DNA from: Pseudonocardia sp. SCN 73-27
GTDB taxonomy: Bacteria; Actinomycetota; Actinomycetes; Mycobacteriales; Pseudonocardiaceae
Direction of reading: 5' to 3'
NCBI GenBank assembly: GCA_001725415.1
Contig: MEGH01000054.1
Coordinates: 1-64,000 of the forward strand
DNA: 64,000 nucleotides
Each line of letters opens with the position of its first letter. The stretch's first letter is position 1. Positions 1 to 64,000 of this stretch are shown in pieces. Position numbers and translations under genes: made by a program. Below the pieces are notes generated by a model. That model was not told where the DNA came from. It did no database searches and saw only the letters and a program-made list of their open reading frames with translations.

Positions 1-420
1 GGCGTAGCCGAACATCAGGCCCTGGTCGCCGGCGCCCTGGCGGGCGATCTCGTCCTCGCTGGACTCGACGCGCGACTCGTAGGCGGTGTCGACGCCCTGG
101 GCGATGTCGGCAGACTGCGCGCCGATGGCGACGTTGACGCCGCAGGAGTTGCCGTCGAAGCCCTTGGCCGACGAGTCGTAGCCGATCTCGAGGATCTTCG
201 CGCGCACGAGGGTCGGGATGTCGGCGTAGGCACTCGTGGTGACCTCGCCCGCGACGTGCACCTGACCGGTGGTCACGAGGGTCTCGACGGCCACGCGGCT
301 GCGGGGGTCCTGCGCGAGCAGCGAGTCGAGGACGGTGTCGCTGATCGCGTCACACATCTTGTCGGGGTGACCCTCGGTCACCGATTCGCTGGTGAACAGC
401 CGGCGGGCCGGGTTCGTCAC
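1..420 (-). CDS. metK: S-adenosylmethionine synthetase, 5' part (cut by window edge)
   Basis: Makes S-adenosylmethionine from methionine and ATP in the cytoplasm. Only the first 140 codons lie in the window and the frame is open to base 1, so the gene continues to the left. The N-terminal ATP-binding motif [12 protein letters not shown] (residues 10-21) and the segment [12 protein letters not shown] at the window edge are diagnostic for MetK. I chose the GTG at 418-420 because a GGAG lies six bases upstream and the protein then starts with the usual short lead-in. Downstream of coaBC on the same strand, with a strong hairpin and a divergent gene between them, so it probably has its own promoter. 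The metK-coaBC-rpoZ-gmk-mihF order matches mycobacteria. Identity is certain; only the length is unknown. Confidence 0.97.
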
Positions 421-524
421 GCGTGTCTCCGTCCAGTCTCGTCCTGATGTCGCCGCCGAGACTAGTCCACGTCACCGACGGCGTTCGCGCCTCTGACCTG
501 GAACGCCAGGCGTCACGCGTCACG

Positions 525-537
525 TCACCGAGAGTGA
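525..537. promoter_or_regulatory. candidate BldD-type operator
   Basis: The 13-base site TCACCGAGAGTGA fits the published BldD consensus TnACnC(A/T)GnGTnA at eight of nine fixed positions (the mismatch is G for C at position 6). It lies in the divergent metK / SH3-protein spacer, about 125 bases before the SH3-protein start. bldD itself is encoded at 14 kb. One match of this kind can occur by chance in a GC-rich genome, so function is inference. Confidence 0.3.
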
Positions 538-661
538 CAGCCCTGGGCGACGCGCCGGTGATCGTTCACCGCTTCCGGTGATGTCCGGCCCGACGGCGAA
601 TCGGTGACGCCCGGGCTCGTTGGGCCTGGTGACGCATCCACCCAACGGAGGTACCCCCCAG

Positions 662-1249
662 ATGAAGGCGTTGTTGCATCGTCGAGGCCGCGCGGCCGCT
701 GTCATCGGCGGCCTGGTCGCGGCCGGCGCGACCACCGTCCTGGTCATGGTCGGCACGGCCTCCGCCGCGGAGCAGGGGCGTTGCACCGACAACGTCAACG
801 TCCGCTCGCAGCCCAGCGCGACCGCCTCGGTCGTCACGGTCTGCAAGCGCGGCACCGACGTCACGATCGGTGAGCGTCGCAACGGATACGTGCAGCTCAC
901 CAACCTCAACGGCTGGGCCTCGGAGCAGTACGTCTCCGCGAACCCGGGCCGCAGCGGGTCGGCGACGACCACGAAGAGCACCACCAGCCACAGCGCGCCG
1001 ACGACGAGCGGCTCGGCCCGCGGCGAGCAGGTCCGCCCGACCACGCCGTCGACGACGACCGCGAAGTCGTCGGAGCAGCGCCGCAGCACCGGTTCGGCCT
1101 CGCCGACCACGACGGCGCCGCGCACCACCAGCTCGTCGCAGGCTCCGGCCGACACCGCGCGTGACGCCGGTACGTCGGGCGGCGGCCAGGGCGGCAGCGG
1201 CGAGTCGTCCGAGAGCGCCCCGGCGCGCTCGGGCGGCCTCCTCGGCTGA
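662..1249 (+). CDS. secreted SH3-like domain protein with Ser/Thr-rich tail
   Basis: Predicted exported protein of 195 residues. Residues 1-36 form a signal peptide: MKALLHRRGR, a hydrophobic core rich in A, G and V, then a TASAAE-like cleavage site. Residues 40-95 resemble a bacterial SH3 (SH3b) domain: the segment NVNVRSQPSATASVV is the typical start, a conserved turn GTDVTIGERRNGY follows, then GWASEQYV. Such domains usually bind cell-wall peptides. The rest (about 100 residues) is Ser/Thr/Ala-rich low complexity, likely a wall-spanning linker, ending GGLLG. ATG at 662 is supported by GGAGGT at 647-652. It faces away from metK and converges on coaBC, separated by a strong hairpin. Substrate and partner are unknown. 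Confidence 0.8.
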   Translation: MKALLHRRGRAAAVIGGLVAAGATTVLVMVGTASAAEQGRCTDNVNVRSQPSATASVVTVCKRGTDVTIGERRNGYVQLTNLNGWASEQYVSANPGRSGSATTTKSTTSHSAPTTSGSARGEQVRPTTPSTTTAKSSEQRRSTGSASPTTTAPRTTSSSQAPADTARDAGTSGGGQGGSGESSESAPARSGGLLG

Positions 1250-1282
1250 CAGCGAGACCGTCGGCCGACGTCGAGTCGGACC

Positions 1283-1325
1283 GAGAACGGCCCCACCCCG
1301 GGCGACCGGGAGTGGGGCCGTTCTC
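1283..1325. terminator. bidirectional hairpin terminator
   Basis: A perfect 14-bp stem, GAGAACGGCCCCAC at 1283-1296 pairing with 1312-1325, and a 15-base loop. It sits between the converging ends of the SH3-like gene (1249) and coaBC (1427). No strong U-tract follows, as is common for actinobacterial terminators. Confidence 0.75.
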
Positions 1326-1426
1326 GTTGCGGACCGACGACGTCGCCGACGTCGACCTCACGCCGGTTCCGACCATGATCGGATCAGCCTGACGTCGAGC
1401 TCGGCGTGGGGTGTGTCGCCTGCGGA

Positions 1427-2644
1427 TCAGGGCAGACGAGTGGCGACGGCGTCCCACAGCCGCGAGGCGAGCAACGCCTTGGAGCCGTCGGGCAGCTCGG
1501 TCTCCGAGCCGTCGGCGGCCAGCAGCCAGCCGGCGTTGTCGGCGACCTCGAACGCCTTCCCGTCACCGACGGCGTTGACGACCAGCAGGTCGCATCCCTT
1601 GCGTCGCAGCTTGATCCGGCCGTGGTGCAGCGCGTCGCCGGTGGCGTCGCCCGTCTCGGCGGCGAACCCGACGACGACCTGGCCCGGCCGCCGGGCGGCG
1701 ACGAGCTCGGCGAGGATGTCGGCGTTGGTGTCGAGCACCAGCGGGTCGGGGGACTCCCCCGGCGTCTTCTTGATCTTCGTGGTGACGAGCGTCGCCGGCC
1801 GGAAGTCGGCGACCGCGGCCGACATCACCAGGACGTCGGCGTCGGCGGCCGCCTCGTGCATCGCGACACGCATCTGCTCGGCCGTTCCGACGCGCACGAC
1901 CCGGACCGAGGCCGGATCGCCGAGGTCGGCCGTGGCGCCCGCGACGAGCGTGACCGAGGCACCGCGCTGGGCGGCGACCCGGGCCAGGGCGTAGCCCTGC
2001 CGCCCCGAGGAGCGGTTGCCGAGGAACCGGACGGGGTCGAGCGGCTCGCGGGTGCCCCCGGCGGAGACGACGACGCGGCGGCCCTCGAGGTCGCGGGGCA
2101 GCGCGTCGCCGCGCTCGAGCAGCAGCCGGGACAGCTCGGCGATCTCGGCGGGGTCGGGCAGCCGGCCGGGGCCGGTGTCCCTGCCGGTCAGCCGGCCCGA
2201 CGCGGGCTCGAGGACGACCGCGCCGCGCGAGCGCAGCAGCGCGACGTTGTCCTGCGTGGCCGGGTGCTCCCACATCTCGGTGTGCATGGCCGGGGCGAAC
2301 AGCACCGGGCAGCGGGCCGTGAGGAGCGCGGCGGTGAGGAGGTCGTCGGCGCGGCCGTGCGCGGCCCGCGCGAGCAGGTCGGCGGTGGCCGGGGCGACGA
2401 CGACGAGGTCGGCCTCCTGGCCGAGCCGGACGTGCGCGACCGACGGGACGTCGTGGAAGACGCCCGTGTGCACGGGCTGCCCGGACAGCGCCTCGAAGGT
2501 CGCGGCGCCGACGAACTCGAGCGCCGCGGCGGTGGGCAGCACGCGCACCGAGTGCCCGGACTCCGTGAACCGGCGCAGCAGCTCCGCGCTCTTGTAGGCG
2601 GCGATCCCGCCGGCGACACCCAGCAGGACGCGGGGCGCGGCCAC
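1427..2644 (-). CDS. coaBC: bifunctional phosphopantothenoylcysteine decarboxylase / synthase
   Basis: Catalyses two steps of coenzyme A synthesis: CTP-dependent joining of 4'-phosphopantothenate to cysteine (CoaB) and FMN-dependent decarboxylation (CoaC). 405 residues, full length. The CoaC half (about 1-185) shows the flavoprotein start GVAGGIAAYKSAEL, active-site His71 and PAMHTEMW (118-125), the counterpart of PxMNxxMW. The CoaB half (about 188-405) shows VVVSAGGTREPLDPVR and GNRSSGRQGYALA (209-221), and a KIKK motif. Where E. coli has the CoaC cysteine (QACGDIGPGR), this protein reads LTGRDTGPGR, so Gly replaces Cys; I believe other actinobacteria share this but cannot check. GTG start at 2644 follows rpoZ by seven bases, so the two are one transcript. 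Confidence 0.96.
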   Translation of the reverse strand: MAAPRVLLGVAGGIAAYKSAELLRRFTESGHSVRVLPTAAALEFVGAATFEALSGQPVHTGVFHDVPSVAHVRLGQEADLVVVAPATADLLARAAHGRADDLLTAALLTARCPVLFAPAMHTEMWEHPATQDNVALLRSRGAVVLEPASGRLTGRDTGPGRLPDPAEIAELSRLLLERGDALPRDLEGRRVVVSAGGTREPLDPVRFLGNRSSGRQGYALARVAAQRGASVTLVAGATADLGDPASVRVVRVGTAEQMRVAMHEAAADADVLVMSAAVADFRPATLVTTKIKKTPGESPDPLVLDTNADILAELVAARRPGQVVVGFAAETGDATGDALHHGRIKLRRKGCDLLVVNAVGDGKAFEVADNAGWLLAADGSETELPDGSKALLASRLWDAVATRLP

Positions 2645-2651
2645 CTGGGGG

Positions 2652-2930
2652 CTACTCGCCCTCGGTGTGCTCGAGCAGGCCGCTCTGGATCTCGCGCATG
2701 GCGATCGACAGCGGCTTCTCGCGGGGGCCCGGCTCGACGAGCGGGCCGACGTACTCGAGCAGGCCCTCGCCCAGCTGCGAGTAGTAGTCGTTGATCTGGC
2801 GGGCCCGCTTGGCGGCGTAGATCACCAGCGCGTACTTCGACGACACCTGACCGAGCAGGTCGTCGATGGGCGGGTTGGTGATGCCCTCGGGCGTGGAACC
2901 GGCGACTGCGCCGGTCAGAGGCATGCTCAC
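2652..2930 (-). CDS. rpoZ: RNA polymerase omega subunit
   Basis: Small subunit that helps assemble RNA polymerase by clamping the beta' C-terminus. 92 residues from the GTG at 2928-2930. The core reads [20 protein letters not shown] followed by [12 protein letters not shown], the actinobacterial omega signature; the tail [13 protein letters not shown] is also typical. An AGGAG eight bases before the GTG supports this start, although an ATG two codons in (2924) is possible. The start overlaps the gmk stop as GTGA, so translation is coupled to gmk. Gene order gmk-rpoZ-coaBC-metK is the standard actinobacterial arrangement. Confidence 0.95.
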
Positions 2931-3655
2931 TGAAAAGACTCCTGCGGGGAGAGATCGTCGTCCTGGCCGCCTCGCCCGCTCTCCGGCGGCGTGGGGCCGA
3001 TCGCCAATCCTACCAACCTGTCGACGACGGCCCGCAGGTCGTCGTTGACGACGACCACGTCGAACTCGTCGCGGGCGGCGAGCTCGTCGCGGGCGGTCTG
3101 GAGGCGGCGCTCGAACTGGGCGGCCGACTCGGTGCCGCGACCCTTGAGCCGGCGGGCCAGTTCCTCGAACGAGGGGGCGTCGACGAAGACCGTCACGGCG
3201 TCCGGGATCGCGGCCTTGACCGCGCGGGCGCCCTGCAGATCGACCTCGACGAGCACCGGGACGCCGGCCGCGCGGGCCTGCTCCACCGGAGCCGCGGGGG
3301 TGCCGGAGCGCTGCAGGCCGCCGTGGATCTCGGCCCACTCGAGCAGCTCGCCGCGGGCGACCAGGCCGTCGAACTCCGCCGCCGAGACGAACCGGTAGTC
3401 CCGACCGTCGACCTCTCCGGCGCGAGGGGCGCGTGTCGTCGCCGACACGCTGAAGTGCAGCTCCGGGAGCCGCTCGCGCAGCCCGGCCACCACACTGCTC
3501 TTGCCGACGCCCGAGGGGCCGGCCAATACGATCAGCCGACCCCTCGATGCGGCAGAGGTCGCGAGGGCGTCACCGCCAGGGGCTGCGCGGCCCGTGACGT
3601 CGGCCGGCCGGTCCGCCTCGGCGGTCCTACCGGCAGGGTCTGGGGCGCCGTCCAC
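2927..3655 (-). CDS. gmk: guanylate kinase
   Basis: Phosphorylates GMP to GDP with ATP. The P-loop GPSGVGKSS is at about residues 46-54, followed by the GMP-binding segment [19 protein letters not shown] and the EVDLQGA / RLKGRGTES lid region. The catalytic body is normal length, but the 242-residue form has an N-terminal lead of about 38 Ala/Gly/Asp-rich residues before [10 protein letters not shown] and a 15-residue acidic tail. The lead depends on the GTG at 3655; I see no better internal start with a ribosome binding site, so the N-terminus is uncertain. Overlaps rpoZ by four bases. Confidence 0.95.
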
Positions 3656-3741
3656 GCCTCGTCCTCACTGTCGTTCCGACGGCCGCGCACGACCGTCCAC
3701 CCTGTGCCCGGCCACCGTCACGGCCGGGCAGGCAGGTGTTC

Positions 3742-4056
3742 TCAGCCCTCGAACTCGGTGAGCAGCGCCTTGCGCTGCCGGTCGCCCAGGCCACGCAGGC
3801 GGCGGCTCGTCGCGATCTCCAGGCGCTCCATGATCTGGGCCGCCCGCACCTTGCCCACACCCGGCATCGCCTCGAGCAGGGCCGAGACCTTCATCTTGCC
3901 GAGCACGTCGTCGGTGTCGGACTGGGCCAGCACCTCCTTGAGGGTCGTCCCGCCTCGCTTGAGCCGGTCCTTCAGCTCTGCCCGGGCCCGGCGCGCTGCG
4001 GCCGCCTTCTCCAACGCGGCTGCGCGCTGTTCCTCGGTCAGCTGGGGAAGGGCCAC
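3742..4056 (-). CDS. mihF: actinobacterial integration host factor (mIHF)
   Basis: Nucleoid-associated DNA-binding protein unique to actinobacteria, not related to HU/IHF of proteobacteria. 104 residues: a charged helix LTEEQRAAALEKAAAARRAR, the KDRLKRGG turn, the helix-two-turn-helix core VLGKMKVSALLEAMPGVGKV and the basic tail RLRGLGDRQRKALL. The PGVGKVRAAQIMERL segment is the DNA-binding signature. GTG start at 4056 has GGAGGA eight bases upstream. It precedes gmk by about 85 bases on the same strand, the same neighbour as in mycobacteria (mihF-gmk-rpoZ). Confidence 0.95.
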   Translation of the reverse strand: MALPQLTEEQRAAALEKAAAARRARAELKDRLKRGGTTLKEVLAQSDTDDVLGKMKVSALLEAMPGVGKVRAAQIMERLEIATSRRLRGLGDRQRKALLTEFEG

Positions 4057-4465
4057 GATCTCCTCCGTCTTTCGTAATGCACATCGCTGGTGGGACCGCC
4101 GCCGGGACCTGCTCGGAACCTGCGTCGGTGCTTCCCTCCGGGGTTACCCGAAGAGACTCGAACGAACGTACTCACGACCCTTACGGGGCCGTGAACGGGG
4201 GGTCACACCAGGAGCTTTGCCATCGGCCACCCCCAAAGGGTGATACCACGAACGGGGCCGAACGGCGGTGATCGACCCGGCCGTTCAGCGATACGTCACA
4301 ACTGCGCGGCTCTGTCGACGCCCGCGAGGACGCCTCCCGTGCCGTCCGGCGCACGACCGCGGCGTGCCCCGCCAGGACACGCCGACACCTCGCCCGCCCG
4401 GCGAGGTGTTCTTCCCGACAGTCCAGAGCCTCCCGCTCCGGCGTGTCGCGCCGGTGGAACCGGCG
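4057..4465. other. 409-bp intergenic region upstream of mihF
   Basis: No supported gene. It should contain the mihF promoter near its left end and the 3' end of the receiver gene transcript near its right end, including the hairpin at 4385-4409. I could not pick a convincing -10/-35 pair. Confidence 0.5.
4385..4409. terminator. hairpin downstream of receiver gene
   Basis: A perfect 10-bp stem (ACACCTCGCC at 4385-4394 with 4400-4409) and a five-base loop. It lies about 55 bases past the stop of the minus-strand receiver gene, in the right place to end that transcript. On the + strand it is followed by TTCTT, so it could act in either direction. Confidence 0.6.
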
Positions 4466-4819
4466 TCAGCCGACGTGCAGGGCGCGCAACGCGGCCGGTG
4501 TGAGGTCCTCCTTGCGGATGTAGGCCGCGGCGCCGCAGTCGGCGGCGTCGGAGGGCAGGTCGTCGACGGTGTAGGTCGACAGCAGCACGACGGTCGTCCC
4601 CGGCGCCCTGGCCAGCAGCCGACGGGTCGCCTCGATGCCGTTGATCCCCGGCAGGTTGATGTCCATCAGGACGACGGCCGGATTGAGCCGCTCGGCCTCG
4701 GCGAGCGCGTCCTCGCCGCTCCCGGCCTCCGCCGCGACCCGCCAACCGCCGACGAGCCCCACGACCGTGCGTGCCACCCGTCGGAACGGCCGCTGGTCGT
4801 CGACGATCAGTACGTCCAC
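4466..4819 (-). CDS. stand-alone response regulator receiver domain
   Basis: A CheY-like receiver of 117 residues with no output domain. The acidic pair is in VDVLIVDDQ at the N-terminus, the phospho-acceptor Asp is in VVLMDINLPG (about residue 53), the switch Thr/Ser is in VVLLSTYT, and the conserved Lys is in AAYIRKED. The sequence resembles the receiver of NarL/LuxR regulators but ends ten residues after the last receiver helix, so the DNA-binding domain is absent. GTG at 4819 is preferred over TTG at 4822; AAGGAGGAGGG lies about ten bases upstream. Downstream of pyrF on the same strand. No kinase is nearby and its partner is unknown. Confidence 0.82.
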   Translation of the reverse strand: MDVLIVDDQRPFRRVARTVVGLVGGWRVAAEAGSGEDALAEAERLNPAVVLMDINLPGINGIEATRRLLARAPGTTVVLLSTYTVDDLPSDAADCGAAAYIRKEDLTPAALRALHVG

Positions 4820-4939
4820 CAACCGGCCCTCCTCCTTCGCGTCTGGTTCCCCAGGATCGACCTGCGGAGACGGCCCGGCGAGGGTGCTAGTACCACTGAC
4901 GCCGGACCCGTCCCCCTCCCCGGAGCCGGCGGGCGGGAC

Positions 4940-5769
4940 TCAGCTCGCCGTGCGCGCCGCCTCGAGCTCGTCGCGCAGCGCCTCGGCCGCACCGCGTAGC
5001 GCCGCCGGGTCGGGCCCGGCGCGCAGCACCGACCGCGACGCCGTGGGCACCACGATCCCCGAGAGCCCGGCGAAGCGCGCGGCGACGTCGGCGGGGCTCG
5101 CACCCTGGGCGCCCAGGCCCGGGGCGAGGACGGCGCCGCCGAGCGCGGACAGGTCGAGCCCGTGCTCGTGGGTTGCGCCGATCACGACGCCGACGTCGCC
5201 GAGCGGTGTCACGTCCGCGTTGGCGGCGGCTGCGCCGTCGACGATCCCCTGGGCGACGCTGCGCCCTGACCAGTCGGCCAGCTGCACCGGCCCGCCCTCG
5301 GGGTTCGACGTCCGGGCCAGCACGAACACGCCGCGCCCGGCCTCCTCGGCGGCCCGCAGCGCCGGTGCGAGCGAGCCGAACCCGAGGTAGGGCGAGAGCG
5401 TGACCGCGTCGGCGCCGAGCGGCGCGCCGACGCCCAGGTACGCGTCGGCGTAGCCGTCCATGGTCGAGCCGATGTCGCCGCGTTTGACGTCGAGCAGGCT
5501 CAGCGTCGGGGTCTGCGCCAGGCCGGCGAGCAGCCGTTCCAGCACCGCGACACCGGCGGAGCCGTGCCGTTCGAAGAACGCCGACTGCGGCTTGACCAAC
5601 CCGACGTGCCCGGCGAGGCCGTCGAGACACACGTCGCAGAAGCGGGCGAGGCCGTCGGCGTCGTCGGTCAGCCCCCACTCGGCGAGCAGCGAGGGATGCG
5701 GGTCGATGCCGACGCACAGCGTGCCGAGCTCATCGGTCGTGCGTGCGAGGCGCGCACCGAAACGAGTGC

Positions 5770-5773
<4 letters not shown>
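4940..5773 (-). CDS. pyrF: orotidine 5'-phosphate decarboxylase
   Basis: Last step of UMP synthesis, OMP to UMP plus CO2. 277 residues, the actinobacterial/mycobacterial long class. The catalytic Lys/Asp motif is [13 protein letters not shown]; the N-terminus [15 protein letters not shown] and the phosphate-binding end [19 protein letters not shown] also fit. The ATG at 5773 overlaps the carB stop as ATGA, so it is the promoter-distal gene of the pyr operon and translationally coupled. About 120 bases separate it from the receiver gene. Confidence 0.96.
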
Positions 5774-9062
<3,289 letters not shown>

Positions 9063-9063
<1 letters not shown>

Positions 9064-10658
9064 CAGACGTCCTCCTCGTCGTCACGCTCGATGAGCCGGT
9101 GGCGGCCGCCGGACTCGCCATGGTCGTCCTCGGACTCGGCCGTGGGGGCGACGCGGGGCAGGGCGATGGTCTCGTCGACGCCCTGGTCGGCGTCGGGGCC
9201 GGGCACGGCGACCGTCTGCGGCAGGAGCATCGTCGGCTCACCGTGGACGGTCCCGTCGACCCGCTCGTCGCTCTCGGCCTCGATCCCGGCCTCGACCCCG
9301 GTGGCGATCCTCATGTCGAGCTCCGTGTCGATCTCCGTGTCGATCTCCGTGTCGGTCTCCGTGTCGGTCTCGGTGCCGGGCTCCGTGTCGATCTCGGTGC
9401 CGGGCTCGGTCGGGGCGACGTGCGCCGCCGGCTCGGGGGCGTCCTCCGCCGCAGCGTCAGCAGCCTCGGCCTCGACCGCCGCGGGCTCCGGTTCCTCGGC
9501 GCGCGGCGTCGGGGACGGCCGGGCCCCGTCGCGGACGGGGTGGTCGGCCATCAGCGCGACGAAGCGGTCGAACAGGTCGGCCGCGTCGTGCGGGCCGGCC
9601 GCCGCCTCCGGGTGGTACTGCACGCTGAAGGCCGGGAAGCCTTCTCCCGCAATGCCTTCGACACAGCCGTCGTTGGGGCAGGTGTGGGTGACCCGGGCCG
9701 GGCCGAAGGGGGTGACGAACCGCTCCCCCGCCTCGCCCTCGACAGCGAACCCGTGGTTCTGCGAGGTGATCGCCACCCGGCCGGTCGCGTGCTCGACGAC
9801 CGGGATGTTGATGCCGCGGTGGCCGTAGCGCATCTTGTAGGTCCCGCGGCCCAGGGCGCGGGCGAGGATCTGGTTGCCGAAGCAGATGCCGAACGTCGGG
9901 ATTCCGCGCTCGAGCACCGCCCGGGTCAGGGCCACCGGCCCGTCGGCCGTGGCGGGGTCGCCGGGGCCGTTGGAGAGGAAGAACCCGTCGACGCCCAGGT
10001 CGACGATCTGTTCGATCGGCGTCGCCGCCGGCAGCACGTGGACCTCGACGCCACGTGCGGCGAGCATCCGCGGGGTGTTGGACTTGATGCCGACGTCGAG
10101 GGCGGCGACCCGGAAACGGGCCTCCCCCTCGGCCGCCACGACGTAGGGCTCCGCGGTGGTGACGGCGCCGTAGAGGTCGGCGCCCTCCATCGCGGGGCTC
10201 GCGAGCACCCGCTCGACGAGGTCGCCGTCGGCGGCCAGGGCGTCGCCGGAGAACACCCCGGCGCGCATGGCCCCGCGCTCGCGCAGGTGCCGAACGACGG
10301 CGCGGGTGTCGACGCCCGCGACCCCGACGACGCCCTGCTCGGCGAGGACCTCGCCGAGGGAGCGGCGCGAGCGCCAGTTCGACGGCCGCCGCGCCGGGTC
10401 TCGCACCACGTAGCCCGCGACCTGCACCCGCGCGGACTCGTCGTCCTCGTCGTTCCAGCCGGTGTTGCCGATCTGCGGCGCGGTCTGCACGACGATCTGG
10501 CGGTGGTAGGAGGGATCGGTGAGCGTCTCCTGGTAGCCGGTCATCCCGGTGGCGAAGACGGCCTCGCCGAGGTTCTGGCCGGTGGCGCCGAAGGACTCGC
10601 CGCGGAAGATGCGGCCGTCCTCGAGGACGAGCAGCGCCGGGCCCACGGTGGGGCTCAC
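9063..10658 (-). CDS. carA: carbamoyl-phosphate synthase small subunit with long acidic repeat tail
   Basis: Glutamine amidotransferase subunit that hydrolyses Gln and feeds ammonia to CarB. The N-terminal domain ([31 protein letters not shown]) and the class I GATase domain (nucleophile in [14 protein letters not shown]; His-Glu in [12 protein letters not shown]) are complete by about residue 370, the normal family length. The protein then runs on for 161 residues of acidic, Pro/Ala/Glu/Asp/Thr-rich sequence, including about seven copies of a Glu-Ile/Thr-Asp-Thr tetrapeptide, before a TGA that overlaps carB. No known domain is visible in this tail. GTG start at 10658 overlaps the pyrC stop as GTGA. 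Mycobacteria have a small gene between pyrC and carA; here there is none. Confidence 0.96.
9315..9410 (-). repeat. 12-bp tandem repeats coding the CarA tail
   Basis: Imperfect tandem units of 12 bases (GTGTCGATCTCC on the + strand and variants) encode the Glu-Ile-Asp-Thr / Glu-Thr-Asp-Thr array in the CarA extension. The frame is kept because 12 is a multiple of three, so copy number can change without breaking the gene. Confidence 0.75.
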
Positions 10659-11956
10659 GTCGTCACCTGCTCGACGATCTGCCCGTCGCGGGCGGTCAGC
10701 CGCCCGCGCAGGACCGTGGCGACCACGACGGCGGGCAACCGCATCCCCTCGTACGGGGTGTTCGCCGCCCGGCTGGCGAGCGCGGCGCCGCGGACCGTCC
10801 ACGGCTCGTCGGCGTCGACGAGGGCCAGGTTGGCGGGTTCGCCGACGGCGATCGGACGACCCTGGTCGGGCAGACCCGCGATCTCGGCGGGGCGCTCCGA
10901 CATGACGCGGGCGACGCCGTGCCAGTCGAGCAGGCCCGGCTCCACCATCGTGTGGACGACGACCGACAGCGCGGTCTGCAGCCCGAGCATGCCGGGCTTG
11001 GCCACCTGCCACTCGGTGTCCTTGTACTGGCTGGCGTGCGGCGCGTGGTCGGTGGCGACGACGTCGATCACGCCCTCGGCGAGCGCGGCCCGCATCGCCT
11101 GGGTGTCGGCGGCGGTGCGCAGCGGCGGGTTGACCTTGTTGACCGGGTCGTAGCTGGTCAGCGCAGCGTCGGTGAGCAGCAGGTGGTGCGGGGTCACCTC
11201 GGCGGAGACGGTGACGCCCGCCGCCTTGGCGCTGCGCAGCACGTCGACCGTGCGCGCCGACGACACGTGGCACACGTGCAGGCGCGCGCCGGCTTCGCGG
11301 GCCAGCGCGCAGTCGCGGGCGACGATCGTCTCCTCCGCCGTGGCGGGCCAGCCGGCCAGCCCGAGCCGCGAGGCGACGACACCCTCGTTGGCCTGGGCGC
11401 CCTGGGTGAGGCGGTGGTCCTCGGCGTGCTGGGCGATCACGACGTCCAGCGCGGAGGCGTACTCCAGCGCGCGACGCATCACCAGCGGGTCGTTCACGCA
11501 GTGGCCGTCGTCGGAGAACATGCGCACCCCGGCGGCCGAGGCCATGGTGCCGAGCTCGGCGAGCCTCTCGCCCTTGAGCCCCACGGTGACCGCGCCGACC
11601 GGGTGCACGTCGACGAGGCCGACCTCGGCGCCGCGGCGGCGCACGTGGGCGGTGACCACGTCGGTGTCGGCGACCGGGTCGGTGTTGGGCATGGCGAACA
11701 CCGCGGTGAACCCGCCGAGCGCCGCGGCCCGCGACCCGGTCTCGATCGTCTCCGACTCCTCACCGCCGGGCTCGCGCAGGTGCACGTGCAGGTCGACGAG
11801 GCCGGGCAGCAGCACGCGGCCCTCGGCGTCGAGCGTCTCGACGCCCTCCGGCGCCTCGAGGCCCGCGCCGATCTCGGTGATGACGCCGTCCCGGACGACC
11901 AGGTCGACAGCATCGTCGCCGTAGGGGCGCGCGTTGCGGATGAACAGGTCGGTCAT
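10655..11956 (-). CDS. pyrC: dihydroorotase
   Basis: Cyclises carbamoyl aspartate to dihydroorotate. 433 residues, class I type. Metal ligands: [10 protein letters not shown] (His57, His59), the histidines in VIAQHAEDH and HVCHVSSA, and the catalytic Asp in VVATDHAPH. The substrate-binding Asn in NPLVMRR / NPPLRT context and the carboxylated-Lys region are also in place. ATG at 11956 overlaps the pyrB stop as ATGA. Third gene of the pyrR-B-C-carA-carB-pyrF operon. Confidence 0.97.
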
Positions 11957-12897
11957 TCGGGGGCTCCCGCGAGAAGGTGGTAGAGAACGGCCATCCGCAC
12001 GTGGACGCCGTTGCGGACCTGGGCGAGGATCGCGGCGCGGGCCGAGTCGGCCACCGAGGGCGCGATCTCCATGCCGCGCACCATCGGTCCGGGGTGCAGC
12101 ACGACCCCGTGCTCGGGCAGCATCGCGGCGCGGGCGTCGCTGAGCCCGTAGGCGACCGCGTACTCGCGCGACGACGGGAAGAACCCGCCGGTCATCCGTT
12201 CGGCCTGGACGCGCAGCATCATGATCGCGTCGAGGCCCGGGAGCTCGGCGTCGATCTCGTGGGAGACCCGGCACGGCCACTCGGCCACCCCGACGGGCAG
12301 CAGCGTCGGCGGCGCGATCAGCACGACCTCGGCGCCGAGGGTGGCCAGCAGGAAGACGTTGGAGCGGGCGACGCGGCTGTGCAGCACGTCGCCGACGATC
12401 CCGATCCGCCGCCCCGCGACCGACCCGAGCCGGTCGCGCAGGGTGGCCGCGTCGAGCAGCGCCTGGGTGGGGTGCTCGTGGGTGCCGTCGCCAGCGTTGA
12501 CGATCGAGGTGTGGGTGCCCGTCGTCGCGTGGTCCTTGTCCGACCAGCCCGCGAGCCGGTGCGCCGCACCGGAAGCGGGGTGACGGACGATCACGCAGTC
12601 GGCGCCCATGGCCGAGAGGGTGAGCGAGGTGTCGCGCAGCGACTCGCCCTTGGAGACCGAGGAACCCTTGGCGCTCACGTTGACCGTGTCGGCGCTCATC
12701 CACTTGCCGGCGATCTCGAACGAGACCCGGGTGCGGGTGGAGTCCTCGTAGAACATCGTGATGACGGTGCGCCCGCGCAGCGTCGGCAGCTTGCGGACCT
12801 CGCGGCCCAGCAACGCCTGGCGCAGCCGGTCGGACGTGTCGAGCAGCGCGGTCGCGGTGGCCGCGTCGAGGTCGGTGACCGAGAGCAGGTGTTTCAT
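11953..12897 (-). CDS. pyrB: aspartate carbamoyltransferase catalytic subunit
   Basis: Joins carbamoyl phosphate and aspartate. 314 residues. The carbamoyl-phosphate loop [13 protein letters not shown] (about residues 49-61), the HPTQALLD segment and the aspartate-binding [10 protein letters not shown] and [11 protein letters not shown] motifs are all intact. No pyrI-like regulatory subunit is present, as expected outside enterobacteria. ATG at 12897 overlaps the pyrR stop as ATGA. Confidence 0.98.
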
Positions 12898-13481
12898 TCG
12901 CCGACCCCCCTGCGGATCGCGACCCGGTCCTCGCCGTCGATCTCGGTGAGCGACACCAGGATCAGCTCGCTGCGCGACGTCGGCACGTTCTTGCCGACGT
13001 AGTCCGCGCGGATCGGGAGCTCGCGGTGGCCGCGGTCGACCAGGACCGCCAGCTGCACCGAGCGGGGGCGGCCGTGCTCGGACAGTGCATCGAGCGCGGC
13101 GCGGACCGTGCGGCCCGACATCAGCACGTCGTCGACGAGGACGACGAGCGCGTCGTCGACCCCGCCCTCGGGGAACTGCGTGTCCTCGAGCGGGCGGGTG
13201 GGCCGGCGGCGCAGATCGTCGCGGTAGAGCGTCGGGTCGACCGTACCGACGGACGGTTCGGTACCGCCGAACTCGGCGACGGCGGCGGCGAGCCTGCGGG
13301 CGAGGACGGTGCCGCGGGTCGGGATCCCGATGAGCACGACGTGCTCGGCGTCCGCGGTCTTCTCGATGATCTGGTGCGCGATGCGCGCGATGGTGCGGGT
13401 GACGTCGGAGGCGCTGAGGAGCTCGTGGTCGGGCAGACCAGTCCCCTCGCCACCGGCGTCCCCGCGGCGGTCGTTCGCCAC
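12894..13481 (-). CDS. pyrR: bifunctional pyr operon regulator / uracil phosphoribosyltransferase
   Basis: UMP-sensing RNA-binding regulator with weak UPRTase activity. 195 residues; the PRPP-binding loop is [18 protein letters not shown], the substrate loop is [13 protein letters not shown] and the C-terminal [15 protein letters not shown] is family-typical. Compared with Bacillus PyrR there is an N-terminal extension of about 20 polar residues. GTG at 13481 follows AAGGAG by nine bases. A PyrR-loop-like hairpin sits directly against this ribosome binding site, so PyrR probably represses its own translation and, through overlap coupling, the whole operon. Confidence 0.95.
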
Positions 13482-13496
13482 GAGTTCGCTCTCCTT

Positions 13497-13516
13497 CCCC
13501 GCCTCGCAGGACGGGT
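13497..13516 (-). promoter_or_regulatory. PyrR-binding RNA hairpin in the pyr leader
   Basis: On the transcript the sequence is a CCCG/CGGG stem closing the loop UCCUGCGAGG, which keeps the CnGnGAGG core of the PyrR binding loop. The 3' arm touches the AAGGAG of pyrR (13491-13496), so bound PyrR would hide the ribosome binding site. This is the translational-repression layout proposed for mycobacteria rather than the Bacillus terminator type; I see no terminator hairpin here. Confidence 0.7.
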
Positions 13517-13541
13517 CGTTAAAGGATCGGGTTGCGCGGCC

Positions 13542-13547
13542 ACGCTA
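13542..13547 (-). promoter_or_regulatory. candidate -10 of the pyr operon
   Basis: TAGCGT on the minus strand fits TAnnnT and would start a leader of about 50 bases that includes the PyrR hairpin. No good -35 is visible. Confidence 0.3.
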
Positions 13548-13863
13548 TCAGCGGCCCCGACCTGACGGGGCCGTCGCCCGGACGCGCCGACGCGGGTCAC
13601 ACGTCACGGCGATCACACCCGTCCGACGCGCCGCCGCGACACGCTGTCCACGCCCCGGATCCAGGGCGCACGGCCCCGCGATTTCCTCACGGAGCCGAAC
13701 GGTCACAGTCCGATAACACTCACGGAAGTCACATCAGCCACACAGGCCACTCCAGACCCCGTCCGTCCGAACTGTGTGCACCCGTTCCGCGCCTGGACGC
13801 GGCGTGTCGACCAGCCGATCGAGTGAAGAACGGCCAGGAGGGCACCGGGACGGCCCACCCGGC

Positions 13864-13893
13864 TTGACCCGACGACGGAGCGAGGCGCATGAT
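13864..13893 (+). promoter_or_regulatory. candidate bldD promoter
   Basis: TTGACC (13864-13869), an 18-base spacer and CATGAT (13888-13893). This would give a bldD leader of about 155 bases. The -10 has one mismatch to TATGAT. Confidence 0.35.
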
Positions 13894-14058
13894 TACTCTC
13901 CGTATTGATCAGCTGGCTCACGGGTGGCCGCGGAAGCGGGGGGCACCGACCGTGGGCGGCTGGCACGGCGGGCAGGCGGAGGGGCCGGCCCGGCCACGCA
14001 CGACCAGCACACGGACGTCGGTCCCGCGGCCGGACGTCCAGCGAGAGGGGATCGCCAC

Positions 14059-14550
14059 ATGGGCGACTACGCCAAGGCGCTCGGCAGCAAGCTCCGCGCC
14101 ATCCGGCAGCAGCAGGGTCTGTCGCTGCACGGCGTCGAGCAGAAGTCGGGCGGCCGGTGGAAGGCCGTCGTCGTCGGGTCCTACGAGCGCGGCGACCGCG
14201 CCGTCACCGTGCAGAAGCTGGCCGAGCTGGCCGACTTCTACGGGGTGCCGGTCGCCGAGCTCCTGCCCGAGGGCCGGGTGCCGTCGGGTTCCGAGCCCGC
14301 CACGAAGATCGTCATCAACCTGGAGCGGCTCCAGCAGCTGCCGGCCGACAAGGTCGGACCGCTCGCGCGGTACGCGGCGGCCATCCAGAGCCAGCGCGGG
14401 GACTACAACGGCAAGGTCCTCTCGATCCGGGCCGAGGACCTCCGTTCGCTCGCGATCATCTACGACAAGACCCCCGGCGAGCTGACCGACCAGCTCATCG
14501 ACTGGGGCGTGCTTCCCCCCGAGGCCCGCCCGGCGCACCGCGTCGACTGA
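14059..14550 (+). CDS. bldD: BldD, c-di-GMP-responsive developmental repressor
   Basis: DNA-binding master regulator of development and related genes in actinobacteria, dimerised by tetrameric c-di-GMP. 163 residues. The N-terminal XRE-type helix-turn-helix (about 5-80) includes KSGGRWKAVVVGSYERGDRA, a BldD hallmark. The C-terminal domain carries the complete c-di-GMP signature RxD-x8-RxxD as RGD, YNGKVLSI, RAED, so ligand binding should be conserved. ATG at 14059 is about ten bases after GAGAGGGG. bldD divergent from pyrR is the usual actinobacterial neighbourhood. Confidence 0.96.
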   Translation: MGDYAKALGSKLRAIRQQQGLSLHGVEQKSGGRWKAVVVGSYERGDRAVTVQKLAELADFYGVPVAELLPEGRVPSGSEPATKIVINLERLQQLPADKVGPLARYAAAIQSQRGDYNGKVLSIRAEDLRSLAIIYDKTPGELTDQLIDWGVLPPEARPAHRVD

Positions 14551-14886
14551 CGGCTCTCCCCGCACGGACGCCGAGTTCCGACCTGCGCCGAGTTCGACAC
14601 CAGGCTGCTCCGCACGACCCCTGGAGCGGTTTCCTGCCCAACTCGGCGCTGTCGTTGCAGGGTCAGGCCAGCGCTGCGGCGGGGCGACACGCATCGACAC
14701 GCATCGACACCCGCGCGAACACTCGGTCGGTCCGATGGCGAACGTGCCCAGCGCAAGGGGCAGGATCGCGATGCGCAACAAGAACTCCGGGGATCGGTGG
14801 CGGCCCACCCGGGTCGCCGGGTGCAGGCTGCCCGTCCTCGCGCCGGCCGTTGTCAACGCCGACCCCGCGCCGCGGTGTCCGTCCGA
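14551..14886. other. 336-bp intergenic region between converging bldD and ankyrin gene
   Basis: No supported gene. It contains two direct copies of GCCGAGTTC (about 14573 and 14592) and an inverted copy CCAACTCGGCGC near 14638, and a short tandem repeat (CGACACGCAT, 2.6 copies) at 14685-14710. The inverted copies could fold into a long-loop hairpin that ends bldD transcripts. Confidence 0.5.
14685..14710. repeat. 10-bp tandem repeat
   Basis: CGACACGCAT twice in perfect tandem followed by CGACAC. Non-coding. Confidence 0.7.
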
Positions 14887-16389
14887 TCACGCCCCGGGGG
14901 CGCGGGTCCCCCACCGGGACTCGTGGCCGGACAGCATCTCCGCCAGGCGCGTGTGCCCGGCGTGCGCCGCCCAGCCGGCCGGGGTGGCGTCGAACCGGGC
15001 GTCGCGCACGGTCGGGTCGGCGCCGCGGTCGAGCAGCAGCGTCGCCAGCGCCTCGTCGTCGCGGAACGCCGCCTCGTGCAGCGCGGTGTTCCAGCGCTGG
15101 TGCCCGCCCGCGTCACCACGCCCTGACGTGTCGACGGGAACGCCGAGCTCCAGCAGCAGCTCCACCGCGCGGTCGCGTCCGTCGGCGGCCGCGACGACGA
15201 CGACGCCTGCGTGGTCGGCGACGACCTGCGCGCGCAGCGCGTCCGGTGCGGCCGCCACCGCCGCCGCATCGCCCGACAGCGCGGCGGCGAGCAGCGCGTC
15301 GACAGCGGTCAGCTCGGGGCGAGGGGCGCCGTGCGCGACGAGCACCTCGACGATCTCCGGGTACCCGAGCCGGGCCGCCGTCCCCGCGACCGACGTCTCC
15401 CCCAGCCAACGCCCGCCGCGGATGGCGACGCCGTTGCGCGCCAACAGCTGCACCCGTGCAGTCAGGCCGTGCAGGACCGCCCAGTCGAGCTGGTCGGCGA
15501 GCATCCGGGCCGGCGTCGACAGGGTGTGCCCGAGGCGTTGCTGCCATACGCCGCCGTCGGCGCGGCCCAGACCGTGGGCGAACAGCAGCTCCAGATGCGA
15601 GTCGTCGGCACCGAACATGCGGTTGTAGAGGGTCTGCGCGTCGTTCGGGTCCGCGCCGCGCTCCAGCAGCAGCCGGGCCAGGGGCTGCTCGGCCGGGTGC
15701 CGCGGCTGCGCGACGGGCCCGCCCTCGCCCTCGCCGAACACCCCCGTCAGCACCGTGAACGGCGACGGCAACCCGTGCCACAGCCGGCCCGCATCCGGGT
15801 CGGCACCGTGATCGAGCAGGACGGTCGCCGCCTCGACGACGGCGGCCACGTCGATGTGCGGGTCGTGGCGGGCGTAGGCCAGGTACATCAGCGGCGGCCA
15901 CCGGTTCGGCCCGCCCTCGGCGTCGGCCGTACCGGGGCCGGCGAGCCGGCGCAAGGCGTCGACGTCGGCCGTCGCCGCGGCCGCGTGCACCGACGCCGAC
16001 CCGATCTCCGGGTGGGCCGTGAGCAGCGCGGCCGCCGCTCGCGCGTGGGCCGGGTCGTCCCCGTCGTAGCGCAGGCACGCGAGCGACAGGAAGTCGTCGA
16101 CGGGATCGGTGCCCGCCGGGGCGTCACCGGTGGGCGGCACCCACGTCAGGCGCAGCACCGTCTCGACGTGGCGGACCAACGGCGGCCAGCCGTCGAACCC
16201 GTGCCGCCGCGCCAGCACCAGCTGGGCCAGGTTGAGCGGGACGTCGCCGCCCGCCCGGTCGGGCGCCCAACTGGCCACCAGCTCCAGCGCCCGGGCGTCA
16301 CCGGCACGGGCGGCACGGCTCAGCTCGCGCGCGCGGCGGCGCAGCTGACCGAGATCGGGATCCTGCGGGAGCGGAACAGGGGTGGGCAC
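14887..16389 (-). CDS. ankyrin-repeat protein
   Basis: Soluble 500-residue protein without signal peptide or membrane segment. Several ankyrin-like units are visible: the turn motif LLLERGADPNDAQT (about 240-255), ATVLLDHGADPDAGR, IVEVLVAHGAPRPEL, and a canonical last pair TALHEAAFRDDEALATLLLD plus RGADPTVRDARFDATPAGWA near the C-terminus. The first 100 residues (LRRRARELSRAARAGDARAL) resemble the N-terminal helical part found on many actinobacterial ankyrin proteins. Ankyrin units mediate protein contacts; no enzymatic domain is seen. GTG at 16389 follows AGAGGAGG by six bases. It shows no operon partner and converges on bldD. Function unknown. Confidence 0.85.
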   Translation of the reverse strand: MPTPVPLPQDPDLGQLRRRARELSRAARAGDARALELVASWAPDRAGGDVPLNLAQLVLARRHGFDGWPPLVRHVETVLRLTWVPPTGDAPAGTDPVDDFLSLACLRYDGDDPAHARAAAALLTAHPEIGSASVHAAAATADVDALRRLAGPGTADAEGGPNRWPPLMYLAYARHDPHIDVAAVVEAATVLLDHGADPDAGRLWHGLPSPFTVLTGVFGEGEGGPVAQPRHPAEQPLARLLLERGADPNDAQTLYNRMFGADDSHLELLFAHGLGRADGGVWQQRLGHTLSTPARMLADQLDWAVLHGLTARVQLLARNGVAIRGGRWLGETSVAGTAARLGYPEIVEVLVAHGAPRPELTAVDALLAAALSGDAAAVAAAPDALRAQVVADHAGVVVVAAADGRDRAVELLLELGVPVDTSGRGDAGGHQRWNTALHEAAFRDDEALATLLLDRGADPTVRDARFDATPAGWAAHAGHTRLAEMLSGHESRWGTRAPGA

Positions 16390-16567
16390 GGCGGCCTCCT
16401 CTCACCCGCCGGGGTCCGCGTACCGGGGGTTCGGGAGGAGGGTGTGCAGCACACACATCCACGGGAGGAACCTCCCAGGTGGGCTCTGCCCTGCCCGCGG
16501 ACCCGGTGGCGCCCTGGCACGCCGGGCGCGACGCTACCAGCCGCTCCCGGGTGTGCGCCCCGGAACG

Positions 16568-16610
16568 ACGGACGCCCGCATCCGGCCGTGGCCGGGACGC
16601 GGGCGTCCGT
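16568..16610 (-). terminator. terminator of the efp-nusB transcript
   Basis: A perfect 12-bp stem (ACGGACGCCCGC at 16568-16579 with 16599-16610), starting 12 bases past the nusB stop at 16622. Confidence 0.75.
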
Positions 16611-16621
16611 GAAGTGTGCGC

Positions 16622-17041
16622 TCAGCGCGTGGCGCGCAGCTGTTCCGCGATGTCGGCGATCCGCCCGAGGACACCGTTGAGGAACCGCGGCGAGTCGTCG
16701 GTCGACAACGTGCGGGCCAGCTCGACGGCCTCGGTGATGGCCACCGGGTCGTCGATCTCGTCGACCCACAGCAGCTCGAACACGCCGATCCGCAGCAGCG
16801 TGCGGTCGACCGCCGGCATCCGCGCGACCGTCCAGCCCTCGGCGTGCTCGGCGAGCAGCTGGTCGATCCGGTCGCGGTGCTCGACCACGCCCTGCACCAG
16901 CAGCGCCGCGTAGTCCGAGACGGGCGGCGCGTCGTCGGTCTCCCGACGGCTGCGCAGCACCTGCAACGGGTCGTCCCCACGCGCCTCGGACTCGAACAGG
17001 ATGTCCAGCGCGCGTTTGCGTGCCTTGGTGCGGGCCCTCAC
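16622..17041 (-). CDS. nusB: transcription antitermination factor NusB
   Basis: Binds boxA RNA with S10 (NusE) to keep RNA polymerase processive through rRNA operons. 139 residues, all-helical. The N-terminus ARTKARKRALDILFESEARG and the segments PAVDRTLLRIGVFELLW and FLNGVLGRIADI are strongly diagnostic. GTG at 17041, two bases past the efp stop, gives the normal start. efp-nusB order as in mycobacteria. Confidence 0.97.
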   Translation of the reverse strand: MRARTKARKRALDILFESEARGDDPLQVLRSRRETDDAPPVSDYAALLVQGVVEHRDRIDQLLAEHAEGWTVARMPAVDRTLLRIGVFELLWVDEIDDPVAITEAVELARTLSTDDSPRFLNGVLGRIADIAEQLRATR

Positions 17042-17042
17042 G

Positions 17043-17606
17043 TCAGGAGCTGACGCGGCCGAGGTACCGGCCGTCGCGGGTGTCGACCTTGACCTTCTCG
17101 CCCGTGCTCACGAACAGCGGGACCTGGATCTCCGCACCCGTCTCCAGCGTGGCCGGCTTGGTGCCACCGGTGGACCGGTCGCCCTGCAGGCCCGGGTCGG
17201 TGTGGGAGATGACCAGCTCGACCGACGTCGGCAGCTCGATGAACAGCGGCACGTCGTCGTGCAGGCTGATCTGCGCGACCTGGTTCTCCAGCAGGTAGTC
17301 GGCGTTGCCGCCGACGGCCGACGCCGGGATGTTCAGCTGCTCGAAGGTGTCGCCGTCCATGAACACGAAGTCCTGGCCGTCGCGGTACAGGTAGGTCATG
17401 TTGCGCCGGTCGACCGTCGCGGTCTCGACCTTCGTGCCGGCGTTGAACGTCTTGTCGACGACCTTGCCGGTCATGACGTTCTTCAGCGTCGTGCGGACGA
17501 ACGCGCCGCCCTTGCCCGGCTTGACGTGCTGGAACGCCGTGACCGACCACAGCTGGCCGTCCAGGTTGAGCACCAAGCCGTTCTTGAGGTCGTTGGTCGT
17601 GGCCAC
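17043..17606 (-). CDS. efp: translation elongation factor P
   Basis: Relieves ribosome stalling at polyproline. 187 residues with the three beta-barrel domains: KOW-like N-domain (1-64), OB domain II (70-125) and C-terminal OB domain ([19 protein letters not shown], then [11 protein letters not shown]). The functional loop lysine is Lys32 in [10 protein letters not shown]. From memory, most actinobacterial EF-Ps have the palindrome PGKGP with an unmodified lysine; here the last Pro is Gly. No epmA/epmB or EarP-like modification gene is present. Start at 17606 is well supported by family length. Confidence 0.97.
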
Positions 17607-17665
17607 GTGCGGATGACTCCTACTGTCGAAGCGGGGCGAGCGACGAACACTCTGCTGCCGGGGGC

Positions 17666-17689
17666 GGGGCCCGGCCGGAACCGGGCCCC
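17666..17689 (-). terminator. hairpin between pepQ and efp
   Basis: A perfect 9-bp stem, GGGGCCCGG at 17666-17674 with 17681-17689, and a six-base loop. It lies about 105 bases past the pepQ stop, and could separate the aro-pepQ transcript from efp-nusB or attenuate read-through. Confidence 0.5.
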
Positions 17690-17794
17690 GGGCGGACCGC
17701 CGATCGACGCCGCCGCGAATGCCGGGAACCAGGATAGCGCCGCACCGGGCGTCCGGACGCGACGGCCCTGGTCCGCGGGCCGTCCCCGGTCGGC

Positions 17795-18883
17795 TCAGAC
17801 CTCGACGAGCTCGTGCGGGGCGAGCGTGAGCGGCTCGGTGCCCCCGTCGAGGACCGCGAGGGTGTCCTCGATCCGCACCCCGCCACGGCCCTCCAGGTAG
17901 ACGCCGGGTTCGACCGTCACCACCATGCCCGCGGCCAGCTCACCCGCACCGCCCGACGAGAGCCAGGGCGCCTCGTGGATCTCCAGGCCGACGCCGTGCC
18001 CGAGGCCGTGGACGAACCGCTCCCCCAGCCCCGCGGCGACGACGACGTCGCGGGCCGCCGCGTCGACCGCGGCCACCGTGGCACCGGGGGCGAGCGCGTC
18101 GCAGCCCGCCCGCTGCGCCCGCGCGACGAGTCCGTGCAGGTCACGCTGCCAGTCGGCGGCGGGCCCGAGGACGAATGTGCGGGTCGTGTCGGAGTGGTAA
18201 CCGTCGACGAGCGCCCCGAAGTCGATCTTCACGAGGTCGCCGCGGCGCAGCGGTGAATCGGTCGGACTGTGGTGCGGGATCGCCGAGTGCGCGCCGGCAG
18301 CCATGATCGTCTCGAACGCCGGGCCGCTCGCGCCGTGCCCGCGCATCCGGTTCTCCAGGTCGAGCGCGACCTCGCGTTCGGTGCGGCCGGCGGCGAGCCC
18401 GCCCGCCGCGACCAGGTCGGCCAGCGCGGCGTCGGCCACCGCGCACGCGGTGCGCAGCGCCACGATCTCGATGTCGTCCTTCACCGCGCGCAGCCCCGGA
18501 GTCAGGCCCGGGGTGCGGACGAGCTCGGCCCCTTCCGACGCGGCATCGATCGCGGCGAAGCCGTCGACGGTGACCACGTCGGACTCGAACCCGAGCCTCG
18601 TGATCCCGAGCTCCGGGGCCCGGCGCGCCAGGGCGAGGACGCTGCTCCGGTCGACGACTGTCTCGAGGTCCGGGACCTCCTCGGCCGACTGCGTGACGTA
18701 GCGGCCGTCGGTGCAGAACCGGGTGCGGGCGTCGCCGTCGGCGGCGACCAGCAGCGCGGCGTTGGAGCCGGTGAAGCCGCTCAGGTAGCGGACGTCGACC
18801 AGCGCGGTGACCAACAGCGCGTCGACACCGGCCCCGGCCAGCAGCGCGCGGAGACGGTCGCGGCGCGCCCCGAACGGCCGCAC
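17795..18883 (-). CDS. pepQ: M24B family Xaa-Pro peptidase
   Basis: Cytoplasmic metallopeptidase that cleaves bonds next to proline. 362 residues. Residues 1-125 are the creatinase-like N-domain ([16 protein letters not shown]); the rest is the pita-bread fold. All five metal ligands can be placed: the two Asp in [19 protein letters not shown], His in [13 protein letters not shown], Glu in [11 protein letters not shown] and Glu in RIEDTL. GTG at 18883 starts four bases after the aroB stop. In M. tuberculosis aroD (type II dehydroquinase) lies between aroB and pepQ; it is missing at this place here. Confidence 0.93.
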
Positions 18884-18887
18884 GCCC

Positions 18888-20119
<1,232 letters not shown>

Positions 20120-20122
<3 letters not shown>

Positions 20123-20740
20123 ATGCGCGGACGGGTCTCGGACGAACGGGTCGGGCAGGGCGACACCGTCGTGGGGGGTGGGCTTGTCGAGCGGGTCGTC
20201 GGCGACCGGTTCCGGCTCGGGCGTGTTCTCCCCGAGCGCGGCGAGGACGGCGGTGGCGACCTGGTTGGCGCTGCGCTTCGCGGTGTCGACCGTGACCGTC
20301 GCGACCTCCGCGTACAGCGGGGCGCGCGCGTCGAGCAGGGCCTTGAACGTGGCCCGCGGGTTGACCCCGGCCAGCAGGGGCCGCGCCGTGGACATCCCGG
20401 TGCGGCGCATCCCGTCGGCCAGCGACACCGTGAGGGCGACGACCCGGTGGCCGCGCAGCACCTCCCGGGTCTCCGGCGCCAGCACCGCGCCCCCGCCGAG
20501 GGCGAGGACCCCGCAGTCGCGGCCCAGCGCCTCGGCGACGACCTCACGTTCCATCGCCCGGAAGGCGGGCTCGCCGTCCTGGGTGAACATGTCGGCGATC
20601 GCCTTGCCGGCCCGCTCCTCGATCAGCGCGTCGGCATCGGTGAACGCGACGCCGAGCCGGCGCGCGACGACCTTGCCGACGGTGCTCTTGCCGGACCCGG
20701 GCGGCCCGACGAAGACGACGGCCGGGCGGCCGTCGCTCAC
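20120..20740 (-). CDS. aroK: shikimate kinase
   Basis: Phosphorylates shikimate with ATP. P-loop GPPGSGKST (12-20), shikimate-binding Asp in [11 protein letters not shown], and ALGGGAVL are present; the lid Arg is in STARPLLAG. The catalytic domain ends near residue 170, and about 35 extra Pro/Asp-rich residues follow ([20 protein letters not shown] and on), an unusual but plausible tail. The GTG at 20740 overlaps the aroC stop as GTGA. Confidence 0.96.
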
Positions 20741-21924
20741 CCCTCCGTCCCGAAGGTCGGTGCCGACTGCTCGTAGGAGCGCAGGTTGCGGACGGTCTCT
20801 GCGATCGAGTCGCCGCCGAACTTCTCCAGCGCGCAGTCGGCCAGCACCAGCGCGACCATCGCCTCGGCGACGACACCGGCCGCGGGGACGGCGCAGACGT
20901 CGGAGCGCTGGTGGATGGCCTGCGCGGCCTCACCGGTGGCGACGTCGACGGTGCGCAGGGCACGCGGGACGGTCGAGATCGGCTTCATCGCGACCCGGAC
21001 GCGGACGGGCTCGCCGTTGGTCATGCCGCCCTCGATGCCGCCGGCCCGGTTGCTGAGCCGGTCGACCGGGGCGCCGGGAACCATCTCGTCGTGCGCGACG
21101 CTGCCGCGGCGGCGGGCGGTGCGGAAGCCGTCGCCGATCTCGACGCCCTTCATGGCCTGGATGCCCATGAGGGCGGCGGCGAGCTTCGCGTCGAGGCGGC
21201 GGTCGGAGTGCACGTACGAGCCGACGCCGACGGGCATGCCGTAGGCGATGACCTCGACGACGCCGCCGAGGGTGTCGCCGTCGGTCTGCGCGGCGTCGAC
21301 CTCGGCGATCATGGCCTCGGCCGCGGCGGGGTCGACCGCGCGGACCGGGTTGGCGTCGACCTTCTCGAGGTCGTTCGGGCCGGGGACGACGTCGTCGGGT
21401 GCCTCGGCCGCGCCGAGCGCGACGACGTGGGACACGATGTCGACGCCCAAGGCCTGCTTGAGGAACGCCTTCGCGACGGTGCCGAGCACGACGCGCGAGG
21501 CCGTTTCGCGGGCGCTCGCGCGCTCGAGGACGGGGCGGGCGTCGTCGAAGCCGAACTTGGTCATGCCGGACAGGTCGGCGTGGCCGGGGCGCGGGCGGGT
21601 GAGCGGCGCGTTGCGGGCGCGGTTGGCGATCAGCTCCGGGTCGACCGGGTCGGCCGCCATGACCGTCTCCCACTTGGGCCACTCGGTGTTGCCGATGCGC
21701 ACCGCGACGGGGCCGCCCTGGGTGCGACCGTGGCGGATGCCGCCGATGATCTCCAGCTCGTCGGCCTCGAACTTCATCCGGGCGCCACGGCCGTAGCCGA
21801 GGCGGCGCCGGGCCAGTTCGGCCGCGATCTCCTTGGACGTGACCTCGACGCCCGCGACCATGCCTTCGAGCACGGCGACCAGGGCCGGACCGTGCGACTC
21901 CCCTGCGGTGATCCAACGCAACAC
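20737..21924 (-). CDS. aroC: chorismate synthase
   Basis: Final common step to chorismate; needs reduced FMN. About 395 residues. Signature segments [46 protein letters not shown] and [11 protein letters not shown] are intact. I chose the GTG at 21924 (start [11 protein letters not shown], as in mycobacteria), which stands eight bases after GAGAGGA; an ATG three codons upstream (21933) directly abuts that ribosome binding site and is less likely. First gene of the aroC-aroK-aroB-pepQ run. Confidence 0.96.
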
Positions 21925-21988
21925 GCCGTCCATCCTCTCACCCGCCCACCTGCGCTCACGCCGCGGTCGGCACAGCCGGGCCGCGGGG

Positions 21989-22717
21989 TCAGCCGGGTGG
22001 TCCGCCCCCGACGATCACGGCGAGCGCGCCGCCGACCATGGCGGGCCCGAACGGAACCTCCACCCCGCGGGCCCGGCCCACGACGAGGGCCGCGGAGGCG
22101 GCGTGGACGGCGCCGAGAACGGTCGTCGCGACGCCGGCGAGGGCGAGCCCGGCCCACCCGTCGCGGCCGGCGGCGACGCCGAGCCCGGGTGCGAGCGCGC
22201 AGTCGCCGCCGCCGATGCCGCCGCGGGTGACGGCGCGGAGCAGCAGCAGGACCCCGGCGGCCACGGCTGCCGCGGCCACGGCCCGGACCGCGGTGGTCGG
22301 GTCGCGGCCGTCGATGAGCAGCAGGGCCGCGCCCGCGCCCGCGGTCGTGACAGCGGTCAGCGGGGCGGGGAGCCGGTGGGCGGCGGCGTCGACCGCGACG
22401 AGCACGATCCCGCAGACCACGACCCAGCAGCCGAGCACGGCCGCCGGCCCGGCCCGCGCGGCCGCGACGACGCCGCAGCCCAGTGCGGCGACGATCTCGA
22501 CCGACGCCGCGGGTGGGCCGACGGGCACTCTGCAGCAGCGCGTACGGCCGGACACCGCCGAACCACCGAGAGGCGCGGCACACCGCGGGCACGTCGACCT
22601 GCGCGCACCCGGCCCGGGCACGGCGTGCCTGACGATCGCCGCGCGCAACCACGGCCCCGCACAGAACCCGGCCACGCCGGCGAGCGCCACCCCGTCGATC
22701 CTCATGCCGTCGATCAT
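21989..22717 (-). CDS. A24-family prepilin peptidase-like membrane protein
   Basis: Probable membrane aspartic peptidase of the type that trims and methylates type IV/Tad prepilins. About 242 residues with several Ala/Val/Leu-rich membrane segments. A cytoplasmic CPRC (43-46) is the first half of the zinc motif, but the second CxxC is reduced to CC at 61-62. Catalytic Asp candidates are D110 in [11 protein letters not shown] and D172 in [11 protein letters not shown]; the usual Lys after the second Asp (GDVKL) is Ala here. The ATG at 22717 or 22705 are both possible starts. No pilin or tad gene lies nearby, so its substrate must be elsewhere. Confidence 0.75.
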
Positions 22718-22936
22718 CGAGGCTCTCGCCGTGCGCGGTCGCCCGAGCAGCGTCGCCTGTGGACGGTTGCGCGGCATGTGGACAACCGCCCGGGCCACCG
22801 CGCGCAACCTCACAGCTGTGAAGCGGCGCCGGCACGACCACGAGGTTGCGCACGGCCGCGGGCAGGCGGGCCCGGCGACACGTCCGGAATCGTCGGTGCC
22901 GTGTGCCATCCGGCCGCCGGGGCTGGCGTTCCGGGC

Positions 22937-23364
22937 GTGGCCGACGACGACGCACTCCTCGCCCTGATCGCCGACGCCGGGACGGGCATCCTGATGACGA
23001 TCAAGCGCGACGGGCGCCCCAGGCGTCTCTCGTGTCGCACACCCTCGACGTCCCGACGCGGACGCTGCGCATCTCCGTGACCGATGACCGGGCGAAGACC
23101 CGCAACCTGCGCCGCGACCCCCGGGCGTCGTTCATGGTCACCCGCCCCGACGGGAGCGCGTACGCCGTCGGCGAGGGCACCGCGCAGCTGTCGGTGCCGG
23201 CCGGCGACCCGCACGACCCGACCGTCGACGCCCTCGTCGACCTCTACCGCGCCGTGCAGGGCGAGCACCCCGACTGGGACGACTACCGGTCCGCGATGGT
23301 CGCGGAGCGCCGTGTCGTGTTGACGCTGCCGCTGGACCGGGTCTACGGCTGGGGCGGCATCTGA
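22937..23364 (+). pseudogene. PPOX-class F420/FMN-binding protein, frameshifted
   Basis: Looks like a TIGR03618-type split-barrel protein (F420- or FMN-dependent oxidoreductase). The N-terminal frame from GTG 22937 reads ADDDALLALIADAGTG, then MTIKRDGRP. The frame then breaks, and the expected continuation QASLVSHTLDVPTRTLRISV, AKTRNLRRDPRASFMV and VDLYRAVQGEHPDWDDYR is found one base off. The switch point is the CCCC at 23017-23020: one more C would restore a single reading frame of about 142 residues. So this is either a recent one-base deletion or a sequence error. It converges with and overlaps the next gene by 22 bases. Confidence 0.75.
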
Positions 23365-24263
23365 GCAGACCCCTCCGGGCCCCCGGTGTCGGCGGGGCGG
23401 CCGAAGAACCCTGCCGGCGGCACGGGTGACGGGGTCGCCGACCGGTCGGTGACGACGGCCGCGGCCCGGGTGAACCGCCGCAGCTCGACGCCGTGGCGCA
23501 CGGCCGACGGGAACGGGTCGGCGGCGCAGGCGCGGGCGAGGTCGGTGAGCGGCAGCTCGGCGTGTGAGGCGAGCAGGACGAGGTTGCCGAAGCGGCGGCC
23601 GTGCCACACGTCGGCGGCGGCGACGACCGCGCGGTGGCCGAACACCGCGGCGGCGGTGGCGACCTGCCCGCGGGCGAAGCCGAGCGATCCGCCGTCGGCG
23701 AGGTTCACGGCGAGCACCCCGTCGGGGGCGAGCGCGCGGGCGACGAGAGTCGCGAACTCGACCGACGTCAGGTGCGCGGGGATGCGGGCGCCGGCGAACA
23801 CGTCGACGACGACGAGGTCGGCCGCGCCGGGCGCCAGGGCGAGGGTCTCGGCACGGGCGTCGCCGATGCGCACGTCGAGCAGGGTGTCGTCGGCGGGCAG
23901 GCGGGTGCGGACGAGGCCGGCCAGCGCACCGTCGAGCTCGACGACGGTCTGCGGCGACCCGGGCCGGGTCGCGGCGACGTAGCGGGCCAGCGTCCAGGCC
24001 CCGCCCCCGAGGTGCACGACCCGCAGCGGGGCGCCGGGCGGGGCGAGGGCGTCGACGACGTGCCCGAGGCGCCGGACGTACTCGAACTCGAGGTGCGTCG
24101 GGTCGTCGAGGTCGACGTGCGACTGGGCGGTGCCGTCGACGAGCAACGTCCACGACGAGGGCCGGTCGGGGTCGGACACGAGCTCGGCGAGGCCGTGATC
24201 GACCTCGGCCCGCACGACGACCGACCCACCCGCCTCGTCCGGCGGCGAGGCCTGCTGCGGCAC
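23343..24263 (-). CDS. spermidine-synthase-like protein (Rossmann methyltransferase fold)
   Basis: A soluble 306-residue protein with a polyamine synthase / methyltransferase fold. The nucleotide-binding glycine loop is VVHLGGGAWTLARY, the acidic residue after beta-2 is VVELDGAL, and VRIGDARAE and LVVVDVFAGARIPAHLTS are the next strands. The N-terminal part (LLVDGTAQSHVDLDDPTHLE followed by FEYVRR) matches the substrate-gate strand of spermidine synthases. Many actinobacterial members are not true spermidine synthases, so the reaction is unknown. GTG at 24263 directly follows the mltG stop. Confidence 0.8.
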   Translation of the reverse strand: MPQQASPPDEAGGSVVVRAEVDHGLAELVSDPDRPSSWTLLVDGTAQSHVDLDDPTHLEFEYVRRLGHVVDALAPPGAPLRVVHLGGGAWTLARYVAATRPGSPQTVVELDGALAGLVRTRLPADDTLLDVRIGDARAETLALAPGAADLVVVDVFAGARIPAHLTSVEFATLVARALAPDGVLAVNLADGGSLGFARGQVATAAAVFGHRAVVAAADVWHGRRFGNLVLLASHAELPLTDLARACAADPFPSAVRHGVELRRFTRAAAVVTDRSATPSPVPPAGFFGRPADTGGPEGSAQMPPQP

Positions 24264-25874
24264 CTAGATCGCGCCGTCGGCGATCGCCTGCCGGATGTTG
24301 GCCTGGTGCTCGGCCAGCGTGGTGCCGAAGCAGGAGGTGCCGTCGGGCTTGCAGCGCACGAAGAACAGCCACGGCCCGGGCTCGGGTCCGAGCGCGGCGG
24401 CCATGGCGGCCTTGCCGGCGGCGGCGATCGGCGTCGGCGGCAGGCCGGCGACGGCGTAGGAGTTGTAGGGGCCGACGCGGGCGCGGGCCTCCGCGGTGGT
24501 GCGCAGGGCCTGCACGTCCAGCGGGTAGTTGACCATCGAGTCGAGCTCGAGGCGCTGGTTGACGGCCAGCCGGTTGTAGACGACGCGCGCCACCTGCGGC
24601 ATGTCGGGCGTGATCGCTTCCTTCTCGACGAGTGAGGAGATGATCAGCGCCTGGTACGGGGTGACGCCGGCGCGGGCGGCCGCGTCGCCGATACCGGCGG
24701 CCTCCAGCCGCGGGACGGACGCGGCGAGCAGCTCGCGCCACACGTCGGGGGCGGCGGTGCCGGGGGCGATGTCGTAGATGCCCGGCGAGACGAGGCCCTC
24801 GAAGCGGCGCGCCGGCTCGGCCTTGCGGATGCCGTCGAGCGCCCAGGTGGGGGCGCCGAGCTCGCCGGGGTCGGTGGTCGACATGGTGGCGCGGAGGTCG
24901 TCGACGCTGACGCAGCGGCGCTGCCCGTCGATCTGCCCGCAGCTGGCCTGGGAGATGAGGCTGAGCACACCGGGGGCGATGGTGCCGTCGGGTGAGCGGG
25001 TGTCGTCGAGCTGGGTGCCGCCGCGGACCTCGAGGCGGCCGACGCGGGCGGCGGGGTCGACGAGCCGGGCGACGGCGGACCTGGCCGACATCTGCCCACT
25101 CATCTGGTAGTAGCCGGGCTGGACGGCGAGGATGCGGGAGTCGTCGGCGGCGGCGCTGGTGAACGCGCCGGAGCTGGCGACGACGCCGCGGCGGGTGAGC
25201 ATCTGCCCGATCTGGCTGGTCGAGTCGCCGGAGACGACCTGGACGATGACGTCGCCGGTGCCGGTGCCGTCGTAGTCCTTGTCGAAGAACGAGGAGCCGA
25301 CGTAGTAGGCGCCGCCTCCGACGACGCCCAGGAGCACGACGGCGGCGAGGACGAGGACGCCGATGCGGCGGCGTCGGCGGGTGACGGCTTCCCGGCGGGC
25401 GGTCCGCGCGGACGTGCCGGCGGTGCGGCGGGGCCCGACCCGGTCGCCGTCGTCGTCGGAGGAGGAGCCGGAGGACGAGGCCGCGGACGAAGCGGCGCCC
25501 GAGGAGGAGGCGGCGGACGAAGCGGCGCCCGAGGAGGAGGCGGCGGCCGCGACGCGGCGGGTCTCCTCGGCGCCGGATACAGCCCGCGGGTCGGACCGGG
25601 ACTCGGACCGGGACTCGGAGCTGCGTGACGACCGGACCGGCGCGTCGTAGATGTCGTACGGGTCGTCGTGACCGGCCGCGGCGGCCTGCAGCGTGGTGTC
25701 GTCCGCCGACCGGCGCGGGCGGACGCGGGCGCGGACGGTCTCGGCGACGGCGTCCGGCGGCGGGCCGGGGTCGGCGGCCCGGCGGGGCCGGCCCGGGTCA
25801 CGCGGGCCGTCGGCGGCGCGGTGGTGCCCACCGCCGCGCGGGGCGGCGGGATCGTCGGGGCCGCGGCGTCGCAC
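24264..25874 (-). CDS. mltG: endolytic transglycosylase MltG (5' end probably incomplete as read)
   Basis: Membrane-anchored YceG-like lytic transglycosylase that cuts nascent peptidoglycan strands. As read from the GTG at 25874 it has 536 residues: a long disordered, Ser/Ala/Asp-rich cytoplasmic part (1-165, including two SSSGAASSAA repeats), a basic stop RRRRR, a membrane helix IGVLVLAAVVLLGVVGG, then the LysM-like and catalytic regions. The catalytic Glu is in ALIISSLVEKEAITPDMP; the downstream YNRLAVNQRLELDSMVNY and GPYNSYAVAGLPPTPI are family signatures. The N-terminus seems to continue upstream in another frame (see 25875-26113). Neighbours ruvX and alaS as in mycobacteria. Confidence 0.93.
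   Translation of the reverse strand: MRRRGPDDPAAPRGGGHHRAADGPRDPGRPRRAADPGPPPDAVAETVRARVRPRRSADDTTLQAAAAGHDDPYDIYDAPVRSSRSSESRSESRSDPRAVSGAEETRRVAAAASSSGAASSAASSSGAASSAASSSGSSSDDDGDRVGPRRTAGTSARTARREAVTRRRRRIGVLVLAAVVLLGVVGGGAYYVGSSFFDKDYDGTGTGDVIVQVVSGDSTSQIGQMLTRRGVVASSGAFTSAAADDSRILAVQPGYYQMSGQMSARSAVARLVDPAARVGRLEVRGGTQLDDTRSPDGTIAPGVLSLISQASCGQIDGQRRCVSVDDLRATMSTTDPGELGAPTWALDGIRKAEPARRFEGLVSPGIYDIAPGTAAPDVWRELLAASVPRLEAAGIGDAAARAGVTPYQALIISSLVEKEAITPDMPQVARVVYNRLAVNQRLELDSMVNYPLDVQALRTTAEARARVGPYNSYAVAGLPPTPIAAAGKAAMAAALGPEPGPWLFFVRCKPDGTSCFGTTLAEHQANIRQAIADGAI
25483..25542 (-). repeat. 30-bp tandem repeat inside mltG
   Basis: Two perfect 30-base copies (25483-25512 and 25513-25542) code the Ser/Gly/Ala decapeptide SSSGAASSAA twice in the cytoplasmic linker of MltG. 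Confidence 0.85.
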
Positions 25875-26113
25875 GGCCGGGACCCGGTCGGTGCGCTGCT
25901 CGGTCTCGTTGTCGGGGCGCCTGCGGGCCGGTCGGGGTCCTGGTCCCGGGGAGCCTGCCGGTACGGGTCGCGCGGGCCGACCCGGCGCGGCCCGGGGGGC
26001 GGCGCCCAGCCGGAGTCGTCATGCCCCTCCGCACGGCGGGGCCGGCGGTCGTCCCGCCCGGGCGTCCGCCGGGCCGGGCGGCCGTCGTCGCGGCCGTCCC
26101 ATCCGTCGGTCAC
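25875..26113 (-). other. probable original N-terminal coding part of mltG, out of frame
   Basis: From a GTG at 26113 this stretch reads TDGWDGRDDGRPARRTPGRD then HDDSGWAPPPGPRRVGPRDP, a typical actinobacterial disordered MltG N-terminus, up to about DRPAGA. The mltG frame, open upstream of 25874, reads RRPDNETEQRTDRVPAVRRR there. The two would join if the GGGG at 25914-25917 (CCCC on the coding strand) had one more base, giving a protein of 616 residues. No clear ribosome binding site is visible before 26113. Confidence 0.5.
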
Positions 26114-26270
26114 CGGGTACGACCGGGGCGGCGGAGGCGGACAGGGGTGGTCACGAGGCCCGACAATACCGACGGCGCCCGAGCTCCGGACGCGGTCGGC
26201 TCCCGGCTCGCCGGGACACCCGTCGCGAACCCGGCAACCGGCCCGTCGACGACGCCGCGCGCGGCGGCGC

Positions 26271-26720
26271 TCACCGGCTGCGGGTGTCGAGCCAGCCCTG
26301 CAGGATCGCGACGGCCGCGGCCTGGTCGACCACGGCGCGCTGCTTCCTGCCCTTCACCCCGCGTTCGCGCAGCTGCCGGGTGGCGACGACGGTCGTGAGC
26401 CGCTCGTCGGAGAACTCGACCGGCACCTCCAGCACGGACGAGAGGTCGTCGGCGAACGCCCGGGCGGCCTGTGCCGCGGGCCCTTCGGCACCGGCGAGGG
26501 TGCGGGGCAGCCCGACGACGACCTGGACGACGTCGTGCTCCGCGACGAGCGCGGCGATCTCGCGTAGGTCGGAACCGCTGCGGTCGCCCGGCTCACGCAC
26601 GTCGCGGGCGACGGTGACCAGCGGCGTCGCGATCATGCAGTCGGGATCGGACAAGGCCACCCCGACCCGGACGGCGCCGACGTCGATACCGAGGCGCCGG
26701 CCCCGTCCGGGCGCGGTCAC
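26271..26720 (-). CDS. ruvX: RuvX/YqgF-type Holliday junction resolvase-like nuclease
   Basis: RNase-H-fold protein implicated in 16S rRNA processing and in resolving branched DNA. 149 residues. [18 protein letters not shown] holds the first catalytic Asp, [11 protein letters not shown] the second acidic region, [12 protein letters not shown] the Glu, and [14 protein letters not shown] the last Asp. GTG at 26720 overlaps the alaS stop as GTGA. Confidence 0.94.
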
Positions 26721-29380
26721 GCGTTCGCGAGTGCGGTGCGCAGCGCGACGATCGCGTCGGGCACACCGGCGGGGTTCTGCCCGCCGCCCTGCGCGAGGTC
26801 GGGTTTGCCGCCTCCGCGGCCCCTGACGGCCGCGGCGAACGACGGGATGAGCTTCCCGGCGGCCAGCCCGCGGTCGCGCGCCGCCGCGGTGGTGGCGACG
26901 ACGAACGAGACCTTGTCGTCGTCGGCGCCGAAGAGGGCGACGACGCCGGGGCGGTCGCCGAGGCGGCCGCGGACGTCGGAGGCGAGGGCGCGCAGGTCGT
27001 TGCCGCTGACCCCGGCGGGCGCGGAGACCGCGACGAGCGCGATGCCGCCGACGTCCTCGGCGCCGTCGGCGAGTGCGCCCGCGGCACCGAGCGCGGCGTC
27101 GGCGCGGTGCTTCTCCAGATCGCGCTCGGCGGTGCGCAGCCGTTCGACGAGGGCGGCGATGCGGTCGGGCAGCTCGTCGGGGCGGGCCTTGAGCTGGTCG
27201 GAGATCTGCGAGAGCAGCAGGTGCTCGGTGGAGACCTGACGCAGCGCGTCGTTGCCGACGAGGGCCTCGACGCGGCGCACACCCGATCCGATGGACGCCT
27301 CGGACAGGACCTTCACGATGCCGATCTCCCCGGTGCGCCCGACGTGGGTACCACCGCAGAGCTCGCGGGAGTAGTCGCCCATGTCGACGACGCGGACGCG
27401 GTCGCCGTACTTCTCGCCGAACAGCATCATCGCGCCGAGCGTGCGGGCCTCGTCCATGGAGGTCTCGTACGTCTCGATCTCGCGGTTCTGCTGCAGGACC
27501 GTGTTGACCTCCTCCTCGATCTCGGCCAGCGCCGCGGCAGGCACCGCACCGGTCGGGGAGGTGAAGTCGAACCGCAGCCGGCCCGGGGCGTTGAGCGACC
27601 CCGCCTGCGCGGCGGCGGTGCCGAGCGCGCCGCGGACACCCGCGTGCACGAGGTGGGTGGCGGTGTGGGCCCGGGAGATCGCGGCGCGGCGGGCGACGTC
27701 GATCTCGGCGACGACGGCGTCGTCGACGGCGATGGTGCCCGCCTCGACGGTGCCGCGGTGCACGCGCAAGCCCGCGACCGGGGACTGCACGTCGTCGACA
27801 CGGACGATCGCGGACCCGGAGCGCAGCACACCGTGGTCGGCCTGCTGCCCACCGGCCTCGGCATAGAACGGGGTGCGGTCGAGCACGACCTCGACCTGCT
27901 GACCCTCGGACGCGGCAGGCACGGCGGCACCGTCGACGACGAGCCCGACGACGGTGCCCTCCGCGGCGAGGTCGGTGTAGCCGAGGAACGTCGTGGTGCC
28001 GTGCGCGTCGAGCAGCGGGCGATAGACCGAGCCGTCGTGGTGGCCGGTCTTGCGCGCCTTGGCGTCGGCCTTCGCGCGGGTGCGCTGCTCGGCCATGAGC
28101 GTGGCGAAGCGGTCCTGGTCGACCGACAGGCCGGCCTCGGCGGCCATCTCCAGCGTCAGGTCGATCGGGAAGCCGTAGGTGTCGTGCAGCGCGAACGCCT
28201 GGTCGCCCGCGATCGTCGAGCCGCCGGACCTCCGGGTGTCGGCGACGGCGGTGTCGAAGATGCGCGATCCGGCGGTGAGCGTCTGCAGGAACGCCTCCTC
28301 CTCGGCGCGCACGACCGCGGAGATGCGTTCGAAGTCGGTGACGAGCTCCGGGTAGGAAGGAGCCATCACGTCGCGCACGACCTCGGCGAACGAGCCCAGG
28401 ACCGGCTCCTGCACACCCAGCAGCCGCGACGAGCGCACGATGCGACGCAGCAGCCGGCGCAGGACGTAGCCGCGGCCGTCGTTGGACGGGGTGACACCAT
28501 CGCCGATGATCATGACGCCGGAGCGGGCGTGGTCGGCGATGACGCGGAAGCGGACGTCGTCCTCGTGAGAGGCGCCGTAGCGGCGGCCGGAGAACTCCTC
28601 GGCGCGCGCGATGACGGGTCGGACCAGGTCGGTCTCGTAGACGTTGTCGACGCCCTGGAGCAGGTATGCGACACGCTCGACACCCATGCCGGTGTCGATG
28701 TTCTTGGCGGGCAGCTCACCGATGATCGGGAAGTCGTCCTTCGTCCCGCCGGCGGCGCGCTCCTTCTCCATGAAGACCAGGTTCCAGATCTCCAGGTAGC
28801 GGTCCTCGTCAACGACCGGGCCGCCGTCGCGGCCGAACTCCGGGCCGCGGTCGTAGTAGATCTCCGAGCACGGCCCACAGGGGCCGGGGACGCCCATCGA
28901 CCAGTAGTTGTCGGCCATGCCGCGGCGTTGGATGCGCTCGGTCGGGATGCCCGCGACCTTCTGCCACAACCGGACGGCCTCGTCGTCGTCGAGGTAGACC
29001 GTGACCCAGATGCGGTCGGGGTCGAACCCGTAGCCGCCCTCCGACGTCGGCGACGTGATGAGGCGCCACGCGTGCTCGATGGCGCCTTCCTTGAAGTAGT
29101 CGCCGAAGGAGAAGTTGCCGGCCATCTGGAAGAAGGTGTTGTGCCGCGTCGTGCGGCCCACCTCGTCGATGTCGCCGGTGCGCACGCACTTCTGGATCGA
29201 GGTGGCCCGCGGGTAGGGAGCCGGCGCGTCACCCAGGAAGTACGGCTTGAACTGGACCATGCCGGCGTTGACGAACAGCAGGGTCGGGTCGTCGAGGATC
29301 AGCGACGCGCTCGCGACACGGGTGTGGCCCGCGCTGGTGAAGTGGTCGGTGAAACGGCGGGCGATCTCATGGGTCTGCAC
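26717..29380 (-). CDS. alaS: alanyl-tRNA synthetase
   Basis: Class II synthetase charging tRNA-Ala, with editing. 887 residues, full length. Residues 1-450: aminoacylation domain ([20 protein letters not shown], motif 2 near [20 protein letters not shown], then [11 protein letters not shown]). Editing domain: [16 protein letters not shown] and the Cys/His pair of [18 protein letters not shown]-Ala domain: [22 protein letters not shown] start at 29380. Gene order alaS-ruvX-mltG is conserved in actinobacteria. No T-box or other leader is visible. Confidence 0.98.
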
Positions 29381-29446
29381 GGGAACAGCTCTCTGCGTGG
29401 TGCGGTCGGTGGGCCGTGATCAGGCAGGACGCGACACCCGGACGGG

Positions 29447-29752
29447 TCAGCGTCCTGCCCGGCGCGCTCGCTGCGGGCGCAGCGCGGGGTCCTCGGCGAC
29501 GGCGTCGGCGAAGGTGGGGACGGACTGGCCGGTGCGGCGTTCGACCATCTCGGCGAGCTCCTGCTCGCGCGACTCCATCCCGGCGCGGACCTCGGCGCCG
29601 AACGCGCCCAGGCCGGCACCGAGCTCGCGCAGACCGTCGGCCAGGTTGGCCCCGACGCCGGCCGGGGTGAGGCTCTGCGCGGCGCGAGTGGCGCGGCGGC
29701 TGCCGTAGACGCCCGCCGCGACGCCGACGCCCAGCCAGAACAGCCGCTTCAC
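29447..29752 (-). CDS. DUF6167-like small membrane-associated protein
   Basis: 101 residues. Begins KRLFWLGVGVAAGVYGSRR, a short N-terminal hydrophobic anchor of the kind found in a conserved actinobacterial family near alaS. It then forms an amphipathic helix (LADGLRELGAGLGAFGAEVR, MESREQELAEMVERRTG) and a Pro/Arg-rich end. GTG at 29752 overlaps the upstream gene's stop as GTGA, so the two small proteins are translated together and may form a pair. No function is known to me. Confidence 0.8.
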   Translation of the reverse strand: MKRLFWLGVGVAAGVYGSRRATRAAQSLTPAGVGANLADGLRELGAGLGAFGAEVRAGMESREQELAEMVERRTGQSVPTFADAVAEDPALRPQRARRAGR

Positions 29753-30135
29753 TTGCGGCCCTTCCGGACCCCGGCGGCGGCCCTGCCGGCGCTGCGGGCC
29801 TTGATCGCCTTGTTGACCCCGTAGGAGAACGCGGCGGCGCGCACGAGCGGGCCACCCAGGGTCGCGGTGAACAGCGACGACAGCACCGACACGTTGGCCG
29901 TGACGGTGCGGGCGCCCGCGGTGATGCCGTCGACGCGCTCGAGCTGGGTGTTGACCTGGTTCAGCGTGGTGTGCGCGTCGGACAGCAGCGGTGCGCTGCC
30001 CTCGTGGGCCTTGCGGATCGCGACGGTGGCCTCGTCGAGCGTGCGGCCCAGTTTGAGCAGCGGAACCGCCGCCAGCAGGACCAGCACGACGAACGCGCCG
30101 GCGGCGATCAGCGCGGCGATCTGACCAGCCGACAC
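29749..30135 (-). CDS. DUF948 family membrane protein
   Basis: 128 residues: one N-terminal membrane helix (QIAALIAAGAFVVLVLLAA), then an amphipathic, possibly coiled-coil stretch (LDEATVAIRKAHEGSAPLLS, TTLNQVNTQLERVDGITAG) and a basic C-terminus rich in Lys/Arg. This is the DUF948 layout, resembling general stress or surface-associated proteins in Gram-positives. GTG at 30135 has AGGAGG four bases upstream, which decides the start. Sits between the SigD-like gene and the DUF6167-like gene, all on the minus strand. Confidence 0.85.
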   Translation of the reverse strand: MSAGQIAALIAAGAFVVLVLLAAVPLLKLGRTLDEATVAIRKAHEGSAPLLSDAHTTLNQVNTQLERVDGITAGARTVTANVSVLSSLFTATLGGPLVRAAAFSYGVNKAIKARSAGRAAAGVRKGRK

Positions 30136-30217
30136 GTGTCCTCCTGACCCGGACGACGAGGGCCCGGTGACGATGGTGGGTGATCGTCGCCAGGCTACTC
30201 CCCGACCGGGTCCGGCC

Positions 30218-31132
30218 TCAGCCGACCCGGAAGTCCGGCTCCTCCCCCGCGCCGGGCTCGCCGGCGGTCGCGGCGACCGCCCTGCCCAGCGCCGAGTCGG
30301 CCAGCATCGCGGCGGCCTCGTGCTCGACGAGGACCTGCCGGAGCCGGGTGAGCGCACGGTGCTGGGTGACGCGCACGGCTCCCGGCGTCGAGCCCACGGT
30401 GTGCGCGGTCTCCTCGGCCGACAGCCCCACGGCGACGCGCAGCACGATCACCTCGCGCTGACGCGGGGTGAGGGTGTGCAGCAGCTCGCCGAGCCGCTCC
30501 CCCAGCTCGACCGCGAGCGCCCGGTGCTCGGGGCCCTCGACCGCCGACACCGAGTCCGGCACATCGGGCACCGGCTCGGACCGGTTGCGGCCGATGGCGC
30601 GGAACGCGTCGGTCACCTTGTGCGCGGCGATGCCGTAGACGAAGGCGCGGAACGACAGGCCCTTGACCGTGTAGTTGGGCAGCGCGCGGACGACGGCGAG
30701 GCAGACGTCCTGTGCGACGTCCTCGGCGGCGCCGACGACGCACTCCTGGCGGCCCAGGCGGGCACGGCAGTAGCGCAGCACCATCGGGTGAATCACGGAC
30801 AGCAGCGCGTCACGGGCCCGGGTGTCGCCGGCGACGGCGTCACCGACGAGGGCCTCGATCATCTCGGCCGGCCCGTTCGGCTCGTCGACGACCGCCTCGT
30901 CCGTGACGACGTCGGCGACGGCGACACCGGCGGCGACACCGGCGGCGACACCCGCGGTGTCGGTGACCATGTTCGGGACCATGCCCGGCACGACGTCGGG
31001 GACCGCGACCTGGTCGGGCTCCGGAGCGCGGGGCGCCGGGATCATGGAACGGAAGATGTCGGGGCCGAGGATGTCGGCGTCGACGACGTGGGCGTCGAGG
31101 AGCGGCAGTGGCGCGGCCGCTGCGGTGGTCAT
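30218..31132 (-). CDS. sigD: ECF sigma factor, SigD/ShbA type
   Basis: Alternative sigma factor close to mycobacterial SigD and streptomycete ShbA. 304 residues. Region 2: VLRYCRARLGRQECVVGAAE, DVAQDVCLAVVRALPNY and FRAFVYGIAAHKVTDAFRA. Region 4: TLTPRQREVIVLRVAVGLSA and VGSTPGAVRVTQHRALTRLR. The first 100 residues are a poorly conserved Ala/Val/Pro-rich lead with GVAAGVAAGVAVADV repeats. ATG at 31132 has no ribosome binding site of its own but overlaps the TGA of a 14-codon leader frame that has one (31129-31173), so I infer translational coupling. No anti-sigma gene such as rsdA is adjacent. Confidence 0.88.
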   Translation of the reverse strand: MTTAAAAPLPLLDAHVVDADILGPDIFRSMIPAPRAPEPDQVAVPDVVPGMVPNMVTDTAGVAAGVAAGVAVADVVTDEAVVDEPNGPAEMIEALVGDAVAGDTRARDALLSVIHPMVLRYCRARLGRQECVVGAAEDVAQDVCLAVVRALPNYTVKGLSFRAFVYGIAAHKVTDAFRAIGRNRSEPVPDVPDSVSAVEGPEHRALAVELGERLGELLHTLTPRQREVIVLRVAVGLSAEETAHTVGSTPGAVRVTQHRALTRLRQVLVEHEAAAMLADSALGRAVAATAGEPGAGEEPDFRVG

Positions 31133-31173
31133 CGCGGTGCTGCGGCTGTGGCCGCGCGCGTCGGAACGATCAT
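31129..31173 (-). CDS. putative 14-residue leader peptide of the SigD-like gene
   Basis: ATG at 31173 follows GGGAGGGG by about eight bases and reads MIVPTRAATAAAPR then TGA; that TGA overlaps the sigma-factor ATG as ATGA. The frame differs from the sigma gene. Ribosome loading here would explain how the downstream ATG, which has no Shine-Dalgarno sequence, is translated. Alternatively the real sigma start is elsewhere and this is chance. Confidence 0.45.
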   Translation of the reverse strand: MIVPTRAATAAAPR

Positions 31174-31481
31174 TGGGGGTCCCCTCCCTGCACCGGACCG
31201 CGCCGGCTTCCCCACCGGCGCGATTCCGCGAGATGCGTCCGGGCTCCGACCCGCGGTGGGGTCGACGCACCCGTAGTGCACGAAGGACGTCCCGACAGAC
31301 CGGTCCACACACCGCGGTCCCCCGACCGCCGGCGAGCGAGGCCTCCCCCGTTCGGATCCGACGCGTTCCGCTGTGCCCTGCAGGAGCGCGTCGTTCACCT
31401 TTCACCTACAGCTGAGTATTCTGGGTGAATGCCGAGTTGGAGTCAAGAGTAGTTGGGCCCGATTTGGTTACGCTGGGTGCA
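31174..31481. other. 308-bp divergent promoter region
   Basis: No supported gene. Drives the SigD-like gene to the left and the TetR gene to the right. Near the right end TACGCT (31469-31474) fits a -10 whose start point would be the TetR ATG itself (leaderless message). Confidence 0.5.
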
Positions 31482-32156
31482 ATGAGTCCGCCACGCAACC
31501 CCCATTCGTCGGATCCGCGCGCCCGCGCCGCGGCCACGAAGCGCAACCGAACACGGCGGGCACTGCTCGATGCGGCCGACGCGGCGTTCACCGCGCGCGG
31601 CTGGGCACGCACCCGGATCGAGGACGTCGCCGCGACCGCAGGGGTCAGCCCGGCGACGGCGTACAACCACTTCCCGGCCAAGCACGCGCTGATCGCGGAG
31701 GTCTACGCCCCGCTGATCGCGCCGCTCGTGGCCACCGAGCACGCCCGCGCCGCGGGCGGCGCCGAGTCCGTCGACGGCGACCCGGCGACGCTGGTCGTCG
31801 AGCAGATCCGGGCGCTGGCCCGCGTCTGCATCCGCAACCGCGGACTGACCGCCGCCTACTGGGCCGCGGTCCAGGACTACGCGGTGCGCGTCCAGGCCGT
31901 CCCGGACCCCGACGACGAGCAGGACCCGCGGACCATCGCCCCGGTCGCGGACGTGCTGCACGACCTCGTCGAACGTGGTCAGGCGGCCGGTGAGCTCAGA
32001 CCCGACCCGCCGGCCGACACGCTGTGCCCGATCCTCGTCGACGTCCTGCTGACCCGGATAGCGCTGCACCCGGCCGAGACGGCCGAGCCGCTCACCCGGC
32101 TCGTCGCCGGGCTCGCGCTCGGGGTGCTCGCACCCGAGCGGGTCGCCGCGGGCTGA
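31482..32156 (+). CDS. TetR family transcriptional regulator
   Basis: 224 residues. The N-terminal helix-turn-helix is clear: RNRTRRALLDAADAAFTARG, then RIEDVAATAGVSPATAYNHF with PAKHALI completing the TetR pattern. The C-terminal ligand domain is not recognisable by family. I chose the ATG at 31482 because TACGCT ends seven bases upstream, the spacing of a leaderless actinobacterial promoter; an in-frame upstream start at 31425 is also open. Divergent from the SigD-like gene and convergent with the aminotransferase, so its targets could be either. Confidence 0.85.
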   Translation: MSPPRNPHSSDPRARAAATKRNRTRRALLDAADAAFTARGWARTRIEDVAATAGVSPATAYNHFPAKHALIAEVYAPLIAPLVATEHARAAGGAESVDGDPATLVVEQIRALARVCIRNRGLTAAYWAAVQDYAVRVQAVPDPDDEQDPRTIAPVADVLHDLVERGQAAGELRPDPPADTLCPILVDVLLTRIALHPAETAEPLTRLVAGLALGVLAPERVAAG

Positions 32157-32190
32157 CCACGCCCCCGAAGCGTCCCGCCCCGCGAAGGAC

Positions 32191-33459
32191 TCAGCCCCGG
32201 CGGGACCGGTCCCGCCGCATGTCGGCAAGGACCTCGCCCAGGACGCGGACCGCGGTGCGCACGTCGTCCTCGGAGATGACGAGCGGCGGGGAGAGCCGGA
32301 CGGTCGACCCGTGGGTGTCCTTGACGAGCACCCCGCGGGCGCACATCCGCTCGCAGACGTCGCGTCCCGACCCGAGCTCCGGGTCGACGTCGATGCCCGC
32401 CCACAGCCCGGCGTGACGGAACGTGACGACACCACGACCGACGAGCACATCCAGTTCAGTGCTCAACAAGTGACCGAGGGTAACGGCTCGACGGAGCAAC
32501 GACCCCTCCTCCAGAAGGCCGATCACGGCCGTCCCGACGGCCCCGGCAAGGGGGTTCCCGCCGAACGTGCTGCCGTGCTGGCCCGGCTTCAGGACGCCCA
32601 TGACAGCCTCGTCGGCGACCACCGCGGAGACGGGCAGGATGCCGCCCCCGAGGGCCTTGCCGAGCAGGTACACGTCGGCGTCGACACCGCCGAGACCCTG
32701 GGTGGCGAGGACGTGGCCGGTGCGGCCCAGCCCGGACTGGACCTCGTCGGCGACGAACAGGATCCCGGCCCCGGTGCAGGCCGCGCGGACCTCGGCCAGG
32801 TAGCCGGGCGGCGGTACGACGACACCCGCCTCGCCCTGCACCGGTTCGATCAGCACCGCGACCGTGTCGGGGCCGATCGCGGCGCGCAGCGCGGCGGCGT
32901 CGCCGTAGGGCACGACGTCGAAGCCGTTGGGGAAGGGACCGAACCCGTTGCGCGCCTCCGGGTCGGTGGAGAAGCCGACGATGCTGATCGTCCGCCCGTG
33001 GAACGCCCGCGCCGCCACGACGACCCGCGCCCGGTCGCGTGGGACCCCGCGCACCTCGTAGCCCCACTTGCGCGCCACCTTCAGCCCGGTCTCGACGGCC
33101 TCGGCGCCGGTGTTCATCGGCAGCACCATGTCCTTGCCGACGAGCGCGGCCAGGTCGGCGCAGAACGGGCCGAGCCGGTCGTTGCCGAACGCCCGACCGG
33201 TGAGGGTGAGCCGGTCGAGCTGGGCGTGGGCGGCCGCGAGCAGGGCGGGATGGGAGTGCCCGAAGTTGAGGGCCGAGTAGCCGGCGAGGCAGTCGATGTG
33301 GCTGCGGCCCTCGACGTCGGTGACGCGGGCCCCGCTGCCGTGGGAGAGGACCACGGGCAGCGGGGCGTAGTTGTGCGCCGAGTGCGCGGCGAGCAGGGCC
33401 TCGTGGTACGCGGTCGACTCTCCCGGGCCGATGTGCTGGTGCGGGGTCGTGAGGGTCAT
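32191..33459 (-). CDS. rocD: ornithine aminotransferase
   Basis: PLP-dependent conversion of ornithine and 2-oxoglutarate to glutamate semialdehyde and glutamate. 422 residues, class III aminotransferase fold. Motifs: [78 protein letters not shown] and the PLP lysine in [10 protein letters not shown]. The pattern [10 protein letters not shown] with FNxGH-type start is that of ornithine-oxo-acid transaminases. Next to an Lrp regulator and arginine deiminase, suggesting arginine/ornithine degradation. Confidence 0.93.
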
Positions 33460-33590
33460 GTCGGCGCCTCCCGTCGTCGTCCTTCCACGCTAGGAACGCC
33501 CCGGACGCATCACAACGCCGCGACGTTGCAGGTCCACGCGGGAACGTTGCGTCATGCCCCGGGACAGCGGCTGATCGTTGCGCGCCCCGG

Positions 33591-34046
33591 TCAGACGGCG
33601 CGCGGGCCCGCCCCGCGGCGCAGCAGCGGCGAGAGCACCAGCACCGACTTCGTGCGGGCCACGAACGGCTCGGCCCCGATGCGTTCGAGCACCCGCTCGA
33701 AGTCGCGCATGTCGGCGGCGAGGATGTGCAGCAGTGCGTCGGCCTCCCCGGAGATCGTGCTCGCGTCGACCACCTCCGCGTGCTGCTCGACCGCGGCGCG
33801 GATCGTCTCCGGCGGTGTCGACGAGCGGCAGTACAGCTCGACGTAGCCCTCGACGGTCCAGCCCAGCGCGGCCGGGTCGAGCGTCACCGTGAACCCCGTG
33901 ATCGCCCCGCCGTCGCGCAGCCGGTCGACGCGGCGCTTCACCGCCGACGCCGTCAGCCCGACCCGCGCGCCGAGGTCGGCGTAGCTGCGCCGCGCGTCGG
34001 CGGCGAGCAACGCGAGGAGCTGCTCGTCGAGCCGGTCCAGCCGCAT
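33591..34046 (-). CDS. Lrp/AsnC family regulator
   Basis: 151 residues. Helix-turn-helix [20 protein letters not shown] then [20 protein letters not shown], followed by the RAM (ligand/oligomer) domain: [40 protein letters not shown] and [17 protein letters not shown]. Transcribed away from arcA with starts only about 27 bases apart, and followed by rocD on the same strand. Inference: it senses an amino acid (arginine or ornithine) and controls both. An in-frame GTG at 34064 is an alternative start. Confidence 0.9.
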
Positions 34047-34073
34047 CGGCCCATCATCGGTCACGATGTGCCC

Positions 34074-35336
34074 ATGGTGGTCCCCTCGTCGCGCACCGGT
34101 CCGCGTGTCGGCCCGTCCTTCCGGGTCGACTCCGAGGTCGGCACGCTGCGCCGCGTCGTCGTGCACCGGCCCGGGCTGGAGCTCAAGCGGCTCACCCCGG
34201 GCAACAAGGACCGGCTGCTGTTCGACGACGTGCTGTGGGTCGCGCGGGCCCAGGCCGAGCACGACCGGTTCGTCGCCGTGCTGCGCGAGCGGGGTGTGCA
34301 GGTCGACCTGTTCGGCGACCTCCTGACCGAGACCCTCGCCGTCCCCGCCGCGCGCAAGTACGTGCTCGACACCGTCATCGACGACCGGATCTACGGCCCG
34401 CTCGCCGTCGACGGGCTACGGGCCTGCATGGACGCGATGGACGTCGACACCCTCGCCGAACACCTGGCCGGTGGCATCACCAAGCGCGAGGTGCTCGAGC
34501 GGATCCCCGAGCCCGCGTCGATGGCCTTCCACGTCCTCGGTCTCGACGACTTCGTCCTCGAACCGCTGCCGAACCACCTGTACACGCGCGACACGTCGGT
34601 GTGGATCCACGGCGGGGTGGCCGTGAACTCCATGCGGCGCAAGGCCCGCATGCGCGAGACCGTGCACTGGGAGGCCGTCTACCGCTGGCACCCCGAGTTC
34701 GCGGCGGCCGAGTTCGCCACCTGGTCCGACGGTGCCGCCGACGGCCCGGCGACCGTCGAGGGCGGCGACGTGCTGGTCGTCGGCGGGGGCGCGCTGCTGG
34801 TCGGGCTGTCGGAGCGGACCACCCCGCAGGGCGTGGAACGGTTGGCGCGCAGGCTGTTCGCGGGTGGTGAGGTCGACCGGATCGTGGCGCTGCGACTGCC
34901 CTCGTCGCGGGCGCAGATGCACCTCGACACCGTCATGACGATGGCCGATCCCGAGACGCTCGTGACCTACGCGGGGCTCGGCGAGCTGCCCGCCTACACG
35001 GTCCGGCCGGGGGCGCGCGCCGACCAGATGCACGTCACCGACCATGCGCCGCACGAGATGTACCCGGCGATCGCCGCGGCGCTCGGCGTCGGGGAGCTGC
35101 GGGTGCTGACCGCCGAGCAGGACGTGCACGCCGCCGAGCGCGAGCAGTGGGACGACGGCTGCAACGTGCTCGCGGTCGCGCCGGGTGTCGTCGTCGCCTA
35201 CGAGCGCAACGTCACGACCAACACCCACCTGCGGCGCAACGGGATCGAGGTGCTGGAGATCCCCGGCGGCGAGCTGGGCCGGGGCCGCGGCGGACCGCGG
35301 TGCATGAGCTGCCCGCTGCTGCGCGACCCCGCCTGA
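34074..35336 (+). CDS. arcA: arginine deiminase
   Basis: Hydrolyses arginine to citrulline and ammonia. About 420 residues. [20 protein letters not shown] and [20 protein letters not shown] are the family start. Active-site residues: Asp in [13 protein letters not shown], Glu in [13 protein letters not shown], His in [12 protein letters not shown], and the Cys nucleophile in [14 protein letters not shown] at the C-terminus. The ATG at 34074 has no ribosome binding site; a GTG at 34068 is possible. No ornithine carbamoyltransferase, carbamate kinase or antiporter gene is adjacent, so the usual arcABCD set is not here. Confidence 0.94.
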
Positions 35337-35485
35337 GCCGGCTCCCCGGGGGATTCCGCGCGAACGCGCGAGTGGCGTCGACGGCGACAACGGGTGACGA
35401 ACCCGACCCGGTCGCGCACCGGGCGTGACCGACCCCGCCGACGATCGTTCACCGGGAGACGCCTCCCACGAGAAGGGCTCCCCCC

Positions 35486-36382
35486 GTGTCCGTCCGCCTC
35501 CGCCGTGTGATCTGCGGTGTCGCGATCGTCGCCGCCGCCGTCACCACGCTGCTGGCCGCGACCCTGTCGGCGCCCGCCTCCGCGGCCCCGGTGACCGCCC
35601 TGCTCGACCCCGCCGCCGTCAAGAGCCTCCTCGACGGCCGCGCCGCGCTCGGGCTGCCCGCCGAGGTGGCCGACTACGGCGTCGACGAGCAGACCGGCCG
35701 CCTCGTCGTCGAGCTCACCGGCTCACGGACCCCGTCGGTCGACGAGCTGCTCGCCGGTGTCGACCCGGGCGTCCTCGACGTCCGTACCGACGCACCCGCG
35801 CCACGCCACCACGCCACCACGGTCAGGGGCGGCGACACGATCGTCAGCGGTTCGCGGCGGTGCACCCTCGGCTTCCCGGCGACGGGCGCCGGGCGCACGT
35901 GGCTGCTCACGGCGGGCCACTGCACGCGCGGGTCCGGCACGTGGAGCGTCGAGACGGCCGGCGACGCGCTCGCCCCGGTCGGGTCGAACGCGCGCACGGC
36001 CTCGACGGGTACCGACGTCGGCGCCGTGCCCGTTGCGTCCGGGGTGCAGGTCCGCGGCCTCGTGGGCTCGGTCGCCGTGAAGGGCTCCACCCCGGCCGGG
36101 GTCGGGTCGACGGTCTGCCTCTACGGCTCCACCAGCGGCCGGGTCTGCGGGACCATCACGGCCGTCGACCGGACGGTGAACTTCGAGGGCACCGTCCAGT
36201 ACGGCATGACGGCGACGTCGATCTGCTCGGCGGAGGGCGACTCCGGCGGCCCGTACATCACGTCGTCGGGCCAGGCGCAGGGCATCCACTCCGGTGGCGG
36301 CACGGGCCGCGGCTGCACCAGCTACTTCACCCCGATCGGGCCGGCGTTGTCGGCGTTCGGGCTCACACTGCTGAAGGGCTGA
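35486..36382 (+). CDS. secreted S1 family (streptogrisin-like) serine protease
   Basis: 298 residues. Signal peptide at 1-33 (basic RLRR, core VAIVAAAVTTLLAATL, cleavage near ASAAP). A propeptide (35-105) follows, with the alpha-lytic/streptogrisin-type LPAEVADYGVDEQTGRLVVE. The mature domain shows the catalytic triad: His in LLTAGHCTRG, Asp in STGTDVGAVPV, Ser in EGDSGGPYITS. Cysteines flank the His and Ser as in disulfide-bonded streptogrisins. GTG at 35486; GAGAAGGG lies upstream. Its 3' end almost touches rarA (convergent, three bases apart). Confidence 0.92.
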   Translation: MSVRLRRVICGVAIVAAAVTTLLAATLSAPASAAPVTALLDPAAVKSLLDGRAALGLPAEVADYGVDEQTGRLVVELTGSRTPSVDELLAGVDPGVLDVRTDAPAPRHHATTVRGGDTIVSGSRRCTLGFPATGAGRTWLLTAGHCTRGSGTWSVETAGDALAPVGSNARTASTGTDVGAVPVASGVQVRGLVGSVAVKGSTPAGVGSTVCLYGSTSGRVCGTITAVDRTVNFEGTVQYGMTATSICSAEGDSGGPYITSSGQAQGIHSGGGTGRGCTSYFTPIGPALSAFGLTLLKG

Positions 36383-36385
36383 CGC

Positions 36386-37765
36386 CTACTTCTGCTCGCG
36401 CGGGGCGGCATCCCCGCGCACCGCCCGGCGCAGCTTCGGGAGCCGCTCGGCCAGCACCCGCTCCGCACCGCGCGACGTCGGCTCGTAGTAGTCGCGGCCC
36501 ACCAGGTCGTCCGGTGGGTACTGCTGGGCGAGGACGCCGTCGGCGACGTTGTGCGGGTAGCGGTAGCCGATCGCGTTGCCCAGCTTCTCCGCGCCCGAGT
36601 AGTGCCCGTCGCGCAGGTGCGCCGGCACCGAGCCGACCGCCCCGGCCCGCACGTCGGCCATCGCCGCGTCGATGGCCGCGATGGCCGAGTTCGACTTCGG
36701 CGCCGTGGCCAGGTGCAGCGTGGCCTGCGACAGGGCGATCCGCGCCTCCGGCATCCCGACGAGCTGCACCACCTGCGCGGCGGCGGTGGCCGTCAGCAAC
36801 GCCGTCGGGTCGGCCAGGCCGATGTCCTCGCTCGCGTGGATCATCAGCCGGCGCGCGATGAACCGCGGGTCCTCCCCCGCGACGATCATCCGGGCCAGGT
36901 AGTGCAGCGCCGCATCGGGATCCGACCCGCGGATCGACTTGATGAAGGCGCTGATGACGTCGTAGTGCTGGTCGCCCGCCCGGTCGTAGCGCACCGCGAC
37001 CTCGGTGACCGCCCGCTCCACCTCGGCCACGCCGACCGCTGTGCCGCCGTCGGCGCGCACCCCGTCGGCCGCCGCCTCCAGCGCCGTCAGCGCCCGCCGC
37101 GCGTCGCCCGCCGCGAGCCGGACCAGCACGTCCTCACCCTCGTCGGTCAGCTCGACCGAGCCGGCCAGGCCGCGCTCGTCGGCGACCGCGCGACGCAACA
37201 GGCCCCGCAGCTCCTCGGGCTCCAGCGACCGCAGCTGCAGCACCAGCGACCGCGACAGCAGCGGCGACACCACCGAGAACGAGGGGTTCTCCGTCGTGGC
37301 CGCGACCAGCAGCACCACCCGGTCCTCGACCGCACCGAGCAGCGCGTCCTGCTGGGTCTTGGAGAACCGGTGGACCTCGTCGATGAACAACACGGTGCCG
37401 GTGCCGTCACGGTCGAGGCGGCGGCGGGCGTCGTCGATCACCGCCCGCAGCTCCTTCACCCCCGCCGACAGCGCCGACAACGCCACGAACCGGCGCGTCC
37501 CGTCCCCGGAACCGGCCATGAGCCGGGCCAGCGTGGTCTTGCCCGTGCCGGGCGGGCCGTAGAGCAGCACCGACGCGGCCGACCCGCCGTCGAGCAGCCG
37601 GCGCAGCGGCGCCCCCGGGCCGAGCAGGTGCCGCTGGCCCGCGACCTCGTCGAGCGACCGGGGGCGCATCCGCACCGCGAGCGGCGCACCCGGGCGGACG
37701 TGACCCTCATCGGGAACGGTCCCGTCGTCGCCCGGGGAGATGTCGAACAGCCCGTCGGTACTCAT
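36386..37765 (-). CDS. rarA: replication-associated recombination protein A
   Basis: AAA+ ATPase (MgsA/RarA) acting at stalled forks with DnaB and SSB. About 459 residues. [18 protein letters not shown] is the family start; Walker [12 protein letters not shown], Walker [13 protein letters not shown], sensor 1 [10 protein letters not shown], and the C-terminal tetramerisation region [20 protein letters not shown]-like followed by [10 protein letters not shown] and [13 protein letters not shown] at 37765 gives the N-terminus STDGLFDI; a GTG at 37783 is possible. Divergent from the aminotransferase gene. Confidence 0.95.
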
Positions 37766-38038
37766 CGAGGTCAAGCCTGCCACCGGTCACCGACGACCTC
37801 GCGCCCGCCTCGCGTCCACCCGATCCAGGTGTGTCACATGCTGGGATCACAGTTCCGGATCGCAGAAACGGGACGACAATCGTCGGTGGGGTCCGGCCCA
37901 ACCGGCCACGCCCCGACAACTCTCGCAGTGATCGATCCGCGCGGGACATGCGGTCGGGCGCCCACCAGCGCCCGACCCGACCCCCGCCCGGCGCTGCGGT
38001 CCGCCACCGGGCAGCCGTCCCCTGCCCCGGAGGCCCTC

Positions 38039-39223
38039 ATGAGCTCCCTCGCCCCACACCCCTACCCGCTGTCCGCCCGGCTGCGCGACGTCCGCGGCTC
38101 CGCGATCCGCGACCTGCTCACCCTCACCGCCCGCGCCGACGTGCTCAGCCTCGCCGGTGGGCTGCCCGCCGCCGACCTGCTGCCCCACACCCGCATCGCC
38201 GACGCCACCGCCCACGCGCTCACCGCGCCCGGCGCCGTCCAGTACAGCGAGACCGCCGGCGTCGCAGGCCTGCGCGAGGTCGTCGCCGCGCTCGAGTCCG
38301 CCCGTACCGGACGCGACATCGGGGCCGGTGACGTCGTCGTCACCAGCGGGTCGCAGCAGGCGCTCGACCTCCTCGCCCGTGCCACCCTCGACCCCGGCGA
38401 CGACGTCGTCGTCGAGGACCCCGCCTACGTCGGCGCGCTGCAGGTGTTCCAGGCCGCCGGTGCCGTCCTGCACGGTCTGCCCGTCGACGCCGACGGCATG
38501 GACGTCGACGCCCTCGAGCTACTGCTCCTCGGGGGGCTGCGGCCGCGGCTCGTGCACACCGTCGCGAGCTTCCACAACCCGCGCGGCGTCACCCTGTCGC
38601 AGGCGCGGCGTGCCCGGCTGTGCGCGCTCGCCGACCGTTACGGCTTTCTCGTCGTGGAGGACGACCCCTACGGCCTCATCGCCTTCGACGGCCCGCCGCC
38701 GGTCCCGGTCGCCGCCCACGGCGACCGCGTCGCCCGCCTCGGCAGCGCCTCCAAGGTCCTCGCGCCCGCGCTGCGCGTCGGCTGGCTCGTCGCACCGTCC
38801 GAGGTGTGCGCGGGCGTAGAACGGCTCAAGCAGTCCACCGACCTCTGCGGCTCCGCCCTCACCCAGACCGTCGCCGCCGAGCTCCTCTCCGACAGCGTCT
38901 GGTTCGACGCCCACCTGCGCGGCCTGCGCGTCGCCTACCGCTCCCGGGCCCGCGCCCTCACCGACGCGCTCGACGACGCGTTCGGCGACGCCATCGTGCG
39001 CAGCTCCCCCACCGGCGGGATGTTCTGCTGGGTCGAGTTCCGCGACGGCCGCGACACCGGCGCCCTGCTGCCGCGCGCCGTCGACCACGGCGTCGCGTTC
39101 GTGCCCGGCGCGGCCTTCGCCGTCGACACCCCGCTGACGTCGGCGCTGCGGTGCAGCTTCGCCGGCTACCCCGAACCGGTGCTGCGCGACGCAGTGCTCC
39201 GACTCGCCGCCTCCGCGACGTAG
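38039..39223 (+). CDS. PLP-dependent aminotransferase, class I/II (LysN/MocR-catalytic type)
   Basis: 394 residues. Like 2-aminoadipate aminotransferases and the catalytic part of MocR proteins, but without a GntR domain. Motifs: LSLAGGLPAADLLP, VQYSETAGVAGLREVV, VTSGSQQALDLLAR, FHNPRGVTLS, VVEDDPYGLIAF, the PLP lysine in LGSASKVLAPALRVGW, and the substrate Arg in ALRCSFAGYPEP. ATG at 38039 follows CGGAGG by five bases. The next gene is an Lrp regulator 11 bases downstream, so they are one transcript. Substrate unknown, likely an aromatic or branched amino acid. Confidence 0.88.
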   Translation: MSSLAPHPYPLSARLRDVRGSAIRDLLTLTARADVLSLAGGLPAADLLPHTRIADATAHALTAPGAVQYSETAGVAGLREVVAALESARTGRDIGAGDVVVTSGSQQALDLLARATLDPGDDVVVEDPAYVGALQVFQAAGAVLHGLPVDADGMDVDALELLLLGGLRPRLVHTVASFHNPRGVTLSQARRARLCALADRYGFLVVEDDPYGLIAFDGPPPVPVAAHGDRVARLGSASKVLAPALRVGWLVAPSEVCAGVERLKQSTDLCGSALTQTVAAELLSDSVWFDAHLRGLRVAYRSRARALTDALDDAFGDAIVRSSPTGGMFCWVEFRDGRDTGALLPRAVDHGVAFVPGAAFAVDTPLTSALRCSFAGYPEPVLRDAVLRLAASAT

Positions 39224-39234
39224 GGTTGTCGATC

Positions 39235-39726
39235 GTGCGGGAGATCCTCGAGTTGCTGGAACGCGACTCCTCGTTGAGCCACGACACCATCGCCACGATG
39301 CTGGGCCTGCCCGTCGAGGAGGTGTCGGCCCGGATCGCGGAATGGGAGGCCAGCGGCGTCATCCGCCGCTACAAGGCCGTCGTCAACTGGGAGGCCGTCG
39401 ACGACGCCATCGCCCGGGAGAAGGTCGTCGCCTTCATCGACGTCTCCGTGGCCCCGGCCCGCGGCGTCGGGTTCGACGACGTCGCCCTGCGCATCTCGCG
39501 CTTCGACGAGGTCACCAGCGTGCACCTCGTGTCCGGCGGGCACGATCTGCGCTGCACCGTCGTCGGCCGCGACATCCGCGCCGTCAGCGACTTCGTCAGC
39601 CAGCGGCTGTCCACCATCGACCGGGTCATGTCGACCGCGACGCACTTCGTCCTCAAGACCCACAAGCGCGACGGCGACGTCTTCGCCGAGCCGGAGCCCG
39701 ACCACCGGCTCCGCGTCACCCCGTAG
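39235..39726 (+). CDS. Lrp/AsnC family regulator
   Basis: 163 residues. HTH: REILELLERDSSLSHDTIAT then LGLPVEEVSARIAEWEASG; RAM domain: RYKAVVNWEAVDDAIAREKV, VTSVHLVSGGHDLRCTVVGR. The wing motif GVIRRYKAVVNW is typical of the subgroup that pairs with aminotransferases in firmicutes and actinobacteria. GTG at 39235, with a TTG three codons upstream as alternative. Sandwiched between two aminotransferase genes on the same strand; likely regulates them. Confidence 0.9.
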   Translation: MREILELLERDSSLSHDTIATMLGLPVEEVSARIAEWEASGVIRRYKAVVNWEAVDDAIAREKVVAFIDVSVAPARGVGFDDVALRISRFDEVTSVHLVSGGHDLRCTVVGRDIRAVSDFVSQRLSTIDRVMSTATHFVLKTHKRDGDVFAEPEPDHRLRVTP

Positions 39727-39737
39727 GAGCGGACCCC

Positions 39738-40892
39738 GTGAAGCCCCTCAACGAGGTCATCGCCGCGTGCCCGCCCTCGGGCATCCGGCGGTTCTTCGAC
39801 ATCGCCGCCGAGATGGACGACGTCATCTCCCTCGGCGTCGGCGAGCCCGACTTCGTGACGCCGTGGCGCATCCGTGAGGCCGGCATCTACGCCCTCGAGC
39901 ACGGATACACGACGTACACGTCCAACGCCGGGCTGCCGGCGCTGCGGATGCTGATCTGCTCGGACCTGCAGCAGCGCTACAGCGCCGAGTACGAGTGGGA
40001 CACCGAGTGCCTCATCACCACCGGCGTGTCCGAAGGGCTCGACCTGGCACTACGGGTGCTCCTCAACCCCGGCGACGAGGTGATCGTCCCTGAGCCCTGC
40101 TACGTCGCCTACGAGCCGTGCGTCGCCTTCGCCGGCGGCACCACCGTGCGGGTGCCGACGCGCTGGGAGGACCGGTTCACCGTCGACGTCGACGTCGTCG
40201 CCGCCGCGATCACCCCGCGCACCAAGGCCATCCTCATCGGGTCGCCCGCCAACCCGACCGGCGCCGTGCAACCTCGCGAGACCCTGCAGGCGCTGGCCCG
40301 GCTCGCCGAGAAGCACGACCTGTACCTGATCTCCGACGAGATCTACGACCGGCTCACCTACAACGGCAGCCACACCTGCCTGGGCGCGATCCCCGAGGCC
40401 CGAGACCGCACGATCGTCCTCGGCGGGTTCTCCAAGGCCCAGGCCATGACGGGCTGGCGGGTCGGCTGGATCTGCGCGCCGCAGGCCATCGCCGAGCTGT
40501 GCGTGCGGGTGCACCAGTACACGATGCTGTGCGCCCCGCACGTCTCGCAGCTCGCCGCGGTCGAGGCCCTGACCTCGGCGGAGACCGACGTGTCGGAGAT
40601 GGTGGCCGACTACGACCGCCGCCGCCGGGTGTTCGTGAAGGGGCTGCGCGAGATCGGCCTGGAGTGCCCGGAGCCCGACGGCGCGTTCTACGCGTTCCCG
40701 AGCATCCGCTCGTCCGGGCTCGACTCGGAGACCTTCGCCGAGCGGCTGCTCAAGGAGCAGGGCGTCGCCGTCGTACCGGGCAACGTCTTCGGCCCGTCCG
40801 GCGAGGGCCACGTCCGCTGCTCCTACGCCACCGCGCTGCCGCAACTGGAGACGGCGGTCGACCGGATGGCAGCGTTCCTGCAGAACCTCTAA
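39738..40892 (+). CDS. class I aminotransferase (PatA-like)
   Basis: 384 residues. Start PSGIRRFFDIAAEMDDVISL, GVGEPDFVTPW, ITTGVSEGLDLALRVLLNPG, GSPANPTGAVQP, YLISDEIYDRLTY and the PLP lysine in LGGFSKAQAMTGWRVGW. The C-terminal Arg is in HVRCSYATAL. It resembles Bacillus PatA, which acts on acetyl-lysine or diaminopimelate derivatives; here the substrate is unknown. GTG at 39738 with AGGAG nine bases upstream, 11 bases after the Lrp gene. A hairpin at 40917-40948 ends the transcript. Confidence 0.9.
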   Translation: MKPLNEVIAACPPSGIRRFFDIAAEMDDVISLGVGEPDFVTPWRIREAGIYALEHGYTTYTSNAGLPALRMLICSDLQQRYSAEYEWDTECLITTGVSEGLDLALRVLLNPGDEVIVPEPCYVAYEPCVAFAGGTTVRVPTRWEDRFTVDVDVVAAAITPRTKAILIGSPANPTGAVQPRETLQALARLAEKHDLYLISDEIYDRLTYNGSHTCLGAIPEARDRTIVLGGFSKAQAMTGWRVGWICAPQAIAELCVRVHQYTMLCAPHVSQLAAVEALTSAETDVSEMVADYDRRRRVFVKGLREIGLECPEPDGAFYAFPSIRSSGLDSETFAERLLKEQGVAVVPGNVFGPSGEGHVRCSYATALPQLETAVDRMAAFLQNL

Positions 40893-40916
40893 TGGGTCCT
40901 GTCGGGCTGACCGCCG

Positions 40917-40948
40917 GGTCCGGCCCGGGGACCGGGCCCGGCCGGACC
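40917..40948 (+). terminator. hairpin after the aminotransferase operon
   Basis: Stem GGTCCGGCC (40917-40925) with 40940-40948, about 25 bases past the stop at 40892, with a GC-rich loop that can pair further. Confidence 0.6.
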
Positions 40949-41083
40949 GGGCGGTTGCTGACCCCCGACGGTCGGATCTCCGAGTGTCGGGGCCCGAGTG
41001 GAGTTGCACGATCGCAACGCCCGCGACGTCGGAACGCGGGTGTCGTTCACCGTTCCGCAACACCGTTGCGGGACCCTCGGGCC

Positions 41084-41290
41084 ATGGACGCCACGAGCAT
41101 TCCAGGAGCCTGCCCCCGCTGCGCCCGACCGCGGACCGCCGCCGACGCCCGTGGTCTCGAGTGGAGCAGCGAGCACTTCGCCGACGGCACCGTCGTCCAC
41201 ACCTGCGGCGACTGCACCCGCGAGCAGCTGTGGCGTATCGAGGCCCTCCTCGCCCCCGAGCCGGTCCACGCGGATGCCCGCGCCGCCTGA
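41084..41290 (+). CDS. small zinc-ribbon-like protein
   Basis: 68 residues with two CxxC pairs, CPRC (about 11-14) and CGDC (about 42-45), and a helical end REQLWRIEALL. Similar short proteins of the form CPRC ... LxWS ... CxxC ... REIEA occur widely in actinobacteria without known function. ATG at 41084. There is no strong ribosome binding site, but the cysteine spacing and helical tail make it more than chance. Confidence 0.65.
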   Translation: MDATSIPGACPRCARPRTAADARGLEWSSEHFADGTVVHTCGDCTREQLWRIEALLAPEPVHADARAA

Positions 41291-41323
41291 CCTCCATCGA
41301 GCGGGCCCGCCGGCCTCCCGCGT

Positions 41324-41791
41324 GTGAGTGTGCCGATCCCGGTACTGGCGTACGCGGTCGCGGGCCCGCTGCTGTTCGTCGTCTCGTTCCTGGTGCAGGG
41401 CGCGCTGCGCGACGACGGCTGCTCCCCGCTGCGCGGCCTGTTCCTGTGCGATCCGAGCGGCGGCCACCCGCCCGGGACACCTGCGGTCGCGGTCGTCCGC
41501 ACCTGGCACGGCGTCGCCCACGACATCTGCTCGACGCCCGTCTTCACCGCGCTGCCCGCCGCGTGTCTCGTCGCGGCCCGGCGGTTCGCCCGCGCTGGTG
41601 ACCACGGGCTCGCCCGGATCAGCGCGGCAGCCGGGACCGCGACCCTCGCGCTCTTCGTCGTCACCGGCATCGGGTTCGCGCAGTCGGCCGGGCTGGGTCC
41701 GGTCGCCGGGCTGATGCAGCGCCTGACCATCGCGGTCGGCTTCCTGTGGATCGCGGTGTTCGCGCGGCGCAGGTCGCTCACGCCGGCCTGA
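41324..41791 (+). CDS. DUF998-like membrane protein, short form
   Basis: 155 residues with about four hydrophobic segments: VLAYAVAGPLLFVVSFLVQG, FTALPAACLVAARR, AAAGTATLALFVVTGIGFAQ and LTIAVGFLWIAVFARR. The segment PPGTPAVAVVRTWHGVAHDI and the following helices match the C-terminal half of DUF998 proteins, which usually have about 200 residues and six helices. The part normally between helix 1 and the PPGTP loop is missing, as if an internal stretch of about 60 residues had been lost in frame. GTG start at 41324. Confidence 0.65.
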   Translation: MSVPIPVLAYAVAGPLLFVVSFLVQGALRDDGCSPLRGLFLCDPSGGHPPGTPAVAVVRTWHGVAHDICSTPVFTALPAACLVAARRFARAGDHGLARISAAAGTATLALFVVTGIGFAQSAGLGPVAGLMQRLTIAVGFLWIAVFARRRSLTPA

Positions 41792-41856
41792 GAAATCCTC
41801 CGCCGAGGTCGACGTCAGACTGCCCGCGGTGGCGTCTCGAACTCGGCGTGTGGAGG

Positions 41857-42849
41857 TCAGCCTGCGGCGCGGACCTCGACCTCGTCCGCCGGCGCCGTCG
41901 GCAGCGCATGCACCGCTGCCGGCGCGTTCCACCCGCGCGGGCTGGCCTCGCGGCCCGCGCGCAGGCCGTCGACCAGCGCGGTGAGGATCACCGGCCCGAG
42001 GTCCCGGCCGCGGCGCACCAGCCACGGCACCCCCTTCACGACGAGCCACGCCACCCGGTGCGCCGCCGTCACCCGGCGGCCACCCGCGCAGGTCAGCGAC
42101 ACGGGCTCGGCGACGTCGAACGTCCCGGAGACGATGTCGGCGATCGCCGCCGCGAGCTTGCGGTGCCCCAGCTCCGAGGGGTGGAGCCGGTCGACGGCCC
42201 ACGCCGAGGTGTCGTAGCCGCCGGGCAGCTCGTCGAGGTCCAGCACGGCCGCGCCCGCGCGGTGGGCGGCGGCGTCGACCGCGGCGTTCAGGGCGGCGAT
42301 CCGCGCGTGCAACACGCGGCGCAGCGGCGCCGGGAGCCGGAACACCCGGGTGTGGTCGTGGTAGCGCATGACGACGACCAGCGCCCCCGACGCCCGCAGC
42401 GCGATGATCGTCGCGGCGCAGTCGGCCTCGATCGAGACCGGGTCGAAGTCGGAGCGCAGCGTGTCGTTCATGCCCGCGCAAACCACGGCGACGTCGACCG
42501 GGGTCCCGGCCGCCGCGCCGACGACGCCGTGGAGCTGCTCGCGCAACACCGAGCCCATCCGGGCGCCCGACCGGGCCCGGTTGTCGAGGACGCACTCCGG
42601 GCCGAGGGAGGCGTGCAGCAGCACGGCGAAGCCGCGCCAGCCGCCGTCGACGGGGTCGCCGATGCCGACGGCCGTCGAGTCCCCGAGTACGACGAGCCGG
42701 GCGACATGGCGCCGCGCCGGGCTCGTCGGTCCGGGCGGTCGGCCGGGACGGGGGGCGTGGGGGCGGGCGGGCCCCGGGCCATGCGGGTGCGATGCGGTGG
42801 GTTCGGCACGCAACGACGGGGCAGACGGTGCGGTCACGGCGATCACCAT
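41857..42849 (-). CDS. SGNH/GDSL hydrolase family protein
   Basis: About 330 residues. Block I GDSTAVGIGDPVDGGW with the Ser nucleophile, block II Gly in NRARSGARMG, block III VVCAGMNDTLRSDF, and block V WAVDRLHPSELGHRKLA with the Asp-His pair. So it is a likely esterase or deacetylase. The first 45 residues are a Pro/His/Arg-rich lead and the last 100 are not conserved; no clear signal peptide. Start uncertain: the ATG at 42849 (used) or 42952-42954. Confidence 0.85.
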   Translation of the reverse strand: MVIAVTAPSAPSLRAEPTASHPHGPGPARPHAPRPGRPPGPTSPARRHVARLVVLGDSTAVGIGDPVDGGWRGFAVLLHASLGPECVLDNRARSGARMGSVLREQLHGVVGAAAGTPVDVAVVCAGMNDTLRSDFDPVSIEADCAATIIALRASGALVVVMRYHDHTRVFRLPAPLRRVLHARIAALNAAVDAAAHRAGAAVLDLDELPGGYDTSAWAVDRLHPSELGHRKLAAAIADIVSGTFDVAEPVSLTCAGGRRVTAAHRVAWLVVKGVPWLVRRGRDLGPVILTALVDGLRAGREASPRGWNAPAAVHALPTAPADEVEVRAAG

Positions 42850-42965
42850 CGCTCCCGCGCCCTGACCTGCGGTGTGCGTGCGGTGACGTGTCGCGGGCGA
42901 CCGGCGGAACGTCAGGTGCCCCGGCCCGTGGGTGTGGCGGGCGACGCGTGTCATGCGGTTCGAGC

Positions 42966-43033
42966 GGTTCAGGCGGTGCTGCGGTTCAGGCGGTGCTGCG
43001 GTTCAGGCGGTGCTGCGGTTCAGGCGGTGCTGC
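42966..43033. repeat. four perfect 17-bp tandem repeats
   Basis: GGTTCAGGCGGTGCTGC is repeated four times without change (42966-42982, 42983-42999, 43000-43016, 43017-43033). The tract lies between the SGNH gene and the 3' end of the phosphotransferase gene, whose stop codon (43020-43022) is inside the fourth copy. There are no spacers, so it is not a CRISPR array. Confidence 0.92.
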
Positions 43034-44216
43034 GGAACGCCGGGTAGAGCGGAAGTGCGGCGGGGGCGTCGGAGAACCGGGCTCGCAGGGCCGTGGTGAT
43101 CGACTCGGCGAGCTCCACCGTCGCCCCGAGTCCTTCTGCGTCGGCCGCCGCGGCACCGAGGCGGCGCCAGTAGTCGCACAGAGCGGTGCTGATCCGCGGC
43201 GACCTGCCCGTCTCAGGTCCGACCGACGTATCGCGTTCCCGGATGCGCGGCAGGAACCACCACGTGCACAGCCACACCCACAGCAGCTGGGCGTCGAGGA
43301 GCCGACGGTCGAGGCGCAGCGGGTCGTCGAGGTCCGGCCAGACCACGGCGATCTCGTCGCGCCAGGCCTCGAGCATGGCCTCGCTCATCCCGTCGGGCAT
43401 CGCGAAGCTGGCGCGGCAGCCGGGGAACGGGACCCGGAAGTAGGCGGCGTCGAGGGCGACGTCGCGGAAGCAGCCCCACTCGAAGTCGACGAACCGCACC
43501 CCGCGGCTGGTGACGAGGTTGTTGTCGGGGCAGGTGTCGGACGGGCTGAACGCCCGGTAGCGGGTGCCGCCGAGCAGCCGCGCCGTCTCGTGGGCCTGGG
43601 CCTGCGCCGCCGCGGTCGTGGACACCCCGAGGACCGACTGCAGCAGGTCGGGCACCCCGGCGATCGCGGCGCGGGCCTCGTCGGCGATCGGGTCGCGCCA
43701 GGCCTTCTCCCCCAGCCGGCGCAGCAGCGCCCCGAAGTCGTTCTCCCGGCCCGCCGTGGCAGCCTGCATCCGGCCGAGCGCGCGGGCCCAGCCGACCAGG
43801 TAGCGCTGCGCTGCGGCCGGGTCGGGCCCGAAGAGCTTGTCGGCGAGCGTGGAGCTGCGGCCGAGGTCCTCCAGGACGAGGAGCCGGGCCTGCGGGTCGT
43901 GGGCGATGATCACGGGGCTGGGCCGGGAGTCGGCGGGCAGCGCGGTGAACAGCTGGCAGCTGGCGACCTCGAAGCGGAACGGGTCGGGCCGGTCGGCGTC
44001 GGGCTCGGCGACGTAGTGCTTGACGACGACGCTGCGCCGCATCGAGAACGGGTTGCGCGCCACGCGGGCGCGAGCGACCACCGACCGGTCGCTGCCGCCG
44101 AGATCCTCGGGATCGGCGAGCACGACCGACGCGCCGTACCGGCGGGTCAGCAGGCGCTCCGCAGCCGCCAGCGCCGCGAGCACCGGCCTGGGGAAGTCGG
44201 CCAGGTCACGAACCAT
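43020..44216 (-). CDS. aminoglycoside phosphotransferase (APH) family protein
   Basis: 398 residues with a protein-kinase-like fold. N-lobe: SMRRSVVVKHYVAEP with the ATP lysine, LLVLEDLGRSSTLADKL as the hinge. Catalytic loop: FSPSDTCPDNNLVTSRG, where the canonical HxDxxxxN reads SDTCPDNN; metal loop: VRFVDFEWGCFRDVALD. The C-lobe is Trp/Arg-rich (LWVWLCTWWFLPRIRERD). Small-molecule kinase; real substrate unknown and resistance should not be assumed. ATG at 44216 preferred (AAGG nine bases upstream). The stop falls inside the 17-bp repeat. Confidence 0.8.
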   Translation of the reverse strand: MVRDLADFPRPVLAALAAAERLLTRRYGASVVLADPEDLGGSDRSVVARARVARNPFSMRRSVVVKHYVAEPDADRPDPFRFEVASCQLFTALPADSRPSPVIIAHDPQARLLVLEDLGRSSTLADKLFGPDPAAAQRYLVGWARALGRMQAATAGRENDFGALLRRLGEKAWRDPIADEARAAIAGVPDLLQSVLGVSTTAAAQAQAHETARLLGGTRYRAFSPSDTCPDNNLVTSRGVRFVDFEWGCFRDVALDAAYFRVPFPGCRASFAMPDGMSEAMLEAWRDEIAVVWPDLDDPLRLDRRLLDAQLLWVWLCTWWFLPRIRERDTSVGPETGRSPRISTALCDYWRRLGAAAADAEGLGATVELAESITTALRARFSDAPAALPLYPAFRSTA

Positions 44217-44396
44217 CGTGGTCGACCTTACCCGGCGGGCCCCCGCGCGAACCCACATGTCCGAAGCAGACGCCACGTACGGGCCGGCGACGCGTCCGCG
44301 GCGCGGTCCGACGCCGTCGGCGTCGCCCGCGCCGCATACGTCGCGGGTCTCCGCCCCGGCGTCCGAAGCCGGCCGGCCGTTGCTGCGCAACGGGTC

Positions 44397-46772
44397 TCAC
44401 AGCAGGCTGAGCTGTTCGCCGTCGCGCCCGGCTCCCGCGTCCGGGGTGCCGGTCCGCCCGCGCAGCCGCATCGTCGTCACCGGCCGGTCGAGGCCGTGAC
44501 GGCGCAGCAGGGGCGTGACCCGCTCCCCCAGCGCCCGGCGGTAGTCGGCGTCGACGTAGGCGCCGCGCCGGTAGAGCTGGGCGTAGCGCTCGACCAGGCC
44601 GGGGTGCTCCCGGGCGAGCCACTGCAGGAACCACTCCCGGGTGCCCGGCCGCAGGTGCAGTGCCAGCACGGTCGCCCCCGTGGCGCCGGCCGCCGCGATC
44701 CGCTCCAGCACCGCGTCGAGCGCTTCGGCCGAGTCGGTGAGGAAGGGAAGGACCGGCGCGACCATGACCCCGCAGGGCAGCCCGGCGTCGGTGATGCGGC
44801 GGACGAGGTCGAGCCGGGCCCGCGGCGACGGCGCCCCCGGTTCCAGCCGGGAGTGCAGCTCCTCGTCGAGCAGCGCGATCGACACTCCGAGCCCGACGGG
44901 GACGTCGTCGGCCGCAGCGGCGATGTCGGGCAGGTCGCGGGTGAGGACGGTGCCCTTGGTGAGCACCGAGAACGGCGTCCCCGTGCCGGCCAGGGCACGC
45001 AGGATGCCGGGCATCAGCCGGTAGCGGCCCTCGGCCCGCTGGTAGGGGTCGGTGTTGGTGCCCATCGCGACCGGCTCGCGGCGCCACCGCGGCCTGCGCA
45101 GCTCCCGGTCGAGGACGCGCGCCGCGTTGACCTTGACGACGATCTGGCTGTCGAAGTCGGCGCCCGCGTCGAGGTCGAGGTACGTATGGGTGTTGCGGGC
45201 GAAGCAGTTGTGGCTGATGACGCCCTCGGCGACGAAGTCGCCCGTGCCGGTGGTGATGTCGAACATCGGCCGACGCGTGCCGAGCTCCCGGACGGCGACG
45301 ACCTGCGCGCCTTCCTGCGCGACGACGGCGCCGGCCATGTCGCGGACCGCGGCCGCGGTCGGGTCGACACGGCCGACCAGCCGCGCGACGGTGCGGGCGT
45401 CGCCCGGCAGGACCGCCTCGACGAGTCCGCCGCGCCGGCCCCCGTCGATGCCGCCGTGGGCCGTGGACGACGCGGCGAACCGCAGCCCCAGCCCACGACC
45501 GGCCGAGACCAGCCACTCGACCAGCTCGCGGCCGCGCACCCCGGCCACCCGCACCACCAACCCGTCGGCGGTGCGGACACCCGCCGCGTCGAGCACACCG
45601 GCGACGAAACCGGCGCACCAGTCGAGCCCGGGCCGCAGCGGCCACCCGCTCGGCCCGGCCGGGACGCCCGCTCCCGCACGGACACCCCCACCGGCCGGCA
45701 GCGGCACGCGCCGCGGCCCGGACTCTTCACCCTCACGGCCGGGTCCGCGGGTCCGGACCCGCGGACCCGCCGCCGGGCGGCTCGGGACCGGCGACCACAC
45801 GCCGGGCTCGCCGCGGACCCGCGACCACCGCCCGGGTCCCGCCGGAGCGGGCCGCCCGGCCGAGGCCGGACGCGCGGACCCGGACGCCGCCGGACGCTCG
45901 GGGCCCGGCACCCCGGGACCGCAGCGACCGGCGGGCACCGCCGTGGGACCGCTCCCGTCGCGCGGAAGACCCGCCAGGCCACTCCGCACCGAGGCGCCGG
46001 CCGCGACGACGCCCACCGGAACCTCGTCAGCAGCGTGGTTCTCCGGCAGGCCGGGATCGGCGGCGGCAGCGACCATCCGGTGCAGCCGCGCCAGCGTCTC
46101 CAGCGGCAGCCTCTCCGACGGGAAGGTCTCCCCCTCGTGCGCCGCGGGATGCGCCGCATCGGCCCGGGCGACCCCGCACAGGTACCCGGCCCGGTAGCCC
46201 GGGGTCCACTCCGGCGCCTCCACCGGCGCCCCCGGCCCGAGCAGCGTCTCCCCTGCACGCAGGTGCGGCCGGCGCCCGCTGCGACACCATCCGGGCGCCA
46301 CGTGCCGCCAGCCCCGCTCGGTGAGGAAACGGTGCTCGCCGCTGGTGACGAGGCGCGTGCCGTCGCTCAGCTCGACCTCCCAGCCCTCCCGGTCGGTCCC
46401 CCAGTGGGCGAGGACCTCGGTGCGGACGTAGCGGCGGACACCGTCCGGGCCCGTCTCGGTGCCGAGGACCGCGTCGCCCACGCCGAGCTCGGCGATGGGC
46501 CGCGTCCGCCCGTCGGCCAGCAGGACCCTCGTCGCCCCGTCGAGGCAGTAGACGCACGCGTGCGAACAGCCGCGGTACGGGTTGACCGTCCACGAGAACG
46601 GCATCGGCGAGCCACCCGGCACCCTGTTCAGCATCGACTTCGCCTCCACCTCGTGGAACACCGTGCCGGCGAAATCCGGCGTCCGTACGCTGCGCAGCAA
46701 CCCGCGCAGCCCCGGCAGCGCCGCATCGCCACCCACGCCGTCGTCCCCGACCTGCTGTCCGCTCCACCGCAC
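44397..46772 (-). CDS. Rv2578c-family radical SAM protein interrupted by an intein
   Basis: 791 residues as translated. N-extein 1-75, intein 76-522, C-extein 523-791; spliced product 344 residues, close to Rv2578c (340). N-extein: VRWSGQQVGDDG, HEVEAKSMLNRVPGGSPMPF and YRGCSHACVY with Cys69 and Cys73 of the CxxxCxxC cluster. C-extein: CFARNTHTYLDLDAGADFDS, WRREPVAMGTNTDPYQRAEG, MPGILRALAGTGTPFS and VMVAPVLPFLTDS. The third cluster cysteine is intein residue 1 before splicing and the +1 Cys afterwards. GTG at 46772 chosen by match to Rv2578c. An SOS box lies nine bases upstream (46781-46796). Exact radical reaction unknown; LexA control suggests a DNA-damage role. Confidence 0.93.
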   Translation of the reverse strand: MRWSGQQVGDDGVGGDAALPGLRGLLRSVRTPDFAGTVFHEVEAKSMLNRVPGGSPMPFSWTVNPYRGCSHACVYCLDGATRVLLADGRTRPIAELGVGDAVLGTETGPDGVRRYVRTEVLAHWGTDREGWEVELSDGTRLVTSGEHRFLTERGWRHVAPGWCRSGRRPHLRAGETLLGPGAPVEAPEWTPGYRAGYLCGVARADAAHPAAHEGETFPSERLPLETLARLHRMVAAAADPGLPENHAADEVPVGVVAAGASVRSGLAGLPRDGSGPTAVPAGRCGPGVPGPERPAASGSARPASAGRPAPAGPGRWSRVRGEPGVWSPVPSRPAAGPRVRTRGPGREGEESGPRRVPLPAGGGVRAGAGVPAGPSGWPLRPGLDWCAGFVAGVLDAAGVRTADGLVVRVAGVRGRELVEWLVSAGRGLGLRFAASSTAHGGIDGGRRGGLVEAVLPGDARTVARLVGRVDPTAAAVRDMAGAVVAQEGAQVVAVRELGTRRPMFDITTGTGDFVAEGVISHNCFARNTHTYLDLDAGADFDSQIVVKVNAARVLDRELRRPRWRREPVAMGTNTDPYQRAEGRYRLMPGILRALAGTGTPFSVLTKGTVLTRDLPDIAAAADDVPVGLGVSIALLDEELHSRLEPGAPSPRARLDLVRRITDAGLPCGVMVAPVLPFLTDSAEALDAVLERIAAAGATGATVLALHLRPGTREWFLQWLAREHPGLVERYAQLYRRGAYVDADYRRALGERVTPLLRRHGLDRPVTTMRLRGRTGTPDAGAGRDGEQLSLL
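45207..46547 (-). other. intein (447 residues) with decayed LAGLIDADG region
   Basis: Splicing blocks: A, CLDGATRVLLADGRTRPIAE (residues 76-95); B, LVTSGEHRFLTERGW (141-155); F/G, MFDITTGTGDFVAEGVISHN (503-522) followed by Cys+1. All splicing residues (Cys1, block B His, His-Asn, Cys+1) are present. Two LAGLIDADG helices remain: GYRAGYLCGVARADA (192-206) and DWCAGFVAGVLDAAG (384-398). In the first the usual GDG reads ADA, and about 117 residues of Gly/Pro/Arg-rich low complexity (262-378) separate them, so homing activity is doubtful. Confidence 0.9.
45740..45769. repeat. 30-bp perfect palindrome inside the intein
   Basis: CGGGTCCGCGGGTCC (45740-45754) is followed without a loop by its exact reverse complement (45755-45769). 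It lies in the low-complexity insert of the intein's endonuclease region. Confidence 0.9.
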
Positions 46773-46780
46773 AGATGGAT

Positions 46781-46796
46781 TCGAACATGTGTTCGA
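46781..46796. promoter_or_regulatory. LexA SOS box between radical SAM gene and gntK
   Basis: TCGAAC-ATGT-GTTCGA is an exact match to the mycobacterial LexA box TCGAACn4GTTCGA. It is nine bases before the radical SAM start and about 54 before the gntK start, so LexA could repress either or both. I recall that M. tuberculosis Rv2578c is in the LexA regulon. Confidence 0.85.
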
Positions 46797-46849
46797 TGTC
46801 TCGGCAACCCCGCACACCACCCCGGTCGCCGACCGTGCATCCTGAGCCG

Positions 46850-47398
46850 GTGAGCGGCACCACAGCACCGGGCGGGCCCCACCCGGCGCCCACGACCCTC
46901 GTGGTCGCGGGGGTCTCGGGTTCGGGGAAGTCGACCGTCGCCCGCGCGGTGGCCGAGCGGACGGGCTGGGCGTTCGCCGAGGGCGACGACCTCCACCCCG
47001 AGGCGAACCGACGCAAGATGGCCGCCGGCATCCCCCTCGACGACGCCGACCGGCTGCCGTGGCTGCGGCGCATCGCCGACTGGATCGGGGAGCGGGAGCG
47101 GGCCGGGCGGTCCGGCGTCGTCAGCTGCTCGGCGTTGCGCCGCCGCTACCGTGACCTGCTGCGCGACGGCCATTCGTCGGTCCGGTTCGCCCTGCTGCTG
47201 GCCGATCCGGACGTGCTCGACGCCCGGCTGCGGGCCCGGAGCGGGCACTTCATGCCGGCGTCGCTGCTCGGGAGCCAGCTGGCGACGCTCGACCCGCTCG
47301 AGGCCGACGAGCCCGGCTCGACCCACGCCGCGGGGGTCCCGGTCGACGTGCTGGTCAGCGCGGTGCTCGCCGCGCTCCCGCCCGCCCGGCAGGCCTGA
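46850..47398 (+). CDS. gntK: gluconokinase
   Basis: Phosphorylates gluconate to 6-phosphogluconate. 182 residues, P-loop family. Walker A VVAGVSGSGKSTVARAVAER, EGDDLHPEANRRKMAAGIPL, DADRLPWLRRIADWI, VVSCSALRRRYRDLLR, and GHFMPASLLGSQLATLDPLE are all GntK signatures. GTG at 46850 gives an N-terminal lead of about 15 residues. Divergent from the radical SAM gene across an SOS box. No gluconate permease or GntR gene adjacent. Confidence 0.93.
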   Translation: MSGTTAPGGPHPAPTTLVVAGVSGSGKSTVARAVAERTGWAFAEGDDLHPEANRRKMAAGIPLDDADRLPWLRRIADWIGERERAGRSGVVSCSALRRRYRDLLRDGHSSVRFALLLADPDVLDARLRARSGHFMPASLLGSQLATLDPLEADEPGSTHAAGVPVDVLVSAVLAALPPARQA

Positions 47399-47426
47399 GC
47401 GGACCTCGGGTTGGAAGGATGCGGGA

Positions 47427-48956
47427 GTGCCCCCGCCCGAGGACCGTCGCCGCCGCCCCACGGCGACCACCCCCGACAGGCCACGGCACCGGGCGCCCGA
47501 GGCCGACCGTGAACCGGAGACGCCGGTCATCGGCCTGCCGGCGGTCGTCGAGGCGGCAACCCGGCCGGACGCCGCGCCGGCCACACACGGCCGCCGCGGC
47601 GCCCCCCGGCGCGCCGACACCGGGACGACCGCCGACGCCCGGACGACCGTCGACGCGACGACGCGCACGCCAGGAGACGAGACCAGGAGCGACGCCCCGC
47701 ACGAGGACCCGGACGAGACCCCGGCCGAGCCCGCGGCAGGACGGGCCGGACGCCGACGACGCCCCACCACCCCGCAGGGTCACGGCCACGGGCACGGCCA
47801 CATCCCGGCGGGCCCGTCGGCACGCCGTGTCCGCGTCCTGATCGCCGCGCTCCTCGTGCCCTGTGCGCTCGCGACGCTGGTCGGGCTGGTGGTGCTGTGG
47901 CCGCGCAGCGGGGCACCGTCGACGGTCGCGCGGCCCAGCACCCCGGTGGACGCGCAGGTGGTGGCGGCCCAGCGTGCCGACTGCACCCCCGGCGACGGCA
48001 CGAACGCCTGCCTCGGGCTCACGGTCCGGATGGAGGACGGCCCGCTGCCGGGCCGCGACCTCGTCCAGATCCTGCCGGTGGAGCCGTCGACACCACGGTT
48101 CGCGGTGGGCGACGAGATCGTGCTGCAGTGGTCGGGCGCCGACCCCCTCGACCCGGGCTCCTACCAGGTCGTCGACTTCCAGCGGGGCCCGCCGCTGATC
48201 TGGCTCGCGGTGCTGTTCGCGGCCGCGGTCCTGGTGCTGGGCCGGTGGCGCGGCCTGGCGGCGCTGGTGGCGCTGGGCATGACCTTCGTGGTGCTGCTGG
48301 TGTTCGTGCTGCCGTCGATCGTGTCGGGCCATGACCCGCTGGCGGTGGCGATCGTCGGCTCGTGCCTGGTGATGTTCGTGGTGCTGTACCTGACGCACGG
48401 GTTGTCGGCGCGGACGTCGACGGCCGTGCTGGGGACGTTGGCGTCGCTGGCGCTGATCGGGGTGCTGGGCACGGTGTTCGCCGGCGCCGCCCGCCTGACT
48501 GGCCTCGACGACCAGACGGCGAACCTGATCGCGACGCTGGGCGCGCCCGTCGACGCGCGGGGCCTGCTGCTGGCGGGTTTCGTGATCGGCGCGCTCGGTG
48601 TGCTCGACGACGTGACGGTCACGCAGACGAGCGCGGTGTGGGAGCTGCGGGCGGCGAACCCGGACCTGTCGGCGGCCGGGCTGTTCGCGGCGGCGATGCG
48701 GATCGGGCGCGATCACGTGTCGTCGGCGGTGAACACACTGGTGCTGGCCTACGCGGGTGCGTCGCTGCCGTTGATGCTGATCTTCTCGGTGTCGGGCGAC
48801 GGGCTGGGGCACGTGCTGACGATCGGGGACGTGGCCACGGAGATCGTGCGGACGCTCGTCGGCAGCATCGGCCTCGTGGCCTCGGTGCCGATCACGACGG
48901 GTCTGGCGGCCCTGGTGGCGAGCCGGGAGCCACGCCCGGACCCCGCGACGCGATGA
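47427..48956 (+). CDS. YibE/F family membrane protein
   Basis: About 509 residues. Residues 1-130 are a disordered, Arg/Pro/Thr/Asp-rich cytoplasmic part with a His-Gly run (GHGHGHGH). Then one membrane helix (LIAALLVPCALATLVGLVVL), an extracytoplasmic beta-rich domain (VVAAQRADCTPGDG, FAVGDEIVLQWSG) and about seven more helices (LIWLAVLFAAAVLVLGRWRG, LVALGMTFVVLLVFVLPSIV, VLDDVTVTQTSAVWELRAAN between helices). This is the YibE/YibF (PF07907) layout, a presumed transporter of unknown substrate. GTG at 47427 follows GGAAGGA. Its 3' end overlaps the convergent methyltransferase gene by 65 bases. Confidence 0.88.
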   Translation: MPPPEDRRRRPTATTPDRPRHRAPEADREPETPVIGLPAVVEAATRPDAAPATHGRRGAPRRADTGTTADARTTVDATTRTPGDETRSDAPHEDPDETPAEPAAGRAGRRRRPTTPQGHGHGHGHIPAGPSARRVRVLIAALLVPCALATLVGLVVLWPRSGAPSTVARPSTPVDAQVVAAQRADCTPGDGTNACLGLTVRMEDGPLPGRDLVQILPVEPSTPRFAVGDEIVLQWSGADPLDPGSYQVVDFQRGPPLIWLAVLFAAAVLVLGRWRGLAALVALGMTFVVLLVFVLPSIVSGHDPLAVAIVGSCLVMFVVLYLTHGLSARTSTAVLGTLASLALIGVLGTVFAGAARLTGLDDQTANLIATLGAPVDARGLLLAGFVIGALGVLDDVTVTQTSAVWELRAANPDLSAAGLFAAAMRIGRDHVSSAVNTLVLAYAGASLPLMLIFSVSGDGLGHVLTIGDVATEIVRTLVGSIGLVASVPITTGLAALVASREPRPDPATR

Positions 48957-49464
48957 GTGTGGCCGTGCCGTTGCCCTCGTCGTGGACGACGGTTTCCAGG
49001 TCGGAGAACGCCGCCGCCAGCTCTCCGGGAACGGCGCGGAAGGCGCCCGGCTCGTCGTCGACCTCCGACAGAACGGTGAGCACCAGCAACCCACCCGGCG
49101 CCAGGACGGCCGCGAGCGCAGGGTAGAGCCGCGGGTCGCGGAACCGCTGGCAGACGACGACGTCGTAGGGCCCGGCACAGGCGGCCGGCAGCCCGGCGTC
49201 GAGGTCGGCGAGCACCCACCGGACGCGCGGCTCCAGCGCGGCCCCGGAGGCCAGCGCCACGGGTGACACGTCGACGGCGTCGACGGTGAACCCGCGCCCG
49301 GCGAGCCACGCCGCGACCGTCCCGCGCCCGCAGGCGACGTCGAGCGCCCGCCCTCCGGTGGGCAGCAGGTCCTCACGACCGCGCAGCGCGTCGGGCGGCG
49401 CTGCGACCCCGGCACCCGCGACCGCGTGCCGCGAGTCCCAGCGTTCCCGGTCGGCGACCGCCAC
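48892..49464 (-). CDS. class I SAM-dependent methyltransferase
   Basis: 190 residues. Motif I LDVACGRGTVAAWLAGRGF, the acidic residue after beta-2 in DAVDVSPVAL, VRWVLADLDAG and YDVVVCQRFRDPRLYPALAA, then LAPGGLLVLTVL. It is a compact small-molecule methyltransferase resembling TehB-like proteins. GTG at 49464, six bases after the hisS stop, so probably read from the hisS transcript. Substrate unknown. Confidence 0.83.
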   Translation of the reverse strand: MAVADRERWDSRHAVAGAGVAAPPDALRGREDLLPTGGRALDVACGRGTVAAWLAGRGFTVDAVDVSPVALASGAALEPRVRWVLADLDAGLPAACAGPYDVVVCQRFRDPRLYPALAAVLAPGGLLVLTVLSEVDDEPGAFRAVPGELAAAFSDLETVVHDEGNGTATLIASRGPGVAPGSPPGPPDPS

Positions 49465-49469
49465 GACCG

Positions 49470-50768
49470 TCAGGCCTGGACGCGCCCGACGACCGCGTCG
49501 ACCACCGCGTCGAGCGCGACGGCCTCCTGGTCGCCGGAGCCGAGGTCCTTGACGCCGATCGTCCCGGCCTCGATGTCGCGCTCGCCCAGGACCAGCGCGA
49601 ACCGCGCACCGGATCGGTCGGCGGACTTCATCGCACCCTTGAGGCCGCGGCCGCCGTAGGAGACGTCGACGCGGACCCCGGCCCGCCGCAGCTCGGCGGC
49701 GACGACGACGAGCCGGTTCAGCGCGTCGTCGCCCAGCGGCACGCAGAAGACGTCCACGCGCGGCGCGTCGTCGATCGCGATGCCCTCGGCCCGACAGGCC
49801 AGCAGGGTGCGGTCGACACCGATGCCGAACCCGACACCCGACAGCGCTTGCCCGCCGAGGACCTCCATGAGCCCGTCGTAGCGGCCACCGCCGCCGATGC
49901 CGGACTGGGCGCCGAGGCCGTCGTGGACGAACTCGAACGTCGTCTTGGTGTAGTAGTCGAGGCCGCGGACCATCCGCGGGTTCTCGACGTAGGCCACGCC
50001 CAGGTCGTCGAGGTGGCGCTTCACCGCGGCGTGGTGCGCGGCCGAGGCGTCCGACAGGTGGTCGACGAGCAGCGGTGCGTCGTCGAGCAGCGCCCGGACC
50101 TCGGGACGCTTGTCGTCGAGCACGCGCAGCGGGTTGATCGCGGCGCGGTGGCGGGTGGCATCGTCGAGCGGCAGTCCGGCGAGGAACTCCTGGAGCCGCT
50201 CGCGGTAGGCGGGCCGGCAGTCGGCGTCGCCCAGCGAGGTCAGCTCCAGCCGGAAGCCGGTGAGGCCGAGCGAGCGGAAGCCCTCGTCGGCGATGGCGAT
50301 GACCTCGGCGTCGAGCGCAGGGTCGTCGACACCGATGGCCTCGACGCCGACCTGCTGGAGCTGGCGGTAGCGGCCGGCCTGCGGGCGCTCGTAGCGGAAG
50401 AACGGTCCGGCGTAGCGCAGCTTGACGGGCAGGCCCTGGCGGTCGAGGCCGTGCTCGATGACGGCGCGGACGACGCCGGCGGTGCCCTCGGGGCGCAGCG
50501 TCACCGAGCGGTCGCCGCGGTCGGCGAAGGAGTACATCTCCTTGCTGACGACGTCGGTCGACTCCCCCACGCCGCGGGCGTAGAGGCCGGTGTCCTCGAA
50601 GATCGGCAGCTCGATGTGGCCGTAGCCGGCGCGGTCGGCGGCGGCGACGAGTGCGTCGCGGACGCGGACGAACCCGTCGGCGGGGAGGTACTCCGGGATG
50701 CCCTTGGGTGCCGCGAAGGGCTGTGCGCGGCCCTTCTCGGGCGCTGTCCCGGTGTCGGTGGCGGTCAC
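49470..50768 (-). CDS. hisS: histidyl-tRNA synthetase
   Basis: Class II synthetase charging tRNA-His. 432 residues. Motif 2 region [20 protein letters not shown], the histidine-binding [20 protein letters not shown] and motif 3 [15 protein letters not shown] are intact, and the anticodon-binding domain ([40 protein letters not shown]) ends the protein. GTG at 50768 overlaps the stop of the metallo-hydrolase as GTGA and has GAGGGG just upstream. Confidence 0.97.
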
Positions 50769-51457
50769 ATTCCCCTCCGCGCGGGCGGCTGCTCGCCCAG
50801 GTCCTGCAGGAACGGGTTGGTGGCCCGCTCCCGGCCGATGGTGGTCGCCGGGCCGTGGCCGGGCAACACGAATCCGGAGTCGTCGCGCACGAGCAGCTTG
50901 TCGCGCACGCTGGCCAGCAGCTGCTGGTGCGACCCGCCCGGGAGGTCGGTGCGGCCGATCGAGCCGGCGAACAGGGTGTCGCCTGCGAGGATGACCTCGG
51001 TCCCGTCGTCGGACGGGGTGGTGAACACGACCGAGCCCTGCGTGTGGCCGGGCGTGTGGTCGACGCGCAGGGTCAGCCCGGCGAGCTCCAGGTCGGACCC
51101 GTCGGCGAGCAGCTCGACCGAGCGCGGCTCCCGCAGCTCGAGGCGGCCGCCGAAGAACGCCGCCGACTCCGCGGAGATGCCCTTCATCGGGTCGGCGAGC
51201 ATGTCCCTGTCGTCGGGGTGGATCCAGGCGGGGATGTCGTTGCCGTCGCACACCGGGGCGACGCTGAACGTGTGGTCGAAGTGCCCGTGGGTGAGCAGGA
51301 CCGCGACGGGGCTCAGCCGATGCTCGGCGAGCAACTCCTCGAGGGGCTCGACCGCGTCCTGTCCGGGGTCGACGACGATGCACGCCTCCCCCGCCGCGCG
51401 GGCGAGCACGTAGCAGTTGGTCTGGAAGGACCCGGCCGGAAAGCCTGCGACGAGCAC
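50765..51457 (-). CDS. metallo-beta-lactamase fold hydrolase (glyoxalase II-like)
   Basis: 230 residues. HxHxDH as THGHFDH, further metal ligands in [29 protein letters not shown] and [13 protein letters not shown]. The pattern is that of glyoxalase-II-like thiolesterases (GloB2/YcbL group). M. tuberculosis has an equivalent beside hisS. Translationally coupled to hisS. GTG at 51457; divergent from the cyclophilin gene, 110 bases away. Confidence 0.9.
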
Positions 51458-51567
51458 ACGGGGAGCCTAGACGCCCGCCCAGGCTCCTCTCAGGCACGGT
51501 CGATAGGCTCGCCGCCTCCCGGCGCACCTGCAGCGCGCCGGAGGACCAGCCAGGAGGATGTACCGCG

Positions 51568-52371
51568 GTGGCGACGAACCAGATGCGACGCGAGGCTGCC
51601 AAGCGCAAGCTCGCCAGCCAGCAGAAGCGCCGGGCCGAGCAGGCTCGGCGTCGCAAGCAGGTCGCCACGATCACGACGGCCGTCGTCGTGGTGCTGGTCG
51701 TCGTCGGCGTCGTGCTGCTCACGACGATCGGCTCGGGCGGCGGGTCGTCGAGCGACCAGGCCGCGGCTCCGGCCACCGAGTGCAGCTACCCCGCCGAGAC
51801 GGGCGCAGCCAAGCCGAACAACCCGCCGTCGACCGACTCCGTCCCCGACACGGGCACGGTCGGCGTCTCACTGACCACCTCGGCCGGTCCGATCGGCCTG
51901 ACGCTGGACCGCGCCGAGGCGCGCTGCACCGTCAACAGCTTCACGAGCCTGGTGAGCCAGAAGTACTACGACGACACCGTCTGCCACCGGCTCACCACCG
52001 GCGAGGGCCTGAAGGTCCTGCAGTGCGGTGACCCGACCGGCACCGGCCAGGGCGGGCCGGGCTACACGATCCCCGACGAGCCGCCGACCAACCTCGCTCC
52101 CGCAGCGGGCGGAAGTGGTGCGGTCGTCTACCCGCGCGGCACGGTCGCCATGGCGAAGACCGCGGCCCCGAACTCGGGCGGCAGCCAGTTCTTCCTGGTC
52201 TACGGCGACTCGACGCTGCCGCCGGACTACACGGTCTTCGGCACCGTCGACGCGGCGGGACTCGCGACGCTGGACAAGATCGCCGCGGCCGGCGACGACG
52301 GTTCCAACGGCACGGGCGACGGCAAGCCGAAGACCGAGGTCCGGATCGAGACCGCGACGCTCGCATCCTGA
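51568..52371 (+). CDS. membrane-anchored cyclophilin-type peptidyl-prolyl isomerase
   Basis: 267 residues. Basic cytoplasmic start with a coiled stretch ([20 protein letters not shown]), one membrane helix ([16 protein letters not shown]), a Gly/Ser linker, then the cyclophilin fold on the outside: [38 protein letters not shown], and the core [19 protein letters not shown]. Cysteines in TECSYP, RCTVN, TVCHR and LQCGD may pair as disulfides. The catalytic Arg position of cyclophilins (FHR) reads CHR, so activity is likely. GTG at 51568 with AGGAGG ten bases upstream. Mycobacteria carry the same gene (PpiB) between hisS and rel. Confidence 0.9.
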
Positions 52372-52710
52372 TCGCGACCCTCGCGGGTCTGCACGACGCG
52401 GGCGGCGGTGACGGCAGGGAACCCTCGCCGGTGCCGTGCCGTCCCGTGCGTCCTGCCAGGTCCCCGGGCCGAGGTCTCCCGACGAGGTCGACCCGTTGGC
52501 GCGCTGCAGGTCCGGGAGCCGTACCACCACTCTGGTCACGCGGTGTCGCCACAAGACCGCGACGCGGAACGCTGGAGAGCGACCCCGCCCGTCACACGAG
52601 TTGTCTTGCGTACCGCGCGTGGGCATTCGCCACGTGCGTCATTTGATCGAGCAGAGCCGTCCGGGCCGGAGCGCCGAACCAGCGGAGCCCTGTGGTCGTG
52701 CGCAGCCGGA
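52372..52710. other. 339-bp spacer between converging cyclophilin and rel genes
   Basis: I see no gene, no strong hairpin and no repeat. Short frames here lack ribosome binding sites and conserved features. Confidence 0.5.
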
Positions 52711-55044
52711 TCAGCCCGCGGACGTCACGCGGTAGACGTCGTAGACGCCCTCGACGTTGCGGACCGTGCGCAGGAGGTGCCCGAGGTGCTTCGGGTCGCC
52801 CATCTCGAAGCTGAACCGCGACACCGCGACCCGGTCCCGCGACGTCGTCACCGACGCCGACAGGATGTTGACGCGCTCGTCGGCCAGCACCTTCGTGACG
52901 TCGGACAACAGCCGGTGCCGGTCGAGCGCCTCGACCTGGATGGCGACGAGGAACACCGACCCGGGCGACACCGCCCAGGTGACGTCGACGAGGCGTTCCT
53001 CGCGGCTCTGCAGGTCGTGGGCGTTGGTGCAGTCGGTGCGGTGCACGCTGATGCCGCCGCCACGCGTCACGAAACCGAGGATGTCGTCGCCGGGCACGGG
53101 CGTGCAGCAGCGGGCGAGCTTGGTGTACATGTCGCCCGCGGAGCTGCCGTCGGGGTTGACGACCATGACGCCGGCGTCGCCGGTGGGCCTGCGCTGGCGG
53201 ACCGTCGACGGGGTGGAGCGCTCGGCGAGCTCCTCCTCCGCGTCCTCCATGCCGCCGAGCAGGGCGACGAGGCGCTGCACGACGTGGCGGGCGCTGGCGT
53301 GACCCTCCCCGACCGCGGCGTAGAGCCCGGACAGGTCGGGGAAGTGCAGCTCGCGCGACAGGGCGGCCATGGAGTCGGGCGAGGCGAGCCGCTGCAGCGG
53401 CATCCCGGTGCGGCGCGCCTCACGGGTGATGGCGTCCTTGCCGGCCTCGATGGCCTCTTCGCGACGTTCCTTGGCGAACCAATGCTTGATCTTGGTCTTG
53501 GCCCGCGGCGAGGCGACGAACGACAGCCAGTCGCGGCTCGGGCCCGCGCCCTCGGCCTTGGAGGTGAAGATCTCGACGACGTCGCCCGACTCCAGGGTCC
53601 GTTCGAGCGCGACGAGCCGGCCGTTGACGCGCGAGCCGATGCACCGGTTCCCGACCTCGGTGTGCACGGCGTAGGCGAGGTCGACCGGCGTCGACCCGGT
53701 GGGCAGCGTGACGACGTCGCCCTTCGGGGTGAAGACGAAGATCTCCTGCGACGCCAGGTCGAACCGCAGCGACTCGAGGAAGTCGCCGGGGTCGGCGGCC
53801 TCACGCTGCCAGTCGAGCAGCTGGCGCATCCACGACATCTCGTCGATCTCGACGGTTCCCTGGGCCGCGTTGGAGCCCTTGGTCTCCTTGTAGCGCCAGT
53901 GCGCAGCGATGCCGTACTCGGCGGTGCGGTGCATCTCGCGGGTGCGGATCTGCACCTCGAGCGGCTTGCCGTCGGGACCGATCACGGTGGTGTGCAACGA
54001 CTGGTACACGCCGAAGCGGGGCTGGGCGATGTAGTCCTTGAACCGGCCCGGCATCGGCTGCCACAGGGCGTGGACCATGCCCATCGCGGCGTAGCAGTCG
54101 CGCACCTCGTCGACGAGCACGCGGACCCCGACGAGGTCGTGGATGTCGTCGAAGTCGCGGCCCTTGACGATCATCTTGCGGTAGATCGAGTAGTAGTGCT
54201 TGGGGCGGCCCTCGACGGTCGCGGCGATCCGCGCGCCCTCGAGCTGCTGCATGACCTCGTCGATGACCTGCTTGAGGTAGGTGTCGCGCGACGGCGCCCG
54301 GGTGGCGACGAGCCGCACGATCTCCTCGTACTTCTTGGGGTGCAGGATCGCGAACGACAGGTCCTCGAGCTCCCACTTGACCGTCGCCATGCCGAGGCGG
54401 TGCGCGAGCGGCGCCATCACCTCGAGGGTCTCGCGGGCCTTCTTGGCCTGCTTCTCCGGCGGCAGGAAGCGCATGGTGCGCATGTTGTGCAGCCGGTCGG
54501 ACAGCTTGATGACCAGCACGCGGGGGTCGCGGGCCATCGCGACGACCATCTTGCGGATCGTCTCGGCCTCGGCGGCCGACCCGAACTCGACCTTGTCGAG
54601 CTTGGTGACGCCGTCGACGAGGTGCGCGACCTCCTCACCGAAGTCGGTGGAGAGCCGGTCGAGGGAGTAGTCGGTGTCCTCGACCGTGTCGTGCAGCAGC
54701 GCCGCGACCAGCGTCGTCGTGTCCATGCCCAGCTCGGCCAGGATCGTGGCGACGGCCAGCGGGTGGGTGATGTACGGGTCGCCCGACTTGCGCTTCTGGT
54801 GGGCGTGCTTGGCCTCTGCGACGTCGTAGGCGCTCTGCAGCAGCCCGAGGTCGGCATTGGGGTGCATGGTGCGGTGCACGGTCGCCAGCGGCTCGAGGAC
54901 CGGTTTGACGATCGCGACGCGCTGCGGGGTCATCCTGCGGGCGATACGAGCCCGGACGCGCCGAGTCGCCGATGGCTTCGTCACCGCCGCGCCGGGGCCC
55001 TCGGGACCGGGGACCGGCGGTGCGGCCGGCTGCAGATCCGTCAT
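52711..55044 (-). CDS. rel: bifunctional (p)ppGpp synthetase/hydrolase
   Basis: Stringent-response enzyme of the Rel/RSH type. 777 residues. HD hydrolase domain (about 60-215): [46 protein letters not shown]. Synthetase domain (240-390): [54 protein letters not shown] domain: [21 protein letters not shown]-terminal Cys-containing region ([20 protein letters not shown]) and ACT domain ([20 protein letters not shown]). Both catalytic sites look intact, as in mycobacterial Rel. ATG at 55044. Confidence 0.97.
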
Positions 55045-55090
55045 GCGCGCTCCACCTCGAGAAGGATAACCCCCGCGTCCGCGCCGGGCC

Positions 55091-55654
55091 TCAGTACGTC
55101 AGCAGCGAGTGGACCTCGATGTCGCGCAACGTGGCGCGCCCGCCGAGGGCCGCGAGCTCGACGAGCGTCCCGAACCCGGTGACGGTCGCCCCGACGTCGC
55201 CGAGCAGTGCGCACGTCGCGGCCGCGGTCCCACCGGTGGCCAGCACGTCGTCGACGACGAACACCCGCGCCCCGGAGGCGACGACGCCCTCCGGGAGCTC
55301 GAGGGTGGCCTCGCCGTACTCGAGGGCGTAGCTGCGGCTCGCGGCGACGCGCGGCAGCTTGCCCGCCTTGCGCACCGGGACCACGCCGACACCCGCGACG
55401 ACGGCCACCGCGGACCCGATGAGGAACCCACGGGCCTCGACACCGGCGACCAGGTCGGCGTCGCCGACGAGGGCCGCGAGCTCGGTGGCGACGATCGTGA
55501 GCGCCTCGGCATCGGCCAGAACGGGGGTGATGTCGCGGAACAGCACCCCGGGCTCGGGGAAGTCGGGCACGTCGCGGACCAGGCCGGCGACCTGCGAGAG
55601 CCGCTCGGCGGTCTCCCGGTCGTCGCCCCAGCCATCGGCCGGCTGTGCCGTCAT
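55091..55654 (-). CDS. apt: adenine phosphoribosyltransferase
   Basis: Purine salvage: adenine plus PRPP to AMP. 187 residues. [20 protein letters not shown] is the substrate N-terminus, [17 protein letters not shown] the dimer and adenine segment, and [17 protein letters not shown] the PRPP motif; [19 protein letters not shown] is also typical. ATG at 55654 overlaps the secF stop as ATGA. secD-secF-apt-rel order as in mycobacteria. Confidence 0.97.
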
Positions 55655-56934
55655 CGCCTGCGCTGCTTCCCGGACGGCTGCCCGGTGGGTCTGCCGGACT
55701 TGCCCGTCGGCCGCCCGCTCCCGCCACCCTGAGGGCGACGCTGGGCGCGGGCAGGGGTACCGGCCGCGGCTGCCACCGCGCGTTCCCGGCGAAGCTCCCG
55801 TGCGACCGACTCCTCGTCGGTGGCGTCGAGCTCGTCGTCGTCCACGGTTCCGTCGGAGGTACCCGCCTTGGCCGCCCGCGCCCGGCGCGCGTACACGCGT
55901 TCGGCCTGCTTGCGGAACCGCGGGTCGCGCATCTTGAGGTCGACCAGCAGCGGCGTGGCCAGCATCAGCGAGGACAGCGCACCCGCCACGATGCCGACGA
56001 GCTGTACCAGCGCCAGGTCGGCCAGCGTGCCGACGCCCAGCAGCCCGACACCGACGACCATCAGGCCGAGCACGGGCAGCACCGCGATGAGCGAGGTGTT
56101 GATGGAGCGCATCAACGTCTGGTTGAGCGCCAGGTTGGCGGCCTCGCCGTAGGTGCGTCGCGTCAGCCCCAGCAGCCCGCGGACGTTCTCACGCACCTTG
56201 TCGAACACGACGACCGTGTCGTACAGGGAGAACCCGAGGATCGTGAGCAGGCCGATCACCGTGGCCGGCGTGACCTCGAACCCGACGAGGGAGTAGATGC
56301 CGGCGGTGACGATGACGTCGTGCAGCAGCGCGATGAGCGCCGCCACCGCCATCGCACGTTCGAAGTAGAACGCCAGGAACAACGTCACCAGCACCAGGAA
56401 CACGGCGAGCGCGATGATCGCCTGCCTGGTGATCTGCCCGCCCCAGATGCCACTGACCGCGCTGTCGCTGATGGCCTGCGCGGACGGTGTGCCGTCGGGC
56501 CCGAGCGGCTGGAACGACTGGAACAGGGCGTCCTTGAGCGCGATCGTCTGGGCCTGGTCCAGCGGCTCGGACCGCAGCTGGATCGTCGCCGCCGCGCCCG
56601 TCCCGGCCGTCTGCACCGACGCCGGTTCCTGGCCGATGCTGCGCTGGTAGACGTCGGAGACCTGCTGGGTGGAGATCGGGCCCGCCGCGCCGGTGGCGGA
56701 GAACTGGATCTTCGTGCCGCCGGTGAAGTCGATGCCGAGGTTGAAGCCGCGCAGCACGATCGACAGCAGGCAGACCAGCACGAGCGTGCCGAACGCGATG
56801 TACCAGATCTTGCGCTTGCCGACGATGTCGAACGCGCCGGTGCCGGTGTAGAGCCTGCTCAGCACGCTGCCGCGGGGCTTCGCAGCCTTCTGCGGGTTCT
56901 GCGTCGCGGTGGGCCTGGTGTCCTGCTGAGCCAC
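55651..56934 (-). CDS. secF: protein translocase subunit SecF
   Basis: Proton-driven partner of SecYEG that helps complete protein export. 427 residues with six membrane helices. The first periplasmic motif is FNLGIDFTGGTKIQF; helix 4-6 region ALLHDVIVTAGIYSLVGFEV and TILGFSLYDTVVVFDKVREN holds the conserved charged residues. The C-terminus has an unusually long basic/Gly-rich tail of about 100 residues (ARELRRERAVAAAAGTPARA, QGGGSGRPTGKSGRPTGQ). GTG at 56934, one base past the secD stop. Confidence 0.97.
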   Translation of the reverse strand: MAQQDTRPTATQNPQKAAKPRGSVLSRLYTGTGAFDIVGKRKIWYIAFGTLVLVCLLSIVLRGFNLGIDFTGGTKIQFSATGAAGPISTQQVSDVYQRSIGQEPASVQTAGTGAAATIQLRSEPLDQAQTIALKDALFQSFQPLGPDGTPSAQAISDSAVSGIWGGQITRQAIIALAVFLVLVTLFLAFYFERAMAVAALIALLHDVIVTAGIYSLVGFEVTPATVIGLLTILGFSLYDTVVVFDKVRENVRGLLGLTRRTYGEAANLALNQTLMRSINTSLIAVLPVLGLMVVGVGLLGVGTLADLALVQLVGIVAGALSSLMLATPLLVDLKMRDPRFRKQAERVYARRARAAKAGTSDGTVDDDELDATDEESVARELRRERAVAAAAGTPARAQRRPQGGGSGRPTGKSGRPTGQPSGKQRRR

Positions 56935-56935
56935 G

Positions 56936-58696
56936 TCAGGCCCCCTTCCCGGCCGTGGCGGCCGCCCGCCGACGTTCGGCGCCGATCTTCGCCACGCTGC
57001 CCAGGCCCGAGAGGGCGGGGCTGGAGAACACCTTCGAGTTCGACGCCAGCGCCACGAGCGGGTGCGTCACCAGGAACACGACGAGCAGGTCGAGCACGGT
57101 CGACATGCCGAGGGTGAACGCGAAGCCCTTCACCTGGCCGACGGCCAGGATGTAGAGCACCGCGGAGGCGAGGAAGCTGACCGCGTCGGCCGACAGGATC
57201 GTGCGCCGGGCGCGGACCCAGCCGCGCGGCACCGCCGCCCGGAACGATCTGCCCTCGCGCATCTCGTCCTTGAGCCGTTCGAAGAAGATGACGAACGAGT
57301 CGGCCGTGATGCCGATGGCGACGATGAACCCGGCGACGCCCGCGAGGTCGAGCGTCAGCCCCACCCATCTGCCGAGCAGCACCAGGACCGCGTAGACGAC
57401 CAGTCCCGACAGGACCAGCGACAGGATCGTCAGCACGCCGAGGATCCGGTAGTAGAACAGGCAGTACACGAACACGAGGGCGAGCCCGATGGCGCCTGCG
57501 ATGAGGCCGGCCTCCAGCGACGCCGTGCCGAGGGTCGCCGAGATCGTCTCGGCCTGCGAGGACTGGAACGACAGCGGCAGCGAGCCGTAGCGCAGGATGC
57601 CGGCGAGGTCCTGGGCGCGCTGCTGGTTGAAGTTGCCGCTGACCTCGGTGGCGCCGAAGATCGGCTGGTTGATCGTCGGGGCCGACACGACCTGGCCGTC
57701 GAGCACGAACGCGGCTTCCTTGCCGACGTTCTGGCTCGTGAAGTCACCCCACTTCGTGGCCGCGGCGGACTTGAAGGTCAGGCTGACGACCCAGTCGACA
57801 CTGTTCTGGTTCTGCCCGGCCTGTGCGTTGTCGATGTCGGTGCCCTCGATCAGTGTGGCGTCGAGGATGTACTTCGCCTGGCCGTCCTCGCTGCACGCGA
57901 CGAGCGGCAGTGCGGGGTCGTCGTAGCCGAGCAGCGGGTCCTGCTTGGAGCAGTCGAGCGCGGCGAGTGCTGCCTGCAGCGTCGCCGGGTCGGTGCTCTG
58001 CCGGGTCGCCTTGGCCTGGTCGACCGCCGCCTTCAGGGCCGGGTCGACCGGCTCGGACGCGGTGCCGCCACCACCCGGGGTGGCGGGAGCCTGCGGGGCG
58101 CCGGTGCCGGGCGTCGGCGGCGGTGTCTGCTGGGCCGGCAGCGGCGTCGAGTACGACACCGGCGCGACGGCGCCGTGCGATGTGTCGAGCGCACCCATGC
58201 CCTGCGGCCGGCCGGTGGCCGGGGCGCCGGAACCGGTGCCGGTCCCGTCCTGACCGGTGCCGCCCTGGCCGGCCGTACCGCCCGGGGTGCTGGGCGCCCC
58301 GCCCGCTGCCGGGCCGGCGGCCGCGGACTGCAGAACTGGCCGGATCCGCAGCTGGGCCGTCTGCCCGAGGGACTTCGCCTCGTCACCGCCGTTGCCGGGG
58401 ACGGTGATGTTGATGTTCGTCCCGTCGAGGACGACCTCGGCGCCGCTCACGCCGAGCCCGTTCACCCGCCGTTCGATGATCTCCTGGGCCTGCACCAGCT
58501 GGTCACGAGGTGGGTCCCCACCCGTCGTCGTCCGTGCGGTGAGCGTCACCTGGGTGCCGCCCTGCAGGTCGATCCCCAGCTTGGGGGTTGCCTTCCCGTC
58601 GCCGGTGAAGAACACCAGTGCGTACAGGACGACGACGATCCCGACGAATGACGCCAGGTACCGCCAGGGGCGGATGCGCCCCGGGGTGGTTGCCAC
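56936..58696 (-). CDS. secD: protein translocase subunit SecD
   Basis: Partner of SecF. 586 residues, six membrane helices. Start RPWRYLASFVGIVVVLYALV, LGIDLQGGTQVTLTAR, IIERRVNGLGVSGAEVVLDG; pore motif AGVAGFIVAIGITADSFVIF and FERLKDEMREGRSFRAA. The periplasmic P1 domain contains a Gly/Pro/Thr-rich insertion of about 110 residues (roughly 125-235) that is low complexity, as in several actinobacteria. GTG at 58696. A stable hairpin separates it from yajC. Confidence 0.97.
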   Translation of the reverse strand: MATTPGRIRPWRYLASFVGIVVVLYALVFFTGDGKATPKLGIDLQGGTQVTLTARTTTGGDPPRDQLVQAQEIIERRVNGLGVSGAEVVLDGTNINITVPGNGGDEAKSLGQTAQLRIRPVLQSAAAGPAAGGAPSTPGGTAGQGGTGQDGTGTGSGAPATGRPQGMGALDTSHGAVAPVSYSTPLPAQQTPPPTPGTGAPQAPATPGGGGTASEPVDPALKAAVDQAKATRQSTDPATLQAALAALDCSKQDPLLGYDDPALPLVACSEDGQAKYILDATLIEGTDIDNAQAGQNQNSVDWVVSLTFKSAAATKWGDFTSQNVGKEAAFVLDGQVVSAPTINQPIFGATEVSGNFNQQRAQDLAGILRYGSLPLSFQSSQAETISATLGTASLEAGLIAGAIGLALVFVYCLFYYRILGVLTILSLVLSGLVVYAVLVLLGRWVGLTLDLAGVAGFIVAIGITADSFVIFFERLKDEMREGRSFRAAVPRGWVRARRTILSADAVSFLASAVLYILAVGQVKGFAFTLGMSTVLDLLVVFLVTHPLVALASNSKVFSSPALSGLGSVAKIGAERRRAAATAGKGA

Positions 58697-58743
58697 GTAC
58701 AGGTCTCCAGAGGTAGCCGGGCACCGACGTCCGGGGCCCGGGC

Positions 58744-58786
58744 GGGCGGCCCTGTGCGCCGATCAGGTGGATCGGCGCGGCCGCCC
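58744..58786 (-). terminator. hairpin between yajC and secD
   Basis: GCGCCGATC (58756-58764) pairs with 58770-58778 around a five-base loop, extended by GGGCGGCC (58744-58751) with 58779-58786 across a four-base bulge. In the 98-base yajC-secD spacer this may attenuate read-through or stabilise the yajC message. Confidence 0.5.
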
Positions 58787-58794
58787 TCGGGTCG

Positions 58795-59262
58795 TCAGTT
58801 GCGCGAGCCCGGCGTGCCGCCCGTCTGGGCGTCGTCGTCGGTGGAACCGGCCGTGCCGTTGGTGCTGGTGCCGGCGGTGCCGTTGGAGGCGGCGCCACCG
58901 GTGGGCGTGGCGTCGGTGTTCTTCTCCAGCGACGGGGACGTCGGCTCGGCCGGGGCGGACGGGATGACGTCGTCCCCGGTCAGCTCCGACGCGTCGTCGG
59001 GGGTGGTGTCGACCTTGTCGCGGACCGCGGCACGCAGCCACGTCGTGACGACGCCGTCGGCGATCTCGAGGTCGATCGTGTCCTCGTAGGAGGCGTCGAC
59101 GACCGTGGCACGCAGGCCGGACGTCGTGGTGACGACGTCGCCGACCTCGAGAGCGGCCTGGAGGCGCTGGGTCTCCTGCATCTGCCGGCGCTGCTTGCGC
59201 CCGGACAGGAAGATCGGGATGAACAGCAGGAGGATGAGCAGGGGAAAGAGCAGCGTTTCCAT
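58795..59262 (-). CDS. yajC: preprotein translocase accessory subunit YajC
   Basis: 155 residues. One N-terminal membrane helix (LLFPLLILLLFIPIFL), then the conserved GRKQRRQMQETQRLQAALEV, GDVVTTTSGLRATVVDASYE domain. The last 60 residues are a Thr/Gly/Ala/Asp-rich disordered tail (GGAASNGTAGTSTNGTAGST). ATG at 59262. Upstream of secD-secF on the same strand. Confidence 0.93.
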   Translation of the reverse strand: METLLFPLLILLLFIPIFLSGRKQRRQMQETQRLQAALEVGDVVTTTSGLRATVVDASYEDTIDLEIADGVVTTWLRAAVRDKVDTTPDDASELTGDDVIPSAPAEPTSPSLEKNTDATPTGGAASNGTAGTSTNGTAGSTDDDAQTGGTPGSRN

Positions 59263-59350
59263 GATCTTCTGAGATCTCCGTATCTTCGCAGGTCGGCCCG
59301 AGTCTGCCAGCACCGCGGATCGCGCGACGCCGCGGCCTCGACCGCCTCGT

Positions 59351-60403
59351 TCAGAACAACGCCTGGGACGCCTGACCGGTGACGTCTGGAGGAGGGACCA
59401 TCCCCAGATGGGCCCATGCCGCGGCGGTCGCGACCCGGCCCCTCGGCGTGCGGGCCAGCATGCCTGCGCGCACAAGATACGGCTCGCAGACCTCCTCGAC
59501 GGTACCGGGTTCCTCGCCGACCGCCACGGCCAAGGTTGAGATACCCACCGGACCCCCGCCGAACGACCTGACCAGCGCCGACAGGACCGCGCGGTCCAGC
59601 CGGTCGAGGCCGAGCTCGTCGACGTCGTACACCGCGAGCGCCTCACGGGCCACGTCGAGGGTGACCGCACCGTCGGCGCGGACCTCGGCGAAGTCACGGA
59701 CCCGGCGCAGCAGCCGGTTCGCGATGCGGGGCGTCCCCCGGGAGCGGCGGGCGATCTCGACGGCGCCGTCCGGACGCAGGTCGACCCCGAGGATGACCGC
59801 GGCCCGGCGCAGCACCAGCTCCAGCTCGCCTGCGTCGTAGAACTCCATGTGGCCGGTGAAACCGAACCGGTCGCGCAGCGGCCCGGTCAGCGCGCCGGAC
59901 CGCGTCGTGGCCCCGACCAGCGTGAACGGGGCGATGTCGAGCGGGATCGACGTGGCCCCGGGCCCCTTGCCGACGACGACGTCGACCCGGAAGTCCTCCA
60001 TCGCGAGGTAGAGCATCTCCTCGGCGGGACGGGCGATGCGGTGGATCTCGTCGATGAACAGGACGTCGCCGGGCATCAGGTTGGACAGCATCGCCGCGAG
60101 GTCGCCCGCGCGTTCCAGAGCCGGCCCGGACGTCAGCCGGATGGCCGCGCCGAGCTCGGCCGCGACGATCATCGACAGGCTGGTCTTGCCCAGCCCGGGT
60201 GGGCCCGACAGCAGGATGTGATCGGGCGGGGCGCCGCGGCGCCGGGCGCCTTCGAGGACGAGCTCGAGCTGCTCACGCACGCGCGGCTGGCCGATGAACT
60301 CGTCGAGCCGCCGAGGCCGCAGCGAGCCCTCGACGTCGAGGTCTTCCTCGAGGACCTCGCCGGTGACGTCCCGGTCCGGCTCGTGGTCCTCCGCGGCGCT
60401 CAC
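59351..60403 (-). CDS. ruvB: Holliday junction branch migration ATPase RuvB
   Basis: Hexameric motor that drives branch migration with RuvA. 350 residues. [20 protein letters not shown], Walker [21 protein letters not shown], Walker [21 protein letters not shown], sensor [21 protein letters not shown], and the winged-helix end [23 protein letters not shown] at 60403, about 16 bases after the ruvA stop. Last gene of ruvC-ruvA-ruvB. Confidence 0.98.
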
Positions 60404-60419
60404 GGGGTGGCCGCCCGGC

Positions 60420-61022
60420 TCACGTGCGGCCCAGCTGCGTCAGTGCCGCGCGCAGCAGCATCGACGGGTCGGCGTCGGGTGCGCCGGCGAGCACACCGTC
60501 GACGGCGGCCTCCGCGGGCTTGGCGGTGAAGCCCAGCCCGACGAGGGCCTCGACGACCTGGTCGCGGCGCGGGTTGCCGGTGACGAGAGGCGGTGCGTCG
60601 CCGTGTGCCACGGGAGCGGGGGCCACGACCTTGTCGCGCAGCTCGACGACCAGCCGTTCCGCGCTCTTGCGCCCGACGCCGGGGATCCGGGTGAGCGTGG
60701 CCAGGTCGCCCTCGGACAGGGCCCGGCGCAGCGTGTCGGGGTCGAGCACCGCGAGCGTGGCCAGTGCCAGCCGCGGGCCGACGCCGGTGACCGTCTGCAG
60801 CAGCACGAACAGCTCGCGTTCCTCGACGTCGGCGAACCCGTAGAGCGTCATCGAGTCCTCGCGGACGACGAGCAGCGTCGCGAGCCGGGCCTCGTGGCCG
60901 CGGCGCAGCCCGGCGAGTGTCGCCGGGGTCGCGTGGACGGCGTAGCCGACGCCGTTGCCGGCCTCGACGACCGCGTGGTCGAGCCCGATGGAGAGCACCT
61001 CGCCGCGGACGCTGGCGATCAT
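60420..61022 (-). CDS. ruvA: Holliday junction-binding protein RuvA
   Basis: 200 residues: N-terminal OB domain ([40 protein letters not shown]), two helix-hairpin-helix DNA-binding motifs ([20 protein letters not shown] and [20 protein letters not shown]), and a C-terminal RuvB-binding domain ([20 protein letters not shown]). ATG at 61022 overlaps the ruvC stop as ATGA. Confidence 0.98.
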
Positions 61023-61588
61023 CGGGACGCTCCCTTCGCCGCGGCGGCGAGCCGGGCCTTGTGCTTCTTGGCGAGCTCGTTCGCCCTGACCTGCGCCTCG
61101 GCCATCCGCGCCTGCATAGGGCCGCGCCAGCAGTGGCAGATGGCCAGCGCGAGAGCGTCGGCGGCGTCGGCGGGCTTCGGTGGGGCGTCGAGCCGGAGCA
61201 GCCGGGTCACCATCGTCGTGATCTGGGCCTTGTCGGCCCGACCGGCTCCGGTGACGGCCGCCTTGACCTCACTGGGGGTGTGGAACGCGACCGGCAGGCC
61301 CGCGCGTGCCGCGGCGAGTGCGACGACGCCGCTGGCCTGCGCGGTACCCATCACGGTGCGGACGTTGTTCTGGCTGAACACCCGCTCGACGGCCACCACG
61401 TCCGGGGAGAACGCGGCGATCCAGCGGTCGGCCGCGTCGGCGACGGCGAGGAGGCGCTGCGCGAGCGGCTCGTCGGCGGAGGTGCGGACGACGTCGACGG
61501 CGACGAACGCAACCCCCCGGCCGCCCGTGGAGTCGATGACGCCGATACCGCAGCGCGTCAACCCCGGGTCGACGCCGAGCACCCGCAC
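61019..61588 (-). CDS. ruvC: Holliday junction resolvase RuvC
   Basis: Endonuclease that cuts Holliday junctions. 189 residues. The catalytic acids are Asp in [14 protein letters not shown], Glu in [20 protein letters not shown], and two Asp in [17 protein letters not shown] chose the GTG at 61588: AAGGAGG ends six bases upstream and the N-terminus then matches mycobacterial RuvC; the ATG at 61594 touches the ribosome binding site. An SOS box at 61607-61622 precedes it. Confidence 0.97.
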
Positions 61589-61606
61589 CCGCATCCTCCT
61601 TCTCGC

Positions 61607-61622
61607 ACGAACAGCCGTTCGA
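61607..61622. promoter_or_regulatory. LexA SOS box upstream of ruvCAB
   Basis: ACGAAC-AGCC-GTTCGA matches the mycobacterial LexA box TCGAACn4GTTCGA at 11 of 12 fixed positions. It lies about 19 bases before the ruvC start. In mycobacteria ruvC is LexA-controlled. Confidence 0.75.
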
Positions 61623-61692
61623 GGCGGAAGGCTACCGGCCGGGCAGGTCGGGGCCGTGCGGGGCACGCCGGGGCGACGTCACCCGACCGGCG

Positions 61693-62103
61693 TCACGTGG
61701 CCGGGTCCGCGATGCCCACGACGTCGTTCACGAACAGGACCCGGCCCTCGGGGTCGACGACCTGGATGTAGCTGCCCGACGGCTCGTGGGTGGGGCCGTC
61801 GACCTCGATGCCGGCGGCGCGCAGCGTCTCGGCGGTGGCGAGCAGGTCGTGGCACGACAGCGTCAGCGTGTAGAGCCGGTCGGGTTCGCGGTGGTAGGCC
61901 CGGGCCGGGGTGAGGACGATGCTCGTCTCCGCACCAGGCAGCGCGACCTCCACCCACCGGGCGCCCGGCCACAACGACCGGTCGACGGTCTTCGCGAAGC
62001 CCAGCTTCTCGAAGAACGCGACCATGACGTCCTGGTTCTCGACGGCCAGCATCGCCCCGGCGATGCGCGCGATGAGGGGCGGTCCGACGTCCATGACGAT
62101 CAT
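61693..62103 (-). CDS. VOC (glyoxalase/bleomycin resistance fold) family protein
   Basis: 136 residues with the paired beta-alpha-beta-beta-beta modules: MLAVENQDVMVAFFEKLGFA, SLWPGARWVEVALPGAETSI, LTLSCHDLLATAETLRAAGI and SGSYIQVVDPEGRVLFVND. A metal-dependent small-molecule enzyme or binding protein; substrate unknown. ATG at 62103 or 62094. Lies 126 bases after the polA stop on the same strand. Confidence 0.82.
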   Translation of the reverse strand: MIVMDVGPPLIARIAGAMLAVENQDVMVAFFEKLGFAKTVDRSLWPGARWVEVALPGAETSIVLTPARAYHREPDRLYTLTLSCHDLLATAETLRAAGIEVDGPTHEPSGSYIQVVDPEGRVLFVNDVVGIADPAT

Positions 62104-62229
62104 CCTGACCGACCCGCCGCCGGTGCGCACCCACGGGCCGGCGGCGCGGCCCGTGGCACCCGCCCGCACAGGCGCTGGTCGACGCGCTCGCCTGAGCCCG
62201 GCTCCGCCTCCCCGACCCGGCGCGGGCGC

Positions 62230-64000
62230 CTAGTGCGCTGCCGTGTCCCAGCTCGCGCCGTAGCCGACCGAGACCTCCAGCGGCACCGACAGCTCGTGCG
62301 CGGCCGCCATCTCGCGACGGACCAGCGCGTCGACCGCGTCCCGCTCGCCGTCGGCCACCTCGAGCACCAGCTCGTCGTGGACCTGCAGCAGCATCCGGCT
62401 GCGCAGCCCCTCGGCCTGCAGCGCGGCGTGCACCCGCAGCATCGCGACCTTGATGATGTCGGCCGCGCTGCCCTGGATCGGGGCGTTGAGCGCCATCCGC
62501 TCCGCCATCTCGCGGCGTTGCCGGTTGTCGCTGGTCAGGTCGGGCAGGTAACGGCGACGCCCCAGCATCGTGGCCGTGTAGCCGTCCTTGCGCGCGACGT
62601 CGACGATGCTGCGCAGGTAGTCGCGAACGCCGCCGAAGGTCTCGAAGTAGTCGTCCATCAGCCCGCGCGCCTCTTCGGTGGAGATGCGCAGCTGCGCCGA
62701 CAGCCCGAACGCCGACAGGCCGTAGGCCAGGCCGTAGTTCATCGCCTTGATCTTGGCCCGCTGCTCCGGGGTGACCGCCGCGGCGTCGACCTCGAACACC
62801 TTCGACGCGGTCTCGGAGTGGAAGTCGCGCTTGGAGTTGAACGCCTCGATCAGCGCCTCGTCCTCCGACAGGTGCGCCATGATCCGCATCTCGATCTGGC
62901 TGTAGTCGGCCGTCATCAGCTGCGCGTACCCGTCGCCGACGACGAACGTCTCGCGGATGCGGCGGCCCTCGGCGGTGCGGATCGGGACGTTCTGCAGGTT
63001 CGGGTCGGTCGACGACAGCCGGCCGGTGGCCGCGATGGTCTGCGAGTACGTGGTGTGGATGCGCCCGTCGGCCGCGATGGACTTGAGCAGCCCGTCGACG
63101 GTGACCTTGAGCCGGGTGGCGTCGCGGTGCTGGAGCAGGTGCATCAGGAACGGGTGTTCGGTCTGCTCGAACAGGCTCTGCAGCGCGTCGGCGTCGGTGG
63201 TGTACCCGGTCTTGGTGCGCTTGGTCTTGGGCATGTTCAGCTCGTCGAACAGCACGACCTGCAGCTGCTTTGGCGAGCCGAGGTTGATCTCCTTGCCGAT
63301 GACCGCGTAGGCGTCCTGCGCGGCCTGCTGCACGCGGCCGGCGAACTCGGCCTCCAGCGACTCCAGGTGCGCCCGGTCGACCGCGATGCCCGCGGCCTCC
63401 AGGTCGGCCAGGACGAACGCGAGCGGCTGCTCCAGCTCGAGCAGCAGGCCGTTCTGCTCCTTCTCGGCCAGCTCGGTGCCCAGCGCGTCGGCCAGCTCGG
63501 CGACGGCGGACGCCGCGACCATCTCGGCGTCGGCGTGCTCGCGGTCGGCCTCGTCCTCGCCGCCGAGCAGCGACAGCTGCCCGTCGGCCGGGGCGCCCTC
63601 CATGGCCAGCTCGCGACGCAGGTAGCGCAACGCCAGGTCGGCGAGGTCGAACGAGCGCTGCCCCGGCCGGGCCAGGTAGGCGGCGAGCGCGGTGTCGCTG
63701 GTGAGGCCCCCGAGGGTCCAGCCGCGCCCGCGCAGGGCGTGCAGCACGGCCTTCACGTCGTGCGAGGCCTTGGGGACCGACGCGTCGGCCAGCCACTCCC
63801 CCAGCGCCGCCTCGTCGTCCGGGGTGAGGCCGCGGACGTCGAGGTAGCCCGCGACGGGGACGCCCGCCTGCGCGCCCGCGGCGCGGTCCTCGACCGTCGG
63901 CTCGCCCGTGGCAAGCGCGATTCCGGTGAAGTCGCGCTCGGTGATTCCGCCGGAGACACCGGAGAACGCCACGCCGACCCGGTGGCCGTCGCGGGCGTGG
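62230..64000 (-). CDS. polA: DNA polymerase I, 3' part (cut by window edge)
   Basis: The window holds about 590 C-terminal codons and the frame is open to base 64000, so the 5'-nuclease domain lies outside. Present: the 3'-5' exonuclease-like domain (GEWLADASVPKASHDVKAVL, TSDTALAAYLARPG), which lacks clear catalytic acids, and the whole polymerase domain. Palm motif A is MTADYSQIEMRIMAHLS, the O-helix region is PEQRAKIKAMNYGLAYGLSA, and motif C is LLQVHDELVLEVADGE. Functions in replication and repair. It is followed by the VOC gene. Confidence 0.97.
   Translation of the reverse strand, partial: HARDGHRVGVAFSGVSGGITERDFTGIALATGEPTVEDRAAGAQAGVPVAGYLDVRGLTPDDEAALGEWLADASVPKASHDVKAVLHALRGRGWTLGGLTSDTALAAYLARPGQRSFDLADLALRYLRRELAMEGAPADGQLSLLGGEDEADREHADAEMVAASAVAELADALGTELAEKEQNGLLLELEQPLAFVLADLEAAGIAVDRAHLESLEAEFAGRVQQAAQDAYAVIGKEINLGSPKQLQVVLFDELNMPKTKRTKTGYTTDADALQSLFEQTEHPFLMHLLQHRDATRLKVTVDGLLKSIAADGRIHTTYSQTIAATGRLSSTDPNLQNVPIRTAEGRRIRETFVVGDGYAQLMTADYSQIEMRIMAHLSEDEALIEAFNSKRDFHSETASKVFEVDAAAVTPEQRAKIKAMNYGLAYGLSAFGLSAQLRISTEEARGLMDDYFETFGGVRDYLRSIVDVARKDGYTATMLGRRRYLPDLTSDNRQRREMAERMALNAPIQGSAADIIKVAMLRVHAALQAEGLRSRMLLQVHDELVLEVADGERDAVDALVRREMAAAHELSVPLEVSVGYGASWDTAAH

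Follow-up and report, generated by a model that had tools for sequence, protein, structure and literature searches.

An intein at the third iron–sulphur cysteine codon of a putatively LexA-controlled radical SAM gene of Pseudonocardia

Introduction

In the locus examined here, an intein interrupts a radical SAM gene at the codons of its iron–sulphur cysteines, a few bases downstream of a LexA box, which raises the question of whether splicing and SOS control form one switch or whether the intein merely resides in an SOS-type gene. The window, by which we mean the whole stretch of 64,000 nucleotides that was analysed, comprises positions 1-64,000 of the forward strand of contig MEGH01000054.1 of Pseudonocardia sp. 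SCN 73-27 (assembly GCA_001725415.1). Our literature search found no published experiment on the window protein.

Results

Architecture of the precursor gene

The features of the locus are the following:

44397..46772, minus strand: precursor gene, Rv2578c-family radical SAM protein with intein, 791 aa (open reading frame, profile scores)
46548..46772, minus strand: N-extein, residues 1-75, with Cys69 and Cys73 of CxxxCxxC
45207..46547, minus strand: intein, residues 76-522, 447 aa, from Cys1 to His-Asn
44397..45206, minus strand: C-extein, residues 523-791 and stop codon, first residue +1 Cys523, with PF04055
45648..46010, minus strand: Pro/Arg/Gly-rich linker inside the apparently decayed endonuclease domain, residues about 255-375, in frame, flat codon-position G+C
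45186..45227, minus strand: intein/C-extein junction, counterpart of the putative serine-integrase attB in four relatives, empty here
46781..46796, no strand assigned: perfect LexA (SOS) box TCGAACATGTGTTCGA, exact match, 8 bases to the start codon
46850..47398, plus strand: divergent gluconokinase (GntK type), TIGR01313 174.6 bits (cut-off 113.75), start codon by frame

The precursor is read from a GTG codon at 46772 on the minus strand over 791 residues and matches NF038136, the NCBIfam model of intein-containing Rv2578c family radical SAM proteins, over its full length with 792.7 bits (cut-off 700), and NF038135, the model of the Rv2578c family, with 518.7 bits (cut-off 430). Both scores uphold the family assignment made in a preliminary description of this DNA, and so too its remark that intein-bearing members are known, since NF038136 models exactly such an architecture, an already catalogued one that the window gene joins. 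The CxxxCxxC motif and a PF04055 Radical_SAM match of 38.1 bits (cut-off 29.5) place the protein in the radical SAM superfamily, and by family membership it is predicted to bind a [4Fe-4S] cluster and SAM.

The cysteine motif reads C69-x3-C73-x2-C76, in which C76 is residue 1 of the intein, whose last residue is Asn522; the third motif cysteine is therefore C76 in the precursor and C523 in the product. The intein thus sits exactly where the preliminary description had put it, at the third Fe-S cysteine, with Cys1 at residue 76 and Cys523 at +1, and its borders at 76-522 reproduce by computation the spliced length of 344 residues. The further claim that CxxxCxxC is complete only after splicing locates the third ligand correctly, but the string itself is already present in the precursor, because intein Cys1 fills the third place. 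Splicing exchanges this Cys1 for Cys523 and joins the remaining enzyme.

Conservation and decay of the intein

In a survey of 150 genomes of the taxonomic family, 125 matched, and 55 of 115 near-full-length family records carried an intein-sized insert. In all 55 the insert is an intein at the identical codon, which rules out several insertion sites used by different inteins; the position of the intein is not due to chance. A Cys-type cis-splicing intein is defined by Cys1, a block-B His, a C-terminal His-Asn and a +1 Cys, Ser or Thr. Cys1, the block-B His, the penultimate His, the Asn and a +1 Cys are present in 71 of 71 inteins, the window's included, collected with a pattern that fixed Cys-3 and Cys-7 and accepted C, S, A or T as first residue, a choice of residues at the final two positions and C, S or T at +1; every one of the 71 lies at the third cysteine of the motif. 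General intein profiles scored the window protein below their cut-offs (TIGR01445 20.4 against 24.5; PF14890 20.2 against 35.8), and the sole solved-structure match to the window intein was weak, to the DnaB intein 6bs8 (E 0.0084).

Lengths among the 71 inteins range from 143 to 447 aa, the short ones being without endonuclease, and the window intein is the longest of this first set because of an eroded linker of 120 residues. Three near relatives found later (L243, L244 and L245) have inteins of 458, 448 and 519 aa, in which the linker is in frame, but differs in length and sequence; in the window, residues about 255-375 are without codon-position G+C structure. An active LAGLIDADG homing endonuclease has an acidic residue in both LAGLIDADG motifs. 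The second motif of the window intein, judged by eye, reads FVAGVLDAAG, with Ala in place of the Glu of relatives such as L013, and the homing endonuclease looks decayed. Against L243 and L244, dN/dS was 0.05-0.09 in the exteins, 0.07-0.15 in the N-splicing part, 0.17-0.33 in the C-splicing part and 0.29-0.47 in the endonuclease part and linker; against the more distant L245 the contrast was less clear, the N-splicing part (0.39) coming near the endonuclease part (0.44).

The extein tree shows 20 changes of intein presence, of which starred branches force at least 11, so that the intein has often been gained or lost. A family match is present in 58 of the 62 genomes from the window's genus, and among the 40 genes with both junctions on one fetched stretch, 36, the window's included, hold both junctions within one open frame; in the other four (G050, G082, G634 and G654) the junctions lie in different frames. 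The frame changes of these four fall inside the intein (L159, L164, L241 and L242), two of the genomes being assembled into 2-3 contigs, and the genes are either broken copies or mis-sequenced ones.

The LexA box and SOS control

Rv2578c itself is a member of the M. tuberculosis LexA regulon. The perfect LexA box that had been noticed at the promoter of the window gene is indeed there: TCGAACATGTGTTCGA matches exactly at 46781-46796, as the sole exact LexA-box match within the 64,000-nt window. With up to two mismatches the window holds 10 matches against 2.77 expected from shuffles, and the whole genome has 10 exact places against 0 for a reversed control pattern. The box has the form shared by the actinobacterial LexA regulon, TCGAAC-N4-GTTCGA, and is conserved in relatives; LexA binding in the window organism is putative. 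It is the single LexA box in the 77-base gap (window 46773-46849) between the radical SAM gene and the divergent gluconokinase gene, and both may therefore be affected. A further exact box in the window genome is found immediately ahead of an ORF resembling AlkB by eye (L006 1501-2148).

The box was compared across 157 relatives, 86 without and 71 with intein (window included), a set drawn non-randomly from 150 family and 295 class genomes, among them two paralogues and two genes with a broken frame. Allowing one mismatch or none, we find the box in front of 59 of the 86 intein-less and 68 of the 71 intein-bearing genes (exact in 31 and 48, respectively); of the 157 control stretches 600 bases further on, none has a box when one mismatch is allowed and 1 has one when two are. 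Where a box is present, its start falls at −21 to −28 from the start codon for 56 of the 59 genes without and 58 of the 68 genes with an intein. The lower share among intein-less genes is largely due to a genus-rich group (g66) that has a 3-mismatch variant near −46. A tree-controlled test found no significant association of intein and box over 11 independent pairs (median p 0.5), with averages of 2.0 pairs in which the box went the same way, 0.3 the other way and 8.6 without difference, the differing pairs being too few to reach 0.05. The proposal that LexA and splicing form a joint switch is thus not supported: the box is equally placed in intein-less relatives and shows no significant association on the tree. 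Because it precedes both gene classes at a like distance, SOS control appears independent of the intein, and it looks ancestral to the family.

As for what the enzyme does, a DNA-repair-like role may be inferred; relatives carry an SplB-like annotation, on weak similarity. In the accessible part of a study of Streptomyces venezuelae (PMC9380542), the LexA consensus is tCGAAC-N4-GNNCGa, and mitomycin C raises vnz_31145, a radical SAM gene bound by LexA, 19.97-fold; the gene is considered there in terms of UV damage repair. It is a candidate Rv2578c orthologue, with an SOS box that is a poor match and stands at another distance. A repair role of the Rv2578c family is called speculative in the portion available of a paper on the Streptomyces phage Samy (PMC12924846).

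Integrase elements in the gene

In four genomes, all Pseudonocardiaceae, a serine-integrase element is inserted precisely at the intein/C-extein junction:

L156 1779-15622: element of G126 (Kutzneria buriramensis)
L157/L158: element of G109
L171 and L161: element of G148
L261 and L262: element of G651, of the window's genus

The break in the gene of G126, G109 and G148 falls directly behind ...SHN, and each side carries TGY of the cysteine codon. The two halves are separated by 13.8 kb in G126 and by 22.2 kb in G109; in G148 they are on two contigs. The left ends of these three elements share TGYTCRTGTTCACT, exact in 3 of 390 family genomes; a pattern search gave matches in 10 genomes, three of them exact, with nine matches at 2 mismatches. 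The integrases of G126 and G109, 80% identical, lie about 60 bases inside the element and have Resolvase, Recombinase and zinc-ribbon domains, and that of G148 is split over two frames. FtsK/SpoIIIE-domain proteins are typical of actinomycete conjugative elements; the G109 element encodes one, and large proteins of G126 and of a further genome, G016, are similar to it. The G651 gene is cut at the same junction, its halves on two contigs, and its integrase is 25-30% identical to the others; two distantly related serine-integrase lineages use the junction.

Rejoining the flanks restores open reading across SHN/CFAR in all four genomes. The left 20 bases of the resulting putative attB match the 71 intein junctions with a mean of 0.78-0.86, against 0.32-0.38 for 86 intein-less sites and 0.26-0.28 for random positions, and the right half matches both classes (0.81-0.89 intein-bearing, 0.78-0.83 intein-less). 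Since the left-half match is restricted to intein junctions, the site would depend on the intein; one half of the attB is intein and the other extein, and it seems to be confined to intein-bearing alleles. By the same comparison, the empty junction at 45186..45227 may be a usable attachment site in the window genome. Dyad symmetry of the attP was rejected as proof of the crossover point, being clear in G126 only, where 16 of 25 positions are complementary around the TG of the cysteine codon; it is weak in G148, and in G109, G651 and G016 that point is not the best centre.

Neither integrase type is confined to this gene. At E <= 1e-60 in 390 genomes, relatives of the G109 integrase occur in 8 genomes and lie at the junction in three, so that a constant association was rejected; a 63% relative in G490 sits off-junction, with an intact intein gene elsewhere in that genome. 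The 23 relatives of the G651 integrase (in 21 of 386 genomes) have the radical SAM gene in the flanks of one, G651 itself.

In G126, G109, G148, G651 and G016 the integrase, or a remnant of it, is found immediately inside the N-side end, on the same strand as the host gene and behind the host's exact LexA box. In this orientation, DNA damage could switch on integrase transcription and mobilise the element with no need for a LexA box on the element itself. Codirectional orientation as a rule was rejected, because a prophage-like element in G220 and phage Samy point the other way (the former from an integrase-like ORF recognised by eye, the latter from the strand of the att repeat), and 3 of 5 lineages is no enrichment.

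Other places in the gene are also occupied. In G016, an element with a related integrase cuts an intein-less allele at the Cys codons. In G063 (L181 592-1978, reverse strand, and L182), an N-terminal fragment ends at the Cys codons, a complete second Rv2578c-family gene follows 31 bases on and the C-terminal half is on another contig; no integrase was seen there, and perhaps an element carries a spare copy of its own target. The prophage-like element of G220 (L167 1093-11111), with a long ORF that by eye resembles a tape-measure gene, splits the gene near NTDPYQ. Samy has its attB in an Rv2578c-family gene, according to the portion of its description that is available (PMC12924846); in all 7 loci examined, its 12-base att repeat has a counterpart with 1-2 mismatches on the complementary strand, 139 bases upstream of the third-Cys codon. 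No phage-borne relative turned up when viral contigs were scanned once with the window protein as query.

Discussion

The architecture, the conserved splicing residues, the LexA box and purifying selection are all observed at this locus, and efficient, unconditional splicing is the default reading that we infer. It has to be weighed against the possibility that splicing has been lost and the gene is on its way out, as the eroded endonuclease part and linker and the frame changes inside four of 40 same-genus inteins might indicate; yet the window ORF is open over 791 codons with its catalytic residues kept, and against the nearest relatives dN/dS stays at 0.05-0.15 in the exteins and the N-splicing part, so that we consider a dying gene very improbable. 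A further alternative is gated splicing. The intein-bearing MoaA of Pyrococcus abyssi is an Fe-S radical SAM protein and likewise an oxygen-sensitive enzyme. In its intein, as described in the available parts of two publications (PMC3922620, PMC10663303), an oxidised Cys-3/Cys1 pair blocks splicing, and the window has the same arrangement, Cys73 being Cys-3 and Cys76 being Cys1. By analogy, oxidation might form a Cys73-Cys76 disulfide that blocks the first splicing step, or a metal or cluster at Cys69, Cys73 and Cys1 might do so, and an oxygen-sensitive enzyme would then mature only in a reducing cell, behind a second gate separate from LexA. Cys-3 and Cys1 occur in 71 of 71 inteins, the former fixed by the search pattern, but Cys-3 is imposed by the radical SAM motif and its conservation is therefore no evidence of selection for redox gating; chance of the insertion site suffices. 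No further intein cysteine is conserved among the 71, intein and SOS box show no significant association, and 60 of the 115 family records manage without an intein. Redox gating of the window intein is possible, and taken together these forms of conditional splicing strike us as unlikely.

A different question is why the intein is here at all. It may be no more than a tenant of a site favoured by other mobile elements too, a brief conserved segment in a dispensable gene that attracts homing endonucleases and integrases alike; the gene is split in at least four places: the intein junction (four genomes), the Cys codons of intein-less alleles (G016 and, by inference, G063), near NTDPYQ (G220) and the Samy site. 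We give this about an even chance, as such splits occur in only 5 of 125 matching genomes (G016, G063, G109, G126 and G148); it is compatible with a working, SOS-controlled splicing gene and addresses the presence of the intein, not the function. A more specific idea, which we hold only tentatively and rate below even, is that the intein-made attB is an attachment site built by one mobile element for another, with capture of the integrase by the host's SOS promoter. A search of non-subscription papers, mostly by title and abstract, found no paper on an intein-junction attB or on regulation of this intein.

Set beside known systems, the window gene is like the NF038136 family, with the intein at the same third cysteine, and differs in an intein that the eroded linker makes longer than the others of the first 71. 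The MoaA intein belongs to another enzyme family and is archaeal, and the redox effect was measured there, whereas the window case is read from its sequence. Samy shares with the junction elements a serine integrase and the target gene family, but its site, on the available account, is neither the Cys codons nor the intein junction. The mycobacterial DnaB and SufB inteins are actinobacterial as well and, in the sources as available, proposed stress sensors, but reside in other host proteins.

Taking these observations together, we consider it probable that this is a working radical SAM gene under LexA control, with a cis-splicing intein lodged in its most conserved codons. When DNA is damaged, LexA repression would be relieved and the precursor produced; the intein would then excise itself, probably without needing a signal, and join Tyr75 to Cys523, which would become the third Fe-S ligand. 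The intein would be a selfish leftover with a decayed homing endonuclease that persists because its excision is exact, and SOS control would be a property of the enzyme, not of the intein.

For the family, this means that SOS control is separable from the intein, a later tenant of these enzymes. If the intein-made attachment site were confirmed, it would be a case of nested dependence of mobile elements, and if host SOS promoters do drive integrase genes, the arrangement would offer a simple test system for it. As SOS control is common to the family, with or without intein, a role of Rv2578c-family enzymes in DNA damage becomes testable.
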